Below are positions 1 to 64,000 of a stretch of DNA of 64,000 nt, in pieces. Numbering within the stretch: position 1 is the stretch's first letter; each line of letters opens with the position of its first letter. The notes under the pieces were generated by a model, which saw only the letters and a program-made list of their open reading frames with translations, was not told where the DNA came from and did not search any database. Both the position numbers and the translations under genes were made by a program. This DNA is from Nitrospira sp. (GTDB lineage Bacteria; Nitrospirota; Nitrospiria; Nitrospirales; Nitrospiraceae): assembly GCA_030123605.1 (NCBI GenBank), contig CP126123.1:1240001-1304000 (forward strand). The letters run 5' to 3'.

Positions 1-1278
<1,278 letters not shown>

Positions 1279-2391
1279 CTACGTCGCCACCCTGGCACTA
1301 TGGCCGCGCCTCTCGTCCTGACGTCCTTCCGATTTCCGATCGGCCTTCTCATCCTTCGCTTCTTTCGCCTCACCCTTTTTCTCAACACCTCGCGACGGCA
1401 GGCCGGCCTGGTCGCGAATCTTCCCCTCGATTTCTTTCGCGATGGTCTGATTACCCTTGAGAAAATCGCGGACCGCCTCACGCCCCTGCCCCAGTCGCTC
1501 TCCCTTATAGGAGTACCAGGCGCCAGCCTTTTCCACCACGCGCTTCTCCACCCCCATATCGACCAACTCTCCGGCCTTGGAGATGCCTTCCGCGAACATG
1601 ATGTCAAACTCCGCCTGCTTGAACGGCGGCGCCATCTTGTTCTTGACGACTTTCACGCGGACCCGGCTGCCGGTCACGTCCTGTCCATCTTTGATCGATT
1701 CGATCCGCCGGATGTCGAGGCGCACGGATGAATAGAACTTCAACGCGTTGCCGCCCGTCGTCGTTTCTGGATTGCCGAACATCACACCGATCTTCATCCG
1801 AATCTGGTTGATGAAGATCAGGGTCGTCTGTGATTTGGAAATGGCGGCGGTCAGTTTACGCAGCGCCTGGGACATCAACCGCGCCTGCAACCCCATATGG
1901 GCATCACCCATCTCGCCTTCGATTTCAGCCCGCGGCACCAGGGCCGCCACCGAGTCCACGACGATGACATCGATCGCGCCGCTGCGGACCAGCGTTTCGG
2001 CAATTTCAAGCGCCTGCTCCCCTGTATCCGGCTGCGAGACGAGCAAGTCGTCCGTCTGTACGCCCAGCTTTTTCGCATAGGTCAAATCCAACGCATGTTC
2101 CGCATCGATGAAGGCCGCCACGCCGCCGGCCTTTTGCGCCTCGGCGATCGCATGCAGAGTCAGGGTCGTCTTGCCGGACGATTCCGGGCCGAAAATCTCG
2201 ATCACGCGGCCGCGGGGAAATCCGCCCACCCCCAACGCGATGTCCAGCCCCAGCGAGCCGCTCGATATCGCCGGCACATCCGCAGGCCGATCGTCTGCCC
2301 CGAGCTTCATCACCGCACCCTTGCCGTATTGTTTCTCGATCTGTGCCAGGGCCAGGTCCAGTGCGCGCTTTTTCTCGTCTTTTTCAGCCAT
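1279..2391 (-). CDS. recA: Recombinase RecA
   Basis: RecA forms filaments on single-stranded DNA for homologous recombination and triggers the SOS response. The 370-residue product starts [15 protein letters not shown] and contains the Walker A motif GPESSGKTT, the Walker B region [11 protein letters not shown], the L1/L2 loop region including [14 protein letters not shown], and a charged Lys/Glu/Arg C-terminal tail. The ATG at 2389-2391 was preferred over an upstream in-frame codon because AAGGAG stands six bases before it and the family starts here. The 276-base gap to the divergent gene at 2668 should hold its promoter; I looked for an obvious SOS-box palindrome there and did not see one. 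Confidence 0.98.
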
Positions 2392-4666
2392 TCCAGACTC
2401 CTTATCGAAGCGTGACTCGTGAAGCGTCTCTCGTATCGAACGCCGGGGAAGACAACGCACCAATCGATACTGAGTTGACCGCAAACCGACAGAACAAAAC
2501 CCGGACACCGCAAGCGAACAGAACGGCGGATTATACCGGAGTCAGAAGGGAGAAACCTAGCCCACCTCGGCAGGCATGAAGCGGAAAGCGTGAGGCTTCG
2601 AGCCTTTTCGAGTATCCCGCGAGGAAGAGAGTGCTACAATGGGCTCCTGCGGATAAGGACCTGAATCATGGCCGACGAGCCTGCGTCAGGGAAACGGTCC
2701 GGTCGGAGCAACTGGGTCAGCCTGATCCCCTTCGGGCTCCATCAACAGCATCCCAACAATTACAAAGACATTCTCGACGCAGTCTGGGAAAATCGCGACA
2801 GCCTCGGCTACGCCTACCGTATCCTGCGCGACGGTTGCTGCGACGGTTGCTCGCTCGGCACGACCGGCCTGCATGACTGGACCATGAAGGACCTGCACCT
2901 CTGCTGGGTGCGACTGCAACTCTTGCGGCTCAACACGATGCCTGTCATGGACTGGCACCGGCTCGAAGAGGTCGCTCCGATGCGCAACATGAAAGGCAAG
3001 GCCTTGCGGAAGTTGGGACGTCTGCCCGTTCCGATGGTCCGGCATCGCGGAGACCAAGGGTTCCGACGCGTCTCCTGGGAGGAGGCTGTCTGCCTGATTG
3101 CCGACCGGCTGCATGTGACCGATCCTCATCGCATCGGCTGGTTCCTCACCGCCCGTGGCCTGACCAACGAGGCCTATTACGCCCATCAAAAAGTCGCCCG
3201 ATTCATCGGTACCAATCACGTGGATACCAGTGCGCGCATCTGCCATGCGCCGAGCACCGCCGCGCTTAAGGAAACGGTCGGCTGTTCGGCCACCACCTGT
3301 TCCTACAAGGATTGGATCGGGACGGATCTCTTGGTGTTTGTCGGTGCCAACAGCGCCAACAACCAGCCGGTGACGTTGAAATACCTCTACTATGCGAAAC
3401 AAGCCGGCACCAAGATCTTCGTGGTGAATCCCTTCGTCGAGCCCGGCATGGAACGGTATTGGATTCCCTCCGTGGCGGAGAGCGCCTTGTTCGGCACGAA
3501 ACTGGCCGATGCCTTCTTTCAGATCCATGTCGGCGGCAACATTCCGTTCTTCTACGGCGTGCTCAAACACCTTATCGAGCGGGATTGGCTCGATCGGGAG
3601 TTCATCGCCGCCCGGACCGCAGGCTGGAATGAGCTCGAATCAACAGCGCGCGCCCTGCCTTGGGAACGCCTCGAACAGGGTGCCGGCGTGACGCGCGACG
3701 ACATGTATCGTTTCGCCGAGACGTTCGGGAAGGCCCGTCACGCAATCGTCGTCTGGAGCATGGGGGTGACGCAACATCGGTATGGAACCGACAACGTGAA
3801 GGCGATCGTAAACCTCCAACTCGCACGAGGCAATGTGGGACGGCCTCACACGGGCCTCATGCCGATCCGCGGACATAGCGGCGTACAGGGTGGCGCCGAG
3901 ATGGGCGCGATGCCGACAGCCTATACGATGGACTACCAGGTGAATGACGAGAACGCGGCTCTGTTCGCCATGCCGGAATTCTGGGGCTTTCGCCCGCCTG
4001 CGTGGAAAGGCCTGGGGGCAGCCCACATGATCCTGGCGGCAGAGCGGGGTGAGATCGACGTGCTCTGGCAGAGCGGCGGTAATTTCCTGGAGACGTTGCC
4101 GGAACCGGATCGCGTGCGACGGGCATTAGGCAAGATCGGCCTTCGCGTCCATCAGGACATCGTCGTGAGTTCCACCATGTTGGAGGATCCGGCGGACCTC
4201 GTCGTGCTGTTGCCTTCCCGCACACGCTACGAGCAACAGGGCGGAGGCACCGAGACGAGCACGGAACGCCGGATCATCTATAGCCCGGAGATCCCGGGCC
4301 CCCGTCCCGGCGAGGCGATGGACGAGTGGGAAATTCCGGTCCTGGTTGCCCGCCGGCTCGATCCGGAGCGCGCCGCGAAGATCTTTCCCTGGCGCGACAC
4401 GCACGACATCCGCCTCGAGATCGAACGGGTCTGTCCGACGTACAAGGGCATCGGCAGCCTCTATAAAAAGGGGGATCAGGTCCAGTATGGGGGACCGCTC
4501 CTGCTGGCCGGCCGATTCGGGACTCCCGACGGCAAGGGCCGATTCACGCCGATCGATCTGCCGGAAGAGACCACTCCGGCCGGTCGGTTTTTCCTGACCA
4601 CGCGGCGCGGCAAACAATTCAACAGTATGGTCGGGGCCGAGATCGATCCATTAGGGTCTGTTAACA

Positions 4667-5424
4667 CTACCGTAAGCCATCCACGATCAACGCGAAGTTA
4701 ATGAACGCGACGAACATGACATCAAGCTTGTCAAACCGCGAGAAGAGGCGCCGAAATCCTTTGAGCCGGCGGAACAGCCGTTCGATCTCATTGCGTCGTG
4801 CATACAGAGCACGATCGTATTCCCATGGCGTGCGGCGATTCTGCTTGGGCGGCACCACCGGCACATACCCGAGCTCCACGGCCAGTTGTCGCGTCTCATC
4901 GCCTTCATAGGCCCGATCCATCAACAAGGGGATCGGGCACGGCCTTTTTCCGAAGCGGTGCAGCAGCATGCGTCCCTCAGGGGCATCGTGGGCCTGGCCC
5001 GGCGACAGGGCAAACGTCAAGGCCGTTCGAGCATCCGCGGCAACCAGATGAATCTTGGTGGTCCACCCGCCGCGGGATCGGCCAAGGGCTTGCGGGCCGT
5101 TTTTTTTAATGCTCCCGTGCCATCCGGATGGACCTGGACGATGGTACTGTCCAACGCGACGGCTTCGAGTTTCACGCGGATGATCTGAGCCTGTTGCAAC
5201 TGGGCAAAGACGCGATCCAGCACCCCGCTCTTCGCCCACCGGTTCATGCGCGTATAGATCGTATGCCAGTTCCCGAACCGCTTGGGCAGGCCACGCCATT
5301 TGCAGCCCTGCTCCGCGACGTACAAGATCGCGTTCAGGACCTGCAGATTGTCGAGCGTGACGTTGCCGCGTTGTGTCGGCAAGCATCGCTCGATGTGACG
5401 ATACTGAGTCTCGGTGATTTCCAT
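4667..5424 (-). CDS. IS5-family transposase made by -1 frameshift
   Basis: The transposase is split between two frames. The upstream frame starts MEITETQYRHIERCLP at 5424 and supplies the helix-turn-helix/DUF4096-like part and the first catalytic Asp (ALDSTIV, residue 92). The downstream frame supplies the second Asp (LLMDRAYEGDE) and the Glu (RRNEIERLFRRLKGFRRLF). They overlap at an A8 run (5100-5107 on the minus strand). A -1 slip there gives exactly 253 codons including the stop at 4667. This is typical for the group. Without the slip the upstream frame ends near 5017 as a truncated protein that could regulate transposition. Confidence 0.88.
5100..5107 (-). other. Probable programmed -1 frameshift site (A8)
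   Basis: Eight consecutive A on the minus strand, read TTA AAA AAA ACG in the upstream transposase frame and ATT AAA AAA AAC in the downstream frame. Slipping back one base fuses the two halves and brings all three DDE residues into one protein. This is inferred from the frames; slippage itself is not visible in DNA. Confidence 0.7.
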
Positions 5425-5775
5425 GGACGCAGTATCGCATAAACATGGTCAGTAGTGTTAACAGGCCCTAGTCGGAGCAGCCCGCGATTCGGTCCTGATG
5501 GCGCCGGAAGATGCTGCGCGCCTGAAGCTCGAGTCGGGAGATCTCCTGATCTTGCGCAACGAGCTGGGAGAATATCACGGGCGGGTGGTCATCGACCGGG
5601 TGAAGCCCGGGTCCCTGCAGGTCTATTGGCCTGAAGCGAACTCCATCATTCCGGCCGGGCGTCTCGACCCCTGCGGCATTCCGGATTACAACGCCACCGT
5701 CGAGGTCGTTCCGACTTCCGGTTGATGGGACGGAAGGAGTGACGCGGGAGGGGTGAGACGAGCACCGTACGAAGG

Positions 5776-6660
5776 ATGGCTGCGAAAGGTTCGAACACAC
5801 CTCGTCCGGCCGCCGGTCCGAGGAGTAAATCCCCTTCGGTATCCGTCCCCACTCGTCCCGTGGAAATCACCGGCGTGACGGAGTGGCAGGAAGGGAAGGC
5901 TTCGCGGTTCGAGGACTACCTGGTCGGCGAAGAACCGCTGGAGATTCGTATCGGCACCAAGCCGATCAGCGTGACGATGCGTACGCCGGGACAGGACCTC
6001 GAATTGGCCGCGGGGTTTCTCCTGAGCAAAGGCGTGATCAAGGGGGGTGAACAGATCGCCGGCCTGGGACAGGTGGCTCTGCGGGGGCGCAAGCGCAACG
6101 TCGTCCGGGTGGATCTCGTTCGTGGCGTGACGGTCAAGCAGGCCCTGCTGCAGCGCAATTTCATCGTGTCGTCGAGTTGCGGGCTCTGCGGCAAGACCTC
6201 GATCGATGCGATACGGGTACGGGGCATCGCTCGCCCCAATCCGGATCTGCGCGTTTCGCCGAACGTCCTCTGCCTTCTCCCTGACGCTCTGCGATCCGCT
6301 CAACCCCTGTTCGGCCGAACCGGCGGGCTCCACGCAGCCGGTCTGTTCGACGCCTGCGGGAAGCTGATTGCGCTGCGAGAGGACGTGGGACGACACAATG
6401 CCGTGGATAAGCTGATCGGCTGGGCCCTGCTGGAGCGACGCCTTCCACTGAAGGAATCGATCTTGCTCGTGAGCGGCCGTGGCAGTTTTGAAATTGTCCA
6501 GAAGGCCCTGGTCGCCGGCGTGCCTCTCGTGGCCTGCGTCTCGGCTGCCTCCGGCCTCGCTGCCCAGCTCGCCTGGGAATTCAACCTGACACTGGTCGGC
6601 TTCCTCCGAGGCAAACGGTTTGTGGTGTATACGGGGGAAGAGCGCGTAGGGCTGCCGTAA
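5776..6660 (+). CDS. fdhD: Formate dehydrogenase accessory sulfurtransferase FdhD
   Basis: FdhD passes sulfur from the cysteine desulfurase to the molybdenum cofactor of formate dehydrogenases and is required for their activity. The 294-residue product shows the family core with the sulfur-carrying pair in SSSCGLCGK (Cys135 and Cys138), the segment LELAAGFLLSKGVI, and the C-terminal REDVGRHNAVDKLIG and ILLVSGRGSFEIVQKAL. It follows the interrupted oxidoreductase gene by 50 bases. With that target broken, FdhD may serve another formate dehydrogenase elsewhere or be on the way to becoming redundant. The ATG start lies close after AAGG; an upstream GGGAGGGG is too distant, so the exact start is less certain than the identity. 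Confidence 0.95.
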   Translation: MAAKGSNTPRPAAGPRSKSPSVSVPTRPVEITGVTEWQEGKASRFEDYLVGEEPLEIRIGTKPISVTMRTPGQDLELAAGFLLSKGVIKGGEQIAGLGQVALRGRKRNVVRVDLVRGVTVKQALLQRNFIVSSSCGLCGKTSIDAIRVRGIARPNPDLRVSPNVLCLLPDALRSAQPLFGRTGGLHAAGLFDACGKLIALREDVGRHNAVDKLIGWALLERRLPLKESILLVSGRGSFEIVQKALVAGVPLVACVSAASGLAAQLAWEFNLTLVGFLRGKRFVVYTGEERVGLP

Positions 6661-6697
6661 GGGACGCCGTATTTCCCTGAGAGTCGCCGTTCGTACG

Positions 6698-7534
6698 TTA
6701 TTCCTTCTGTTGGAGTTGGAGGAGCAGGTGCTCAAAAGGCTTGGAGGTGACGTGCCAGATCCCGGGACGTAGCGGATGGTCCAAATCGTCGATCACCAGA
6801 TAGACGACATAGGCCAGCACTGCGATGCTGAGGGTGAACAGATAATCGAGCCAGAGATGTTTCACGCCGATGAATAACGATAAGACGATCACCAACCCAT
6901 CGGCGAATCCCACCGTCGCTTTTAACATGGCCGGCATGCGCTGCTGGCCGGAAAGCAAGCGGTGTTCCCGGTATCGCAGCAGATCGCCGATGATGCCGAC
7001 GGCGGTCAACCTGAGTTCCGAATCCTGAAACAGTACGGAGGCCTCTTCCTGCACGAGTGCGAGAGCCCGGCCGGCGGTTTCACTCTGACCCGACGTCTGG
7101 ACGCGCCACTCGTCCTGGATCGTGACCGTCACATACTGCTTCATCGCTTCTTGCAATTTCATTCCGCGACCGGAGAGATGTTGCGACCAAAACCACAGGG
7201 ATCGTAACGTACCGACCTCGCCCTTGATCGCATCCATGAAGGCGTTCCACTGCCCCCACTCGTGCTGAATGACGAACCCGGCCAGGATACCGAAAATGAG
7301 ACAGACCGCAGAGTACAACCAAGGAAGGCCTCCGAGGTCATCCAGGTCATCCATGAGCAAGGAGGTGGTGAGGTCCGATGCATGAAGAAAAAAGAACAGG
7401 ACGGAAAACAGCGTCGCAAAGGCGACGATATTCCCGACCAGCCTCGCAGGGCCCGAGCGTCTCCTGACGAGCGATGCGAGTGGTTCGGGATCATGCATCG
7501 TGCATACGAACCTCGCGGGTGGTGACGGGGTCAC
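6698..7534 (-). CDS. Four-helix membrane protein, DUF4239/bestrophin-like
   Basis: Predicted inner-membrane protein of 278 residues. Hydrophobic segments lie near residues 33-52 (NIVAFATLFSVLFFFLH), 70-90, and a closely spaced pair near 210-250, with a soluble helical region between the second and third. The arrangement and the C-terminal DDLDHPLRPGIWHV resemble DUF4239 (bestrophin-like) proteins, whose function is not established. The GTG start at 7534 overlaps the TGA of the upstream lipoprotein gene (GTGA), suggesting coupling; an ATG at 7498 is the alternative start. It converges on fdhD with only 37 bases between. Confidence 0.6.
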   Translation of the reverse strand: MTPSPPARFVCTMHDPEPLASLVRRRSGPARLVGNIVAFATLFSVLFFFLHASDLTTSLLMDDLDDLGGLPWLYSAVCLIFGILAGFVIQHEWGQWNAFMDAIKGEVGTLRSLWFWSQHLSGRGMKLQEAMKQYVTVTIQDEWRVQTSGQSETAGRALALVQEEASVLFQDSELRLTAVGIIGDLLRYREHRLLSGQQRMPAMLKATVGFADGLVIVLSLFIGVKHLWLDYLFTLSIAVLAYVVYLVIDDLDHPLRPGIWHVTSKPFEHLLLQLQQKE

Positions 7535-8016
7535 TGAAGTCTGCGTTCAATCAGCCGGGCCTCGACCTCCAGATGCTTGCTCTCCAATTGGTGTCGCTGT
7601 CGGCGAAGGTCCTCCAGTGCCTTCACGTACTGCCGGCGGTGTTGTTGCCACTGAGCAAGCAACTGAGCCTTCTCCTCTTGGCTCAACCGAACCCGTTGAA
7701 GCGTGTCGCGCGTCAAGACGAGATGGTCGCGCTGTAGAATCCATTGCTGCTGATGAAGCTGCCAGCCGGACAGGTCCAACGCCTGCAGTTCTTGCAGGGC
7801 GGGATCGGTTCCCGCCGATGCCTGCTGCACATCGTTCATGCGCTTCGACACCGTGTTGATGTTGACGTTCAGTTGCGTGATGCCTTTGCTCAAGAGGCCG
7901 ATGACCGGATCATCGGGAGGAGGAAGCTCGCGCTGGCCCTGACCGGTGCCGGCACAGGCTGCGACAGCGAAAGCAAGCACACTTCCGACCAGTACCCATA
8001 GTCCACGTCTGTTCAT
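7531..8016 (-). CDS. Coiled-coil lipoprotein, unknown function
   Basis: Predicted lipoprotein of 161 residues. A signal sequence MNRRGLWVLVGSVLAFAVAAC ends in a lipobox with Cys21. The mature part is polar and Gln/Arg-rich with heptad-like spacing (residues 90-160), likely one long helical coiled coil facing the periplasm. ATG at 8014-8016 was chosen because GGGAGG precedes it. The gene sits directly upstream of the four-helix membrane protein and overlaps it by four bases, so the two products may work together at the envelope. I do not recognise a named family. Confidence 0.7.
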   Translation of the reverse strand: MNRRGLWVLVGSVLAFAVAACAGTGQGQRELPPPDDPVIGLLSKGITQLNVNINTVSKRMNDVQQASAGTDPALQELQALDLSGWQLHQQQWILQRDHLVLTRDTLQRVRLSQEEKAQLLAQWQQHRRQYVKALEDLRRQRHQLESKHLEVEARLIERRLQ

Positions 8017-8106
8017 ACGGCCTCCCTCATGAAAGAGTCGTGACATCCATCAGGCGGCTCTCGACAGGTCAGGGAGTCGATCGCCGTTCCGAACAAAGCG
8101 GGAAGG

Positions 8107-8514
8107 CTACTCGCATCCCACACGCTGTCCGGCCTTGATGAGCCCTGCTTGATCGGCAAAGAAAACGAGCCGGCAATCCACTCCTCCATAGAGCGGCAGC
8201 GTATTGTAGATCTCCGCCTGACCGGGCAAACTCGGGAGGGTCATATCCCAGACCAGTTCTTCCATGCCGTCCTGAGACTGTTTATGAAACTGCGGCGGCC
8301 CGAGTTCATAATAGAGATCCGCCTTCTGTTGGCCGATCCAGCGCGTGATGACCTCATCCCACGTTTGATAGAACCCGGTCAGCCCAGGCCCCCGCGCTGT
8401 TGCACAGCCGTGGCTCAACAGCATCACGAACAGCACGGCCAGGAGGTGCAGCGTCTTCCGCCTACCCTTGTTCTGCCAAATGTTTCTCCGGTTATGCAGG
8501 AGGCCCATCCCCAC
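8107..8514 (-). CDS. Small lipoprotein, unknown function
   Basis: A 135-residue protein with an N-terminal hydrophobic stretch (HLLAVLFVMLLSHGCA) that ends in a lipobox Cys near residue 37. The mature part includes the segment WITRWIGQQKADLYYELGPP-like core (GQQKADLYYELGPPQF) and LVWDMTLPSLPG. The pattern of a small two-layer lipoprotein with a TRWIGQ-type motif is seen in uncharacterised envelope proteins, but I cannot name a family. The long, basic N-terminus (MGMGLLHNRRNIWQNKGRRK) suggests the true start may be a later codon. It lies in a run of three minus-strand lipoprotein genes. Confidence 0.6.
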   Translation of the reverse strand: MGMGLLHNRRNIWQNKGRRKTLHLLAVLFVMLLSHGCATARGPGLTGFYQTWDEVITRWIGQQKADLYYELGPPQFHKQSQDGMEELVWDMTLPSLPGQAEIYNTLPLYGGVDCRLVFFADQAGLIKAGQRVGCE

Positions 8515-8545
8515 CTGTATGTCGAGATCGTCCTATTCTTCCAAC

Positions 8546-9127
8546 CTACGGCGACAACCGCTTCTGTCCGACATGCTCCGAAACGGTTTCCTGTGTCTCC
8601 GACCCGCCAGATGCGCTGCCAGACTGAAAGCCGGTCGTGTCGGTGTAACGAATCGCCGTTCCCATGAGTATCCTCACGGTCTCATCATACGGAACAGCGA
8701 TGCTGCCGGAGGAAAATCCTCCCCAAGGCCCCCACCCTCCATAGAGACCGCCGTACATACCATAACCCCAGGGGCTTCCATAGTACGGGCTGTTATAACC
8801 CCACGGACCATAGAGAGGCTGATAGGCCACCCGATGCGTCGTCTCTGTTTGCGGCTGTGCAAACACGACGGCATCGGCTCCAAGGGCGGCGGCTCGATTT
8901 AAGATCTTGTGTTGCAGGCTCCCGAAGCTGAGCCAACTGTCGCCGATCCGTAACTCTGCCAGATCGCGGTGGGGCCTGGTCGGAGTCCGTTCCAGCACCG
9001 CCACTTCGTCCACAGACACCTTGGGAGAAAAAGTGTCGTTGGTCAGCAAGATGGTGTCCACGCTCGTGCATGAAGAGAAGAACAGGCAGAGACCGATGGC
9101 GTACGAGGCCCACTCGTGCTTACCCAT
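8546..9127 (-). CDS. Lipoprotein with a Tyr/Gly/Trp-rich tail
   Basis: A protein of 193 residues from the ATG at 9125-9127 (MGKHEWASYAIGLCLFFSSC), with a lipobox at Cys20. The middle part (VDEVAVLERTPTRPHRDLAELRI and LGADAVVF) looks like the small domain seen in envelope lipoproteins that recall YbjQ/DUF4156-type folds. Residues about 108-140 are a low-complexity run of Tyr, Gly, Trp and Pro. No SD sequence is obvious and an upstream in-frame start exists, so the start is uncertain. Function unknown; the aromatic-glycine run could be a surface-exposed flexible or matrix-binding stretch (inference). Confidence 0.55.
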   Translation of the reverse strand: MGKHEWASYAIGLCLFFSSCTSVDTILLTNDTFSPKVSVDEVAVLERTPTRPHRDLAELRIGDSWLSFGSLQHKILNRAAALGADAVVFAQPQTETTHRVAYQPLYGPWGYNSPYYGSPWGYGMYGGLYGGWGPWGGFSSGSIAVPYDETVRILMGTAIRYTDTTGFQSGSASGGSETQETVSEHVGQKRLSP

Positions 9128-9896
9128 CCGACGATTCACCACAAGCCTGTAGGACGTAGTCGAATTCGCGACAGCTTCCCTCATTTGAGCAAGCAAGTGC
9201 AAGGCCCATCGGAAGAGAGGAGGCAAAAGGTCATATCAGACCGCATCTGTATGACACGCTATCCTTGCCCGCATGATTCAGGACGGTGGTTCTACTGCAA
9301 CCGCCGACGTGTTGCCGCGATAGACCTGCACGAGGTCTTGTGACGCACAGGCGGGCGGGTTCCTCGCTCGGTCGGTCAACGTGCTGTTGCAAGGACGCCT
9401 CTTTCCCTCGCACTTCCGCGCGCCCGTCTCGTTTGGCGTCTGCGCGGTTTTGTCAGGAAATGCTTGACCGGCAATACAGGCGGCCTGTTTCCCTGCCAGG
9501 TCTTGCACTCGCCTAAGCACCGCATCTGAAGTGATACCGACTGTATCGAAGGAGATACTCCTCGTTATTTTCCGTCATGCCATACGACGGTAGATTGTCA
9601 CATTGCAAGAGATCTGTGTCACATGTGTCGTCAGGCTGCTCATCCAGGCTTGAGCTTTTCTCGCGATGACCGCCATAGGACCCAATCGCTCCTGAAGGCA
9701 TCACGAACGGCATGCACCGCGTAACTATCTGAAAATGTTTTGTAAAAGAACGAGTCGTCCAATCGGACTATTCGGATGAGAGTAGCTGGTACAATGTTCT
9801 TGAGTGACACATGCGAATGGCGATCTGACTGGCACTAAGTTTGCTCCTTCATCGGATCAGCAGGCCTTGAACGTCCGAGTCATAAAGGAGGGCCCT
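9128..9896. other. Long intergenic region without a convincing gene
   Basis: About 770 bases between divergent genes. Short open frames exist on both strands but have no ribosome binding sites, recognisable motifs or natural composition, so I do not call them. A TACAAT (9790-9795) about 100 bases ahead of the next gene could be a -10 element, with no good -35. A small palindrome GGAG-ATA-CTCC lies near 9551-9562. The region presumably holds promoters for the flanking genes. Confidence 0.5.
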
Positions 9897-10151
9897 ATGC
9901 GACAAGAAATGATGGAAGATGAATACAGTCGAGAGATGGCAGATTCGAAAGCCCAGGAAGCGAACCGTCCGCGAGCCCTGACCTACGATGAAAAGAAAGC
10001 CGCCGAAGCGGCATTCCGTGGTGAGCCTTTCAACCCAGCCTGGTCCGCAGCAGCGGCGATGGTGTATGGCGGAATCGTAAGCGCCATGGAGAAGAGGCAC
10101 ACGACCGAGCCGGTCGAGTCGGACGTCACGGTGGAATGTGCGATAGGGTAA
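9897..10151 (+). CDS. Small acidic protein, unknown
   Basis: An 84-residue soluble, charged protein starting MRQEMMEDEYSREMADSKAQ. The ATG at 9897 has a near-perfect AAGGAGG five bases upstream, which is the main reason to call it; an upstream in-frame ATG has no such site. The middle segment YDEKKAAEAAFRGEPFNPAWSAAA-like region resembles small uncharacterised proteins of nitrifiers and proteobacteria in flavour, but I do not recognise a family. It stands alone between a large intergenic region and the convergent thpR gene. Confidence 0.65.
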   Translation: MRQEMMEDEYSREMADSKAQEANRPRALTYDEKKAAEAAFRGEPFNPAWSAAAAMVYGGIVSAMEKRHTTEPVESDVTVECAIG

Positions 10152-10231
10152 TCAGGCCATGTCCTGGTGATGATTCGTTTCCCACGACGTCTTACAGGTA
10201 CGGTTTTTCCGATCGCCATCCCTTCTTCGAC

Positions 10232-10843
10232 TCATTTTCCGCTGAACCGCACCTCCCACAATTTCGTATAGACCGAGCCGGTCGGTCGCAGCTCGCTCCT
10301 CATCAAGGCAATCGCTCCGATAGGGAAGGAACCGATCGAGAGTGGTCGATCCATCACCGCGCTTTGGGCGAGGGCCAGCCCGACCTGTTTCTCCCCTTCC
10401 TTGATCCGCGCAAGGGTCAAATGCGGACTGAGCGGCCGTCCTTCCGTCGCAAACCCCACCGCTTGGCAGCAGGCTTCAATGGCGCAATATAGCGCCGCCA
10501 GGCCTTGTGCATCTTCGCCCTGGTCCCAACTTTCATACGGCCCGACCCATAATACTCTCGGCTGTTGAGGGCGGGGGAATGTTCCGAGCCGTTCGAGGGG
10601 AATCCGGATCGTCCGATGATCCGTTACAACCTGCTCGATCCTTGCCTGGAGCGGCTGGATCGTTTCTTCACGCACGTCGCCGAGGAACTTGAACGTGAGG
10701 TGGAGGGAAGCCGGTCGCACCCAACTGATGCGAACCTGCCGGTCGCTTGCCCGTTCGAGCCGCCGCTTCAAGTCCTGTTGCATCGCTGCAAGCCTCTCGC
10801 GCAAATCCGACGGTAGCTCAACGGCAAGAAACGCCCGGATCAT
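10232..10843 (-). CDS. thpR: RNA 2',3'-cyclic phosphodiesterase ThpR (2H family)
   Basis: Two-histidine (2H) phosphoesterase that opens 2',3'-cyclic phosphates on RNA; historically called 2'-5' RNA ligase. The 203-residue product starts MIRAFLAVELPSDLRERL and has both signature motifs, HLTFKFLG and HLTLARI, which supply the catalytic His pair. The start ATG overlaps the stop TAA of cinA by one base (TAATG), so it is translated from the cinA transcript. A cinA-thpR-recA neighbourhood is seen in many bacteria; here recA is about 8 kb away on the same strand. Confidence 0.93.
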   Translation of the reverse strand: MIRAFLAVELPSDLRERLAAMQQDLKRRLERASDRQVRISWVRPASLHLTFKFLGDVREETIQPLQARIEQVVTDHRTIRIPLERLGTFPRPQQPRVLWVGPYESWDQGEDAQGLAALYCAIEACCQAVGFATEGRPLSPHLTLARIKEGEKQVGLALAQSAVMDRPLSIGSFPIGAIALMRSELRPTGSVYTKLWEVRFSGK

Positions 10844-12129
10844 TACCGGCCCTTCCGGATCAGCCAACGGCGCAACAGGTCAAGCGCGGCCTGTGAGGAG
10901 CGCTGTTTGATGACGGTGCGGTCGCCGCCGTGAAAACGGAACTCCTTCGTGAACGCATCGTTCGGCCCTCCGTCCAACCCCACATAGACCAGGCCGACCG
11001 GTTTCGTTTCGGTGGCCCCTCCCGGCCCGGCGATGCCGGTCACGCTGAGACCGACGTTGGCGCCGCTTCGCTCACGCACGCCTCGTGCCATCGCGGCAGC
11101 CGTTTCGGCACTGACTGCCCCATGGCGGTCGATCACATCCGGTGGTACACCGAGCATCTGCACTTTCGCGCGGTTGCTGTAAGTGACGGCGACCCGATCC
11201 AGATAGGTCGAAGATCCTGCCACCTGTGTGAGCCGATGACCGATCAACCCGCCGGTACAGGATTCCGCCACCGCCAGGATAAACTTCCGTTCGTTCAGCA
11301 ATCGGCCGACCACCGATTCCATCGTCTCGTCTTCCTCTCCATAGAGAACGTCGCTGAGCCGTTCCCGAGCTTCCTCGAACAATGTCTCGATGGAGACAAC
11401 CCCTTGCTGTGTCGGCGCCGCCGGTCCGGTCAACGACACCATGATCTCCATCGGTGAGGCATAGATGCCGAGCTGGATCGGACTGCCTTTCGGAATGAGC
11501 CCGGTCAGTTTCTCGTCCACCAGCGATTCCGGTATACCGGACGTGTGGAGCACCCGCCGGACCATTGGAACCACGCCGGGCGCCTTTTTGCTATCCATCC
11601 AATGCTGCAATCGCGGCAGCACACCCTCCGTCACCATCGGTTCCATTTCTCGCGGCACTCCCGGCACCGCCGCGAGGAATCTCCCCTTCCAAATAAGCAC
11701 AAACCCCGGCGCGGTCCCGACCGGATTGGAAAGGATGTCGGCGCCGGCGGGAATCTTGGCCTGTCGAAACTGCGACCGGTTCGGCTTGCGCCCCCAGGAA
11801 GCCAGGCGGGCGGTCATCTCGTCCAATGCCGTCTTGCGCCGGGTCAATCGGTGGCCGGTCGCGTGCGCCACCGCCTCCCTTGTAAGGTCATCGACGGTCG
11901 GTCCCAGCCCACCTGTCAGGATCACCACCGCAACCCGTCGCGCCGCCGACTTCAACGCTGCGACGATGTCTGACAGATCGTCGCCGACCGTGGTCTTGTA
12001 CCGGAGTTCGACCCCGCAGGAGGCGAGCCGGTCGGCGATAAAGAGCGAATTGGTGTCGAGCCTTCCGCCGAGCAACAGTTCCGACCCAACGGCGATGGTT
12101 TCGGCGGTCCAGGTGTTCGTCTTGTTCAT
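10843..12129 (-). CDS. cinA: CinA-family protein / nicotinamide-nucleotide amidohydrolase
   Basis: A 428-residue two-domain protein. The N-terminal part (from MNKTNTWTAETIAVGSELL) is a molybdopterin-binding-like (MoCF) domain with DTNSLFIADRL and VILTGGLGPTVDDLT. The C-terminal part is the PncC domain, which deamidates NMN in pyridine-nucleotide salvage, with VAESCTGGLIGHRLTQVAGSS and GIAGPGGATETKPVG. Length matches full CinA. The ATG at 12127-12129 was chosen on family alignment; AAGGG lies about ten bases before it. Overlaps thpR by one base. Role in NMN repair is family knowledge. Confidence 0.94.
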   Translation of the reverse strand: MNKTNTWTAETIAVGSELLLGGRLDTNSLFIADRLASCGVELRYKTTVGDDLSDIVAALKSAARRVAVVILTGGLGPTVDDLTREAVAHATGHRLTRRKTALDEMTARLASWGRKPNRSQFRQAKIPAGADILSNPVGTAPGFVLIWKGRFLAAVPGVPREMEPMVTEGVLPRLQHWMDSKKAPGVVPMVRRVLHTSGIPESLVDEKLTGLIPKGSPIQLGIYASPMEIMVSLTGPAAPTQQGVVSIETLFEEARERLSDVLYGEEDETMESVVGRLLNERKFILAVAESCTGGLIGHRLTQVAGSSTYLDRVAVTYSNRAKVQMLGVPPDVIDRHGAVSAETAAAMARGVRERSGANVGLSVTGIAGPGGATETKPVGLVYVGLDGGPNDAFTKEFRFHGGDRTVIKQRSSQAALDLLRRWLIRKGR

Positions 12130-12176
12130 CAGGATCGAACCCTTGCGAAGGGAACGGTGGGTCAGGACCGCCTGCA

Positions 12177-12791
12177 CTATTGGATGTGGGCAAAATCGAG
12201 ATCGAAACTGACCTGTCCGCCGCCTGAAGGAAAGACCGTCAGCTTGGTCTTGGCCTGCGGGTCGAGGTCGGCATAGGGAAACTGCGCGATCACTTTGGCG
12301 CGATAGGCCGGCTGTTGCGGCCACACCGTCGTGCGGTCGCCCCGCGCGTCAAACCGAACCGTGGCCGGTTTGACGGTCCGACCATCCTGCTCCAACACCA
12401 CATAACTGTCTGCGGCAAAGTTCATCCGATCTCCATAAATCACCACGCTGACCAGGAGCTGTTCATTCGCCAACACCTGGGTGATGTCCTGCTCGGTCGG
12501 AATCTGGTCACGCAGCGACAGGTGATTGGCCATCACCAGTAGGCTCCCCAGCTTCGTCATGATGAAACCGCGGGGAGCGAGTTCGTCGCGTGCGCCGAAC
12601 CAGGCATAGAGTTGATCGGGAGACAGACGCTGTCGCGCCGCCGATTTGCCTCGCTCCAGAGCGACCTGGATCTGTTCCGAGGTCGGTTGCAGCTCGATGG
12701 CCTGCGACGGGACGGTCATGCTCCAACTCGTGATGAGGAGGAGACCGATCAACAACAGGCATCCGCTGGAGACTCTTCTGGATCTGCTCAT
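12177..12791 (-). CDS. Secreted protein, unknown function
   Basis: A 204-residue protein starting MSRSRRVSSGCLLLIGLLL with a classical signal peptide ending near PSQA-IELQ (about residue 31), so likely periplasmic. The mature protein has no Cys and alternates helix (TSEQIQVALERGKSAARQR) and beta-rich segments (VVLEQDGRTVKPATVRFDA, KLTVFPSGGGQVSFDLDF). I recognise no family. It lies 48 bases upstream of cinA on the same strand and may share its transcript, but a functional link is not evident. Confidence 0.7.
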   Translation of the reverse strand: MSRSRRVSSGCLLLIGLLLITSWSMTVPSQAIELQPTSEQIQVALERGKSAARQRLSPDQLYAWFGARDELAPRGFIMTKLGSLLVMANHLSLRDQIPTEQDITQVLANEQLLVSVVIYGDRMNFAADSYVVLEQDGRTVKPATVRFDARGDRTTVWPQQPAYRAKVIAQFPYADLDPQAKTKLTVFPSGGGQVSFDLDFAHIQ

Positions 12792-12936
12792 GCCGACCAG
12801 GCAGTACCAGATCGGTTTCGGCCTGTCAATTCATAGCCTGCGCCGCTCCGGATCTGTTGACAGCGCGCAAGACGAAATGCTAAAGACCTAGCTCTTAATC
12901 TTTTACATTATCAAGAAGTTGCCTGGAGGGTTCGTC

Positions 12937-13644
12937 ATGGCCAGCCCCGAACAACCACCCCGCCGTCAATTCGTCAATTTCACCTTCTATAAGATCGATC
13001 CGGCCTGGCGTCGGCTTTCCGAGGATGAACGTACCCGTGGAAAGCAGGAGTTTCTCCGCGCCGTGGAAGAGTACCAGGGCAAAGTCCTGGTGATCGCCTA
13101 CACGACGGTCGGTATCCGGGGCGACTGCGACTTGATGTTGTGGCGGATCAGTTATGAACTCGAATTGTTCCAAGAAATGAGTACGAAGATTTTGGCCTCC
13201 GGCTTGGGCAAATACCTGAGCAACCCCTACTCCTACCTGGCCATGACCAAACGTTCGATCTATGTCGATAACCACACGCATGAGAACCAGGAAAGTAAGC
13301 GGCTGACCGTGGTTCCCGGCAAGGCCAAGTACATCTTCGTCTATCCCTTCGTAAAGACCCGTGAGTGGTTCCTGCTCACGAAGGCCGCGAGACAGGGCAT
13401 GATGGACGAACACATCGAGGTCGGCCATCGCTTTCCGTCGGTCAAGCTCAACACGACCTATTCGTTCGGGCTCGACGACCAGGAATGGGTGGTTGCGTTC
13501 GAGAGCGACAAGCCGGAAGACTTTCTAGACCTCGTCATGGCGCTGCGGGAAACCGAGGGCAGCCGCTACACCTTGCGCGATACCCCGATCTTCACCTGCA
13601 TCCGCAAGAGTCTGAAGGAAACACTGGATACTCTGGGAGGTTGA
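12937..13644 (+). CDS. hemQ: Coproheme decarboxylase HemQ (chlorite dismutase family)
   Basis: HemQ converts iron-coproporphyrin III to haem b in the coproporphyrin-dependent pathway. The 236-residue product starts MASPEQPPRRQFVNFTFYKI after GGAGGG. The segment VYPFVKTREWFLL contains the tyrosine that forms the reactive radical in HemQ enzymes, and MMDEHIEVGHRF carries the proximal His. The block NTTYSFGLDDQEWVVAFESD is the core ferredoxin-like motif of the family. The TREW and DDQEWV features are those of HemQ and not of chlorite-degrading Cld, which has a distal Arg in a different context. A strong terminator follows at 13671. Other haem genes are not in the window. Confidence 0.9.
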   Translation: MASPEQPPRRQFVNFTFYKIDPAWRRLSEDERTRGKQEFLRAVEEYQGKVLVIAYTTVGIRGDCDLMLWRISYELELFQEMSTKILASGLGKYLSNPYSYLAMTKRSIYVDNHTHENQESKRLTVVPGKAKYIFVYPFVKTREWFLLTKAARQGMMDEHIEVGHRFPSVKLNTTYSFGLDDQEWVVAFESDKPEDFLDLVMALRETEGSRYTLRDTPIFTCIRKSLKETLDTLGG

Positions 13645-13670
13645 GGGCAGCCGACAGGCATGCCGATTTT

Positions 13671-13709
13671 ACGGCCTTCGGTCGCGAGACCGAAGGCCGT
13701 GTCGTTTTT
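13671..13709 (+). terminator. Rho-independent terminator after hemQ
   Basis: A perfect 13-base-pair stem (13671-13683 with 13688-13700) closed by a GCGA tetraloop is followed four bases later by TTTTT (13705-13709). It lies 26 bases after the hemQ stop and should end the transcript before the next gene. Confidence 0.9.
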
Positions 13710-13745
13710 GCACCGGCGGTCGCCCTGACAGCAGCCTGTAACTCC

Positions 13746-14408
13746 ATGTGCGCCCAAACGCCTCGGCCTTCCACACTTGACCACCGCGCAGCCCTCTTCT
13801 CGGCCTTGCTGCCTGGACTCGGACAACTGATCAGAGGTCGCCGTCGAGCTGGGTTGCTCTACGGTGCGGCCACTCTCCTCCTCATTGCATTGAGTTTGGC
13901 TCTCGGGCGCATTTCAGGGCGGGCCGCAGAGGTCTTTTTCTTCATGCTCCTGGCTCTTCCTTGGTGGGTATTGCAGAGTTATGACGCGGCACTGGGACCG
14001 ATCCCCGCCGGGTCAGACCTCATGAGAACGGGCCGGGCGGCCTGGGCGCGGGCACACGACATCCGATTTCTGGGGCTGCTGTTTCTGGTGAGCGCAGGCA
14101 ACGACGCCGTTATCATCGCGCAGAATCCCGACTATCTCCTGCCGTTTTTCTGCACCAAACTAGATGGCGCGGCCGGGTTTCTGACCAAAGCCCTCTCGCC
14201 CCTTCTCCACAGCCTGGTGGGCTATGGATTCCTTCGGGTCAAGCAATGGTCGCTGCTGGTCTATCTGGTCTACGCCGCCTATGGAACCACCAATGCCCTG
14301 GTGAACCTGACCTGTTTCGGCCCAGGCCGCATCCGCAACACCCTCCTCATCGCCCTGATCGTCTTCACGAGTTATATTGTCTGGCGACGGAGGGTTTTTC
14401 GCCGCTGA
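13746..14408 (+). CDS. Multi-pass membrane protein, unknown
   Basis: A 220-residue protein starting MCAQTPRPSTLDHRAAL, with about five or six membrane segments (for example LLYGAATLLLIALSLAL, VFFFMLLALPWWVL, NTLLIALIVFTSYIVW). The N-terminal ALLPGLGQLIRGRRRAG resembles the GLGQ-x-x-GR motif of TM2-like proteins. The gene has no good ribosome binding site, and the frame stays open upstream into hemQ, so the start is uncertain. It follows the hemQ terminator by 37 bases. No family assigned. Confidence 0.6.
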   Translation: MCAQTPRPSTLDHRAALFSALLPGLGQLIRGRRRAGLLYGAATLLLIALSLALGRISGRAAEVFFFMLLALPWWVLQSYDAALGPIPAGSDLMRTGRAAWARAHDIRFLGLLFLVSAGNDAVIIAQNPDYLLPFFCTKLDGAAGFLTKALSPLLHSLVGYGFLRVKQWSLLVYLVYAAYGTTNALVNLTCFGPGRIRNTLLIALIVFTSYIVWRRRVFRR

Positions 14409-14511
14409 CCTTCGCATCCGGCGACGATTGTCCGAGCTTTGACAGTCGGGTTGAGCCTGTGTTACCTCTAAGCAGTCACCTGACCCCGCAACATCAGACG
14501 GAGCAGATCCC

Positions 14512-14724
14512 ATGGCCGATAACAACGCCGTCTATGCCGTCCGCTTTCCCGACGGGTCCGTCAGCCTCTATATCGACGAAGAATATGCCATCGAGCGAGG
14601 CATAGATCCAGCCAAGCTGGTGCGTGTCGAAATCCCTCGCGAACTGTTCGTCAGCGGCACCATCCAGCAAATCCGAGAATACGTGGCGGTCTATCTGGAA
14701 ACCAGCCATCAGGGCACAGCCTGA
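14512..14724 (+). CDS. Small protein, unknown function
   Basis: A 70-residue acidic protein, MADNNAVYAVRFPDGSVSLY, with GGAG eight bases before the ATG. It has the feel of a small single-domain beta-alpha protein (VYAVRFPDGSVSLYIDEEYAIERG). No membrane segment or known motif. It stands 34 bases upstream of a larger unknown gene on the same strand and probably forms an operon with it. Confidence 0.7.
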   Translation: MADNNAVYAVRFPDGSVSLYIDEEYAIERGIDPAKLVRVEIPRELFVSGTIQQIREYVAVYLETSHQGTA

Positions 14725-14758
14725 GCGAACCTTTTACGTCGCACGAGGGTCCCACACG

Positions 14759-15928
14759 ATGTCCGCATTGCTCACCCAAGATCTCATCGCCTCCACCATC
14801 GACCAATTCCCGATCCAAGGCCGGATCATGCTGAAGCTCCTGCTACTGCAACATTTCGATATTACGCCGGAAGAAATCAGCTACATTGCAGCGGACCGCC
14901 CAGATCCGCGCTGCGTGGCCGGTACCAAGCCGATCCATCAGGTCGTCACGCAGGATGCCCTGCGCGATGTCACCAGCCGACGGGACGAGTATCGACGCCG
15001 GGTCCGGTTGCGGCGGGAACGGCTCTGGCTTCAAATGGAAGCGATGAGGGGCATGATAGCCTTGGCTGAAGGATTGGTCCGCGCCGCCGAAGCACTCTTG
15101 CACACAAAATTCAATATGCATGCCGATGCGGTGACCGCCATCAAGCAGCAGGCCCGTGCCGCGGTCCTCAAGCCGGCCATCCGGCTGTTGGAACGGCGAT
15201 GGGACGAGAACGACATTACTGCCGAGGCCTACCAGGAAGCCCGGTTGGGACTCGAAATGCAGACGCAGTTGCGTTTACTGGAAAAGTACCGAAAACGCTT
15301 CGAACTTTCCGAACGGGAATGGAAGACGATCAATGCCGCCCCCATGCAGGAGCACGAGGTGGGTCACATCTGGGGCATCCCTGCCGGCAGCCTGGCCGCA
15401 CGGAAGGTCAAATATCTTCACCAATACCTCCAGACCCTCCAAACCGCTCTGCAGCGCTCCTCGACAAAAGATGTCCCGGTGACGGCACCACTCGATCTAT
15501 GGAAAGAGACGCTCGCAGTGCTGGCTGAACGGCCGGTTGAGCGGTCGATTGCCGTCTATGACGGGTTGGAACGTACCGAAGACGCGCTGGTGGGCAAACT
15601 ACAGGCGTTTGTTTGGGGCACTCTGGGGGAAGATCTGGAAGCGAAATTTTGGTTGTCGCTCGTCCATGGCGCAAGCACGAATGCCGTCCACTCTGAACCG
15701 ACCCGCTCCCTGTTCGGCCTACAGCGGTTGCTGGCGACTCTGTCCGAGATCGACGGCAGTCCGGACGCGCTCGAACAGGAACTCCTGAGCCGCACCGCAC
15801 CGACGATGAAGGAAACCCTCACCCTGACCGATGAGACAGCCCAGCCCGCACCCGAGGAAGTCGGTGAAATGCAGCAACATGTGCTGAACAGCTTCATGGG
15901 CGAATCACATAACGACCTTCGACGATGA
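14759..15928 (+). CDS. Helical cytoplasmic protein, unknown
   Basis: A 389-residue, almost wholly helical protein with no signal peptide or membrane segment. It starts MSALLTQDLIASTIDQFPIQ behind GAGGG. Charged helices dominate (DVTSRRDEYRRRVRLRRERL, residues about 70-90, and KYRKRFELSEREWKTI). A helix near 105-130 may be a coiled coil. The C-terminus is acidic and Pro-rich. I do not recognise a family. It follows the 70-residue gene by 34 bases and precedes an OB-fold gene; the three may be a conserved lineage-specific set. Confidence 0.75.
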   Translation: MSALLTQDLIASTIDQFPIQGRIMLKLLLLQHFDITPEEISYIAADRPDPRCVAGTKPIHQVVTQDALRDVTSRRDEYRRRVRLRRERLWLQMEAMRGMIALAEGLVRAAEALLHTKFNMHADAVTAIKQQARAAVLKPAIRLLERRWDENDITAEAYQEARLGLEMQTQLRLLEKYRKRFELSEREWKTINAAPMQEHEVGHIWGIPAGSLAARKVKYLHQYLQTLQTALQRSSTKDVPVTAPLDLWKETLAVLAERPVERSIAVYDGLERTEDALVGKLQAFVWGTLGEDLEAKFWLSLVHGASTNAVHSEPTRSLFGLQRLLATLSEIDGSPDALEQELLSRTAPTMKETLTLTDETAQPAPEEVGEMQQHVLNSFMGESHNDLRR

Positions 15929-15978
15929 AGACGAGAGTTTTTTTTCGCCGCCTCCTTCTCAGGCCGGAGTGAATTTTG

Positions 15979-15984
15979 TATAAT
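15979..15984 (+). promoter_or_regulatory. Possible -10 element (TATAAT)
   Basis: A perfect TATAAT lies nine bases before the likely ATG of the next gene. A start of transcription six or seven bases later would fall almost on the start codon, giving a near-leaderless message. There is no convincing -35, so this is a weak call. Confidence 0.3.
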
Positions 15985-15993
15985 CCTCCCATC

Positions 15994-16434
15994 ATGCGCT
16001 GGTTCAACGGCGGACGGGACTTTCAATCCAACGGTAGTCGACGTGTCGCCCTCATGCTCGGCGCGCTGGCCTTCGCAACATGGGTCATGCCTCTAGTTTC
16101 GACTTTCGCTTCGGTAATGGTTGAAGTGACGGAACTCTTGGCCCATCCTGACCACTATGACCATCAGGTCGTGACCGTCAGCGGGCGGGTCACGAGTTTT
16201 CAACTCGCCACCAACCGCGACGGACACCCGGCTTTCGGATTTCTTCTCCAGGATACGGCGGGAACAGTGAAGGTCGTGGGGCTTGGAAAAACGGATGTGC
16301 GGGAAGGTGACTATGTGGTGGTGGAAGGGATCTTTAGCCGTCTGCGTCAAGCCGGCCGTGCCATCGTCTACAACGAAATCAAGGCCACCTCGGTCCAATC
16401 CATGACCAGAATGAATCCCGATCTGGTCGGTTGA
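15994..16434 (+). CDS. Exported OB-fold protein
   Basis: A 146-residue protein starting MRWFNGGRDFQSNGSRR with a signal-like hydrophobic segment (VALMLGALAFATWVMPLVSTFA). The mature part VEVTELLAHPDHYDHQVVTVSGRV, GFLLQDTAGTVKVVGLG and REGDYVVVEGIF reads as a five-stranded OB fold of the tRNA_anti/CcmE-like type that occurs in exported proteins. The exact role is not known. The start was chosen after the TATAAT; an upstream TTG in frame is less likely. It converges on the peptidase gene at 16711. Confidence 0.65.
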   Translation: MRWFNGGRDFQSNGSRRVALMLGALAFATWVMPLVSTFASVMVEVTELLAHPDHYDHQVVTVSGRVTSFQLATNRDGHPAFGFLLQDTAGTVKVVGLGKTDVREGDYVVVEGIFSRLRQAGRAIVYNEIKATSVQSMTRMNPDLVG

Positions 16435-16700
16435 CTCTCCTCCTGTCTTCCTGCTCAAACTCCCGATTCAGGTCGCGAATCGTCGCGCGTGATGCCCCCG
16501 AATGAACCTCTCCGTAGCCATCCAGGGCTGAACGGTCACGGCATTGGATGATCCGAACGCCATTCCATCACGTTCTGCTTCAGATCTCCGCCGAATTTCG
16601 TCCTGTCCGAAGCTCCCTTGCCACGGCGCGGTGATGGGGTCATGCACAGCGCGTGAACCCATCGTCTTAACGACGCAGGCGTAGCGAACAGGCACGCACA

Positions 16701-16730
16701 GCCCATTTCGTTACCAATAACGAAACGGGC
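16701..16730. terminator. Strong hairpin containing the stop codon of the peptidase gene
   Basis: GCCCATTTCGTTA (16701-16713) can pair with TAACGAAACGGGC (16718-16730) around a CCAA loop, with one mismatch. The minus-strand TAA stop (16711-16713) of the peptidase gene is inside the stem. There is no T-run, so it is a terminator-like or RNA-stabilising hairpin between two convergent genes and not a standard rho-independent terminator. Confidence 0.45.
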
Positions 16731-17277
16731 CCGAATCGAGATGGACGAACTTGCCGCGCGGATAATAGCCGACTCCGCCGCAGCCCAGTCGTAAGGCGAC
16801 CTCCCGCAGGGTTCGCAGCGGCACGCCGGGAATCTGCACATCCACGGCCTGCCCCAACACATGGTAGCTGTTGCGCGCCGCACGCGTACCGATCCTGATG
16901 AGGTGTTCGTTGTATTCGGGAGAACGATAGCCGGATACGACATGCACGTCTCGACGGCCGCCGATACGTTTCTGGACCAGATTGACGAACTCGATGAGCC
17001 GTATGTCCATCATCATCGATTCGTTCGTATGGTGGCACCGCAGCAGATAGTTCAGTTCGTTGAGCGCGCCTTGATCGTAGGTGCCTGCTTCGGTCCGGTA
17101 CGTGACGGACAACCGCTCGTCGGTCTGCAGATTGTAGAGACTCAATCGTCCTTCCGGAAGTCGTGCCGTCCAACCGTCGGACGGCAAAGCCAGACGCGCA
17201 ACCGCCAGCACCATCCCGACCGCCGTCGTACGCAAGAACCGTCGTCTGGTCCACAGTGACGCTGCATCGGATGTCAT
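16711..17277 (-). CDS. Exported murein endopeptidase-like protein (DUF882/MepK, peptidase M15 type)
   Basis: A 188-residue exported zinc peptidase-like protein. The N-terminus RRRFLRTTAVGMVLAVARLA has a twin-arginine (Tat-type) signal. The three zinc ligands of the family are present: His139 and Asp146 in SYHVLGQAVDV, and His179 in FVHLDSGPFRYW, with the substrate loop VVSGYRSPEYNE. E. coli MepK cleaves peptidoglycan crosslinks (family knowledge). The start was taken at ATG 17277; the C-terminus lies in a hairpin. It is separated from the upstream regulator gene by 338 bases. Confidence 0.85.
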   Translation of the reverse strand: MTSDAASLWTRRRFLRTTAVGMVLAVARLALPSDGWTARLPEGRLSLYNLQTDERLSVTYRTEAGTYDQGALNELNYLLRCHHTNESMMMDIRLIEFVNLVQKRIGGRRDVHVVSGYRSPEYNEHLIRIGTRAARNSYHVLGQAVDVQIPGVPLRTLREVALRLGCGGVGYYPRGKFVHLDSGPFRYW

Positions 17278-17615
17278 CTGGTCGCTCCCGCCGGGGATTC
17301 AGCCGGCCGTCTTGTCCGGACTGGCACACCTTGCACCCGACAGAAACAGGGCAACAATGGGACTGGTGTGCGTCGTTCGCAACCAACTCGTCACTCACAA
17401 CGACACGTCACAAGGAATGCCGTCAGGCGATGTCCTCACAACGCCTCGGAATGAACGAGGTTGCAAGCCTTTGTGGTTGGATACCGTCTTACTTAACAAA
17501 ACCAAGCCGGTCGGTCAACTCTTTTGCACACATTCCCCTCCGTCATACGCACACCAACAGGCAAGCCGATCACACGCATGAAGGCATCCGCACCGTGCAA
17601 CGGCCCGGGATCGCA
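17278..17615. other. Intergenic region, no gene seen
   Basis: About 340 bases between the peptidase gene and the upstream regulator gene. I see no convincing open frame, terminator hairpin or repeat. It should hold the promoter of the peptidase gene. Confidence 0.4.
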
Positions 17616-19028
17616 TCAATGGTCCGACGTCCAGGCCCGTTGGGGCACACCGAGGGTCCGCCGCGCGTCGAGGGTGCGTTCCATTCCATATTGCCTCAGC
17701 CGCCGATACAGCGTCGATCGGCTGATGCCCAACTCGTGCGCAGCGCGACTCAAGTTTCCCTGGGACAGCGTGAACGCCTTCAGGATCAGGTCCGTCTCGA
17801 TCCGCTGCTGGTTGACCTTGAGAGAAATCGATTCCTCCCCCCCTCGCTCGGCCTGCTGGGGAATCCCCAAATCCACCGGCGTGACATGCCTTCCCTCCGC
17901 CATCACGACCGCGCGCCCGATCTTCCCGGACAGTTCACGCACATTGTCCGGCCAGGCATAGGCACGCATCGCCTCCAGAGCCTCGCGCGTGAAACCATGC
18001 ATCTGCGTCTTGCCGTGAGTCTCAGCCTGCCGCAGGAATGCCATCGCCATCAACAACACATCGTCACCGCGTTCCCGCAACGGAGGCACATTGATGTGCA
18101 CCGTCCCCAACTGCGCATAGAGATCTTTCCGAAACGTCCCTTTCTCAACCGCTTCTTTGAGACTCACCGTGCCGGCCGTGATGATGCGGACATTCATCTC
18201 GATCGGCTGTTGCCCGCCGATCCGTTCAAAGGTCCGATCTTGCAAGCACCGCGACAACTTGGCCTGCAAGGCAGAAGGAAGCTCGTTGACCTCATCAAGG
18301 AACAAGGTCCCGCTCTCGGCCCGTTCGATCTTGCCTGTTTTCAGGACGACGCCTCCCGCAGACCCATGCCGTTCTTCTCCGAACAGTTCCGCCTCCAACA
18401 GACCCTCCGGAATCGCTCCGCAGTTGAGGGAAATGAACGGCGCCTGCCTTCGTTCCCCCCGTTGATGAATCGCTTTCGCCGTCAGTTCCTTGCCCGTTCC
18501 GCGTTCTCCGGTGATAAAGATCGGCACATCCGTGGTGGCGACCTTTCGAATCGCATCGAAAATGCGACGGATACCGGGGCTGGTGCCGAGCATGCCGTCG
18601 AACTCTTCACGGCCTCCTCGCGACGCTTCGTCAAGGCCTTCCCGTTCAAGTTCCGCCAGCCAGACGGCGCGCCGCACAACACTCTTCAAGAGATTCAGGT
18701 CGAGAGGCTTGGACAGCACGTCGAATGCGCCCTCCCGAACGGCCTGTACAGCGATCTTCCGTTCCGATTCCTCCGTATAGACGACGACCTTCACGGGGCA
18801 ACCGGCCTGCCTCAATTCGTGCAGGACCGACACACCATCTTTGGAAGCAGGGTTGGACGACGGTTCCAAACCCAGGAGGATGACGAGCGGTTCCTCTTCT
18901 TGAATCAAATCCAGTACCTTGTGAGTCGGGTCGGCCCGAAGGATCTCGTATCCATCTTCGATCGCCGACTTCAACGTCGCCACGATCGATTCATCCTCTT
19001 CAACGATCACTATCTTTGGTTTTGCCAC
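17616..19028 (-). CDS. NtrC-type AAA+ regulator with degenerate receiver and GAFTGA loop
   Basis: A 470-residue protein with the order receiver, AAA+, Fis-type DNA-binding helix-turn-helix. The receiver keeps the acidic pocket (VIVEEDES) and Lys (LSKPLD), but its phosphorylated Asp is replaced by Gly (Gly53 in VILLGLEPS). The AAA+ domain has Walker A GERGTGKE (174-181) and Walker B GTLFLDEVNELP. The loop that contacts sigma-54, GAFTGA, is HGSAGG (221-226). The HTH ends the protein (LSRAAHELGISRSTLYRRLRQYG). The receiver layout resembles the PrsR group of PEP-CTERM regulators. Without GAFTGA it probably cannot activate sigma-54 in the standard way; it may repress or activate by other means (inference). 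Confidence 0.88.
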   Translation of the reverse strand: MAKPKIVIVEEDESIVATLKSAIEDGYEILRADPTHKVLDLIQEEEPLVILLGLEPSSNPASKDGVSVLHELRQAGCPVKVVVYTEESERKIAVQAVREGAFDVLSKPLDLNLLKSVVRRAVWLAELEREGLDEASRGGREEFDGMLGTSPGIRRIFDAIRKVATTDVPIFITGERGTGKELTAKAIHQRGERRQAPFISLNCGAIPEGLLEAELFGEERHGSAGGVVLKTGKIERAESGTLFLDEVNELPSALQAKLSRCLQDRTFERIGGQQPIEMNVRIITAGTVSLKEAVEKGTFRKDLYAQLGTVHINVPPLRERGDDVLLMAMAFLRQAETHGKTQMHGFTREALEAMRAYAWPDNVRELSGKIGRAVVMAEGRHVTPVDLGIPQQAERGGEESISLKVNQQRIETDLILKAFTLSQGNLSRAAHELGISRSTLYRRLRQYGMERTLDARRTLGVPQRAWTSDH

Positions 19029-19115
19029 GATGGCCTCCTTTCAACTCGTGAAACATAGAACGACGGTCTGGCTGGACCATCGTCTCGCTGTTCGTGATAC
19101 GTACCGATCAAGCCT

Positions 19116-19523
19116 TTATTGGCGGGCCTGTGACGAGAGAGGCACCGGAGGATCGAGGGAGTGACACATGAACACGTCCACGCCGAACGTCTTCACAAGA
19201 TCAAGCCGGGAACCGTTTGGCGGCGTATCCAGCGGCTGATCCACCATCGCGATGATCGGAACCTTCGGCCACAGGCTCCTGAGACGGGGTACGGTCGAGT
19301 GAAGCGGCGTGGGAAGGGAGGGTAGCTCGACCACAATGACATCCGGATGAAGGTCCCGCAGATCACGTTCCAGTTGATCAACCGGTGAACTCAGCGTGGC
19401 CTGATAGCCGTGCAATGCGCAGCGGTCTGCACAGCGGAACCCGGCCTTGAGGTCTTCATAGACCAGCGCGATCTTCGGCCGTCTCGCCGTCCGTTGATTC
19501 GATATGTCCCGCAATCGCACCAT
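19116..19523 (-). CDS. Stand-alone pseudo-receiver protein
   Basis: A 135-residue protein, MVRLRDISNQRTARRPKIAL, with a receiver-like fold (IALVYEDLKAGFRCADRCALHGY, then PDVIVVELPSLP). The usual phosphorylated Asp is Glu66 in VVELP and the conserved Lys is not evident, so it is probably not phosphorylated, or is locked on. The ATG at 19521-19523 follows GAGGTG. It is 14 bases after a small gene and about 90 bases upstream of the degenerate regulator, and may interact with it. Confidence 0.65.
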   Translation of the reverse strand: MVRLRDISNQRTARRPKIALVYEDLKAGFRCADRCALHGYQATLSSPVDQLERDLRDLHPDVIVVELPSLPTPLHSTVPRLRSLWPKVPIIAMVDQPLDTPPNGSRLDLVKTFGVDVFMCHSLDPPVPLSSQARQ

Positions 19524-19537
19524 AGGCCCCAATCACC

Positions 19538-19795
19538 TCACCGATCGGATCGAATATCTGTTCCGATATCCGCCATCTGTTTCAGCCGGTGTTCCATGAG
19601 CGGCCCCCACCAGGTGAGGTCCTGCAGCATTGCGGCTTCCACCGAACTCAGCCCCGTCAAGACACCGGGCCACCGCTGAGAGAAGGGGCCTGTTCGACGA
19701 TTACGCGGTTGCGGGTCGATCGGTGGATCACCCCGCATGGCCTGAAAGACCGCCAGCAACGTAGACGTGCCCGCTATCCACCGTTCTTGATGCAT
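19538..19795 (-). CDS. Small hypothetical protein
   Basis: An 85-residue open frame, MHQERWIAGTSTLLAVFQAM, 14 bases upstream of the pseudo-receiver gene on the same strand. No SD sequence is obvious and no family recognised. The call rests on its position and tight spacing within the signalling block. The segment LTWWGPLMEHRLKQMADIG is amphipathic. Confidence 0.4.
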   Translation of the reverse strand: MHQERWIAGTSTLLAVFQAMRGDPPIDPQPRNRRTGPFSQRWPGVLTGLSSVEAAMLQDLTWWGPLMEHRLKQMADIGTDIRSDR

Positions 19796-19918
19796 GGATG
19801 GAGAATATGACGAGAAGCCTGATCAGACTATCGCCGCAGGTCTAATTCCTGTGTCACAAATAGACAAGGCGAGTTGTCGTGGTTTGTTCGACGCCGTCGG
19901 AACGGTCCGACATGCCTG

Positions 19919-20566
19919 TCAGACGACCAGCCCATGTTGTAGCGCGTAGCGGGTCAGCTCGGCATTGTTCTTCAAATTCATCTTATCCAAAATCCTGGCG
20001 CGATAGGTGCTGATCGTCGTGACGCTGAGATGGATGCTCTCGGCAATGTCACTGACCGTCTGCCCCGAGGCGATCAGGCAGAGGACTTCATACTCTCGGT
20101 CGGACAATCGTTCATGCGGCAACTTGTCAACCCCGGTCCTGACCGTAAGCGCCAGGGCTTCGCCGACCGACGCACTGACATACTGCCCGCCGGCCATCAC
20201 TTTTTTCGCCGCATGGACCAGCTCTTCCGGCGCGCTGGCCTTCGTCAAATACCCCGCCGCGCCCGCCTTGAACATGCGGATGGCATACTGATCCTCAGGG
20301 TGCATGCTGAGAATCAGAACGGGCAACTCCGGCGCCACTTGTTTCAATTCCTTGAGCACCTCCGGACCGCTTCTTCCCGGCATGCTGATGTCCATGACCA
20401 CGAGGTCGTACCGGTGCTCGCGCACGAGGTCGAGCATCTCCTGGGCGTTGCCGCACTCCGCCATACAGGCGCCTTCGAACCCTTCCTCGAGAATATCCTT
20501 CACCCCGCGGCGAAAGGAGGGGTGATCATCGACGACGAGAATCCGCACCGTGGCTGTTGTTCGCAT
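19919..20566 (-). CDS. NarL/FixJ-type response regulator
   Basis: A 215-residue regulator. The receiver (1-125) has the acidic pair in LVVDDHPSFRRG, phospho-acceptor Asp59 in LVVMDISMPG, the Thr/Ser position in LILSMH and Lys in YLTKASAPEE. The C-terminal LuxR-type helix-turn-helix is LSDREYEVLCLIASGQTVSDIAESIHL. Unlike the two other receiver proteins nearby it has every catalytic residue. It follows the histidine kinase gene by 30 bases, so it is very likely that kinase's partner. Targets unknown; the neighbouring degenerate regulator and pseudo-receiver could be in its regulon. Confidence 0.93.
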   Translation of the reverse strand: MRTTATVRILVVDDHPSFRRGVKDILEEGFEGACMAECGNAQEMLDLVREHRYDLVVMDISMPGRSGPEVLKELKQVAPELPVLILSMHPEDQYAIRMFKAGAAGYLTKASAPEELVHAAKKVMAGGQYVSASVGEALALTVRTGVDKLPHERLSDREYEVLCLIASGQTVSDIAESIHLSVTTISTYRARILDKMNLKNNAELTRYALQHGLVV

Positions 20567-20596
20567 GGTTCCTCCCCTGTGCGATGCTGCTTGCCT

Positions 20597-23500
20597 TCAA
20601 CGGGGCAGGCGCAGCGTGATCGTGCACCCAGCCCCCTCCCGAGTGTCGATCCGGACGTCTCCGCCGAGGAGACCGGCACGTTCGTGCATGCCCAAGAGTC
20701 CGAACGACTTGGCATCGGCGAGCCGATCCTGCGGAATCCCCCGTCCGTTGTCGCTCACCTGCAACAACAGACCCACACCCTGGTCCTCCAACCGCACCTG
20801 CACCTCCGTCGCCTGGGCATGTCGGGTCACGTTGGTCAATGCCTCCTGACAGATTCGAAAGACCGCCGTGGCATGTTCCGGATCGATCCGCAAATCTTCA
20901 TGGCTGACCGTACAATGACAGGTGATACCCGTGCGGCGTTGAAAATCACGGCATTGCCATTCGATCGCCGCCACTAGTCCGAGATCGTCGAGCACGCCGG
21001 GACGCAACTCCGCCACGAGGCGCTGCACCGAGGTGATCGTGCTGTCCACCTGTTCCTTCATCCCGCGAATCTTCTCCTCGATCCTGGCGCGATCCCGCGG
21101 CGCCGACCGTTCCCCCAGCAACCCACCCAGGCGGGACAGATCGATCTTCAGGCAGGTCAACCCCACTCCCAACTCGTCATGTAATTCGCGCGCGATTCGC
21201 CCTCGCTCCTCCTCACGAATCCCCTCCATGCGGCGGGAGAGTTTTCGCAGACGGCGCAGGGAATCCTGCAGCTGTTCTTCGGCGCGTTTTCGATCGGTCG
21301 TGTCCTTGAACACGACCACCGCGCCGACGATGTCGCCTCGCTCCCTGATCGGCGTACTCACATATTCGACGGAAAAACTCGTCCCGTCTTTTCGCCAAAA
21401 CGCACCGTCCACATGTTCGCGAACCTCCCCTCCGGTAATCGCTTCCACGATCGGACAGGATTGCTCCGGAGAAGGAACCCCATGGAGGTCGGCTCGATGC
21501 ACCAACGCATGCAGGGACTGCCCGATCAATTCCTCGGCCTCCCAACCGAACATCTTGGCCGCCGCCGGATTGACAAACGTCAACCGCCCCTCCCGGTCCA
21601 CCCCGTAGATTCCTTCACCGGCGGAGTTCAAGACGACCTGATTGTGTCGATGCAGGCGGTCCAATTCCTCTTCCGCCGAGCGTCGTTCGCTGATGTCGCG
21701 CATGATGATCGTAAAAAAAAGATCGGACTTTCCCTTCCAGGATGTCAGGCTCAATTCCAACGGAAATTCGCTTCCCTCCTTCCGCAAGCCGACGAGTTCC
21801 AAGGTCTTGCTCGTCATCTGCGTCCGTTCGAAGATCCGCGCCCGCTGCACATGTCCCTCCAACTGTTCATGGTACCGTTCCGGAATGATCATCGTGACGG
21901 GCTGCCCGATGACTTCTTCGGCCGCATAGCCGAAGGTCGCCTCGGCACCTTTGTTCCAGAACGCCACTTTCATCAGCGCATTGATCAACACGATGGCATC
22001 CTTGGTCGACTGCACGATGGAACGCAACCGCTCTTCGCTGACCCGTAACGCATCTTCGATCCGGCGGCGTTCGGTCACATCACGAATGATCCCCAACACC
22101 CCCACCACTCGGCCCTGGCGCATTTGCGGCGTACCTACGAATTCCCCCGTCACATACCCGCCTTGCTTCATGCTGAGTTGCATGGAACAGGTCAACGGCG
22201 CCCCGCGTTCGAGAATCGCCTGCACCACATCTTGGCAGAAGCCGGCGTCATCGGGATGCAACAGCGCCGTGAGCGGCTCTCCGATCCATTGCGAACGGGA
22301 CCAATTGGTGAGGGTTTCAAACGCCGGATTGAGCGAGGTAAGGGTGCTGTCGGTCGAGAGAGTAAAAATGATATCCCGAGCCCCCTCGACCAGACTCCGG
22401 AATCGATATTCCGATTCGAACAGTGCGTCCTGCGCCCTCTTGAGCCAGGTGATGTCATGGAACACCGCGACGGTCCCGACCAATACGCCGTCGGTGTCCT
22501 TGATCGACCGGGCATTGATGCTGATCCAGCGGCCGGGGGCGTCGCGCGAGGCGCGCACATAGACTTCGAGCCAATCGATTTTTTCCCCGCGCAATGCGCG
22601 CGCCACCGGCCATTCATGAAGCTGAAACGGCGTCACGGTGTCGGCGTGGAAGAACTCGTAGCTCTGCGGCCATTCCGTCGGAGGGACGGTGCCGGGTGAA
22701 AACCCGAGAATGCTTTCGACGGCCGGATTGGCGACCACCAACCGCCCCTCCCCGTCGGTCACGACGACACCGTCGCCCATGCTGCGCAGAATCGAATTGA
22801 CGATACGGGTTTGCTCATGCAGGGCGCGCTCGGACCGCTCCAGGGCATCGGTCCGCTCCCGGAACGCCTGTTGAGCCTGCACAACCCCCGCTGATTGCGT
22901 CCGCACCGCATCCTCGTAGACCCGCAGCAATTGTTCCGCTGCGGCCACACGAGACTGGTATCGACGCTGTACGCCCTGCCCCGGCATCACACCGACCGGC
23001 CTCTGCACCGATCGTCCTTCGTCGGCCGTCTTCGACAGAGCCGATTCATCGAAGGCCAGCAGGGAAGCCTTCATACTGAGCGCGAGGGATTTACACAGCG
23101 TCGCGGTCCTCCTCGGCACAGCAGTCCTTGAAAACAGAATGACGGCGAACAGATCGTGGGAGGGCAACATCCCGCCGAAACACAAGACCGATTTCACGCC
23201 GTACTTCAACACAAAATCCCCCTGGACCGGCACATAGGGACTTCCCACCGCATCGGGCACGTAGAACACGTTATACGTCTTCTCCTCCACATCCACCAAC
23301 CACTCACCCTGAGGGGCCACCTCGAAGAGGGTGGACAGTCCGAACTGATGCAGGAGTTGCGAAAACATGGGAAATTGTTTGACGAAGTCGGCGTTGACCA
23401 TCGGAATGACCCGGTAACGGTGCGACTGTTCGACCCGATTCCAGTCCGGCTGTTCACCGGCCGTGGCGACGAGCGTGAAACACTTGAGGTCGGGGTGCGG

Positions 23501-23788
23501 AACGATGCCTCCCAGCCTATTGCGGGCCAACTGTTGAGTCGCTTGGTCCAACCGGCAGTAAGGCATGGTGATAAAGCAGCGGACCAGAATGCAGTCCCGA
23601 TCCTCTGTCTCGGGGTTGCCGAGGGTAGCGAACAGGTAGTTCACCGTTTGCGAGGCGGCGTCCCGCAGCGAAGTCGCGTGCTCGCCCAATCGGCGCAGCA
23701 CGGCCGAACATTCGGTCATTTCCAATAGGGAAAAGCGAGCCAGACTATACACAGGCGGGCCCTCTGGTGAACGATGGGGAACAGGCAT
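20597..23788 (-). CDS. Multi-PAS sensor histidine kinase (NarX/UhpB type)
   Basis: A 1063-residue cytoplasmic or peripheral kinase with no membrane span. Residues about 1-250 are a sensory domain with repeated FxLV-type strands (family not recognised), then a coiled coil (260-330). Four PAS domains follow, with typical NPAVESILGFSPG, LTSLNPAFETLTNWS, AFWNKGAEATFGY and FVNPAAAKMFGWEAEEL sites. The HisKA_3 dimerisation domain has the phospho-His in RGRIARELHDELGVGLTCLK, and HATPase_c has VSDNGRGIP and GLLGMHERAGLLGG. The cognate regulator is 30 bases downstream. The PAS set suggests sensing of redox, light or small ligands, which the sequence alone cannot decide. Confidence 0.92.
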   Translation of the reverse strand: MPVPHRSPEGPPVYSLARFSLLEMTECSAVLRRLGEHATSLRDAASQTVNYLFATLGNPETEDRDCILVRCFITMPYCRLDQATQQLARNRLGGIVPHPDLKCFTLVATAGEQPDWNRVEQSHRYRVIPMVNADFVKQFPMFSQLLHQFGLSTLFEVAPQGEWLVDVEEKTYNVFYVPDAVGSPYVPVQGDFVLKYGVKSVLCFGGMLPSHDLFAVILFSRTAVPRRTATLCKSLALSMKASLLAFDESALSKTADEGRSVQRPVGVMPGQGVQRRYQSRVAAAEQLLRVYEDAVRTQSAGVVQAQQAFRERTDALERSERALHEQTRIVNSILRSMGDGVVVTDGEGRLVVANPAVESILGFSPGTVPPTEWPQSYEFFHADTVTPFQLHEWPVARALRGEKIDWLEVYVRASRDAPGRWISINARSIKDTDGVLVGTVAVFHDITWLKRAQDALFESEYRFRSLVEGARDIIFTLSTDSTLTSLNPAFETLTNWSRSQWIGEPLTALLHPDDAGFCQDVVQAILERGAPLTCSMQLSMKQGGYVTGEFVGTPQMRQGRVVGVLGIIRDVTERRRIEDALRVSEERLRSIVQSTKDAIVLINALMKVAFWNKGAEATFGYAAEEVIGQPVTMIIPERYHEQLEGHVQRARIFERTQMTSKTLELVGLRKEGSEFPLELSLTSWKGKSDLFFTIIMRDISERRSAEEELDRLHRHNQVVLNSAGEGIYGVDREGRLTFVNPAAAKMFGWEAEELIGQSLHALVHRADLHGVPSPEQSCPIVEAITGGEVREHVDGAFWRKDGTSFSVEYVSTPIRERGDIVGAVVVFKDTTDRKRAEEQLQDSLRRLRKLSRRMEGIREEERGRIARELHDELGVGLTCLKIDLSRLGGLLGERSAPRDRARIEEKIRGMKEQVDSTITSVQRLVAELRPGVLDDLGLVAAIEWQCRDFQRRTGITCHCTVSHEDLRIDPEHATAVFRICQEALTNVTRHAQATEVQVRLEDQGVGLLLQVSDNGRGIPQDRLADAKSFGLLGMHERAGLLGGDVRIDTREGAGCTITLRLPR

Positions 23789-24016
23789 GCCGGCTATGCC
23801 GCCGGTTGACGTTCCTCTGATGATGCCGAATCGCGAGGTGAGGCACAGACCGACACGTCACTGCCTTGCAAGGCGAGACACAGAATCACTCTCGGGGCGA
23901 GTCTAGTGAAGGGGTCCCGGCTTGTCAAGGCAGGGAACGCGGCAAGCATGCATCGTGAACGTGCGGCGATTCCGGACCTCGCGGGTGTGGCGGGCTCCTC
24001 GCCTGATGCAGCCCCG

Positions 24017-24439
24017 TTATGGAGCAGAACGCCCTTGCGCGATCGCTTGTGACAACAGCGTCACGTCCGACGCATAGCTGAGCCGGGTCAACGCGTCCTG
24101 ACGATCTACCCACTGCACGTCCTCGACTTCCCCGTCGGGAGTACCGGCCCGTTCGATGGGCGACATTTTGAACCACACGACTGTTTTACGGAATCGCCGC
24201 CCTTCTCGTTGAAACCAATATTCGGTCGTCGAGAGGTCCGCCTCGATCCGACAGCGCCACCCCGTTTCTTCCAGCACCTCACGCAACGCGGCCTGGGCCG
24301 GCGTTTCACCGGCGTCCAATCGTCCTTTGGGAAAGGACCAGATCGGGCGGCCCTTACCGTCTGACACACGGATCAACAGCACCGCCTGGTGCCGTAAGAC
24401 GACCCCGCCCGCCGACCGAATCAACCCCGCCTCAGTCAT
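24017..24439 (-). CDS. NUDIX hydrolase
   Basis: A 140-residue pyrophosphohydrolase. The NUDIX box is present as GRLDAGETPAQAALREVLEETGW, shortened here to GETPAQAALREVLEETG, with the REVLEET catalytic Glu residues. The flanking pattern (GLIRSAGGVVLRHQAVLLIRVSD, WSFPKG) is that of general house-cleaning NUDIX enzymes; the substrate cannot be read off. The start ATG overlaps the stop of the upstream SDR gene by four bases (24436-24439), so the two are coupled. Confidence 0.9.
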   Translation of the reverse strand: MTEAGLIRSAGGVVLRHQAVLLIRVSDGKGRPIWSFPKGRLDAGETPAQAALREVLEETGWRCRIEADLSTTEYWFQREGRRFRKTVVWFKMSPIERAGTPDGEVEDVQWVDRQDALTRLSYASDVTLLSQAIAQGRSAP

Positions 24440-25359
24440 GCTCCGTCCCTCTTCCTGCCGTGCTCCTCACCCCGGTCGATTCGAGACGCACCGGTCAAGG
24501 TGTGATGTCGCAATCCGAAAAACCAAGCCAACAGACGATCCTGCGCACGGTCGGGCAACATCCATTTCAACAACGCCCTGAACCGTGCATCCTTGCCGAC
24601 GAGATACCGGATATGCGGGCGCGTGGCGGTCAACGCATGGGCGACGGCGCGAGCGACGGTCTCCGCCGGGATCGCGCGTTTGGCGGCTCGGCCGATCACC
24701 TCCTGCATTCGAGACAGGGGTTGCGCATAAAGCTGGAACGACTCCGGCGCAACCTCACCGAGGATGCGTGTGGCGGTCATCATACCCCGTTGCCAGATCT
24801 GTGACTGAACCGCGCCCGGTTCCACCAGGGAGACCGTGATGCCCCAAGGAGTCAGTTCCAACCGTAAGGCGTCGCTCATCGCCTCCAGAGCAAACTTCGA
24901 TCCGCAATAGGCGCCAAGGAACGGAGTCGCCGCACGTCCGGCGATGGAACTGATGTTCACGAGACGCCCGCGTCCCCTTCGCAACAACGGCAGCAAGGTT
25001 TGCGTCATCGCGAGCGCCCCGAACAGGTTGACCTCGAACTGGGTCCGCACGTCGGAAAGCGGCAGCAGTTCCAGCGGGCCGGCGACTGAGATACCGGCAT
25101 TGTTGACCAGCCCCGAGAGACCGACCTCGCCTAAGGCTGCGGCCAGCGTTCGTCCGGCCGCAGCGATCGAGTCCGGATCGGTCACATCGAGCATCAGCGG
25201 GCGGAGACGTGAAGAGGTCACCCGCGCAAGGTCGTCGCCGTCCTCTTGCCGACGGATACCGGCCCATACCGTGAACCCGAGTCCATCGAGATGACGCGCG
25301 CAGGCCGCGCCGATTCCCGAAGAGGCTCCAGTAATGACGACGGTACGCGGTTGTGACAT
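24436..25359 (-). CDS. Short-chain dehydrogenase/reductase
   Basis: A classical SDR of 307 residues. The cofactor motif TGASSGIG lies near residues 10-17, NNAG is present (SGLVNNAGIS), and the catalytic Ser...Tyr-x-x-x-Lys is INISSIAG...YCGSKFA. The C-terminal segment (FRALLKWMLPDRAQDRLLAWFFGLRHH) is an extension found in SDRs near lipid or retinol-like substrates, but the substrate is unknown. The ATG at 25357-25359 has GAGGA before it. It is coupled with the downstream NUDIX gene, which may be a chance pairing. Confidence 0.88.
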   Translation of the reverse strand: MSQPRTVVITGASSGIGAACARHLDGLGFTVWAGIRRQEDGDDLARVTSSRLRPLMLDVTDPDSIAAAGRTLAAALGEVGLSGLVNNAGISVAGPLELLPLSDVRTQFEVNLFGALAMTQTLLPLLRRGRGRLVNISSIAGRAATPFLGAYCGSKFALEAMSDALRLELTPWGITVSLVEPGAVQSQIWQRGMMTATRILGEVAPESFQLYAQPLSRMQEVIGRAAKRAIPAETVARAVAHALTATRPHIRYLVGKDARFRALLKWMLPDRAQDRLLAWFFGLRHHTLTGASRIDRGEEHGRKRDGA

Positions 25360-25635
25360 CGGATTCCTCGGAGAGCGGCAGCACAATCAGTGAAACAACC
25401 ACGGCCGAACGTGAAGCGGCCCAAGAGTACCACGCGCAGGGTGCGGGAGGCATCCGGAAGTGGAACGACAGGCTGCATCAGGATTCCATTAGGGGAATCT
25501 CTCCATGGCAGAAAGATCTCTGATTTTTTCGCCGCTTGTTGCCCGTGCGCTCGACGGACGAAGACGGACGCCACAGGCTCGGGGCTGCGTGCCGGATCGA
25601 TTTGACAAACCGCAACCCTCATCTAGACTTGACTC

Positions 25636-26319
25636 ATGCACACACAAACCGCCAACAACCGCTCGTACCCGCCTTCACCTCTGATCGTCGCCGTCGTCGG
25701 AACACTGGCAGGTCTCCTGGCGCTGCTTCCATCCGCAGCCCTTGCCAGCCGGACGGTCACGGTGCCCATTTCCGTGGCGACCTCTGTGGACGATCAGTCG
25801 GGTTTCCCGACGTTCGTGATGAAATGGGATGAAGGCGGCCAACCGGATCCGGTGACCCTGCGTTGGGGACGGAGTCAGGTCCCGGTCCGGGGAGCCGGGA
25901 TGGGAGCGATTCAGCGAGCCTTCCGGTTCGCGGTCGAACGTCTCACGCCCTCGATTCATCCGACCGGCACCCTATCCCTTTACGCCACATTTACCGGACC
26001 GCTGAGCGCGGAAGGTTCGACTGCGGAAGCCGCCTTGGCCATCGGCTTTCTCGCCCTGCTCAAGGGAGATCCCCTGATCCAAGAAATTACGATCACCGGA
26101 ACGTTGGAAACCGACGGCCGAATCGGTCAGGTGGGACAGGTGGCAGAAAAAACGACGGCGGCGGCCCGCGCCGGATATCGGGTCCTTCTGGTCCCGCGAG
26201 GCCAATTTTACGCTCCCAGGATCAACCGCATCGCCCTGAACCTCGAATCGAGGGTGCTGGTCCGCGAAGTGGACACGATCGAGGAAGCCTACGAGATCAT
26301 GACGGGCAAGAAGTTGTAA
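25636..26319 (+). CDS. Exported Lon-protease-domain-like protein (S16)
   Basis: A 227-residue protein with an N-terminal hydrophobic segment (PLIVAVVGTLAGLLALLPSAALA, residues 16-38) that looks like a signal peptide or anchor. The rest matches the Lon proteolytic domain: Ser128 in AEGSTAEAALAIG, and 44 residues later Lys172 in VGQVAEKTTAAARAG. In E. coli Lon the Ser-Lys dyad is 43 residues apart in the same setting (family knowledge). There is no AAA+ domain. The preceding GLLSLYATFTGPLSAEG segment matches the strand and loop before the catalytic Ser. It is outside the cytoplasm, so it may act on envelope proteins. The gene converges on the CHAT gene. Confidence 0.8.
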   Translation: MHTQTANNRSYPPSPLIVAVVGTLAGLLALLPSAALASRTVTVPISVATSVDDQSGFPTFVMKWDEGGQPDPVTLRWGRSQVPVRGAGMGAIQRAFRFAVERLTPSIHPTGTLSLYATFTGPLSAEGSTAEAALAIGFLALLKGDPLIQEITITGTLETDGRIGQVGQVAEKTTAAARAGYRVLLVPRGQFYAPRINRIALNLESRVLVREVDTIEEAYEIMTGKKL

Positions 26320-26383
26320 GGCTGCGAATCATACCCTCCGTCCCTCCGTTCCCTTCTACCCCACATCGGCAGCCGCCTCAGTT

Positions 26384-28876
26384 TCACATCCAGTTATTGA
26401 GCAAGAGGAACGAGGCCCAATAGCTGGGGTGACTGCGACCACGCTGGGCAAGAATCTTCTGCTGAGCCCGTTGTAAGGCCACGGCTTTGGTAACGGCCGG
26501 ATCCTGCAACTGTCGATAGAACTCCGAGATCAGTTCCGATGTCGATTCATTTTCCGTCACCCAGAGACTCGCGAGGGCGGTCCTCGCCCCTGTCTTGACC
26601 GCCACCCCCGTCAAGCCGAGTGCCGCACGGTCGTCATCCGCAGCGGTCTCACAGGCACTGAGGGTCAGCAGATCCAACGGCTGCTGCCGATACTGTTGCA
26701 ACCCGATCAGTTGCGACAATCGATCCATGGAAATTTTGCCGTCATGGGCGAGCACAAACGATTCTTTCGCATCGTTTCCAATGACGGTGTGGGAAGCGAC
26801 ATGCACGATGCCCACCCCCTGATCCTTGATCTCCTGTTCCAGGATGGGTGCGGAAAACTGCTTATTCATCAGCAGCTTCCCTCCATAGAGCGTCCTGACG
26901 GCCTGGACTTCGCTTTCTACGTACAACGGAGCCGCGACCCCTTCGACGGATTCAGTCAACCCGACGGACAACAGCGTTCCCTTGCGGCGTTGGGCGGGAT
27001 TGAAATCGACCAACTCCATACTCGGCGTGACGGCGACCGCGAACTTGTCCACCACGAACTGCTTGCCGTCGTGCAACGCCCCGATCGGAATCGTCCGGAG
27101 TGCTCCGTCCGGCACCACCACCAGCGTAGTAATCCCGGCTGCCTGCAGACTCGGTTGCAGGGGCGCAACCAACCATCCATACAAGGTCTGTGCGGAAGGC
27201 AGGTAGTTCTGTGATCGAGGATCTTGAATCAGCTGCCTGAAAGTCCGGATTTCCTTCGTCAACCGCTCGCTTTTGACCGGCACTCCGACTTGCTTGAGAC
27301 CGTCCGCCGTCTCCACCAGCAACTCGAGTCGATCAGGTAGGGAAATGGGGTAGACCACGGCGGTATGGGGAGGAAGCGTGCCGTCGCGGCGCCGACTTTG
27401 CGCCGTCGCGACGCAATCGTCCTGAAAATAGTCCTGCAGCTCGGCCGCATAGGAATTCTCAACCGTGTCTTTGACCCGAACCAGCCACTGTTCGCTCTGC
27501 TCGGGAGTCTTCGACGCCGACGCCCGCCGCAACAGTACATCTTCATATTCTACGAAGAGCGGCGCCACGGAATCGTAAAACGAGTGGTGCCGTCCCTGAT
27601 ACCCGACGGAATATTCGTATCGAATCGGTTTCAGCAACGTCACGGCGTGCTGGTAGGCCTCCAACGCCTCGTCCTCCTTGCCCTCGGCTTTCAATAACCG
27701 CGCAGCCTGCCACTGCCATCGATAAAGCGATTCAGGCGCATTCACCTGCTGGGCCGCAAAGGAGGCCTTTCGTGAATACTCCAAGGCTTCAGCCTGGCGA
27801 TGTTCCTTTTCAAGCAACTCGCCCAGATAGCCCCAGGCATAGGATTGTCCCCTCACATCCCCGATCCTGCCGGCCACGTCACCTGCCGCAGTCAACACCT
27901 CGGCGGACCGTCGGAGCAGCGGGCCTCCCGTCCCGGCGGATGTGGGCGTCTCCGTCGTGCGCAGCTTGCCTGCGTCCGGCTTCTTACCCACCCCCTGCCG
28001 GGATGCCGTCAAGGCCGCATGAAGGTCTTGATAGCCCAACGCGACGTTCAACATCCCCGCCGCCTTGGCACGACTATCCGGAAGCGATTGCGCCGTCTGC
28101 CAGGCTTGATCGAACTGCCGTTGTGCTTCGCTCACCTGTCGGTTCTGCAACAAGGCCATCGCACCATTCACCTGAGCGGTCATGGCGAGGGGGAGTTGAT
28201 TGGTCTCGACCGCGAGGCTCCGGCTCTCCGCATACACGTCAATCGCTTCGGCGAACTGTTGGCGGACGCTCAGGGAATTCCCTAAATCATTGAGGAGAGC
28301 CGCGACCAGTCCGGAACGATGTTCCTCGCGGGCGAGCGTCAACGCTTTGGTCAAATGTTCCGTGGCGATCTCCTCTTTCCCCAAGACATGTGCCGTATTT
28401 CCGAGCTGTCCGAGAATGGTGGCGGTCAAGAGCCGGTTGCCAGTCTGCTCAGAGAGTGTGAGGGCCGTCTGCAAGGTTCCCTGAGCCCGGCGGATCTGAC
28501 CCTCTTGTTGAAAGGCATGCGCCAAATTGATCAACGCCTGGCATTGTTCTTTCGACTGTCCGCGTTCTTCATACTGACTGGCGGCGTCCATCCAATGGAC
28601 GGCCGCCTGCGCAAAGTTCCCCTGCTGGAAATGCGACTTTCCCCGTTGCATTTCTTGCTCAGGTGACGCGAAGGAAGGATTCCGGCCCGACTGCTGCATC
28701 ACATCTGCCGCCCCAACGTGAGGCCCGGCCAGCCAGTTCAGTGTCAAACATCCCACCCCCAACAACACAATTTTCAGAATCAGGGAATGGCCCCATGTGG
28801 ACGGCGTGATCGGCCTGTTTTCTCCGCTTCCGTCGGCATCCATCACCTTCTTACCGAGCATACCGAAAGTCGGCAT
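26384..28876 (-). CDS. CHAT-domain protease with TPR repeats, signal-bearing
   Basis: An 830-residue protein. After a hydrophobic segment near 30-50 (LILKIVLLGVGCLTLNWLAG) come TPR-like helical repeats (about 75-430; for example QGNFAQAAVHWMDAASQYEE). The C-terminal CHAT protease domain (about 560-830) has the His-Cys dyad: His696 in VHVASHTV and Cys742 in LSACETAADD. CHAT domains are caspase-like peptidases (family knowledge). AAGGAGG precedes the ATG at 28876. It is 18 bases downstream of the TpsA gene, in an operon with the two-partner secretion genes. The N-terminus before the hydrophobic part is unusually long (about 30 residues) and may be a membrane signal anchor. Confidence 0.87.
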   Translation of the reverse strand: MPTFGMLGKKVMDADGSGENRPITPSTWGHSLILKIVLLGVGCLTLNWLAGPHVGAADVMQQSGRNPSFASPEQEMQRGKSHFQQGNFAQAAVHWMDAASQYEERGQSKEQCQALINLAHAFQQEGQIRRAQGTLQTALTLSEQTGNRLLTATILGQLGNTAHVLGKEEIATEHLTKALTLAREEHRSGLVAALLNDLGNSLSVRQQFAEAIDVYAESRSLAVETNQLPLAMTAQVNGAMALLQNRQVSEAQRQFDQAWQTAQSLPDSRAKAAGMLNVALGYQDLHAALTASRQGVGKKPDAGKLRTTETPTSAGTGGPLLRRSAEVLTAAGDVAGRIGDVRGQSYAWGYLGELLEKEHRQAEALEYSRKASFAAQQVNAPESLYRWQWQAARLLKAEGKEDEALEAYQHAVTLLKPIRYEYSVGYQGRHHSFYDSVAPLFVEYEDVLLRRASASKTPEQSEQWLVRVKDTVENSYAAELQDYFQDDCVATAQSRRRDGTLPPHTAVVYPISLPDRLELLVETADGLKQVGVPVKSERLTKEIRTFRQLIQDPRSQNYLPSAQTLYGWLVAPLQPSLQAAGITTLVVVPDGALRTIPIGALHDGKQFVVDKFAVAVTPSMELVDFNPAQRRKGTLLSVGLTESVEGVAAPLYVESEVQAVRTLYGGKLLMNKQFSAPILEQEIKDQGVGIVHVASHTVIGNDAKESFVLAHDGKISMDRLSQLIGLQQYRQQPLDLLTLSACETAADDDRAALGLTGVAVKTGARTALASLWVTENESTSELISEFYRQLQDPAVTKAVALQRAQQKILAQRGRSHPSYWASFLLLNNWM

Positions 28877-28894
28877 GATATCCTCCTTGACGGA

Positions 28895-30172
28895 CTAACA
28901 GCCCGACCACGACTCGCTGACTTGTCCTGCCGGAACGATCCGCCGTCCCGTCAATTGCACCGTCGGAGCCCCTGCTCCGGTCTCCACACCCACGTCCTCC
29001 AGCACCACCGGTGCCGCCAACAAAGCCCCAGGCTGCCCAGGGGTAACATCCCGAGGAGCCTGGACGAAACTGCTGAACTCGCTACCCTTCCGTGACGCGC
29101 AACGACTGGTCAATAACGGAAGCGGTGCGGCCGGAGCCTGCTGTGGAAGCACCATGACCGCTCGATTCAGGAAGGCAGAGAGACCGACGGGGTTCAAAGC
29201 GGCATTCGTCCCTACATTCGCGCCCGGAAGCGGCGGAAGTGGACTCAAATTCGTCCCCACCACCTGAACCTGGGTCACCCGCTGAGTCTGAGGATTCGTC
29301 GTCGTGATCACCTGATTACCGGGGAGCACCGAAATATTCGGAAGCAGGTCCACCGAGGCGGGGATGACTCCCCCACCCCCCGCGGCGAGCAGCGTGCCTG
29401 GCTGCGCCTGGATCAGTCCGTTGCCCGAGGCGCCGGAAAAAGGATTTTGCACCGTCGGCTGCACGCTCATTTCCCCCCCGGAACTCGTACTACCCACAAT
29501 GATCCGTTGCGCGGTAATTTTCGATCCGTTGATCTGAATCGGCCCGCCCATCAAGCCGATCACCGCGCCGGTCTGGAGCAACGTAGAGGAGGATGACAAG
29601 ATAATGGAACCGTACGGACCGTTCCCGAGGAAACCGAATGCGACAGGGTTGCCGACCGATAGACTCGCGTCAAGGGCCAATAGCGCCGTATTGGCCGTAA
29701 ACACAGAATCACTGAGGCGCAGTTGCTGAGCCGTGCTGAAATAGGCGGACCCCGACACATTCAAATGGGCGGAAGGGCCGAAGACGATACCGGAAGGATT
29801 GAGAAAAAACAGGTTTGCGTTGAGCGCCTGGATGGTGCCGTTGATATTGGACGGCGATCCCCCGATCACGCGACTGATGATGTTGGCCACACCGGGATTG
29901 ATGAAGGCCGCTACATCGCCCGATCCCACTGAAAATTGATTGAAGCTGTGGAACAGATTGGGACCGTTTCCTGGCCTGGTCCCCCCGGTAATGTTGGTGG
30001 TATTCCCGGAAGCCGTAACCGTTGTGCCGAGACCTCCCGTCCCTATCGGGCCCGGGGTGGCCTGAATGTTCGTCGTTTGCGCATGGAGCGGGACGGCAGG
30101 AGTCGCCAGGGCGAACAACATCGACAGGGGCATCGCGATCCCGGTGAAGAGTCGCACAGTCTGAAACGTCAT
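28895..30172 (-). CDS. Two-partner secretion exoprotein TpsA (filamentous haemagglutinin N-terminal domain)
   Basis: A 425-residue secreted protein. The signal sequence ends near HAQTTNI, and the TPS domain follows (about 35-250) with the conserved FHSFNQFSVGSGDVAAF, NINGTIQALNANLFFLNPSG and HLNVSGSAYFSTAQQL. TPS domains are recognised by TpsB POTRA domains. It is short for a TpsA; after the TPS domain there is little left, ending in the two cysteines SRCASRKGSEFSSF and, as last residue, SWSGC. The C-x(n)-SSF motif is typical of cyanobacterial TpsA. AAGGAGG is six bases before the ATG. The gene follows tpsB by 141 bases and is followed after 18 bases by the CHAT gene. Confidence 0.88.
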   Translation of the reverse strand: MTFQTVRLFTGIAMPLSMLFALATPAVPLHAQTTNIQATPGPIGTGGLGTTVTASGNTTNITGGTRPGNGPNLFHSFNQFSVGSGDVAAFINPGVANIISRVIGGSPSNINGTIQALNANLFFLNPSGIVFGPSAHLNVSGSAYFSTAQQLRLSDSVFTANTALLALDASLSVGNPVAFGFLGNGPYGSIILSSSSTLLQTGAVIGLMGGPIQINGSKITAQRIIVGSTSSGGEMSVQPTVQNPFSGASGNGLIQAQPGTLLAAGGGGVIPASVDLLPNISVLPGNQVITTTNPQTQRVTQVQVVGTNLSPLPPLPGANVGTNAALNPVGLSAFLNRAVMVLPQQAPAAPLPLLTSRCASRKGSEFSSFVQAPRDVTPGQPGALLAAPVVLEDVGVETGAGAPTVQLTGRRIVPAGQVSESWSGC

Positions 30173-30313
30173 CGTGGTCCTCCTTGGCCGGATCCAGCAA
30201 GCGGTCAGCTCTCTTACTCCAATTCGGCGGACAAGTTCAAGGCACAGCGGACTACGTAAGGTGTTGCATCGAATCAACAGGGACAAGGCCGGCTCCATCC
30301 CTTTATCGAAAGG

Positions 30314-32122
30314 CTAGAACGCCTCCACCACCAGTTGCAGATGAACCCCGTGGTCCTGAAGGTTGTCGCGACCGGTATCGAACCGCTTCAACTGTTTTCC
30401 ATAATAAATTTCGAAATGGCTTCCCCGCCAAAAATTCCAGATCGCGCCGATGCCGACACTGGCCAGGGTCTTGGGAGGCGTGCCGGGCGTATTGACCGTG
30501 GTCTGCCACCCATGGCCGAGATCGAAAAACGGCGCCAGGAAGACTGTGTCCACCCCGGCCTTCGTCTGGTACACGGGAACTCGCACCTCGACCGATCCCA
30601 TGGCGGCATTGTCGCGAATGAGCGTGAACTCCCGATACCCGCGCACGCTGTAGCGTCCGCCGACCGCGATCTGTTCGAGCGGGAACAGATGGTCGTTCGA
30701 CAGTTGCACGATCCCGCGGCTGACCAACTGCGAACGCAGCACCGGAAGCTGCCTGATCCACTGGGCCTCGCCCAACCAGGAAAAGAAGCGGGCATCCGGA
30801 AGATTGGGGTCGCCGTTGGCGGTCGCCCCCAGGGCCCCGATACCCACGGAGAACCGCGAGAGGGCGGAGAACACCTGCTCGGCCGAGCGCCGCGCATACT
30901 CCTGCCCGAAGCGGAGCGAGGTCACCCGGAACTTCCCGCCCGGCGATCCTACGAGCAATTCGGTCGGGGTGCCCAACAGGAAACTCTCGTTGCGGGCATG
31001 TTCTCCGGTCAGCGAAAGGGCAAACTCCTGCTCGACGGTTCGATAGACCGGATGCCGGACGGAGATCCCGTAAATCTGAGCCTTGTTCTTGATGTCCAAT
31101 GATTCGAACGGATCTTCCTTGACGGCAAAATCAAACCGGCGGTACTGCACAGCCACCGTCGTATCGCGCGATGTGACCGGGACTTCATATTTGAAATTGA
31201 GCATGGGGTTCACACCGGCCGACCGCCCGTACTGCACGCTCAACGTATCGCCGAAGCCCAAGAGATTTCGATGGGCCAGCGTCACGAATCCTTGCTCGGC
31301 GCCGACGACGGGAGATTGGTAGTTGTTGAACTCCAGCCAGGCCTTGAACGGATTGGCTTCCGTCACCTTCACGTTGAGCGTATTGTCTCCGATGGCCGAC
31401 CCGGGAAGGAGTTCGGCGTTGACTCGTTCGATACGGGGATTGGCTTGAATCAGACGCAACCGGTCCTGCAACATCCCGACGTGCAGCGGGGGCCCGGCGG
31501 CCAGGTTGATGCGACTCCGGAAATAGGAGGGGCGGAACCATTTGGTACCCTCCACATTCACCTCGGTCAACTTACCCTCGATGATCTGCATCCTCAGGAT
31601 GCCGTCGGCCACGTCTTGTTCCGGAATCACCGCCCCCGACGTCAGGTACCCATGATTGATGTAATAGTAGGTAAGCGCCAACCGTAACCCTTCGAGATCC
31701 TCCGCGGTCAATTCTCGGTTGGTATAGGGCGCCGTGACTTCAGCCATCTGCTGCGCAGTGAAGGCCGTGTTCCCCGACAACCGGATCTCCTTGACCATGA
31801 TTCGCGGTCCCGTCACCAGCCGATCGGAGGGAACGGGCGGAGGAGACGGCGGCACCTCCAGTGCGGGAGGTTGAACAGGCGGCGGCACCGCGGGCAACTC
31901 CGGCGCTTTCGGCGGAAATTGGTTGGGCTGAGCCAGGATGGGAGTACTCCAAAACAGGAACAGCGGACCTGCGGCGAGCAACAGCGCGATCACCACGACC
32001 GGCGGGCATCTCATCGTCGCCGTCAATCGAAGACCACCGGAACCACAGGGCGCGGACAATGCACACCGGGACGAACGGTCCTTTGCCGGACCATGAACGA
32101 TCTCTTTCTCTTCACAAGCCAT
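30314..32122 (-). CDS. TpsB outer-membrane transporter (ShlB/FhaC/HecB type)
   Basis: A 602-residue outer-membrane protein. The signal peptide is MRCPPVVVIALLLAAGPLFLF (residues 38-58) after a charged N-terminal extension. Pro-rich linker, POTRA domains (about 125-310), then a 16-stranded barrel. The conserved L6 loop motif is VRGY in YSVRGYREF. It ends in Phe (LQLVVEAF), as expected for Omp85-type barrels. It would secrete the TpsA made by the next gene. ATG 32122 was chosen for its AAGGAGGGG site; starting there adds about 37 residues before the signal sequence, which is unusual, so a later start at MRCPP is possible. Confidence 0.9.
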   Translation of the reverse strand: MACEEKEIVHGPAKDRSSRCALSAPCGSGGLRLTATMRCPPVVVIALLLAAGPLFLFWSTPILAQPNQFPPKAPELPAVPPPVQPPALEVPPSPPPVPSDRLVTGPRIMVKEIRLSGNTAFTAQQMAEVTAPYTNRELTAEDLEGLRLALTYYYINHGYLTSGAVIPEQDVADGILRMQIIEGKLTEVNVEGTKWFRPSYFRSRINLAAGPPLHVGMLQDRLRLIQANPRIERVNAELLPGSAIGDNTLNVKVTEANPFKAWLEFNNYQSPVVGAEQGFVTLAHRNLLGFGDTLSVQYGRSAGVNPMLNFKYEVPVTSRDTTVAVQYRRFDFAVKEDPFESLDIKNKAQIYGISVRHPVYRTVEQEFALSLTGEHARNESFLLGTPTELLVGSPGGKFRVTSLRFGQEYARRSAEQVFSALSRFSVGIGALGATANGDPNLPDARFFSWLGEAQWIRQLPVLRSQLVSRGIVQLSNDHLFPLEQIAVGGRYSVRGYREFTLIRDNAAMGSVEVRVPVYQTKAGVDTVFLAPFFDLGHGWQTTVNTPGTPPKTLASVGIGAIWNFWRGSHFEIYYGKQLKRFDTGRDNLQDHGVHLQLVVEAF

Positions 32123-32555
32123 CAAGGCCCCTCCTTCTTGATGACGAAGCACGACGGTGCGTCAAACCTGTGCCCGTAAACCGGTCGGATCGCCGTGCCC
32201 TTCTCTCAACAATGCCCATTGCACAGCCTGTTCACACCGTCCCCTCAATAAAACACGTCTCTTCCCTGTCCCTGCAGACACTCGATGCGATACGTATCTC
32301 TTTGGATAGTGTGCCCTGCGAAGGAGTTGCTTATAACATGTCTCGGAGCAAAATGCTCCTAGGCCGGTGAAGTTTTTTCGTCGGGTCGGAGTCGTGGCTC
32401 ACGCTGACACAGAATTCTTGAAGATGTGACCGGTGGAATGAATCGGAGCAGCCGCGGCCGAAACGGGCGCGCGACCCGCGTCATCGAGAAGGCGAGCACC
32501 TCCGAACGAGCGCGACGATGTTGCGATGTTGTAAAGCGGGGTTCCTGCCGTGCAG
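32123..32555. other. Intergenic region between tpsB and tnaA
   Basis: About 430 bases that should hold the promoter of the two-partner secretion operon and the 3' end of the tnaA transcript. A perfect six-base palindrome with a three-base loop, GGAGCA-AAA-TGCTCC (32345-32359), lies beside TTATAA (32331-32336) and might be an operator or a small hairpin. No open frame looks real and no clear terminator was found. Confidence 0.4.
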
Positions 32556-33959
32556 CTAACGATCCGGAGCAATGTTCCCCATCGGCGGTGCCTCTTCAAA
32601 CCGCGCCGTAAAATGCCGCAGCATTGGGGCTTCGTAGGTCATGAGCAATCCACCGATGGAGTCCCGCCGTCCGTACAAATCAACGATGGATTCTGCGACA
32701 TAGGTGATCTGCATGTTCGTATAGACGCGCCGGGGGATGGCCAATCGCACCAATTCCAACTCGGGATGAACGGGCCGTCCCGTCGCCGGATCCCGCTTCC
32801 CGAACATGACGGTCCCGATCTCGACGCCTCGGATGCCGTACTCCCTATAGAGCGCGACCGCGAGGGCCTGAGCCGGGAACCGCTCTTGCGAAAGGTGCGG
32901 CAGAAATTCTTTGGCGTTGAGGTAGACGGCGTGACCGCCGATCGGCTTGAGAATCGGGACTCGGCCTCCGTCCAACAGTTCGCCCAGATACCGTACCTGG
33001 CCGATCCGGAACCGCAAATATTCCTCATCGAGCACCTCTTCGAGCCCCCTGGCCATCGCTTCGAGATCACGGCCAGCCAAACCGCCGTAGGTGGGAAAAC
33101 CTTCGACCAGAATCAGCATGTTCGTGATGTCCTGTGTCCAACGCTCATCGTTGAGGCTGAGGAATCCGCCGATGTTCACCAGGCCGTCTTTTTTGGCCGA
33201 CATGGTGCAGCCGTCGCCATGGCTGAACAGTTCCCTGGCGATCTCCAGCACGGGCCGGTCGCCGTAACCCGCCTCTCGCTCCTTGATGAAGAAACAGTTC
33301 TCCGCGAAGCGGCAGGCATCGAAGAAGAGCGGGATGCCATGACGGTTAAGCACCTCGCGTGTCCGGCGGATATTGTCCATGGACACAGGCTGGCCGCCGC
33401 CGCTGTTGTTCGTGATCGTGATCATGACGAGGGGAATGCGATCACGGCCCAGGCGGTCGATGGTTGTTTCCAGCCGGATGAGATCCATGTTGCCCTTGAA
33501 GGGCAGGTCGCAATGCGGGTCATAGGCTTCCTTGATCACCAGATCGAGCGCCTCTGCCTTCTGGTGCTCCACGTTGGCCCTCGTCGTGTCGAAATGGATG
33601 TTGTTGAGCACGGACATACCGGGCTTGACGACCGTCGAGAACAGAAGATTCTCCGCCATCCGTCCTTGGTGGGTGGGGATCACATACCGATAGCCGAAGA
33701 TGGAACGCACCACCGCTTCGAAGTGGTAGTAATTTTTGCTGCCGGCGTAGGATTCGTCGCCCAGCATCAGGCCGGCCCATTGGTGATCGCTCATGGCGGA
33801 GGTGCCGCTGTCGGTGAGGAGATCGACGTAGACACTTTCGGCCGGAACGTGGAAGAGGTTGTACCCGGCCTCGCGGAGCAGCCGGTCGCGCTCTTCACGC
33901 GTGGTCCGGCGGATCGGTTCGACGACTTTGATCTTGAACGGCTCGGAGGGGAACTTCAC
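32556..33959 (-). CDS. tnaA: Tryptophanase (PLP-dependent)
   Basis: A 467-residue PLP enzyme of the tryptophanase/tyrosine phenol-lyase family, splitting an amino acid into its ring, pyruvate and ammonia. The PLP lysine is in MSAKKDG (Lys257). The two residues that tell the family members apart match tryptophanase: Asp124 (HFDTTR, Asp in TnaA, Thr124 in tyrosine phenol-lyase) and Ile381 (VEIGT, Ile in TnaA, Arg381 in tyrosine phenol-lyase). So the predicted reaction is Trp to indole. The start is GTG overlapping the TGA of the upstream regulator gene (GTGA); the two form an operon. Confidence 0.87.
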   Translation of the reverse strand: MKFPSEPFKIKVVEPIRRTTREERDRLLREAGYNLFHVPAESVYVDLLTDSGTSAMSDHQWAGLMLGDESYAGSKNYYHFEAVVRSIFGYRYVIPTHQGRMAENLLFSTVVKPGMSVLNNIHFDTTRANVEHQKAEALDLVIKEAYDPHCDLPFKGNMDLIRLETTIDRLGRDRIPLVMITITNNSGGGQPVSMDNIRRTREVLNRHGIPLFFDACRFAENCFFIKEREAGYGDRPVLEIARELFSHGDGCTMSAKKDGLVNIGGFLSLNDERWTQDITNMLILVEGFPTYGGLAGRDLEAMARGLEEVLDEEYLRFRIGQVRYLGELLDGGRVPILKPIGGHAVYLNAKEFLPHLSQERFPAQALAVALYREYGIRGVEIGTVMFGKRDPATGRPVHPELELVRLAIPRRVYTNMQITYVAESIVDLYGRRDSIGGLLMTYEAPMLRHFTARFEEAPPMGNIAPDR

Positions 33960-34936
33960 GGTTGGCCTCTCAAAAATCGCGCGAGGTGCGCGCGAAACGG
34001 TGCTGCCCCTTCGTAATCGAACACGTACCGCGTCATGTCGAAGAGGGACGCGGGGTTCAGATCGCGAAGGAGTTCCGGCTTCCAGGTGATTTCCAGCTGG
34101 TTGATCATCGTGATCAGCGTCGGTTTTCCCACCATACCCAACGGAACTTGCCCGTACGATTGCGAAAAGATGAGGATCTCTTCGTCGAACATCGCTGCAT
34201 TGATGTCACGGGGCGCGCCCTGCCTGTGATAATCCTCCTGGAACCGCCGGAAGGCCGTGGACCGTTCCAATTCCTCCCGAAACGAAAAACAGATCTTGAT
34301 ACCGGCTCGACGCTGATCGTCCATGACCTCGACGGCGTCGGTCACCAACGAGTCCTGCCGCATCTGTTCTTCCGACAGTACGAGCAACCGGCGGACGGTC
34401 ACGCCCCGCTTCGCCGCCTCCTGGTTGGCCAACAGATAACTCGGATAGAGGGCCTCTCCCTTCTTCCAAATGTTCCATCGTTCCATGACGGCATCGATCG
34501 AGCGCTCCGCCGTTTCAACGAGCCTCACCGCCTCCGCACTGGCGGCCGCACCCTGGTAGATCAGCGTCTGAGATTCCAGTTGGCGCAGCTCACGCCCGAT
34601 CGCCGCCACCTTTTTCGGTAGATATTTCGGACTCTTGGGCACGTGCAACATGACGTCCACGGCGGTGCGCGCGAGGGTCCAATATTCCTTGGCGGCGGCC
34701 GGAGCCTTGTCCTTCTGGGCGACCAGCAACAGCTCCACCGGATTCTTGTCCAACAGTTTGGCCATCTTGATGCACAGTTCCGGCTTGGGAATCTTGAGGC
34801 CGCGACGCATCAGGTTGGCTTCCGGTTGGGCGATCCCCAGTTTCTCCGCCAACGCATAATCGCTGCTCAAGCCGTACCGGTCTTTTATCGCGTCAAAGTA
34901 GCCGGCGATCTCCATCATCTCGACCCCATCGAACAT
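33956..34936 (-). CDS. HTH regulator with a C-terminal domain of unknown type, next to tnaA
   Basis: A 326-residue protein. Residues about 15-75 form an XRE-type helix-turn-helix (YALAEKLGIAQPEANLMRRGLKIPKPELCIKMAKLLDKNPVELL). The C-terminal 220 residues (RSIDAVMERWNIWKKGEALYPSYLL... SFREELERSTAFRRF... EEILIFSQSYGQVPLGMVGKP) do not match a family I can name; they may form a ligand-binding or PLD-like sensor. Its stop overlaps the tnaA GTG, so it probably regulates tnaA in response to tryptophan or indole (inference). Start uncertain: ATG 34936 or 34918. Confidence 0.7.
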   Translation of the reverse strand: MFDGVEMMEIAGYFDAIKDRYGLSSDYALAEKLGIAQPEANLMRRGLKIPKPELCIKMAKLLDKNPVELLLVAQKDKAPAAAKEYWTLARTAVDVMLHVPKSPKYLPKKVAAIGRELRQLESQTLIYQGAAASAEAVRLVETAERSIDAVMERWNIWKKGEALYPSYLLANQEAAKRGVTVRRLLVLSEEQMRQDSLVTDAVEVMDDQRRAGIKICFSFREELERSTAFRRFQEDYHRQGAPRDINAAMFDEEILIFSQSYGQVPLGMVGKPTLITMINQLEITWKPELLRDLNPASLFDMTRYVFDYEGAAPFRAHLARFLRGQP

Positions 34937-35007
34937 CGGTCATCACATGAAGGGATGGCTCGCATGACGATGACCACATCTTCTTCGTGCCACCTTCCGG
35001 CGGCCAA

Positions 35008-36936
35008 TCATTTTTGTGAGGAGGACGCGCACAGGAGACTCCCCTTTTCGGCCGATAGGGCATCCTCGATCGAGCGGCAGCGGATGATGCCTTCTTCCAG
35101 CCACTCGGCCTGTCCCGAAAGGATGGCCTTTGCCATGCGGTACACTTCGGCGTCATCGTCCCACAGGGTCGTCCGCATGGAGAGCAGCGGGGCGGGGTCG
35201 AATTCCGCTCCGATTCTCGAACAGAAATAGGCGGCAAGGTCCAGGGAATGGTCTTTGTCCCGAATGTCCTGCTGCGACCGATACCACAACAACGCTTCGA
35301 CGGCAAACAGATTCATGCCGGCCTTTACCAGGCGGGTCAGCAGCAGTTGCTTCCGCGCGAGGCCCCGCCGATGACGGGCCGTCGCCCATAGGGTCTTTTG
35401 CGCCAACTCTCGACTCTTCCGCGCCACAAACCGCTCCCATACCGCGTCCGACGAGCCCTGCGTCGCACCGTCCCTCTCATAGTCGGAGAGGGCGTTGAAC
35501 GATCGAGCCGCAGTCTTCACGAAAAAGGGCGTGGCCCGCAACATCTCCGTGATCTGAAACTCCAGAAAGGCGGTGCCCTTCGTAAAATACTCCGCCAGGC
35601 CCTCCCTTCCGATCCACAGGGTCAAGATGCCGTTACTCCCTTCCCAGATGACGTTGATGAGTGCATCGCGGATCATCCGTTCGACCGGCACCGGCAACTC
35701 TCCATGGAGGCGCAGTGAATCCGATGTCTCAAACGCGCGGCCGCCGTAGATGCGGAACAGATCCAGCAGCGATTCGAGTAACCATTCCGTGGCGAGAACC
35801 TTTGTCGCCGCCGACTCCAGCCTGACATCTTGTTTGGCATCGGCCCAGATCCCGGTGATCTTCACCAGGGCCTCCAACGCGAACACGCGCGACGCCATGA
35901 GCACGATCTTCGATCCGATATCGGTATGTTCGCCGATCGGACGATCATACTGAACTCGCCGCTGCGCGCGTAACCGGGCGAGCCGGAGGCATTGTTTGAG
36001 GTTCCCCAGACAGGCGGCGGGAAGCGTGAGCCGTCCCACGGTGAGGCTCTCGAGCGCGCGCCGCAGGCCTTCGCCTTCTTCTCCGAGTCGGTTCGCCGCC
36101 GGCACAAAGACCTCGCGCAGATGTACCTCACCGTTATAAATGCCTCGAACACCCATAAAGCTGAGGCGAGTGCAGCTGCATCCCTGCGAATGCGTTTCGA
36201 CCACGAACGCTCCGAACCGCCGTTCCTCCTTGGGGCGCTGTACCTCATGGGGTTCGTTCACGATTTGTGCGACGACGACCAGCAATGACGCCAAGAATTC
36301 ATCGTCTCCACGGGGAGCGTTCGTCGTGTACAACTTATCACCGGTGAGACGATAGCCCGCGAGGGTACCCGCTTCCCTGACCGGAACCGCATAGGTTTTG
36401 AGATCCCAGATATCGCACCCGGCCCCCTGCTCCGTCAGCGCAAAGCCGGAAATGTCCCCCTTGGCCAAACGGGGCAGCAATCGTCGTTGTTGCTCGTCAT
36501 TTCCGATCAGCTTCAGCGGTTCCGCCGCGCCGATCGAATTGTGCGCCGAAAGCAGGACGGTGGTCGCCGCGTCGTGACTTCCCAGGAGGGTCGCAACCGC
36601 ATGGTAGTCCGACTGTGAGAAACCGAGGCCGCCGAAACGGTTCGGAATTTTGATGCCGAAGGCCCCGATCCCTTTAAGGGCCGCAAACACCTCGTCGTCG
36701 ATGACTCCTTCTTTGTCGATGACTTCCGGATCCACCTTCTCGATCAGCAGGAGGCGGAGCCGATCCAAAAACCCCTTCGCCGCCTCGCTCATGGCTGGAA
36801 TCGAGTAGGACGTAAACAGTCGCCTCCGAACGACCCCTTCGAAAAGACCCGCGATAAACCCGGAATAGGCCTTCTTGTCGCGCGCCGCTTCCGCCGCCGC
36901 GAGGGATCCCGTAAACATCTTCTCCCTGATCGCCAT
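35008..36936 (-). CDS. Acyl-CoA dehydrogenase, FadE/VLCAD-like
   Basis: A 642-residue flavoprotein, longer than the usual 380-residue family size; the extra C-terminal region (about 430-642) is as in very-long-chain or FadE-type enzymes. The FAD-binding and catalytic domain shows GFALTEQGAGCDIWDL and GDKLYTTNAP, and the catalytic base is Glu in RDALINVIWEGSNGILTLW. It oxidises acyl-CoA to enoyl-CoA. The neighbours (crotonase, hydroxyacyl-CoA dehydrogenase, thiolase, acyl-CoA ligase) complete a beta-oxidation set. The gene is 21 bases before the patatin gene on the same strand. Chain-length preference not readable. Confidence 0.85.
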   Translation of the reverse strand: MAIREKMFTGSLAAAEAARDKKAYSGFIAGLFEGVVRRRLFTSYSIPAMSEAAKGFLDRLRLLLIEKVDPEVIDKEGVIDDEVFAALKGIGAFGIKIPNRFGGLGFSQSDYHAVATLLGSHDAATTVLLSAHNSIGAAEPLKLIGNDEQQRRLLPRLAKGDISGFALTEQGAGCDIWDLKTYAVPVREAGTLAGYRLTGDKLYTTNAPRGDDEFLASLLVVVAQIVNEPHEVQRPKEERRFGAFVVETHSQGCSCTRLSFMGVRGIYNGEVHLREVFVPAANRLGEEGEGLRRALESLTVGRLTLPAACLGNLKQCLRLARLRAQRRVQYDRPIGEHTDIGSKIVLMASRVFALEALVKITGIWADAKQDVRLESAATKVLATEWLLESLLDLFRIYGGRAFETSDSLRLHGELPVPVERMIRDALINVIWEGSNGILTLWIGREGLAEYFTKGTAFLEFQITEMLRATPFFVKTAARSFNALSDYERDGATQGSSDAVWERFVARKSRELAQKTLWATARHRRGLARKQLLLTRLVKAGMNLFAVEALLWYRSQQDIRDKDHSLDLAAYFCSRIGAEFDPAPLLSMRTTLWDDDAEVYRMAKAILSGQAEWLEEGIIRCRSIEDALSAEKGSLLCASSSQK

Positions 36937-36957
36937 GGTTGCCTTCTGCCGCCGTTG

Positions 36958-38178
36958 CTACTTCGCCTTGCGCCAGGCTGCGCCGACGCCTCCGACAGGC
37001 GTCGGCTTGCCCCTGACCTGACGCGCCTGCGGGACGGACACCGACGGAACGTGATTGAGCTGTGCAAGGCGTCGCTCCGCACGGTCCTCGAACCGGGTGC
37101 GTGAAACGGCCATGCCGTGACGGGCGAACTGCGCGGACAGGTCGTCGAACCGGTCCCTTGCCAAGGTCGTCACCGAAACATAGCCGGCTCGGAGGAGATG
37201 AATGCGGTCTCGATAACTCAGAAAACTCCGTTCGAACAGGAGGGCATCCTCCTCCACCGGCGAAATGACCAGGACCTCTTTGTCGGGATAATCATGTTGA
37301 AAGAGTTCCAAGGCTTGGGAAAACCGCGCTTCGAAGTTGATCCTCGACGCCTGTTCGCCGATGGATAGGAACCCCCGATCCCGCAACCGCTTGCCGCGCT
37401 TGGCCGCAGCCGAGGGCCCCTGCGACGTTCCATTGTGCGGGGCGCGCGTCATGGGGTTGATCATGATCATGAAATCCACTCCTTTTTGGACGGCGACATC
37501 GAAGAAGGCCATGCGGCCGATCCCGGCATCGATATAGTCGCGGCCCTGGATTCGAACCGGACAGAAGTAAATGGGAACTGCGGAGGAGGCCGTGACCGCG
37601 CGTGAGATCGGGACATCCCGCCGGCCCTCGTCGCCGAACATGACGCTGTCTCCCGTCTCCAGGTCGATCGCCGGGATGTAGAGTTCCTTCGAGAGGCCGG
37701 CAAAGCTGTCGCTCAGCCCCCTGGTCTTGAAGATCAAGGCCAGATAGCGGGCGAACGGCTCCAAGGTGTAGATACCGCTCGGCAGCGCATCCTGGGCCTT
37801 ATCGAGCAGATCGATAAGCGTCATCTCGCCATAGTGACGCAGGTAGAGTTTCACCAGCGGAACCAGCTGCCTGGCCGCGCGCCAGAGCGTCTTGAGCCCC
37901 TCCCCGATGGCAGGAGAGAAGACGTTGCGGTGGTCGAAGTAGTAGGGCCTGGTGCCGGACAGGTTCGTTTCAAGGATCTCCTGCGGTTTCACGCCGTTGG
38001 CCACCAGGGATGCCGCCGCCGCTCCCGCACTCACACCCACATACAGGTCCAGGTCATTCATCGTTACCCCGTCCTCGAACAGGTCGTCCAAGGCGGTCAA
38101 GGCGCCGATCTCGAAAAGATAACCCGTAAATCCTCCTCCTCCCAACGCCAAGGCCCGCTTGCCGACATGCTGCGCCAT
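36958..38178 (-). CDS. Patatin-like phospholipase
   Basis: A 406-residue acyl hydrolase. The oxyanion motif is ALGGGGFTGYLFE, the nucleophile Ser is in VGVSAGAAAASL (GxSxG), and the Asp of the dyad is in YIDAGIGRMAF. It would free fatty acids from lipids for the beta-oxidation genes alongside. ATG 38178 was preferred because GAGGGG precedes it; an upstream in-frame start is weaker. It is 36 bases after the crotonase gene and 21 bases before the acyl-CoA dehydrogenase gene, within one operon. Confidence 0.85.
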   Translation of the reverse strand: MAQHVGKRALALGGGGFTGYLFEIGALTALDDLFEDGVTMNDLDLYVGVSAGAAAASLVANGVKPQEILETNLSGTRPYYFDHRNVFSPAIGEGLKTLWRAARQLVPLVKLYLRHYGEMTLIDLLDKAQDALPSGIYTLEPFARYLALIFKTRGLSDSFAGLSKELYIPAIDLETGDSVMFGDEGRRDVPISRAVTASSAVPIYFCPVRIQGRDYIDAGIGRMAFFDVAVQKGVDFMIMINPMTRAPHNGTSQGPSAAAKRGKRLRDRGFLSIGEQASRINFEARFSQALELFQHDYPDKEVLVISPVEEDALLFERSFLSYRDRIHLLRAGYVSVTTLARDRFDDLSAQFARHGMAVSRTRFEDRAERRLAQLNHVPSVSVPQARQVRGKPTPVGGVGAAWRKAK

Positions 38179-38214
38179 CTTGCCCCTCGCCGGCTGCACC
38201 GCCTCATCGGCCTC

Positions 38215-39003
38215 TCAGCGATCTATAAAACGCGGCTGCCGTTTCTCCATGAACGCGGTCAACCCTTCGCGCTTATCTTCCGTATCACAGAGCCCGCCGA
38301 ACAGGTGCGCCTCCAAGGCTAAGCCGGCGCCGAGGTCCAGCCCGGCGCCTTGACGGATCGCCTGAAGTGCCGCGCCCAGCGCCACCCGACTCTTGGAAGC
38401 GATTTTGCGCGCCAGTCCCTGTGCCTGACGCAAGAGATCGTCCGGTGGAACCACCTGGGACAACAAACCGAACACCTCGGCCTTCTCCGCTGAGATCGGA
38501 TCACCGGTCAAGATCAATTCGGTCGCCTTGGATCGACCGATGATCCGCGGAAGCCGCTGAGTGCCGCCGAATCCCGGCATGATGCCCAGATTGATCTCTG
38601 GCTGGCCGAGCCTGCTTCCCTCCGAGGCAAGTCTGATGTGGCAACACATCGCCAATTCCAGCCCCCCACCAAGACAGACACCGTTGATGGCGGCGATGAC
38701 CGGTTTCTCGAATGTTTCGATCCGATTCAAGATCGCCTGACCTTGCAAAGCGATCCGTTCTCCTTCCTGCGCCGAGGCGATCGAGGCCAACACTCGAATG
38801 TCCGCCCCGGCGATAAAAAACCGGCCCGTCCCCGTCAACACGATCGCTTTGACGGTGGCGTCATTGGCCAACAGGTCAAAGGTCCGAGTGAGTTCGGCGA
38901 GGAGTTCCGGAGTCAGCGTGTTCGCCGGCGGATGGTTGATCACCAGAGTCGCCACTGCCCCGTCGATGTTGCAGGAAAGCATTGAGCCGGTCATCGTGGT
39001 CAT
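38215..39003 (-). CDS. Enoyl-CoA hydratase (crotonase family)
   Basis: A 262-residue crotonase. The oxyanion-hole segment FIAGADIRVLA and both catalytic glutamates of hydratases are present: one in CLGGGLELAMCC and one in GQPEINLGIMPGFGGTQRLPR. It should hydrate enoyl-CoA (or crotonyl-CoA) in beta-oxidation. The ATG at 39003 follows GTGAGG. It lies between the hydroxyacyl-CoA dehydrogenase and the patatin gene. It could also hydrate the crotonyl-CoA produced from butyryl-CoA by the isobutyryl-CoA mutase route described on the plus strand. Confidence 0.87.
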   Translation of the reverse strand: MTTMTGSMLSCNIDGAVATLVINHPPANTLTPELLAELTRTFDLLANDATVKAIVLTGTGRFFIAGADIRVLASIASAQEGERIALQGQAILNRIETFEKPVIAAINGVCLGGGLELAMCCHIRLASEGSRLGQPEINLGIMPGFGGTQRLPRIIGRSKATELILTGDPISAEKAEVFGLLSQVVPPDDLLRQAQGLARKIASKSRVALGAALQAIRQGAGLDLGAGLALEAHLFGGLCDTEDKREGLTAFMEKRQPRFIDR

Positions 39004-39112
39004 GTGGGCCTCACTCCATGGAATGATTGGTTCGCCGCTCCATTGATGCATCGAGGAAAACGGAGGTACTCGCGATCACCTTCAGCCGTCCAATGGGCAA
39101 CCATCTGCATCC

Positions 39113-40342
39113 TCAGTATGTAAAGAAGCCTCGCCCCGCGATTTGCCCGGTCAAGCCGGCATCGACCATTCTGCGTAACATCGGCGCCGGCCAGAACCGG
39201 TCGCCCAGGCTCGTCCTGAACTCTTCCAACTCCTGCAACACCCGGTCGATGCCGAGTTGATCGGCAAAATGCAGCGGCCCACCCTTCTCATTCGGAAACC
39301 CCGTGCCTGCGACCATCGCGAAATCAATGTCGCGTGCGGAGGCGACTCCTTCCTGCAGTGCGATCACCGCCTCGTTGACCATCGCCAACAGAGGCCGCGA
39401 TCTGGTCCATCCCATTCTCGTTGTCTGTTGTCCGCTGTGCAGCCTCGCCTGCTGCATCAGATGTTCAAGGCTCTGGTCACGGCCTCCTGCTTCATCGCTC
39501 ACATAGTCGTAAAATCCGTGGCCTGTTTTAATTCCCCATCGTCCCGATTTGACCAAGGCCTCGAGGAGCGGAGCCGGTGCCATGCGAGGCCCATAGGATC
39601 GATGCAGAATGCGTGCGACTTCGAACGCGATATCGAGCCCTACGGCGTCCAACAGCGCGAATGGTCCAACGGGCATGCCGAATGACACCAGATCCTGATC
39701 GATGTCTTTGATGGAAACGGCATCGTCCTGGAGGCACCAGACGGCTTCATTCAAATAGGGAGAAAGCAGCCGGTTGACGAGAAAGCCCGCACATTCCTTC
39801 ACGACGACCGGTGATTTCCGGAGGCTTTCCGCAAAGCCCACAACGTCATCGACGGTCTGCTGGTCCGTGGCAAGGCCGGGAATGACCTCCACGAGCGGCA
39901 TCACATAGGCCGGGTTGAAGAAATGGAGCCCGACTACTTTTCCGGGGCGCTTGGTCGCGGCCCCGAGGGCCGAAATGGAAAGGGCCGAGGTGTTGCTCGT
40001 CAAGATCGCCCCCTTCGTGCAGACCTGATCAAGCTTCTGAAGAATCTGCAGTTTGAGCGCCAAATCCTCCGACACCGCCTCGATCACGAGATCGACATCC
40101 TTGAGACCGTCGAAGGTCTGCGACGCCGTCACGAGCAGCATCTTCTCCTCAAGCTGTTCGGGCGTCATCTTGCCCTTATCCACGCGGGCTTGATAAATCG
40201 CCCGCACGGATTCGACACCCCGCCTGGCCAACGGTTCATCTCGGTCCGCCAGCATCACCGGCAGGCCGGCGTAACTCACCACTTCCGCAATCTGTGCGCC
40301 CATGGTGCCGGCCCCGACGACCCCCACTTTGTAGATATACAT
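39113..40342 (-). CDS. 3-hydroxyacyl-CoA dehydrogenase (two C-terminal domains)
   Basis: A 409-residue enzyme. The NAD-binding domain (VGVVGAGTMGAQIAEVVS) is followed by one 3HCDH C-terminal domain (GFLVNRLLSPYLNEAVWCL) and a second such domain near the end (VNEAVIALQEGVASARDIDFAMVAGTGFP), so it is a longer version of the 290-residue form. It oxidises 3-hydroxyacyl-CoA to 3-oxoacyl-CoA. It is followed by the crotonase gene and preceded by a repeat-rich gap and the thiolase gene. A second, shorter 3-hydroxybutyryl-CoA dehydrogenase lies at 52675. Confidence 0.9.
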   Translation of the reverse strand: MYIYKVGVVGAGTMGAQIAEVVSYAGLPVMLADRDEPLARRGVESVRAIYQARVDKGKMTPEQLEEKMLLVTASQTFDGLKDVDLVIEAVSEDLALKLQILQKLDQVCTKGAILTSNTSALSISALGAATKRPGKVVGLHFFNPAYVMPLVEVIPGLATDQQTVDDVVGFAESLRKSPVVVKECAGFLVNRLLSPYLNEAVWCLQDDAVSIKDIDQDLVSFGMPVGPFALLDAVGLDIAFEVARILHRSYGPRMAPAPLLEALVKSGRWGIKTGHGFYDYVSDEAGGRDQSLEHLMQQARLHSGQQTTRMGWTRSRPLLAMVNEAVIALQEGVASARDIDFAMVAGTGFPNEKGGPLHFADQLGIDRVLQELEEFRTSLGDRFWPAPMLRRMVDAGLTGQIAGRGFFTY

Positions 40343-40360
40343 CGCGCCACCAAACAATGC

Positions 40361-40464
40361 TGAGTTCTGAATTATGAGTTCTGAATTGACAGAAAAACCG
40401 GCTTCACTCCAATCCCTTCGCCTTCACCGCTCCCAATTCATAACTCAGAATTCAGAAATTATTA
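40361..40464. repeat. Intergenic AT-rich heptad repeats, TGAGTTCTGAATT type
   Basis: TGAGTTCTGAATTATGAGTT (40361-40380) followed by CTGAATT holds two copies of a seven-base GARTTYT-like unit, and an inverted copy AATTCATAACTCAGAATTCAG lies at 40436-40456. The same sequence type recurs at 52586 near another hydroxyacyl-CoA dehydrogenase gene. The gap between the two genes could fold into a long hairpin. Its function is unknown. Confidence 0.6.
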
Positions 40465-40472
40465 CTTCGCCC

Positions 40473-41663
40473 TCACACCTGTTCCAGCACCATGGCCGCT
40501 CCTTGCCCGCCGCCTACACACATGGTCACCGCGCCGAGCGCCGCGCCGCGCCGCTGCATTTCGTACAAGAGCGTGATCACCAACCGTGTGCCGGTCATAC
40601 CGACCGGATGGCCCAGCGCGATCGCACCGCCGTTCACATTGACGATGTCCCGCTTAAGCCCCAACAGACGCTCAACGGCGAGATACTGCACTGCAAACGC
40701 TTCGTTCACCTCAATGAGTTCCAAATCGGCGAGACTCACGCCGGCGCGCTTAAGCGCCAACGGCAACGCTTCGGCCGGCCCGATGCCCATGCGGGTAGGC
40801 TCCACCCCGATGAAGGCATAACCCCTGATGCGGCCGAGCGGGCGACGGCCCAACTCGCGCGCCCGCTCGGCGGACATCACGATCGCGGCGGCGGCTCCGT
40901 CGTTGAGCGGACAACTGTTCCCCGCCGTGACTGTTCCTCCCTCCTTGAAGAGCGGCGGATAGAGCGCGAGTTGCTGCTCCGTGAGGCCGACATTCGGACC
41001 TTCGTCTTGCGTCACGATGACGGGGGCGACGTCACGCCCCGCCACCGACTTGGGGACGGTGACCGGTAGGATTTCCGCCTTGAGCCGTCCCTCCCGGATG
41101 GCCTTGAACGCGCGGCGATGGCTGTCCACGGCAAACCGATCCTGCTCTTCGTGGCTGATCCCGAACTCTTCCGCCAAATTCTCGGCCGTCCGGCCCATCA
41201 GCTGACCGCAAAAGGCATCCGTCAATCCCTCCCAGATACTGTCGAGGAACTCCGCGTGGCGAAGCCGCTTCCCCCACCGCATGTCTCGAGACACAAAGGG
41301 TGCACGGCTCATGCTTTCCACCCCGCCCACCGCCTGAACATCCGCATCCTCACATTGGATGTTCTGATAGGCATTGACGAAGGGTTGAAGACCGGACGAG
41401 CAGTTTCGCTGCACCGAATAGGCCGGCGTGCGTATGGGAAGCCCCGCCATGAGGCCGACGACACGAGCCACGTTGTACGCATCGCTCGAGTGCCCGACAG
41501 TGCCCATGATCATGTCGTCGATGAGATGGGGATCGACATCGGCACGTACGATCGCCTCCCGCACCACCAACTCACCCAGCTTGTGGGCCGGGAGGTCCTT
41601 CAGCGCACCGCCGAAGTTGCCGATGGGAGTTCGTACGCCGGCCGTGATGACCACCTCTTTCAC
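40473..41663 (-). CDS. Acetyl-CoA acetyltransferase (thiolase)
   Basis: A 396-residue thiolase, last step of beta-oxidation. The acylated Cys is in [13 protein letters not shown], the His in [15 protein letters not shown] and the second Cys in [10 protein letters not shown]. The start is GTG (41663) after AAGGAGG (GTG AAA GAG). The upstream acyl-CoA ligase gene ends 34 bases before. Together with crotonase, dehydrogenase and acyl-CoA dehydrogenase genes downstream it makes a complete beta-oxidation operon. A second thiolase lies at 51383. Confidence 0.92.
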
Positions 41664-41697
41664 GAAAGCCTCCTTGCCGCCGGTCGCTTTGCCCGTG

Positions 41698-43407
41698 CTA
41701 CACCGGAGCACCGGCGGCGGCCGCGCTTGATTCAGCGCGCAGGGTACGTCGCAAGACCTTTCCGATGAGGTTCCGCGGCAACGATGTCCGGAATTCGACC
41801 GCCACGGGAACCTTGAACCGGGCCAGCGACTTGCCGCAATGTTCGATCAGTTCACGCTCGGTGACGGAGCAGCCCTCTTTCGCCACGACAAACGCCTTGA
41901 CCGCCTCTCCATAGTGACGATCCGGGCTGCCGACGACCACCGCGTCCTGCACCGCCGGATGCTGGAACAGGATCTCTTCGACTTCCCGCGGATAGACCGT
42001 CTCCCCCCAGGGTTTGATCACGTCCTTCTTGCGGTCCACGAAAAAGAAGAAGCCCTGATCGTCTCGCCTGACGATATCTCCGGTATAGAGCCACCCATTC
42101 CGCAACACCGTTCTGGTTTCCTCCTCTTTCTTCCAGTACCCCTGCATGATCTGAGGCCCGCGGACGATCAACTCGCCCGTTTCTCCCGGAGGAAGGTCTC
42201 GAAGCCCCGTCTCCAGATCCACGATCCTGGCATCGGTATCCGGAAAGGGAAGTCCCATCGAACCGCGTGGATGATCTCCATGAATCGGATTGCAGTGGGT
42301 CGTAGGACCTGCCTCGGTCAACCCATATCCTTCCGAAATCTTCACCCCGCTCAGTCGTTCGAATCCTTCCTGCACCTCCGCCTGAAGCGAGCTTGCACCG
42401 CAGAGGCACACCCGTATCGAACGGAGGTCGTACCGGCCGACTTTGGGAAAATCACTGATCATCGAAAACATCATCGGAACGCCGGAAATGATGGTGACTC
42501 GGTATCGATGAATCGCCTTCACCGCCTCCTCGGCATGGAAGCGCGGCAGCAGGATGATCGGACAGCCCGTCGCCATGGCCAGGTTCTGACAAGTACTCAG
42601 ACCATAGCAGTGGAAGAACGGCACCACGCCGAGAAACGTTTCCTTCCCTTCGCGAAAATCCGGGCACCAGGCCCTGCCCTGCAATGCGCTGACGACGACG
42701 TTGCGATGCGTGAGCATGACGCCCTTCGGTGTCCCGGTCGTTCCTCCGGTGTATTGAATCTGCGCCAACGCATCCGGCTGAACCGCCGGAAGAGACGAAG
42801 CACCATTCGCACTCTGTTGGCTTCGTCGGGGCGTCTGATCGAGCAATTCAAGAAAGTCATAGACCGGCGGCTGTTTCTCGACGGCGATCCAGCGTTTTTC
42901 CAAACGCGCCTTGATCGGATAAAGCAGCCGTTTCATGGTCGGAAGAAAATCCTGCAGGCCGGTGAGGATGATCCGTCCCGGCAACTGTATCCGCTCACGA
43001 ACGGCGCGGATGCGCGGATAAAACAGATCCAGCGCCACGATGGTGTCGCTGCCGGAATCGAGCAACTGGCTCTGGAGTTCCCGTTCGACATAGAGGGGAT
43101 TCGTCGGCGTCACGATCGCGCCGGCTTTCAACGCACCGTAATAGGCGATGACCGTCTGCGGAATATTCGGCAACATGAGGGCGACCCGATCGCCGGCCTG
43201 TACGCCGAGCCGGCGCAACGCGAACGCAAAGCGCGTAGTCATCTCGTTCAACTCACCGAAGGAGATACTGGTGCCGTAAAAAAACAGGGCGGGTGATGCG
43301 GAGAACCGTGCGGCTGAACGTTGAAGAAGATCCGGGACCGTCCAATCGGGATAGTCAGTCGTGGCCGGGACGCCAGCATCGTAGCGGCTGATCCAAGACC
43401 GCTGCAT
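41698..43407 (-). CDS. Fatty-acyl-CoA ligase (AMP-binding)
   Basis: A 569-residue adenylate-forming enzyme that activates a carboxylic acid to its CoA thioester. The P-loop-like signature is [18 protein letters not shown], with [16 protein letters not shown] and [25 protein letters not shown], and the C-terminal lysine region near [10 protein letters not shown]. Long-chain acyl-CoA ligase (FadD) is the likely role, from context. ATG 43407 follows GGAGGGG. It is the first gene after the diiron oxidase in the lipid operon. Confidence 0.9.
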
Positions 43408-43446
43408 GTACCCCTCCAACCCGTGCCGGTCGATCGATCAACCGGG

Positions 43447-44205
43447 CTACCCGCGCAGTTCCCTCGCCCGCTGTTGCAACACCGGCGACCGGGCCTGCGC
43501 AGGACCGGTCGTCTTCCGTTCCAACCCCATCCAGAACCCTTCAAGATAGTCGAGGACCGCCTTCATGCCGAATCGAAAGTCATCCTTCTCGTGTTCCGAC
43601 AGGCTCCTGTTCGCGGCGCACGTCGTTCCCTCTATCGCCTCCATCGCATGTTCCATGGCCTTTTCGTGCTCAGACTCGAGTTGCCGGTGAAACGTAAAAT
43701 AGGTGATGTCCATGTGCGGATACCTATCCTCCGTCAACCGGATCAACCCGGGAATCAGATGGTCCCACATCGTAATGGCCATGTTCTCCAATCCGAAGGA
43801 AGCCCCCAGCGCCGTCGCATGGTTATCGCTGCCATACAGCGTTTCCATCCCTTCGATGTAAGCGCGAGTGGAGGATCGCATCGGCGTCGTCATCGCTTCG
43901 TGAACGGGGATGTCGATGGAACGAAGAAAGGTTCGATAGAGGAGTTCGTGGCGATGTTTGACCAGACCGTCGCCGAGTTCCGAGTAGAGAACTTTGGTCA
44001 ACTCATCGGCGACGGCCTCATCTTCGGTGTTCACCAACTGGGCGGCGAGGATACGGGGAAAGAACCGTGCGAAACTATAAAACTCGACGGCGAACTCACG
44101 GAACTCTCTGTCGGTCACCTCACCGGTTCGAAAACGTTTCAGATAGGAATTGTTGATCGCTCCATGCCGAAGCACGGCTGCGCGCACCTCTTCGTAAAAC
44201 GACAT
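43447..44205 (-). CDS. Haem-oxygenase-like diiron oxidase (HDO), CADD/TenA fold
   Basis: A 252-residue all-helical protein of the iron-containing redox (TenA/PqqC/CADD-like) fold. Candidate metal ligands fall at the positions of the CADD six-ligand site: Glu76 (YSELGDG), His84 or His86 (KHRHELLY), Glu140 (FGLENMA), His173, Glu177 and His180 (FTFHRQLESEH). Such enzymes include CADD (makes 4-aminobenzoate), UndA (makes alkenes from fatty acids) and N-oxygenases (family knowledge). The SD GGAGGTG precedes the ATG at 44205. It diverges from the tyrosine operon and leads into the lipid operon, so a fatty acid or a tyrosine-derived substrate is possible. Confidence 0.72.
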   Translation of the reverse strand: MSFYEEVRAAVLRHGAINNSYLKRFRTGEVTDREFREFAVEFYSFARFFPRILAAQLVNTEDEAVADELTKVLYSELGDGLVKHRHELLYRTFLRSIDIPVHEAMTTPMRSSTRAYIEGMETLYGSDNHATALGASFGLENMAITMWDHLIPGLIRLTEDRYPHMDITYFTFHRQLESEHEKAMEHAMEAIEGTTCAANRSLSEHEKDDFRFGMKAVLDYLEGFWMGLERKTTGPAQARSPVLQQRARELRG

Positions 44206-44344
44206 CGTGCACCTCCGTCGTCATACAAGGACGTCCACTCTGCTTCCACTGACATTGCACAGCAATGTTCTTTCGCTCCTGCGCCACAACCAAGTCCTCT
44301 CCATGACCGCACTCTGCTCATGGTGAAATAATACATAATCTATA

Positions 44345-44372
44345 TTGAATGATGCAACTATTATGTTATATT
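44345..44372 (+). promoter_or_regulatory. Promoter with repeated TATATTGA in an AT-rich intergenic
   Basis: TTGAAT (44345-44350) and TATATT (44367-44372) are separated by 16 bases and sit about 90 bases before the first gene of the tyrosine operon, a sigma-70-type promoter. The local sequence is strikingly AT-rich for this genome. TATATTGA occurs twice, at 44341-44348 and 44367-44374, 26 bases apart, and could be bound by a regulator. The divergent oxidase gene (44205) would use the same region. Confidence 0.55.
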
Positions 44373-44461
44373 GAGGCATGCGTGAACCACACCCGTCGAG
44401 CGGAAGATATCTGACATGACACGATCCGACGCATCGACGAAGCCGCGCAGGAGGAACCGTC

Positions 44462-45058
44462 ATGAAAAATGCCATCGGAATTGATCACATTACCTTATGC
44501 GTGAAGAATCTGGCGGCGGCAAAATTCCTCTTCACAAACGTTCTCGGCTTTCACGTCATCTGGTCGGCGCAGGACGTGGGTAGCGACAAGTCCAGCATGG
44601 ACACCGTCGTCGTCCAACGAGGCGATGCGAAGATCGCGCTGATGCAGGGCAGAAACAAAGAACACCGATCCCAGATCTGTGAATTCATCGACAAGTACGG
44701 CGAAGGTGTGCAGCACATCGCAATCGAGGTGGACGACATCGATGCCGTCTGCCGCGAATGGGAAACCCACGGCGTTCGATTCAGCGGAGACACCAAGGAC
44801 GGCCGGGATGGATTTGGGCCGCTCAAACAGCGGTTTACCTATCCTCTCTTCCCTGGGTGCGGGGTATTTCTGGAACTGACGCAACGGCAGCATGGGAAGG
44901 AAGAATCCAAGACCTTCGTACGCACTACGGTCGAAGCCCTCTACAAAGACATCGAGCGCGACCAGGTCAAGGGTGTCGAGCGAACCATTGTCGATTACGA
45001 GACCCTTCCGTTGCCGTTCGAAGACGCTCCTTCCAAGCCGTACCGACGGGCGTCGTAG
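44462..45058 (+). CDS. Single-module 4-hydroxyphenylpyruvate dioxygenase-like protein
   Basis: A 198-residue vicinal-oxygen-chelate protein at the head of the tyrosine operon. HPPD normally has two modules and about 350 residues; this one corresponds to the catalytic C-terminal module only. Its three ligands are His9 (IDHITLCV), His85 (GVQHIAIEV) and Glu138 (FLELTQR), as in the HPPD iron site, and it ends with TVEALYKDIERDQVKGV, which matches the HPPD C-terminal helix (xALFxxIExDQ). So it would convert 4-hydroxyphenylpyruvate to homogentisate, if one module dimerises to form the site (inference). ATG 44462 follows GGAGG. The next gene is hmgA, which uses the product. Confidence 0.8.
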   Translation: MKNAIGIDHITLCVKNLAAAKFLFTNVLGFHVIWSAQDVGSDKSSMDTVVVQRGDAKIALMQGRNKEHRSQICEFIDKYGEGVQHIAIEVDDIDAVCREWETHGVRFSGDTKDGRDGFGPLKQRFTYPLFPGCGVFLELTQRQHGKEESKTFVRTTVEALYKDIERDQVKGVERTIVDYETLPLPFEDAPSKPYRRAS

Positions 45059-45093
45059 GACATCGAATCGTACCTGACGTCAGGAGGACCCTG

Positions 45094-46209
45094 ATGTATT
45101 TGGTGAAAAAAGGAACCGCTCCCAACCAGGCTCACGTGGGGATTCCCGACGGCCTGTACGAAGAAGAGCACGGCCGCCAAGGATTCAGCGGGCCTTCTTC
45201 GCACCTGTACCATACCCATCCTCCGACGGCTTGGAGCAAGATCGAAGGGCCCCTGCGGCCGCGTGCCTTTACCTGCACGGAGTTGGTCACGCCGGACTCT
45301 CGCTCCGTCGACGGAAGACCGGTCACGATTCTGGCAAGTCCCGATGCCCGCCTGTCGCTCTCGGGGCGCCGAGAGACGATGGGTCATTTCGTGCGCAACG
45401 GCGACGGCGACGAAATCGTCTTCGTGCACAGCGGGAGAGGGAAGTGGGAAACCGACTATGGTGTGGTGAGCTACGAACCGGGCGATTACCTGGTGATTCC
45501 GAAAGGCACGACCTACCGTATCCATGTCGATTCGAGCGGAGAACCGGGGCTCTTTCTGATCGTCGAAACCTCGGCACCGGTAGAGTTGCCTGATCGAGGC
45601 CCTCTCGGGCGGCATGCGTTGTTCGATCCCGGCGTCCTGACCGTGCCGGAACCGGTCGCTGTCCCTGACGACGCAAAAACGCGGCGCGAGTGGGAAGTGC
45701 GCATCAAGCGGGACGGCGACTACACCACCGTCTCCTACCCCTTCTATCCCATGGATGTGGCGGGCTGGAAGGGCGACCTCTGGGTGGCCAAATTAAACGT
45801 GCGGGATTTTCGTCCCGTCACCAGTCCGCGCTACCACCTTCCACCCAGTGTGCACGCGACCTTTCAAGCCGGTGGAGCGCTGATCTCGACCTTCGCCCCG
45901 CGGCCGCTGGAGAGCGACCCCCAAGCACTACGAGTGCCGTTCTATCACCGCAACATGGACTACGATGAAGTGCTCTTTTACCACCGAGGGGAATTCTTCA
46001 GCCGGGCCGGTATTCAGGCCGGCATGTTGACGCTCCATCCGCAGGGCATTCATCACGGTCCGCAACCTCAAGCCGTCACAGCGGCCACACGCAAGGAACA
46101 GACGGAAGAAGTCGCCGTGATGATCGAATCGCGGCATGCCTTCAAGGTCATGCCGGAGTTTGAAACAGCGGAATGGAAGGACTATGCGATGAGCTGGAGT
46201 CGCCCATGA
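45094..46209 (+). CDS. hmgA: Homogentisate 1,2-dioxygenase
   Basis: A 371-residue cupin-fold dioxygenase that opens homogentisate to maleylacetoacetate. It starts MYLVKKGTAPNQAHVGIPDG after AGGAGG. The iron ligands of the family are visible in FYHRNMDYDEVLFYHRGEF (His and Glu) and GIHHGPQPQ (His). It is a little shorter than human HGO (445), as in many bacteria. The gene follows the HPPD-like gene by 35 bases and overlaps the fumarylacetoacetase gene by four bases, so the product can go straight on. Confidence 0.92.
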   Translation: MYLVKKGTAPNQAHVGIPDGLYEEEHGRQGFSGPSSHLYHTHPPTAWSKIEGPLRPRAFTCTELVTPDSRSVDGRPVTILASPDARLSLSGRRETMGHFVRNGDGDEIVFVHSGRGKWETDYGVVSYEPGDYLVIPKGTTYRIHVDSSGEPGLFLIVETSAPVELPDRGPLGRHALFDPGVLTVPEPVAVPDDAKTRREWEVRIKRDGDYTTVSYPFYPMDVAGWKGDLWVAKLNVRDFRPVTSPRYHLPPSVHATFQAGGALISTFAPRPLESDPQALRVPFYHRNMDYDEVLFYHRGEFFSRAGIQAGMLTLHPQGIHHGPQPQAVTAATRKEQTEEVAVMIESRHAFKVMPEFETAEWKDYAMSWSRP

Positions 46210-47189
46210 AACTCGTGAGCTTCCAAATCGACAGTCCCATCGGAACCTTTACCAGGGTCGGTGCATGGCATGGTCACTCCGTCGTCGATCTCAATATGGC
46301 CTATGCCTGTCTCCTCGCGGACCGACGGGAAGCGCAACCGCGCCGACTCGCCGATGCGCAGGTGCCCGCAACCATGTTGGAGTTTTTGGAAGGCGGTATG
46401 TCCACGATGGCCGCTGCCGCTCTCGCCTTCAATCACGCGGTGAGTCTCGGCCCCTCCGCCAGAGGGTCGAACGGTGAGACGATTGTCTACGATCCGGCGG
46501 CCGTCCGGTTGACGGCCCCACTCCCCAACCCTCCTTCGCTGCGCGATTTCATCGCCTTCGAAGACCATATCGCCGCGACCTCCAAGCGGCGGGGGCAACC
46601 GATTCCGCCCGAGTGGTACAAGGCACCGGTCTACTATAAGGGCAACCATCGGACCATCATCGGACCGGATCAGGAGCTGTGCTGGCCGTTGAACACAACC
46701 AAGTTGGATTACGAATTGGAGTTGGCCTGTATCATCGGACGTACGGGGATGGATATCGCCGAACGGGATGCGACGAACTATATCGCCGGCTATACGATCA
46801 TGAACGACTTCAGCGCGAGGGACATTCAGTTCCAGGAAATGGCCTGCCGGCTCGGGCCTGCAAAGGGAAAAGATTTCGCGACCGCCATCGGACCTTGCCT
46901 GGTCACACCCGACGAGGTCCCCGATCTGGCCTCATTGCGGATGGTCGCACGGGTGAACGGAGAGGTCTGGTCGGAAGGGCGGTTCGGCACGATCCATTGG
47001 TCCTTCCCGCAGATGATCGAACATGTGTCGCGGGGCGAAGCCATCTATCCCGGCGACCTGTTGGGGTCCGGCACGGTCGGCGGCGGATGCGGGTTGGAAC
47101 TCGACCGATATCTCAAGCGCGGTGATGTCGTCGAACTGGAAATCCAGCCGATCGGCATCCTCAGAACGACGATTGCGGTGAACCACTAA
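46206..47189 (+). CDS. Fumarylacetoacetate hydrolase family protein
   Basis: A 327-residue FAH-fold enzyme, last step of tyrosine degradation. The catalytic-core segments are ELELACIIG and YIAGYTIMNDFSARDIQ with the Glu/Asp metal ligands, and the C-terminal GSGTVGGGCGLE lines the active site. It starts ATG 46206, overlapping the hmgA stop (ATGA). The intermediate step, maleylacetoacetate isomerase, has no gene in this window; a glutathione-independent or non-enzymatic isomerisation, or a gene elsewhere, must fill the gap. Confidence 0.88.
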   Translation: MKLVSFQIDSPIGTFTRVGAWHGHSVVDLNMAYACLLADRREAQPRRLADAQVPATMLEFLEGGMSTMAAAALAFNHAVSLGPSARGSNGETIVYDPAAVRLTAPLPNPPSLRDFIAFEDHIAATSKRRGQPIPPEWYKAPVYYKGNHRTIIGPDQELCWPLNTTKLDYELELACIIGRTGMDIAERDATNYIAGYTIMNDFSARDIQFQEMACRLGPAKGKDFATAIGPCLVTPDEVPDLASLRMVARVNGEVWSEGRFGTIHWSFPQMIEHVSRGEAIYPGDLLGSGTVGGGCGLELDRYLKRGDVVELEIQPIGILRTTIAVNH

Positions 47190-47205
47190 CGGAACAGGGT
47201 CGAAC

Positions 47206-47967
47206 ATGATCGAATCGATGACGAAGGCGTCGGAGGGTACGATTCAGGAACTGGTGGAACGACAGAGACGACTCTATGAGGGACCTGAGATCGACATGAG
47301 GATCGAACACCTCATCCACGACGCTCCGCATCCCACCCTGTCGCCGTGGGACATCCAACGATTGCTGCATACCTCTCGATCGTTGTATTTCGACAGTCAC
47401 GTGGAGGTGGTCTCCGGCCACCATACGGGCATCTATTTGCGATTTGAGTCCATCGCACGTTTCCCTGAACTCATCACGACGATAGCAGCCAATATGGCGG
47501 AGTGGATCCTGCAGACCTTCCGACATGACCCGCCGGCGGGAATCGTCGCGACATCGTCTGGCGCTCGCCTCCTTGCGGAACGGACGGGGGACATGCTGGC
47601 CGACCGTATGCCCCTGCGGATCCTGCTCACACCGTTCGATCATGAGAGCGGCAAGATCGGCACCGACCTGGTTCGCGGCACGATCGAAGCAGGAGAGCGT
47701 TTTCTCTCCTTGAACGACGTCACGACCCGCGGCATGTGCGTCAACAAGTTGGGGAAAGTCGTGACGGATCGCGGAGGGAGCCTCGCAGGCATGATGGTCT
47801 TTGTCAGACGAGACAGCCGGCAATTCCCATTGATGGATGAACTGACCGCGGCTTACCCATTTTACTTCAGCGCCGACCTGGACATGCCGCAGTGGGAACC
47901 ATCCGATTGTCCGCTGTGCAGAGACAAGAAGCCGTTGCTGTCCTGGAAGGATCTGCCGGAGCTCTAA
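47206..47967 (+). CDS. Phosphoribosyltransferase-like protein
   Basis: A 253-residue protein with a type I phosphoribosyltransferase (PRT)-like core. The PRPP-binding segment reads GERFLSLNDVTTRGMCVNKL, where the family has xxxVDDVxTTG, and an earlier strand-loop is GIVATSSGARLLAERTG. It ends with SDCPLCRDKKPLLSW, a small Cys-x-x-Cys tail. Orotate PRT family proteins are close in general shape, but the substrate is unclear; a role in the tyrosine pathway is not obvious. It starts 16 bases after the fumarylacetoacetase gene and is followed by repeat elements. Confidence 0.7.
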   Translation: MIESMTKASEGTIQELVERQRRLYEGPEIDMRIEHLIHDAPHPTLSPWDIQRLLHTSRSLYFDSHVEVVSGHHTGIYLRFESIARFPELITTIAANMAEWILQTFRHDPPAGIVATSSGARLLAERTGDMLADRMPLRILLTPFDHESGKIGTDLVRGTIEAGERFLSLNDVTTRGMCVNKLGKVVTDRGGSLAGMMVFVRRDSRQFPLMDELTAAYPFYFSADLDMPQWEPSDCPLCRDKKPLLSWKDLPEL

Positions 47968-48169
47968 CAGGATGCGGAAAAACTCATATTGGGCCCTGTG
48001 GCCGCCGCAGATGTCGAGGTGTGAGACGGACGCTGAGCAGCCATGCAGGATGCGCAAAAAGGCCGTCCAGCAAGGCCGCAGTGAGCGAAGAGGCGAGGCG
48101 TACGCGTGTCGGTACGGTGAGCCTCTGAGCGAGGCGAGAACACCGCTGGCGGACTTTTTCCGCATCCTG
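47968..48169. repeat. Palindromic intergenic repeat, REP/MITE-like
   Basis: CAGGATGCGGAAAAA at 47968-47982 and its exact inverse TTTTTCCGCATCCTG at 48155-48169 bound a 202-base region. A nested copy, CAGGATGCGCAAAAA at 48046, pairs with the same right end, so the inner unit is 124 bases with 15-base ends and one mismatch. Inside, GCGAGGCGTACG and GTACGGTGAGCC and GCGAGGCGAGA form further arms. No coding capacity. It looks like a non-autonomous mobile or REP-type element between two operons. Confidence 0.75.
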
Positions 48170-48197
48170 CTAACACAGTCACCAAGAGGAGGGGTCT

Positions 48198-49199
48198 ATG
48201 GACCAGGCCGTCATGGCGAATGACATCAAACGCAGCGACCTCCTTGAGATGTATTACTACCTCCGGCTGACGAGAAGCTTGGAAGAGCGGATCACGGCCC
48301 TCTATCGGCAGGGCCGGATCGTCGGCGGCGTCTATACGAGTCACGGGATGGAGGCGATCGCCGTCGGTTATGCCTCGGCATTGAAACCGGACGACGTCAT
48401 CGCACCCTTTCACCGCGATATGGGAGCCTTCCTGATTCGCGGGTTTTCCCCCGGTGAAATCATTGCTCAATACCTCGGCAAGAAGACCGGACCCACCAAA
48501 GGGAAGGACGGCAATGTCCACATGGGCGACCTGAAACGGGGGGTGCTCGGATTCGTCAGTCACCTGGCCGACAACATGCCGGTTGCCACCGGTGCGGCGC
48601 TGGCATTCAAGATCAGAGGAGAGTCCCGCGTCGCCTTTGCCGGAACCGGCGACGGCGGGACGAGCCGTGGTGATTTTCATGAGGCCATGAACTTTGCCGC
48701 GGTGCGCAGACTCCCGGTCGTGTTCTTCTGCACCAACAATCAATATGCCTACTCGACACCCTTGCGTCATCAAATGGCGATCACGGATGTGGTCGAGCGG
48801 GCGAAGGCCTACGGCATGCCGGGGGAGATCGTGGACGGTAACGATGTCGCGGCAGTCTACCTGGCATCGAAACGAGCCGTCGCAAAGGCGCGGGCCGGCG
48901 AAGGACCGACGTTTCTCGAATTCAAGACCATGCGCATGCACGGCCATTCCGAACATGACGCCGCGAAGTATGTCCCGCGTGAATTGCTGGATGAATGGAA
49001 GGCCAAGGACCCGATCCTCAAGGCAGAGCGGCTCCTGGCACAGTTAGGCTACGGCGAAACATCCTATTTCCACGAGGTCGGTGAACGGGTCAAGAAGGAG
49101 GTCGATGCAGGAACGGAGTTCGCCGAACAGAGCCCGCTTCCGGAGGGGCGTGAGACGTTGGTGGGAGTCTTCGCAACCGAGGACGAGGTGCAACCATGA
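48198..49199 (+). CDS. bkdA: 2-oxoacid dehydrogenase E1 alpha (branched-chain type)
   Basis: E1 alpha of a thiamine-diphosphate 2-oxoacid dehydrogenase, 333 residues. The ThDP motif is TGDGGTSRGDFHEAMNFA and the ligand loop is NNQYAYSTPL. Together with the E1 beta and E2 genes directly behind, it should decarboxylate the keto acids of leucine, valine and isoleucine, as the following genes degrade the products; pyruvate dehydrogenase is possible but less fitting in this context. The ATG at 48198 follows AGGAGGGG. The stop overlaps the next start by four bases. No E3 (lipoamide dehydrogenase) gene is in the window. Confidence 0.85.
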   Translation: MDQAVMANDIKRSDLLEMYYYLRLTRSLEERITALYRQGRIVGGVYTSHGMEAIAVGYASALKPDDVIAPFHRDMGAFLIRGFSPGEIIAQYLGKKTGPTKGKDGNVHMGDLKRGVLGFVSHLADNMPVATGAALAFKIRGESRVAFAGTGDGGTSRGDFHEAMNFAAVRRLPVVFFCTNNQYAYSTPLRHQMAITDVVERAKAYGMPGEIVDGNDVAAVYLASKRAVAKARAGEGPTFLEFKTMRMHGHSEHDAAKYVPRELLDEWKAKDPILKAERLLAQLGYGETSYFHEVGERVKKEVDAGTEFAEQSPLPEGRETLVGVFATEDEVQP

Positions 49200-50188
49200 C
49201 GACCGCGACCGCCGCGCAGGAGGTTACCTACGTAGAGGCCATTTCACAGGCCCTGGATGAAGAAATGAGCCGTGACCGGCGCGTCTTTCTCATGGGAGAA
49301 GACATCGGCGCCTACGGCGGGGCCTTCAAGGTCACCGAAGGGTTTCTGGAAAAATACGGGGAATGGCGGGTCCTGGACACACCGCTCGCCGAATCCGGCT
49401 TCGTGGGTGCCGCCATCGGCGCGGCCATGATGGGGCTACGGCCTGTCGTCGAAATGCAGTTCGCGGACTTCATCTCCTGTGCCTTCGATCAGATCACCGA
49501 AGTCGCCGCAAAAAACCACTACCGCTGGGGTGCGGCGGTGCCTATGGTGATCCGAGCGCCCTTCGGCGGCGGCGTCCACGGCGGTCCCTTTCACTCCGAA
49601 TGTCCGGAGGGTTGGTTCTTCCATTCGCCCGGCCTCAAGATCGTGGCTCCTTCGACACCCTACGACGCGAAGGGGCTCCTGAAGGCCGCGATTCGAGACC
49701 CCAACCCCGTGCTCTACTTCGAACACAAGTTTCTCTATCGCCGGATCAAGGCGATCGTGCCGCAGGAGGATTACATTGTTCCCATCGGAAAGGCAGAGGT
49801 GAAACGCACCGGCAGCGACATCTCCGTCATTACCTATGGAGCGATGGTGCACTTGGCATTGGAAGCGGCGGAAGTCCTGCATAAAGAAGGGATCGACCTT
49901 GAAGTCGTGGATCTGCGCACCTTGATCCCGCTCGACAAGGAGACGGTATACGCTTCGGTGCGCAAGACCAGCAAGGCCATCATGCTGCATGAAGACAACA
50001 AGACCGGCGGCATCGGAGCCGAAATCGCGGCGCTGCTGGCGGAAGACTGTTTCGACTGTTTGGACGGGCCGATCATCCGCATCGCCCCGCCGGACACGCC
50101 GGTGCCCTTCAGCACGCCGTTGGAAGAATTCTTCCTTCCCAAGGTGAGCGACATCGTCGCGGGAGCGAAGAAGTTGGCGGCCTACTAA
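49196..50188 (+). CDS. bkdB: 2-oxoacid dehydrogenase E1 beta (branched-chain type)
   Basis: E1 beta, 330 residues, starting MTTATAAQEVTYVEAISQAL and overlapping the E1 alpha stop. The family core GEDIGAYGGAFKVTEGF, ESGFVGAAIGAAMMGLRPVVEMQFADFI and KTSKAIMLHEDNKTGGIGAEIAAL is present. It pairs with E1 alpha to form the active heterotetramer. It is followed by the E2 gene after a 67-base gap containing an SD sequence. Confidence 0.88.
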   Translation: MTTATAAQEVTYVEAISQALDEEMSRDRRVFLMGEDIGAYGGAFKVTEGFLEKYGEWRVLDTPLAESGFVGAAIGAAMMGLRPVVEMQFADFISCAFDQITEVAAKNHYRWGAAVPMVIRAPFGGGVHGGPFHSECPEGWFFHSPGLKIVAPSTPYDAKGLLKAAIRDPNPVLYFEHKFLYRRIKAIVPQEDYIVPIGKAEVKRTGSDISVITYGAMVHLALEAAEVLHKEGIDLEVVDLRTLIPLDKETVYASVRKTSKAIMLHEDNKTGGIGAEIAALLAEDCFDCLDGPIIRIAPPDTPVPFSTPLEEFFLPKVSDIVAGAKKLAAY

Positions 50189-50255
50189 CTCGGATCAGGC
50201 GTGGGGGCAGTTGTATGATGAGCTGATCCTGCACCTCACACCGATGGGAGGTTCT

Positions 50256-51401
50256 GTGGCGACCGACATCGTCATGCCCCAGTTGGGTGAAAGCATCGCC
50301 GAAGGGACCGTTGTCAAGTGGTTGATCCCGCAGGGAGGCGCCGTCGAAAGGGACCAGCCGCTCCTGGAGGTGGAAACCGAGAAGGTCACACTCGACATTC
50401 CCTCTCCCGCCACCGGGTTCCTGACGGAGGTCCTCGTACCGGAAGGTGAGACCGTCCCGGTAGGAACGTTGTTGGCCAGGCTCGATAATCAGTCGGCTGC
50501 CGGCGTCGTCAATCGGGTCGGAGGGGTGGTCGTGCGACCGATGGAGCCGGCGCGGAGCGACGAGCACCGCTATTCGCCGGCTGTCCGGCAACTGGCAAAG
50601 GAACAGGGGATCGACTTGGCCGTAGTCACCGGAAGCGGTGAAGGCGGCAGGGTCACGAAGAAAGACCTCTTGAACTATGTCGCCAAACGTACGGCGTCCG
50701 GCAATACTCCCACTCCTCACTCCTCCCCCACCGCACCTCACGAAGCGCTGTTGCCGCTCACGCAGATGCGGAAGACCATCGCGGAACGCATGGTCCTCAG
50801 TCGCCGTACCGCCGCCCACGTGGCGACCTTCTTCGAAGCGGACTTCTCTTCCATCGCCACATTTCGGGAAGGCCGCGCCCTGACCTATCTGCCGTTCGTG
50901 ATCAGTGCGGTGACCCGCGCCATGAAAGAGCTGCCTTTGCTGAACTCTGCCTGGTGCGATCAGGGGATCGTGATCAAAAAAGATATTCACATCGGCATTG
51001 CGGTGGCGCTCGAAGAAGGCCTCCTGGTTCCCGTCGTGCGCCATGCCGATCGGAAAGGGCTCGCACAACTGGCCCACGACGTATCGGACTTGGCGGAACG
51101 AACCAGGAGCAAACGGCTGACTCCTGAGGAAGTGCTTGAGGGGACCTTCACGATCACGAATCACGGCGGATTCGGCAGCCTCTTCAGCACGCCGATCATC
51201 AATCAGCCGCAGGCCGCCATCCTGGGGGTGGGTTCGGTGCAGAAACGTGCGGTCGTGATCAACGATGCCATCGCGATTCGGCCCATGGGTTACCTCAGCC
51301 TGTCGTTCGATCATCGGATCATCGACGGCGCGACCGCCGATCGTTTCATGGCGAAGGTCAAAAGCCACCTGGAGGAGAGCGAATGGGAGAAATTCCTGTG
51401 A
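50256..51401 (+). CDS. bkdC: 2-oxoacid dehydrogenase E2 (lipoyl acyltransferase)
   Basis: E2 core, 381 residues. Lipoyl domain with the modified Lys43 in EVETEKVTLDIPSP, an E3-binding domain (SPAVRQLAKEQGIDLAVVTG), a Pro-rich linker and the acyltransferase domain with catalytic His353 and Asp357 in DHRIIDGATADRF. GTG at 50256 was chosen because GGGAGG precedes it; an ATG at 50244 is the alternative. It overlaps the thiolase gene by 19 bases. One lipoyl domain, as in bacterial branched-chain complexes. Confidence 0.9.
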   Translation: MATDIVMPQLGESIAEGTVVKWLIPQGGAVERDQPLLEVETEKVTLDIPSPATGFLTEVLVPEGETVPVGTLLARLDNQSAAGVVNRVGGVVVRPMEPARSDEHRYSPAVRQLAKEQGIDLAVVTGSGEGGRVTKKDLLNYVAKRTASGNTPTPHSSPTAPHEALLPLTQMRKTIAERMVLSRRTAAHVATFFEADFSSIATFREGRALTYLPFVISAVTRAMKELPLLNSAWCDQGIVIKKDIHIGIAVALEEGLLVPVVRHADRKGLAQLAHDVSDLAERTRSKRLTPEEVLEGTFTITNHGGFGSLFSTPIINQPQAAILGVGSVQKRAVVINDAIAIRPMGYLSLSFDHRIIDGATADRFMAKVKSHLEESEWEKFL

Positions 51402-52582
51402 CGACCGGATATCGAGCCGTCATCGTCAGTGCAGCCCGGACGCCGATGGGGAGCTTCAACGGTTCCTTCAGTTCGATACCGGCCACCAAGTTGGGCAGCC
51501 TCGCGATTGCGGAAGCGCTGAAACGAGCCCGCCTCCCCGGCGACCGAATCGAGGAGGTCATGATGGGTTGCGTGCTCAGCGCGGGACTCGGCCAGGCACC
51601 GGCCAGGCAGGCGGCGATCGGAGCGGGTCTTCCCCACCATGTCGGAGCCGTAACGGTCAACAAGGTCTGCGGGTCCAGCTTGCAAACCGTGATCATGGCG
51701 GCACGGGCCATCGCGCTGGGAGAAGCGCAAGCGGTGGTGGCGGGCGGCATGGAAAACATGACTCGCGCTCCGTTCCTACTGGAAAAAGCCAGACAGGGTT
51801 ATCGACTGGGCCATGGAGAGTTGACCGACAGCCTGATCAAGGACGGGCTCTGGGATGTCTACAACCAATTTCACATGGGGAATGCCGGAGAACTCTGCGC
51901 CGCCAAGTATCGGTTGTCGCGGCAGGAAGTAGACGACTTCGCATTGGAAAGTTACGGGCGCGCCCGCGAAGCGATCGCAAACGGTGCCTTCAAGCGGGAG
52001 ATCGTCCCGGTCGAGGTGCCGCAGAAGAAAGGAGCGCCGGTCATCGTCGTGGACGATGAGGAACCGAATCGCGTCGATCTGGCGCGGCTGCGACAACTCA
52101 AGCCGGTCTTTCAGGAGGACGGCGTCTTAACCGTGGGTAACTCCCCTTCCTGCAACGACGGGGCTGCGGCGTTGGTTATCATGGCAGAAGAGGCGGCACA
52201 GAAACTTGGTCTCGTTCCGATGGCACGTATTGTGGGTTATGCGGGCGCTGCGCTCGCGCCGGAATGGTTCACCATCGCACCGGTGGAGGCGATCCGTCGG
52301 CTGTTGAACCAGACTGGGCTTTCCATCGGCGACATCGATCTGTTCGAGATCAACGAAGCCTTCTCTGCCGTCTCGCTGGCCATCAACCGCGAGCTTGGAC
52401 TCGACGTGAAAAAGGTGAATGTCCATGGCGGAGCCGTGGCTCTGGGCCACCCTATCGGCGCGACCGGGGCCAGGCTCCTCACAACGCTGCTCCATGCGAT
52501 GGAGGCGCGTGATGCCCGTCGTGGGCTGGCCGGCCTCTGCATCGGAGGCGGAGAGGCGCTCGCCATCATCGTGGAACGATGA
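51383..52582 (+). CDS. Acetyl-CoA acetyltransferase (thiolase)
   Basis: A 399-residue thiolase. Catalytic Cys96 is in NKVCGSSLQ, with His in HGGAVALGHPIGATG and Cys in GLCIGGGEA. It can split acetoacetyl-CoA to two acetyl-CoA, or 2-methylacetoacetyl-CoA from isoleucine into acetyl- and propionyl-CoA. Placed between the E2 gene (19-base overlap) and the 3-hydroxybutyryl-CoA dehydrogenase gene, it is part of the branched-chain degradation operon. A second thiolase lies in the minus-strand lipid operon. Confidence 0.9.
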   Translation: MGEIPVTTGYRAVIVSAARTPMGSFNGSFSSIPATKLGSLAIAEALKRARLPGDRIEEVMMGCVLSAGLGQAPARQAAIGAGLPHHVGAVTVNKVCGSSLQTVIMAARAIALGEAQAVVAGGMENMTRAPFLLEKARQGYRLGHGELTDSLIKDGLWDVYNQFHMGNAGELCAAKYRLSRQEVDDFALESYGRAREAIANGAFKREIVPVEVPQKKGAPVIVVDDEEPNRVDLARLRQLKPVFQEDGVLTVGNSPSCNDGAAALVIMAEEAAQKLGLVPMARIVGYAGAALAPEWFTIAPVEAIRRLLNQTGLSIGDIDLFEINEAFSAVSLAINRELGLDVKKVNVHGGAVALGHPIGATGARLLTTLLHAMEARDARRGLAGLCIGGGEALAIIVER

Positions 52583-52585
52583 GGG

Positions 52586-52634
52586 GAGTTTTGAGTTTTG
52601 AATTCTGAGTGATGGTTCTGAATTTTGAGTTTCG
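52586..52634. repeat. AT-rich heptad repeats (TGAGTTTTGAATT type)
   Basis: GAGTTTTGAGTTTTGAATTCTGAG, then GGTTCTGAATTTTGAGTTTCGAG, in the gap before the hydroxybutyryl-CoA dehydrogenase gene. These are four to five copies of a GARTTYT unit and match the repeats at 40361. They are not coding. They may have been copied around the genome as a short tandem repeat. Confidence 0.6.
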
Positions 52635-52674
52635 AGAACACGTGACGAATCACGAGAGACAAGCGGTTCGGACC

Positions 52675-53559
52675 ATGACCATCGACGACATCAAGACCAT
52701 CGGGGTCGTAGGCGCGGGACAGATGGGGCGAGGCATCGCCCAGGTGCTGGCCACCGCCGGATGGACTGTCCTGCTGGCGGACGTGACGGAAGAGGCGCTG
52801 GAAGAGGCCATCAGGAAAATCTGGGAGGGAGTCAAGAAGACCGTGGAGAAGGGGGCGTTGCGCGCTGATCAGGCAGGATCAGCCATGGCGATCATTCACC
52901 CGTTGAGGCAAGTGGAGCGATTGCGTGAGGCGCAGGTGGTGATCGAGGCCATACCGGAAGATCCCGCCAGGAAACGGGCGCTGTTCGCGCAACTCGGACA
53001 GGTCTGCGCCCCATCGGCACTGCTGGCCAGCAACACCTCTTCGATTTCGATCGCGAGCCTGGGCATGGCGTCCGGACGGCCCGATCGTGTCGTCGGCATT
53101 CATTTCATGAATCCCGTGCCGGTCATGCGACTCGTGGAGGTCGTGCGAGGGGTCGAAACCTCCGACCATACGGTGCAACTCGCGTTGGATCTCGTCCGCC
53201 GGATGGGAAAGACGGCGGTGGTCTGTAAGGATTCCCCAGGCTTTATCGTCAACCGGGTGCTGATCCCCATGATCAACGAAGCCATCTTTGCATTGGAAGA
53301 CGGAGTCGCCTCCGCCGAGGCCATCGACCTGGCGATGGTGGAAGGGACCAACCATCCGATGGGACCCTTGGCGCTGGCAGACCGTATCGGACTGGATACG
53401 GTGCTCGCGATCACCGAGATCCTGCATCAAGATCTCGGTGATCCCAAGTTTCGTCCCTGCCCTCTGCTGCGCAAGTATGTCGAAGCAGGATGGCTCGGCA
53501 GGAAGAGCGGGCACGGATTCTATGTCTACGGGGACCGGCCGGTCGCGAATGTGACCTGA
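52675..53559 (+). CDS. hbd: 3-hydroxybutyryl-CoA dehydrogenase
   Basis: A 294-residue NAD enzyme, [23 protein letters not shown], with the Rossmann motif GAGQMGRG, catalytic-site [15 protein letters not shown] and the 3HCDH C-terminal domain [19 protein letters not shown]. It has one C-terminal domain only, as in short-chain enzymes. It oxidises 3-hydroxybutyryl-CoA to acetoacetyl-CoA, which fits the route isobutyryl-CoA to butyryl-CoA to crotonyl-CoA suggested by the neighbouring mutase. The ATG at 52675 was chosen on family alignment. Upstream are heptad repeats. Confidence 0.9.
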
Positions 53560-53597
53560 TCCCGACCTTCTCGATCGTCTTTCGGAGGGCGTCTGTC

Positions 53598-55193
53598 ATG
53601 AGCGAACGGAAATCTTGCTTCACCTCCCTCTCGGGCCTGGACATCGAACGGGTCTATACCAGCGACCATTTGAAGGGTTGGACCGTCGAGCAAGATCTCG
53701 GCGAACCCGGCTCCTTCCCCTATACGCGCGGGGTCTATCCGACCATGTATCGGAGCAGGCTCTGGACCATGCGGCAGTTCGCCGGATTCGGCTCCGCGGA
53801 GGATACCAACAAGCGGTTCAAATATTTATTGGACCAGGGCCAGACCGGACTCAGTGTCGCCTTCGACCTGCCGACACTCATGGGGCTCGACTCGGATGAT
53901 CCGAGGTCCAGAGGAGAAGTGGGGTACTGCGGCGTGGCGATCTCCTCGCTCGCCGACATGGAACGGCTGTTCGACGGTATCCCGCTCGACCAGGTGACCA
54001 CGTCGATGACGATCAACGGCCCGGCGGCGGTGATCTTCGCCATGTACCTGGCGGTAGCGGAGAAGCGCGGCATCGCGTTCGACCGGCTCGACGGGACGAT
54101 CCAGAATGATATCCTGAAGGAATACATCGCGCAGAAGGAATGGTTGTTCCCTCCGGAACCGCACATCAAGTTGATCGTCGATACGATCGCTCATTGTGCC
54201 GCCCATGTCCCGAAGTGGCATCCGATCAGCATCAGCGGCTATCACATCAGGGAGGCAGGCTCGACGGCGGTCCAGGAACTCGCGTTCACCCTCTACGACG
54301 GATTGACCTACGTGGATGCGGCGGTGAAGGCCGGGCTCGATGTGGATACGTTCGCGCCGCAACTGTCCTTCTTCTTCAACGTACACAATGACTTCTTCGA
54401 GGAGATCGCCAAATTCCGCGCAGCCAGACGGCTCTGGGCCCGTGAAATGGAACGGCGGTACCATCCCAAGAACCCCCGCTCCCTCCAGCTCCGCTGCCAT
54501 GCCCAGACGGCCGGCTGTTCCCTCACCGCTCAGCAGCCTATGAACAATGTCGTGCGCACCACGCTCCAGGCTCTGGCCGCCGTGCTCGGCGGAACTCAAT
54601 CGCTCCACACCAACTCGATGGACGAAACCTTGGCCTTGCCCACCGAGGAAGCGGTGAAGCTCGCCCTCAGGACGCAACAGATCATCGCCGCCGAAAGCGA
54701 AACGGTCAACACCGTCGATCCGTTGGGCGGGTCCTACTTCGTCGAGACCTTGACGAACCGGTTGGAGGAAGGGGCGCGGGACTATTTTCGTAGGCTGGAC
54801 GGGATGGGCGGAATGGTGCGGGCGATCGAAAGCGGGTTTCCGCAACGGGAGATCCTCGATGCATCGCAACGGTATCAACGAGAAATCGAACGGAAGGAGC
54901 GGAGCATTGTCGGAGTGACGGAGCATGTGGAGCAGGATGGACGTTCCATCCCGATCTTGAAGATCGGGCCGGAGGTGGAACAGGAACAGGTTGCGCGCCT
55001 GTCTGACCTGAGAAAATCACGCGACCCATTCAAGATGGCCGGGGCGCTGGAGGAACTGCAGGAGGAGGCTGCCTGCAGCCAGAACGTCATGCCCTATTTG
55101 ATCGAGGCGGTAAAGGCCAAGGCGACGTTGGGGGAGATTTGCGCGGCGTTGAAAGAAGTGTACGGGACCTATCGCGAGCCGGTGGTGTTGTGA
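53598..55193 (+). CDS. icmA: B12-dependent acyl-CoA mutase, large subunit; isobutyryl-CoA mutase signature
   Basis: A 531-residue catalytic subunit of a two-subunit adenosylcobalamin mutase; the B12 domain is separate (56289). The residues that set the substrate in methylmalonyl-CoA mutase (Tyr89, Arg207) correspond here to Phe61 (RQFAGF) and Gln179 (KEYIAQKEW). Phe/Gln is the pair in isobutyryl-CoA mutase. Gln169 and His216 (SGYHIREAG) match Gln197 and His244 at the same spacing of 28. So the likely reaction is isobutyryl-CoA to n-butyryl-CoA, a step in valine degradation. The enzyme would be annotated by default as methylmalonyl-CoA mutase. ATG follows GGAGGG. Confidence 0.85.
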
Positions 55194-55449
55194 AGCGGCG
55201 ACGACCGGATACCTCTCTTGCTCGCGCAACGCGCGGCCTCAAAAGGATGAGAAGGGAGCAGCCAGGCTATCCTTCTTGCTCGCAGAACGCGCACGATAAC
55301 ACAGTGCTCGTCCCATGCACACAGTGAAGGACAGCCCGGCTGCTTCCTTGGGGAGTGGGTACGATGATGAAGAACGGGTGGCAGAGGGACTCGTTGGACG
55401 CGCGCAGTGAGAGGCATCTCGGTCGCTGCCGCCAAGAGAAAGAAGAGAC
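55194..55449. other. Gap with degenerate direct repeats
   Basis: The 256 bases between the mutase large subunit and the MBL gene hold two imperfect copies of CTTGCTCGC(G/A)(C/G)AACGCGC (near 55218 and 55275). I see no gene. The repeats may be the remains of a mobile or REP-like element. Confidence 0.4.
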
Positions 55450-56298
55450 ATGAAGTTCGGGGCGTTCGAAATCTATCCGGTGAACGACGGCCGGTTTCGG
55501 CTGGACGGGGGGGCCATGTTCGGCGTGGTGCCGAAGGTCTTGTGGGAACGATGCTGTCCGGCGGATGAGTTGAACCGTATCCCGCTCAGCCTGACCTGTT
55601 TGCTGATCCGAGCGCATGGCAAAAACATCTTGGTGGATACGGGATTGGGCGATAAGGACGATGCGAAGTTCCGAAGCATGTTTGCAGTCGAGCGGACACC
55701 GTCGTTGCAGGAGTCTCTCACGGGGCATGGCCTGAGTCGTGACGATATTCATCTGGTGATCAACACACACCTACATTTCGACCATGCCGGAGGGAATACG
55801 ACCGGAAACGGAAACGGGAGTCTGCTGTCGTCCTTTCCCAACGCGACCTACTATGTGCAACGGGGAGAATACGAGGACGCAACCTGTGCCAATGAGCGGA
55901 CAAAGGCCAGTTACCGCCGTGACAATTTCATTCCGGTGGCGCAGCTGAATCAGTGGGAGTTTCTGAACGGCGATACGGAGTTGCTCCCCGGTATTACAAC
56001 GGTCGTCACGGCCGGGCATACGCGCTTTCACCAGTGCGTCAAGGTGGAATCGGAAGGGCGCGTCGCCTTCTTCCTGGGCGACCTCATCCCCACCGTCTCG
56101 CATCTGCCCCTGCCCTACATCATGGGGTACGACCTCTACCCGATCCAAACACTCGACACCAAGCGGTGGGTGTTGGATCGGGCATTCGCCGAACAGTGGT
56201 TGTTGATCTTCGAACACGATCCGCTGATCCAGGCCGGTCATGTCAGGAAGGATGCGGAAGGAAAGTATTTCCTGGAAGAGGTGAAATTATGGCAGTAG
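55450..56298 (+). CDS. Metallo-beta-lactamase-fold hydrolase
   Basis: A 282-residue MBL-fold hydrolase. The zinc-binding set is complete: [11 protein letters not shown] (His107, His109, Asp111, His112), TAGHT, FLGDL and FEHDPL. The long substrate region and lack of other domains suggest lactonase or thioesterase-like activity; family proteins next to acyl-CoA genes often hydrolyse acyl-CoA or lactones (inference). It lies between the two mutase subunit genes and overlaps the small subunit gene by 10 bases. This gene order is unusual and ties it to that pathway. Confidence 0.85.
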
Positions 56299-56696
56299 CG
56301 ACGGCACCCTTGCGGGTCTTGATCGGCAAGGTTGGATTGGACGGACATGATCGAGGCGTCAAGCTCGTCGCCCGTGCACTCCGCGATGCGGGGGTGGAGA
56401 TCATCTATACGGGACTCCATCAAACCCCGGAACAGATCGTGGCGACCGCGATCCAGGAAGACGTACAGGCCATCGGCCTCAGTATCCATTCCGGCGCCCA
56501 TAACTCGCTGTTTCCCCGTGTGCTGGAACTGCTGAAGGAACAGGGCGCAACGGACGTGACGTTGTTCGGCGGAGGCATCATTCCCGATGACGATGTGCCT
56601 CGACTGAAAACAGCCGGTGTTCGGATGCTCTTTCGGCCGGCCACGCCGATGCATGAGATCGTGGGATTCGTGAAGGGACTTCGTGTCGAACGTTGA
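56289..56696 (+). CDS. icmB: B12-dependent acyl-CoA mutase, small (cobalamin-binding) subunit
   Basis: A 135-residue cobalamin-binding domain. The DxHxxG motif is Asp18, His20 and Gly23 in [11 protein letters not shown], with [12 protein letters not shown] and [10 protein letters not shown] lining the lower and upper B12 faces. It supplies the adenosylcobalamin site to the large subunit at 53598, which lacks one. Start ATG 56289 overlaps the end of the MBL gene. It is the size of the small subunit of isobutyryl-CoA and 2-hydroxyisobutyryl-CoA mutases. Confidence 0.92.
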
Positions 56697-56709
56697 AAGG
56701 GCACCTGCC

Positions 56710-58314
56710 ATGCTGGTCCTGAAAACTGCAGTGGATTCGACCTCGGAAGAATTTCGCCGCCGCCGAGCGCATTATGAAAACCTGCTGGCCGATCTCAAGA
56801 AACACCTGGCCCTCGTTCGGGCCGGCGGATCGGCCGATGCCGTCGCGCTGCACAAGACACGTGGAAAAATGACGGCGCGCGAGCGTGTCGCCGCGTTGCT
56901 CGATCCCGGCTCACCTTGGATCGAATTGAGCCCCCTGGCGGCCTTCGACCTGTACGACAACCAGGTCCCCTCGGCTGGACTGATCACCGGCATCGGGTCC
57001 GTATCGGGTCGGTTCTGCGTCATTGCAGCCAATGATGCCACGGTCAAGGGGGGTACCTACTTCCCGATGACCATCAAGAAACACCTGCGGGCGCAGGAGA
57101 TCGCGCTGGAAAACCGGTTGCCGTCGATCTATCTCGTGGATTCAGGCGGCGTGTTCCTCCCGATGCAGGCGGAAGTCTTTGCCGACAAGGAGCACTTCGG
57201 ACGGATCTTCTTCAACCAGGCACGCCTATCCGCGGCAGGCATTCCACAAATCGCCGTGGTCATGGGCATGTGCACGGCCGGCGGCGCCTATGTGCCGGCC
57301 ATGTGCGATGAAAACGTCATCGTGAAGGGAACCGGCACGATTTATCTGGCCGGCCCTCCCCTGGTCAAGGCCGCAACCGGTGAAGAGGTATCCCACGAAG
57401 AATTGGGCGGCGCCGATCTGCATACCCGTCTATCAGGCGTCAGCGACCACCTGGCGCAGGACGACCGGGAAGCGTTGGAGATCTGCCGATCGATCGTTGC
57501 CACGTTGGGACGCAAGCCCCAGAAACCGCGTCGGGAAGCGATCGACGAGCCGCTCTATCCGGCCGAAGACCTGTACGGCATCATTCCCGACAATCCTCGC
57601 CAGATGTTTGAGGTCAGGGAGGTGATTGCCCGCCTCGTGGACGGCAGTCGCTTCCGCGAGTTCAAGGCTCGGTACGGCCAGACATTGGTCTGCGGCTTCG
57701 CCCATTGGACCGGCCATCTGGTTGGGATCATTGCCAACAACGGGGTGCTGCTCTCGGAGTCCTCGCTGAAAGGCGCGCATTTCGTCCAGCTCTGCGCCCA
57801 ACGGCGCATTCCGCTCCTGTTCCTGCAGAACATCACCGGCTTCATGGTCGGGAAAGACTATGAGAGCAGGGGCATCATCAAGGACGGCGCCAAGATGGTG
57901 CAGGCGGTCGCCACCGCGGAGGTCCCCAAGTTCACGATTCTGATCGGCGCGTCCCACGGAGCCGGCAACTATGCCATGTGCGGGCGCGGTTATGGCCCGC
58001 GATTTCTGTTCTCCTGGCCCAACACCCGTATCTCCGTCATGGGCGCGCAACAGGCGGCCCAGGTGCTGGTCACGGTGAAGCAACAGCAACGCGAGCGCGA
58101 ACAGGGGGCCCTATCGGACGCAGAACGACAGCGGATCACCGAGGCGACCCTCCGGCAATACGAACAAGAAGGCAGTCCCTATTTCAGCAGCGCTCGACTC
58201 TGGGACGACGGCATCCTGAATCCCCTGGAGACACGCAAGGTGCTCGGACTTTGTCTGGACATTGCCGCTGGGACACCGACAAAAGAATCCCATGTCCCGG
58301 TATTTCGCATGTAA
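56710..58314 (+). CDS. mccB: 3-methylcrotonyl-CoA carboxylase, carboxyltransferase subunit
   Basis: A 534-residue carboxyltransferase for leucine degradation. The match to MCC beta is close: [46 protein letters not shown] and [12 protein letters not shown], and it ends VFRM as MCC beta proteins do. Propionyl-CoA carboxylase beta differs in these parts. The partner biotin carboxylase (mccA/liuD) is not in this window. ATG 56710 was chosen; a GTG at 56683 inside the previous gene is the alternative. It is followed by liuC and HMG-CoA lyase. Confidence 0.88.
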
Positions 58315-58340
58315 GGGCGCCGGCAACCAAGGAGGAACCG

Positions 58341-59189
58341 ATGGAGGGATTCACAACCGTCACAGTCGAATCAGACGGCAACATCGCCCGCGTCACCCTC
58401 AACCGACCTGAACGGCGCAACGCCATCGACGCGGTGATGGGAACGGAGCTGCGCGAGGTTTTCGAGGAGCTGGCACGGGAACAGGTTCTCCGAGCTGTCC
58501 TGCTTGCGGCGAAGGGGGAGGTGTTCTGCGCCGGAGCCGATATCAAATGGATGCAATCCACTGCTCCGATCTCCGAAACCCAAGCTAGGGATGACGCACA
58601 ACGCCTCACCTCCATGTTTCGTGCCATCGACGAATGCCCTTGCCCGGTCATCGGTCTGGTACAGGGACCGGCCTTCGGGGGCGGGGTCGGACTCATGGCG
58701 GCCTGCGATATGGTCGTGGCGGCGGAAGACGCGACGTTTGCGCTCAGTGAAACCAGACTCGGATTGATCCCCGCCATCATCGCGCCCTTGCTCCTGCGCA
58801 AGGCGGGCGAATCGTTTCTCCGTCGTTACTGCTTGACCGGCGACACCTTCACCGCCTCGACGGCGAGCACATTCGGGCTGGTGCACGATGTCGTTCCGCC
58901 GAATGACCTGGAGGACAGTGCGGCCGAATTGATCGACACTATCTTGCGTCTCGCTCCCCAAGCGGTCCGGGAAAGCAAAGCCCTGATACGGAGGATGCTC
59001 TGCCTGTCCGATGAAGATCGTCGGGCGATGTGTGCGGACACCAACGCGCAGGCCCGCTGTGCTTCCGAGGCTCGGGAGGGGCTGCAGGCCTTTCTGGAAA
59101 AGCGATTGCCCTCGTGGGCCAAGCAGCAGGCGGCACAACACACTCAGGAGACGCAGAGGTCACGGGATGTTGCAGCCGGACACACATAA
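58341..59189 (+). CDS. liuC: Methylglutaconyl-CoA hydratase (crotonase family)
   Basis: A 282-residue crotonase, MEGFTTVTVESDGNIARVTL, after AAGGAGG. Oxyanion segment FCAGADIKWMQ, with GGGVGLMAACDMVVAAED and FALSETRLGLIPAIIAPLLL, which is the LiuC-type pattern. It converts 3-methylglutaconyl-CoA into HMG-CoA, between MccB and HMG-CoA lyase. The C-terminus extends about 20 residues beyond the usual end and overlaps the next gene by 23 bases. Confidence 0.88.
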   Translation: MEGFTTVTVESDGNIARVTLNRPERRNAIDAVMGTELREVFEELAREQVLRAVLLAAKGEVFCAGADIKWMQSTAPISETQARDDAQRLTSMFRAIDECPCPVIGLVQGPAFGGGVGLMAACDMVVAAEDATFALSETRLGLIPAIIAPLLLRKAGESFLRRYCLTGDTFTASTASTFGLVHDVVPPNDLEDSAAELIDTILRLAPQAVRESKALIRRMLCLSDEDRRAMCADTNAQARCASEAREGLQAFLEKRLPSWAKQQAAQHTQETQRSRDVAAGHT

Positions 59190-60114
59190 CTCGTACCGGT
59201 CCCCGATCCGGATCACCGAGGTGTCTCCGCGGGACGGGTTGCAGAACGAACCAGAGTTCGTGCCCACGGCGCGCAAGGTTGCGTTCATCAATGCCTTGTC
59301 TCTCACCGGCGTGGCGGAAATCGAAGCCGGTTCTTTCGTCTCACCCTCCGCCGTTCCGCAACTTGCGGATTCCGACGACATCTTCCGCGCCATCGAGCGG
59401 ATTCCCGGCGTCACCTATTCCGCGTTGGTCCCGAACGAACGCGGATTCGAGCGGGCACGGGCGGCGACGGTGGACAAGATCGCGGTCTTCACCGCCGCTT
59501 CTGAGACCTTCACTCGCCATAACATCAAGGCGACTATTCACGAGTCGCTCACCCGTTTCAAGCCGATCGTGTCGGCGGCCAAGCGGGACGGGATGGTGGT
59601 GCGTGGATATATTTCCACCGTGTTGTTCTGCCCCTACGAAGGCCGCATTGCACCGACCCTGGTGTCGGACGTGATGAAGCGGCTGCTCGACCTCGGTGTG
59701 GATGAGATCTCGTTGGGCGAGACGATCGGCAAGGCCGCGCCGGCCGATGTACGTCTGTTGCTGGATGCCGTGATGCCGGACGTCGACCCGGCCCGTCTCT
59801 CGCTCCACTTCCATGACACCTACGGGATGGCGATCGCCAATGTACTCACCGCATGGTGGGACTATGGGATCACGGCCTTCGATTGCTCGGCAGGCGGCCT
59901 CGGCGGTTGTCCCTATGCCCCGGGCGCGACTGGCAATGTCGCGACGGAGGATGTGGTCTTTGCCCTCAAGGCCTCCGGCGCCGCCGTGGCGGTGGATGAA
60001 ACGAAGGTCGTCTCCTGCTTGCGGGAACTCATCGGCCTGTTGCGGCATCCGTTGAGTTCGCGGCTTTCTCAACTCCGTTGTCGTCAGAAATTACAGGCAG
60101 CCATGAAGGGGTGA
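59167..60114 (+). CDS. mvaB: Hydroxymethylglutaryl-CoA lyase
   Basis: A 315-residue TIM-barrel lyase that splits HMG-CoA into acetoacetate and acetyl-CoA. The family features are ITEVSPRDGLQNEP, SFVSPSAVPQLAD, HFHDTYGMAIAN and the signature SAGGLGGCPYAPGATGN with the catalytic Cys. It overlaps liuC by 23 bases and is two bases before the meaB gene. It completes the leucine branch together with mccB and liuC. Confidence 0.93.
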   Translation: MLQPDTHNSYRSPIRITEVSPRDGLQNEPEFVPTARKVAFINALSLTGVAEIEAGSFVSPSAVPQLADSDDIFRAIERIPGVTYSALVPNERGFERARAATVDKIAVFTAASETFTRHNIKATIHESLTRFKPIVSAAKRDGMVVRGYISTVLFCPYEGRIAPTLVSDVMKRLLDLGVDEISLGETIGKAAPADVRLLLDAVMPDVDPARLSLHFHDTYGMAIANVLTAWWDYGITAFDCSAGGLGGCPYAPGATGNVATEDVVFALKASGAAVAVDETKVVSCLRELIGLLRHPLSSRLSQLRCRQKLQAAMKG

Positions 60115-60115
60115 T

Positions 60116-60970
60116 ATGACCCGACTGCACGTCGGCCGACCATCCGATCGCGAGGATGCCGTGACCCTGGCCTCACAGGTCATGGCCGGTGAGGTGCGGG
60201 CGCTGTCCCGTGCGATCAGCCTGCTCGAAAACCAGGACCCGGCCGGAACGGCGGTACTGAGTCACCTGACGGCAGGATCGAAGCGTGCCATGGTGATCGG
60301 CATCACAGGATATCCTGGTGCGGGCAAGAGCACCGTGATCGATCAGCTCATCACGGCTTATCGACGCCTGGGCGAACGGGTCGGCGTCCTGGCCGTCGAT
60401 GTCAGCAGCCCCGTGACGGGCGGAGCCCTGCTCGGCGACCGCATCAGGATGCAGCACCATGCGGACGATCGCGGAGTGTACATCCGCAGCATGGCGACAC
60501 GTGGTTACCAGGGCGGGCTGGCACGGGCGACACGGGATGCGTTGCGGCTTCTGGAAGCGGCGGGTTACGAGGCGATCCTGATCGAGACCGTCGGGGTCGG
60601 CCAGAACGAACTCGACATCCTGCAGGTGGCTCAGACGATCGTCGCGGTGACGGCGCCGGGACTCGGCGACGACATTCAAGCCATGAAGGCCGGTCTGCTG
60701 GAAGTTGCGGACATCGTGGTCGTCAACAAGGGGGACCGCGAAGGCGCCGACGCGACCCTGCGGGATCTGCGCGAATGGTGTCCCCTGGTGCTGCGCACCG
60801 TCGCGGTGAAGGGCGAAGGGGTTCCGGATTTGATCGCAGCCATCGCCGAGCATCAACGGGTACGAGACCTCGACAACCAGGGACGGAACAAACCCGCTGA
60901 ACTACGTATCGATCCCGGTGCTCGTGGAGGGCGACAGGGCCGTACCTGGGGATCCACGAACGGCCTGTGA
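60116..60970 (+). CDS. meaB: MeaB-type GTPase chaperone for a B12 mutase
   Basis: A 284-residue G3E-family GTPase. P-loop GITGYPGAGKST, the metal-binding Asp in LAVDVSSPVTGGALLGDRIR, IETVGVGQNELD and the NKGD guanine motif in VVVNKGDREGAD. Such proteins (MeaB/ArgK) load and guard adenosylcobalamin in acyl-CoA mutases. It stands in the operon with the mutase subunits, so it is almost certainly their chaperone. The end overlaps the following gene's longer possible start. Confidence 0.93.
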   Translation: MTRLHVGRPSDREDAVTLASQVMAGEVRALSRAISLLENQDPAGTAVLSHLTAGSKRAMVIGITGYPGAGKSTVIDQLITAYRRLGERVGVLAVDVSSPVTGGALLGDRIRMQHHADDRGVYIRSMATRGYQGGLARATRDALRLLEAAGYEAILIETVGVGQNELDILQVAQTIVAVTAPGLGDDIQAMKAGLLEVADIVVVNKGDREGADATLRDLREWCPLVLRTVAVKGEGVPDLIAAIAEHQRVRDLDNQGRNKPAELRIDPGARGGRQGRTWGSTNGL

Positions 60971-60999
60971 CCCATGACCCTTTTTCGGTGAGGTGCCGC

Positions 61000-62403
61000 A
61001 TGTTGGCGGATCGCTTGGCCGGCTATACCCAGACCCTCTGTTACGACGACTTGCCGAGCGCCGTCGTACATGAAGTCAAGCGGCGGATCCTGGACAGTCT
61101 GGGCTGCGCATTCGGCGCCTGGAAGGCATCTCCATGCCGGATCGCACGCCACGTCGCGGAGTCGGTCAAGGTTCACGACGGCGCGACCCTCTGGGGCACG
61201 ACACACAAGACTCTGCCGGATCTGGCGACCTTCGCCAACGGCGCACTGGTTCGATACCTCGACTTCAACGACACCTACCTGTCCAAGGAACCGGCTCACC
61301 CATCGGACAATATCGCGGCCGTCATCGCGGCAGGAGAAACGACCCATGCATCCGGCAAACGGGTCATCCAAGCCATTGCCTTGGCCTATGAGATCCAGTG
61401 CCGGCTCTGTGATGCGGCGGCGTTGCGCCCCAGAGGATGGGACCACGTGACCTACGGTTCGATCTCGTCCGCACTCGGCGTGGCCAAGACCATGAAACTT
61501 TCTTATGAAGAAACGCTGCAGGCCGTCAATCTGGCTGGCGTTGCCAACGTGGCGCTCCGGCAAACCAGGGTCGGCGACATGTCCATGTGGAAGGCCTGTG
61601 CCTTTTCCAACGCCGCGCGCAACGGCTTGTTCGCCGCCCTCCTCGCCCGGTACGGCATGACGGGACCGTCGCCGATTTTCGAAGGCGAAAAAGGCTTCAT
61701 GAAACTAGTCTCCGGACCGTTCGAATTGGCGATGCTGGGCGGAGAGAAGGCTCCCGACGACCGACCGGTTTCCTTCAAGATCCTCGACAGTTACATCAAA
61801 CATTTCCCGGTGGAATACCACGCGCAGACCGCGGTCGAAGCGGCGCTGGTCCTGCGGACCGAGTTGATCGAGGCGGAAGGGACCGGGGCGGTCGAGAACC
61901 TGGCCGATATCGAAATCGGCAGTTATGACGTGGCCATCGAGATCATCGGGCGTGATCCTGAAAAATGGCAGCCGACCACGAGGGAAACGGCCGACCATAG
62001 TTTTCCCTATTGCGTGGCGGCGGCGTTGCTGGACGGTCGCGTGACCTTGCAGTCGTTCAGCCGGAAACGGTTACGGAACTCCACGTTGCAAGGAGTGATG
62101 AAACGGGTCCGCGTCGTGCGTCAACCGGAATTCGTGGGCCGTTACCCTGCGACGATGCCGACCCGCGTCACGGCCAGGACCGCGCAGGGCGGCCTCTACA
62201 TGAAGCAGGTGGACCTGCCGTTGGGCCATCCCGCCCATCCGATGTCGGATCGGGACGTGGAAAACAAAGTACGCCGGCTCGCGTCGAAACGAATCGGTCG
62301 CGTACGAGTCGACAGGCTCATCGAATTCGTGTGGAACCTGGAACAAGAAAAGGACATCGGCCGATTGATGCCGCTGTTGAGGGTGACGCACCATGACAGC
62401 TGA
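61000..62403 (+). CDS. prpD: MmgE/PrpD-family 2-methylcitrate dehydratase
   Basis: A 467-residue dehydratase of the methylcitrate cycle. The family signatures are SLGCAFGAWKASPCR, YLDFNDTYLSKEPAHPSDN and LAYEIQCRLCD in the N-terminal half, and TADHSFPYCVAAALLDG in the C-terminal half. It turns 2-methylcitrate into 2-methylaconitate. ATG 61000 follows GAGGTG; a GTG at 60967 overlapping the meaB stop is possible. It overlaps prpB by 11 bases. Confidence 0.88.
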   Translation: MLADRLAGYTQTLCYDDLPSAVVHEVKRRILDSLGCAFGAWKASPCRIARHVAESVKVHDGATLWGTTHKTLPDLATFANGALVRYLDFNDTYLSKEPAHPSDNIAAVIAAGETTHASGKRVIQAIALAYEIQCRLCDAAALRPRGWDHVTYGSISSALGVAKTMKLSYEETLQAVNLAGVANVALRQTRVGDMSMWKACAFSNAARNGLFAALLARYGMTGPSPIFEGEKGFMKLVSGPFELAMLGGEKAPDDRPVSFKILDSYIKHFPVEYHAQTAVEAALVLRTELIEAEGTGAVENLADIEIGSYDVAIEIIGRDPEKWQPTTRETADHSFPYCVAAALLDGRVTLQSFSRKRLRNSTLQGVMKRVRVVRQPEFVGRYPATMPTRVTARTAQGGLYMKQVDLPLGHPAHPMSDRDVENKVRRLASKRIGRVRVDRLIEFVWNLEQEKDIGRLMPLLRVTHHDS

Positions 62404-63313
62404 GTCATCCGCTCGCTCCACCGCGCAAAGCCTTCGTGAACTGCTGGCTTCACGCACGGTGGCCATCCCGGGAGCGTTCAACGCGCTGACGGCACTCCAA
62501 ATCGAACGGGCCGGCTATGAGACCCTGTACCTGTCTGGGGCGGCTGTCTCGGCGGCCCGCGGCCTGCCGGACATCGGGCTGATCTCGCTGACAGAGATGG
62601 CGAGGGAAGCGGCGACCATCGCCAAGGCGGTCGCCATTCCGGCCATCGTCGATGCCGACACCGGTTATGGTCCCCCTTCGGCGGTGGGAGATGCGGTCCG
62701 GGAATTCGAACGAGCCGGGTTGGCAGGCATGCAGATCGAAGACCAGGAAGCGGACAAGAAATGCGGACACCTGTCGGGGAAACGGTTGGTCCCTGTCACT
62801 GAAATGGTCGCCAAGGTCAGGACCGCAGTCCGGGCGAAACGCGATCCGGATTTCCTGCTCGTGGCTCGCACGGACGCCAGGAGCGTGGAAGGGCTGGAAG
62901 CGGTCATCCAACGGGCCCTGGCCTATGTCGAAGCAGGTGCGGACGCCTTGTTTCCCGAAGCCTTGCCGTCCGCCGAAGAGTTCGGCACCTTTGCACGCCG
63001 GATGAAAACAGCCGGTGTTCAGGTGCCGTTGATCGCCAACATGACGGAATTCGGCAAGACGCCCTACCTGAGCGTGGGCGAGTTCGAATCGCTGGGATAC
63101 CGCGGCGTGCTGTTTCCCGTCAGTACGTTGCGGGTTGCGGCGCGGGCCGTCGAAACCCTGCTGGCGGAACTGAAGAAGGGCGGCTCTCAACGGGATTGGC
63201 TCGACCACATGATGACAAGGCAGGAACTCTACGCACTGCTTCGATATGAACCGGATACAGACCGGCTGTGGAGGCCCTATGAACCAGGCGCTGCGGGAAC
63301 AGCCCGCGACTAA
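62393..63313 (+). CDS. prpB: 2-methylisocitrate lyase
   Basis: A 306-residue isocitrate-lyase-superfamily enzyme that splits 2-methylisocitrate to pyruvate and succinate. The catalytic Cys124 is in DKKCGHLSGK, and the Mg site is in AIVDADTGYG and MQIEDQ. It overlaps prpD at the start and prpC at the end (35 bases). Together the three genes handle propionyl-CoA from isoleucine without methylmalonyl-CoA mutase. Confidence 0.92.
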   Translation: MTAESSARSTAQSLRELLASRTVAIPGAFNALTALQIERAGYETLYLSGAAVSAARGLPDIGLISLTEMAREAATIAKAVAIPAIVDADTGYGPPSAVGDAVREFERAGLAGMQIEDQEADKKCGHLSGKRLVPVTEMVAKVRTAVRAKRDPDFLLVARTDARSVEGLEAVIQRALAYVEAGADALFPEALPSAEEFGTFARRMKTAGVQVPLIANMTEFGKTPYLSVGEFESLGYRGVLFPVSTLRVAARAVETLLAELKKGGSQRDWLDHMMTRQELYALLRYEPDTDRLWRPYEPGAAGTARD

Positions 63314-64000
63314 GGCGGATCATTCCTCTTACAGCCCCGGACTGGAAGGGGTGATCGCCGGAGAATCAGCCCTCTGTCAGGTGGATGAAGGAGAAGCAGG
63401 ACTTCGCTATCGAGGTTATGCGATCGGAGACTTGGCGGAACGGAGCAGCTTCGAGGAGGTCGCCTATCTGCTGCTCTTCGGCCGGCTCCCGACAGGGACG
63501 GAGTTGAAGGAATTCTCCGAGCAGCTGGCGCGTAATCGCTCCCTGCCGGATCCGGTTCAACGTTTCGTGGAACAGGTGCGGCCGGGCATGCATCCCATGG
63601 ATGTCTTACGGAGCGGGATTTCGCTGCTGGGACTGAGCGATCCCGACGCGCAGGACGGATCGCGCGACGCGAACCTCAGAAAATCCATGCGCCTGCTCAG
63701 TCAGATCCCCCTGCTGGTTGCCGACAGCCATCGTGTGATGGCGGGAGGGAAGCCGATGAGGCCGGACCGGGCCGAAGGCTTCGCGCAAGACCTCCTGCAC
63801 CTCACGGCAGGGCGAAAAACCGGTGAAGCAGGCGTTGCCATGGCGCAGGCACTGAATGTGTCGCTGATTCTATATGCGGAACATGAATTCAATGCCTCCA
63901 CGTTTTCCGCCCGGGTCACGGCCTCCACCATGACCGATCTTCATGGCACCATTACGGCGGCCGTCGCGACGTTGAAGGGACCGCTCCACGGCGGCGCCAA
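63279..64000 (+). CDS. prpC: 2-methylcitrate synthase (cut by window edge)
   Basis: An open frame from ATG 63279 (MNQALREQPATKADHSSYSP) runs without a stop to the window end, 240 codons. The citrate-synthase features are GLEGVIAGESALCQVDE, LRYRGYAIGDLAERSSFEEV, and the active-site segments LYAEHEFNASTFSARV and GPLHGGA. In the context of prpD and prpB it is methylcitrate synthase and not the TCA enzyme. It overlaps prpB by 35 bases. Confidence 0.9.
   Translation, partial: MNQALREQPATKADHSSYSPGLEGVIAGESALCQVDEGEAGLRYRGYAIGDLAERSSFEEVAYLLLFGRLPTGTELKEFSEQLARNRSLPDPVQRFVEQVRPGMHPMDVLRSGISLLGLSDPDAQDGSRDANLRKSMRLLSQIPLLVADSHRVMAGGKPMRPDRAEGFAQDLLHLTAGRKTGEAGVAMAQALNVSLILYAEHEFNASTFSARVTASTMTDLHGTITAAVATLKGPLHGGA

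Follow-up and report, generated by a model that had tools for sequence, protein, structure and literature searches.

A type Vb (two-partner) secretion operon of Nitrospira sp. encodes the transporter TpsB, a short TpsA exoprotein and a signal-bearing TPR-CHAT protein. Comparison of genomes strongly supports a functional link between the secretion pair and the CHAT protein: the genes are syntenic in 27 other Nitrospira genomes, the pairing reappears in a number of phyla in varying gene orders, TPS and CHAT domains are repeatedly fused, and a motif in the TpsA tail tracks CHAT. On balance, we think it probable that the secretion system has its own exported TPR-CHAT partner which acts on the TpsA tail, ancestrally by cutting it and, in the clade of the window, by holding it. 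The window is the whole 64,000-nucleotide stretch of contig CP126123.1 that was analysed (positions 1,240,001 to 1,304,000).

The operon and its proteins

The three minus-strand genes follow one another head to tail in the order TpsB, TpsA, TPR-CHAT. They form one operon with a ribosome site before each gene, and a preliminary description of this DNA was right about their coordinates, order and strand. TpsB (30314..32122, minus strand, 602 residues) is an outer-membrane transporter with a POTRA domain and a ShlB/FhaC-type barrel (Pfam POTRA_2 PF08479, 5.8e-23; ShlB PF03865, 1.6e-32). Its ATG at 32122 is preceded by the ribosome site AAGGAGGGG. TpsA (28895..30172, minus strand) has a signal peptide and a TPS domain with an NPSG motif (Pfam TPS PF05860, 1e-31; TIGR01901, 8.2e-20). 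We place its start at 30172, giving 425 residues, because the ATG there is preceded by an AAGGAGG ribosome site and conservation across the genus sets in at this point. An alternative frame of 467 residues begins at 30298, and the first 36 residues of its 42-residue extension are not conserved in the genus alignment. Both genes that mark a type Vb system are present, namely a TpsA with a TPS domain and NPXG motif and an adjoining TpsB with ShlB-type POTRA and barrel.

The TPR-CHAT gene (26384..28876, minus strand, 830 residues) follows TpsA after a gap of 18 bp and also starts behind an AAGGAGG site. The protein belongs to the CHAT family, with a match to PF12770 at 5.6e-53 (180.7 bits, cut-off 24) and N-terminal TPRs. 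A signal-like segment at about residues 29-56 is followed by TPRs (about 72-484) and the CHAT region (about 505-830). The AlphaFold model (pLDDT 85, pTM 0.80) consists of a TPR array and a CHAT domain. Its best match in the PDB is Csx29 in Craspase, with Z about 30, and TPR proteins and separases come next. The N-terminal hydrophobic segment, judged here by hydropathy, is shared by 66 of 73 unfused CHAT relatives; the other seven have no clear one. Together with the TPS-CHAT fusions described below, these segments support export of the CHAT protein. Between the TPR and CHAT parts, an ELQDYFQDDC motif is nearly invariant (E479, L480, D486, C488). C488 lies outside the catalytic site and is invariant in 36 of 36 aligned CHAT relatives, exceeding the catalytic cysteine in this respect.

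The genome of the window (4.316 Mb, one contig) contains one TpsA and one TpsB, its sole two-partner pair, and two CHAT genes. The remaining POTRA_2 matches fall in one frame of 795 residues, probably BamA. The second CHAT gene (L098, 4275-7742, minus strand; C1, about 349-353 kb) encodes a protein of a different kind, with 1155 residues and a hydrolase-like N-terminal part and without a signal-like segment. There is no TPS gene near it.

The convergent neighbour of the operon (25636..26319, plus strand) encodes a signal-bearing protein with a Lon C-terminal-like (S16) domain (Pfam Lon_C, 4.7e-8). It adjoins the operon across the short-TpsA clade, to which the window belongs, in all but one short contig, and is not necessarily a member of the system. 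Compared with what we take to be the corresponding stretch of E. coli Lon, the position of the catalytic Ser is Thr in all copies, and the Lys is nearly always kept. Directly upstream of TpsB lies the gene of a tryptophanase/tyrosine phenol-lyase family enzyme (32556-33959, minus strand; NF009709, 7.5e-200), and next to it is a gene (33956-34936) that matches an HTH weakly.

Pairing of TPS and CHAT genes across genomes

A close orthologue of the short TpsA was found in 27 of 28 other members of the genus searched, the exception being a 66%-complete assembly. In all 27 it adjoins TpsB and CHAT in the order B-A-CHAT. Other Nitrospira have a larger arrangement, TpsA(s)-TpsB-CHAT, with a TpsA of about 1000 residues and often with CHASE2 and DUF928 genes. 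At five of the loci read (L127, L128, L129, L153, L158), between two and four TpsA genes stand in tandem next to a single CHAT and/or TpsB gene. A CHASE2 homologue is present in 28 of 29 Nitrospira genomes (at 1935328-1936398 in that of the window). No CHAT, TPS or DUF928 gene lies near it in the four genomes examined, and it is not counted as a part of the system.

A search of genome contigs for CHAT gave 52 loci. TPS genes are found beside CHAT in Desulfobacula, Beggiatoaceae/Thioploca, Beta- and Gammaproteobacteria and Cyanothece, several of the non-Nitrospira contigs being metagenome bins. Outside the genus the paired genes have the same, convergent or divergent orientation, and the gene orders are shuffled. 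On a Pseudanabaena plasmid TpsB, CHASE2, TpsA, CHAT and DUF928 are grouped; the order is TpsA-TpsB-CHAT-DUF928-CHASE2 on a Planktothrix plasmid and TpsA-CHAT-DUF928-CHASE2 on plasmid pANACY.04 of Anabaena cylindrica PCC 7122. The pairing is frequent and not universal, since two of six plasmid TPR-CHAT loci read (Nostoc pNsp_b and Nostoc pTCL26-01_B) have no annotated TPS gene nearby. In eight cyanobacterial genomes, taken from an even draw of one order, 32 of the 48 TPS genes listed (best matches, and hence a sample) lie less than 10 kb from a CHAT gene. Random placement would give 3.1, so the enrichment is about ten-fold. Looking for CHAT next to TpsA in relatives was a check set beforehand, and the adjacency recurs in both Nitrospirota and cyanobacteria. 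The association had been thought rare outside cyanobacteria; its presence in Nitrospirota, Proteobacteria and Desulfobacterota shows otherwise.

CHASE2 and DUF928 genes stand beside TPR-CHAT at a number of loci (L049, L050, L052, L082, L056, L057, L072, L074, L093-L096), and neither is found beside the window operon. In other lineages they probably belong to the system as additional components. We also considered the CHASE2 partners as CHAT proteins themselves and dropped this idea, as a weak half CHAT domain is seen in some cyanobacterial copies only.

In some lineages the two proteins are one polypeptide. Single frames containing TPS, TPR and CHAT were found in a Parabeggiatoa bin (L076, 3-4445, 1481 residues) and in the complete record of the Acaryochloris marina plasmid pREC3 (L097, 5818-11088, 1756 residues). 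A second Parabeggiatoa frame (L080, 3877-7548, 1224 residues) contains TPS and CHAT with no TPR by Pfam, and four further fusions (L139-L142) come from two cyanobacterial genomes. In L076, L080 and L097 the junction, read by eye, comes directly after the TpsA tail motif. In the fusions CHAT is thus joined to the C-terminus of TpsA and follows the TpsA signal peptide. Downstream of the fusion in L097, the annotation shows genes for toxin-activating acyltransferases and for a calcium-binding protein.

A neighbourhood can persist passively within one genus, and the window genes could on that account be chance or inherited neighbours with no functional link. We give this next to no credence, because it is contradicted by the recurrence in several phyla with varied gene orders, the repeated fusion and the roughly ten-fold enrichment.

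The TpsA tail and the CHAT active site

The structure prediction for the window TpsA had a pLDDT of 35, and the tail was therefore examined by sequence. A motif C(x9)SSF...RDVTPxQPG begins at C358 (29027..29101, minus strand), which is C400 in the numbering of the 467-residue frame. In that numbering C400, S409 and S410 are invariant in an alignment of 14 rows. The motif profile matches the window TpsA at 7.9e-15; the window sequence is itself one of the 18 from which this profile was made. The preliminary description had the protein end in a Cys-SSF motif. The motif is there, and a second conserved cysteine, C425 (C467 of the long frame), is the last residue, in a terminal ESW(S/Q)GC before the stop codon (28895..28915, minus strand). 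E462, S463, W464, G466 and C467 are likewise invariant in the 14 rows.

Near their C-terminus, CHAT-linked TpsA proteins share a Cys, after which come S[SQT]F and GRGGLP-like residues; most groups have a second Cys near the end. The two cysteines are 67 residues apart in the window TpsA and 95-98 in four cyanobacterial proteins. The copies read from Beggiatoaceae and Desulfobacula have the first tail Cys only.

A motif profile built without the window sequence (A3) was run on 349 Pseudomonadota genomes. TPS was found in 119 of these, CHAT in 99 and the motif in eight, and all eight motif genomes have CHAT. Adjacency was counted by eye from the listed matches: 7 of 13 motif-bearing TPS proteins are encoded within 10 kb of CHAT, compared with about 2 of 140 other TPS proteins listed (Fisher p 1.7e-7; 1.6e-6 without the seed genome). 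The motif is also borne by most cyanobacterial TpsA proteins, with or without a linked CHAT gene. Many of these have no CHAT gene in the surrounding stretch examined, so a strict requirement of the motif for an adjacent CHAT was rejected for cyanobacteria. The eight cyanobacterial genomes searched have 10-46 CHAT genes each.

The catalytic dyad of the window CHAT domain is placed exactly where it had been proposed, at His696 (codon 26789..26791, minus strand; VHVASH-T) and Cys742 (26651..26653, minus strand; LSACET). Thr takes the place of Gly in the usual His-Gly. In the tree the change from His-Gly to His-Thr/Ser is a single event at the base of the 26-row clade of the window; in a sister type (L126, L131), which shares the B-A-CHAT order, His-Gly is intact. 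Separate branches within the clade have lost His (L100/L102, L118, L125) or Cys (L115). The alignments thus indicate independent loss of His or Cys in at least four lineages. The H to Q change of L100 and L102 is the only loss present in two assemblies, and those known from a single assembly could be sequence errors. The pairwise dN/dS of the CHAT domain is about 0.03 (0.027-0.054) with the dyad-loss lineages included, which is purifying selection, and the domain is conserved more strongly than the TPR part. Judged from these comparisons, the dyad in this clade is under relaxed constraint. Since constraint on the domain persists where the dyad is lost, the domain appears to serve some purpose in addition to cleavage or in place of it.

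These data bear on two other readings of the CHAT protein. It may be an active TpsA protease in the window genome as well, His696 and Cys742 cleaving near the C-terminal Cys motif and so releasing or maturing the adhesin. The window protein and most relatives have the dyad intact, and both residues are kept in every aligned CHAT protein from outside the clade. The predicted fold resembles those of the active proteases Csx29 and separase, and LapG acting on CdrA is a precedent for a periplasmic protease working on a TpsA tail (PMC11898600). The clade-wide Thr or Ser after His and the loss of catalytic residues in a domain that is still constrained speak against this reading, and we regard it as unlikely, if worth keeping in view. 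Conversely, CHAT may be a pure pseudo-protease across the short-TpsA clade, a structural binding module (tether, chaperone or TpsB plug) with no proteolysis. The repeated dyad losses without decay of the domain, and its better conservation than that of the TPR part, would fit; the His and Cys kept by most members, including the window, would be needless in a wholly non-catalytic protein. We find this reading doubtful to the same degree. The preliminary description proposed that a protease beside the secretion pair could process or control the adhesin. The functional link in that proposal holds well, whereas the word protease is weakened and may be wrong for the window's lineage, as the Gly after His is lost and His or Cys is missing in several lineages.

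Known systems and a proposed mechanism

Like FhaB/FhaC, HMW1A/B and CdrA/B, the window operon combines a TpsA with an N-terminal TPS domain and a TpsB with POTRA and a ShlB-type barrel. It differs from the usual type Vb operon in encoding a TPR-CHAT partner and in its unusually short TpsA. The proteases known to process TpsA (SphB1, LapG) are, to our knowledge, encoded elsewhere in the genome. According to a 2017 review, genes for maturation proteases do not seem to belong to TPS operons (PMC5422565). We found no report linking CHAT with two-partner secretion, filamentous hemagglutinin or DUF928; mention in subscription journals is possible.

LapG is a transglutaminase-like Cys protease regulated by LapD. 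CdrA, the TpsA of Pseudomonas aeruginosa, is anchored in TpsB by a C-terminal cysteine hook, and a protease of the periplasm works close to its C-terminus (PMC11898600, PMC7616799). The window TpsA has two conserved C-terminal cysteines (C400 and C467 in long-frame numbering) with a putative disulfide or anchoring role. Unlike LapG, the partner in the window has a CHAT (clan CD) fold with TPRs. The spacing of the two tail cysteines, 67 residues here and about 96-98 in cyanobacteria, also sets these systems apart from CdrA.

In Csx29 of type III-E CRISPR (Craspase), too, a CHAT domain bearing a His/Cys dyad comes after the TPRs. Csx29 is bound to Cas7-11 and cytoplasmic, whereas the window protein is signal-bearing and TPS-linked, with about 10% identity. 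No Cas7-11/gRAMP gene flanks it; the flanking genes are TpsA, TpsB and the Lon-like and tryptophanase-like genes. PADLOC gave no CRISPR match for the three operon proteins. The resemblance raises the idea of a caspase-like defence or cell-death module, comparable to Craspase or the gasdermin-protease systems, with CHAT as the detector of stress or attack and TpsA as its toxin or sensor. CHAT proteases are indeed known in prokaryotic immunity (Csx29), and Craspase is the closest solved structure. However, the proteins are signal-bearing, the only PADLOC match is to a generic TPR model, no toxin or immunity gene was recognised alongside, and the operon is near-universal and syntenic in the genus, whereas defence genes are patchy. 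We consider a defence module very improbable. HetF is the founding CHAT protein and has a divisome and heterocyst role. In Anabaena it is a putative protease whose active site is required (PMC8406250). The window protein shares the CHAT domain with HetF, and the HetF account differs in having no TPS genes.

We propose the following mechanism for the favoured reading. TpsA is unfolded in the periplasm and enters TpsB with its TPS domain first and its tail last. TpsB and TpsA of the window would operate like those of every type Vb system. The TPR-CHAT protein, which is probably located in the periplasm, would bind and act on the C-terminal tail once this reaches TpsB. The target would be the C...S[SQ]F...GRGGLP-like motif, in most groups with the second Cys near the end. 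A signal-bearing protein linked or fused to the tail would be well placed to hold or cut it. The ancestral role of CHAT, represented by the five-gene Nitrospira and the cyanobacterial systems with their intact His-Gly/Cys, is most likely to cut or trim the tail, which would decide between retention and release of the adhesin, as LapG does for CdrA. In the short-TpsA clade, CHAT more likely binds and holds the tail as a tether, gatekeeper or export-competence factor, proteolysis being dispensable, since the dyad there, although still present, is under relaxed constraint.

More broadly, and more tentatively, these systems may form an undescribed and widespread class of type Vb secretion. An exported caspase-fold protein, encoded next to TpsA or fused with it and frequently accompanied by CHASE2 and DUF928 partners, would respond to signals from outside and control the fate of the adhesin tail; in Nitrospira it would have become a pseudo-protease tether.

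The caspase-fold partner is found inside the TPS operon, and in some lineages in the same polypeptide, in several phyla, and its presence tracks the C-terminal motif of TpsA. With this linkage, the role of the motif is directly testable, and a single genus offers a natural series from an intact to a broken catalytic site. For extracytoplasmic CHAT proteins, which number in the dozens in cyanobacteria, the findings suggest a role, and they point to an undescribed handling of the tails of exported adhesins.
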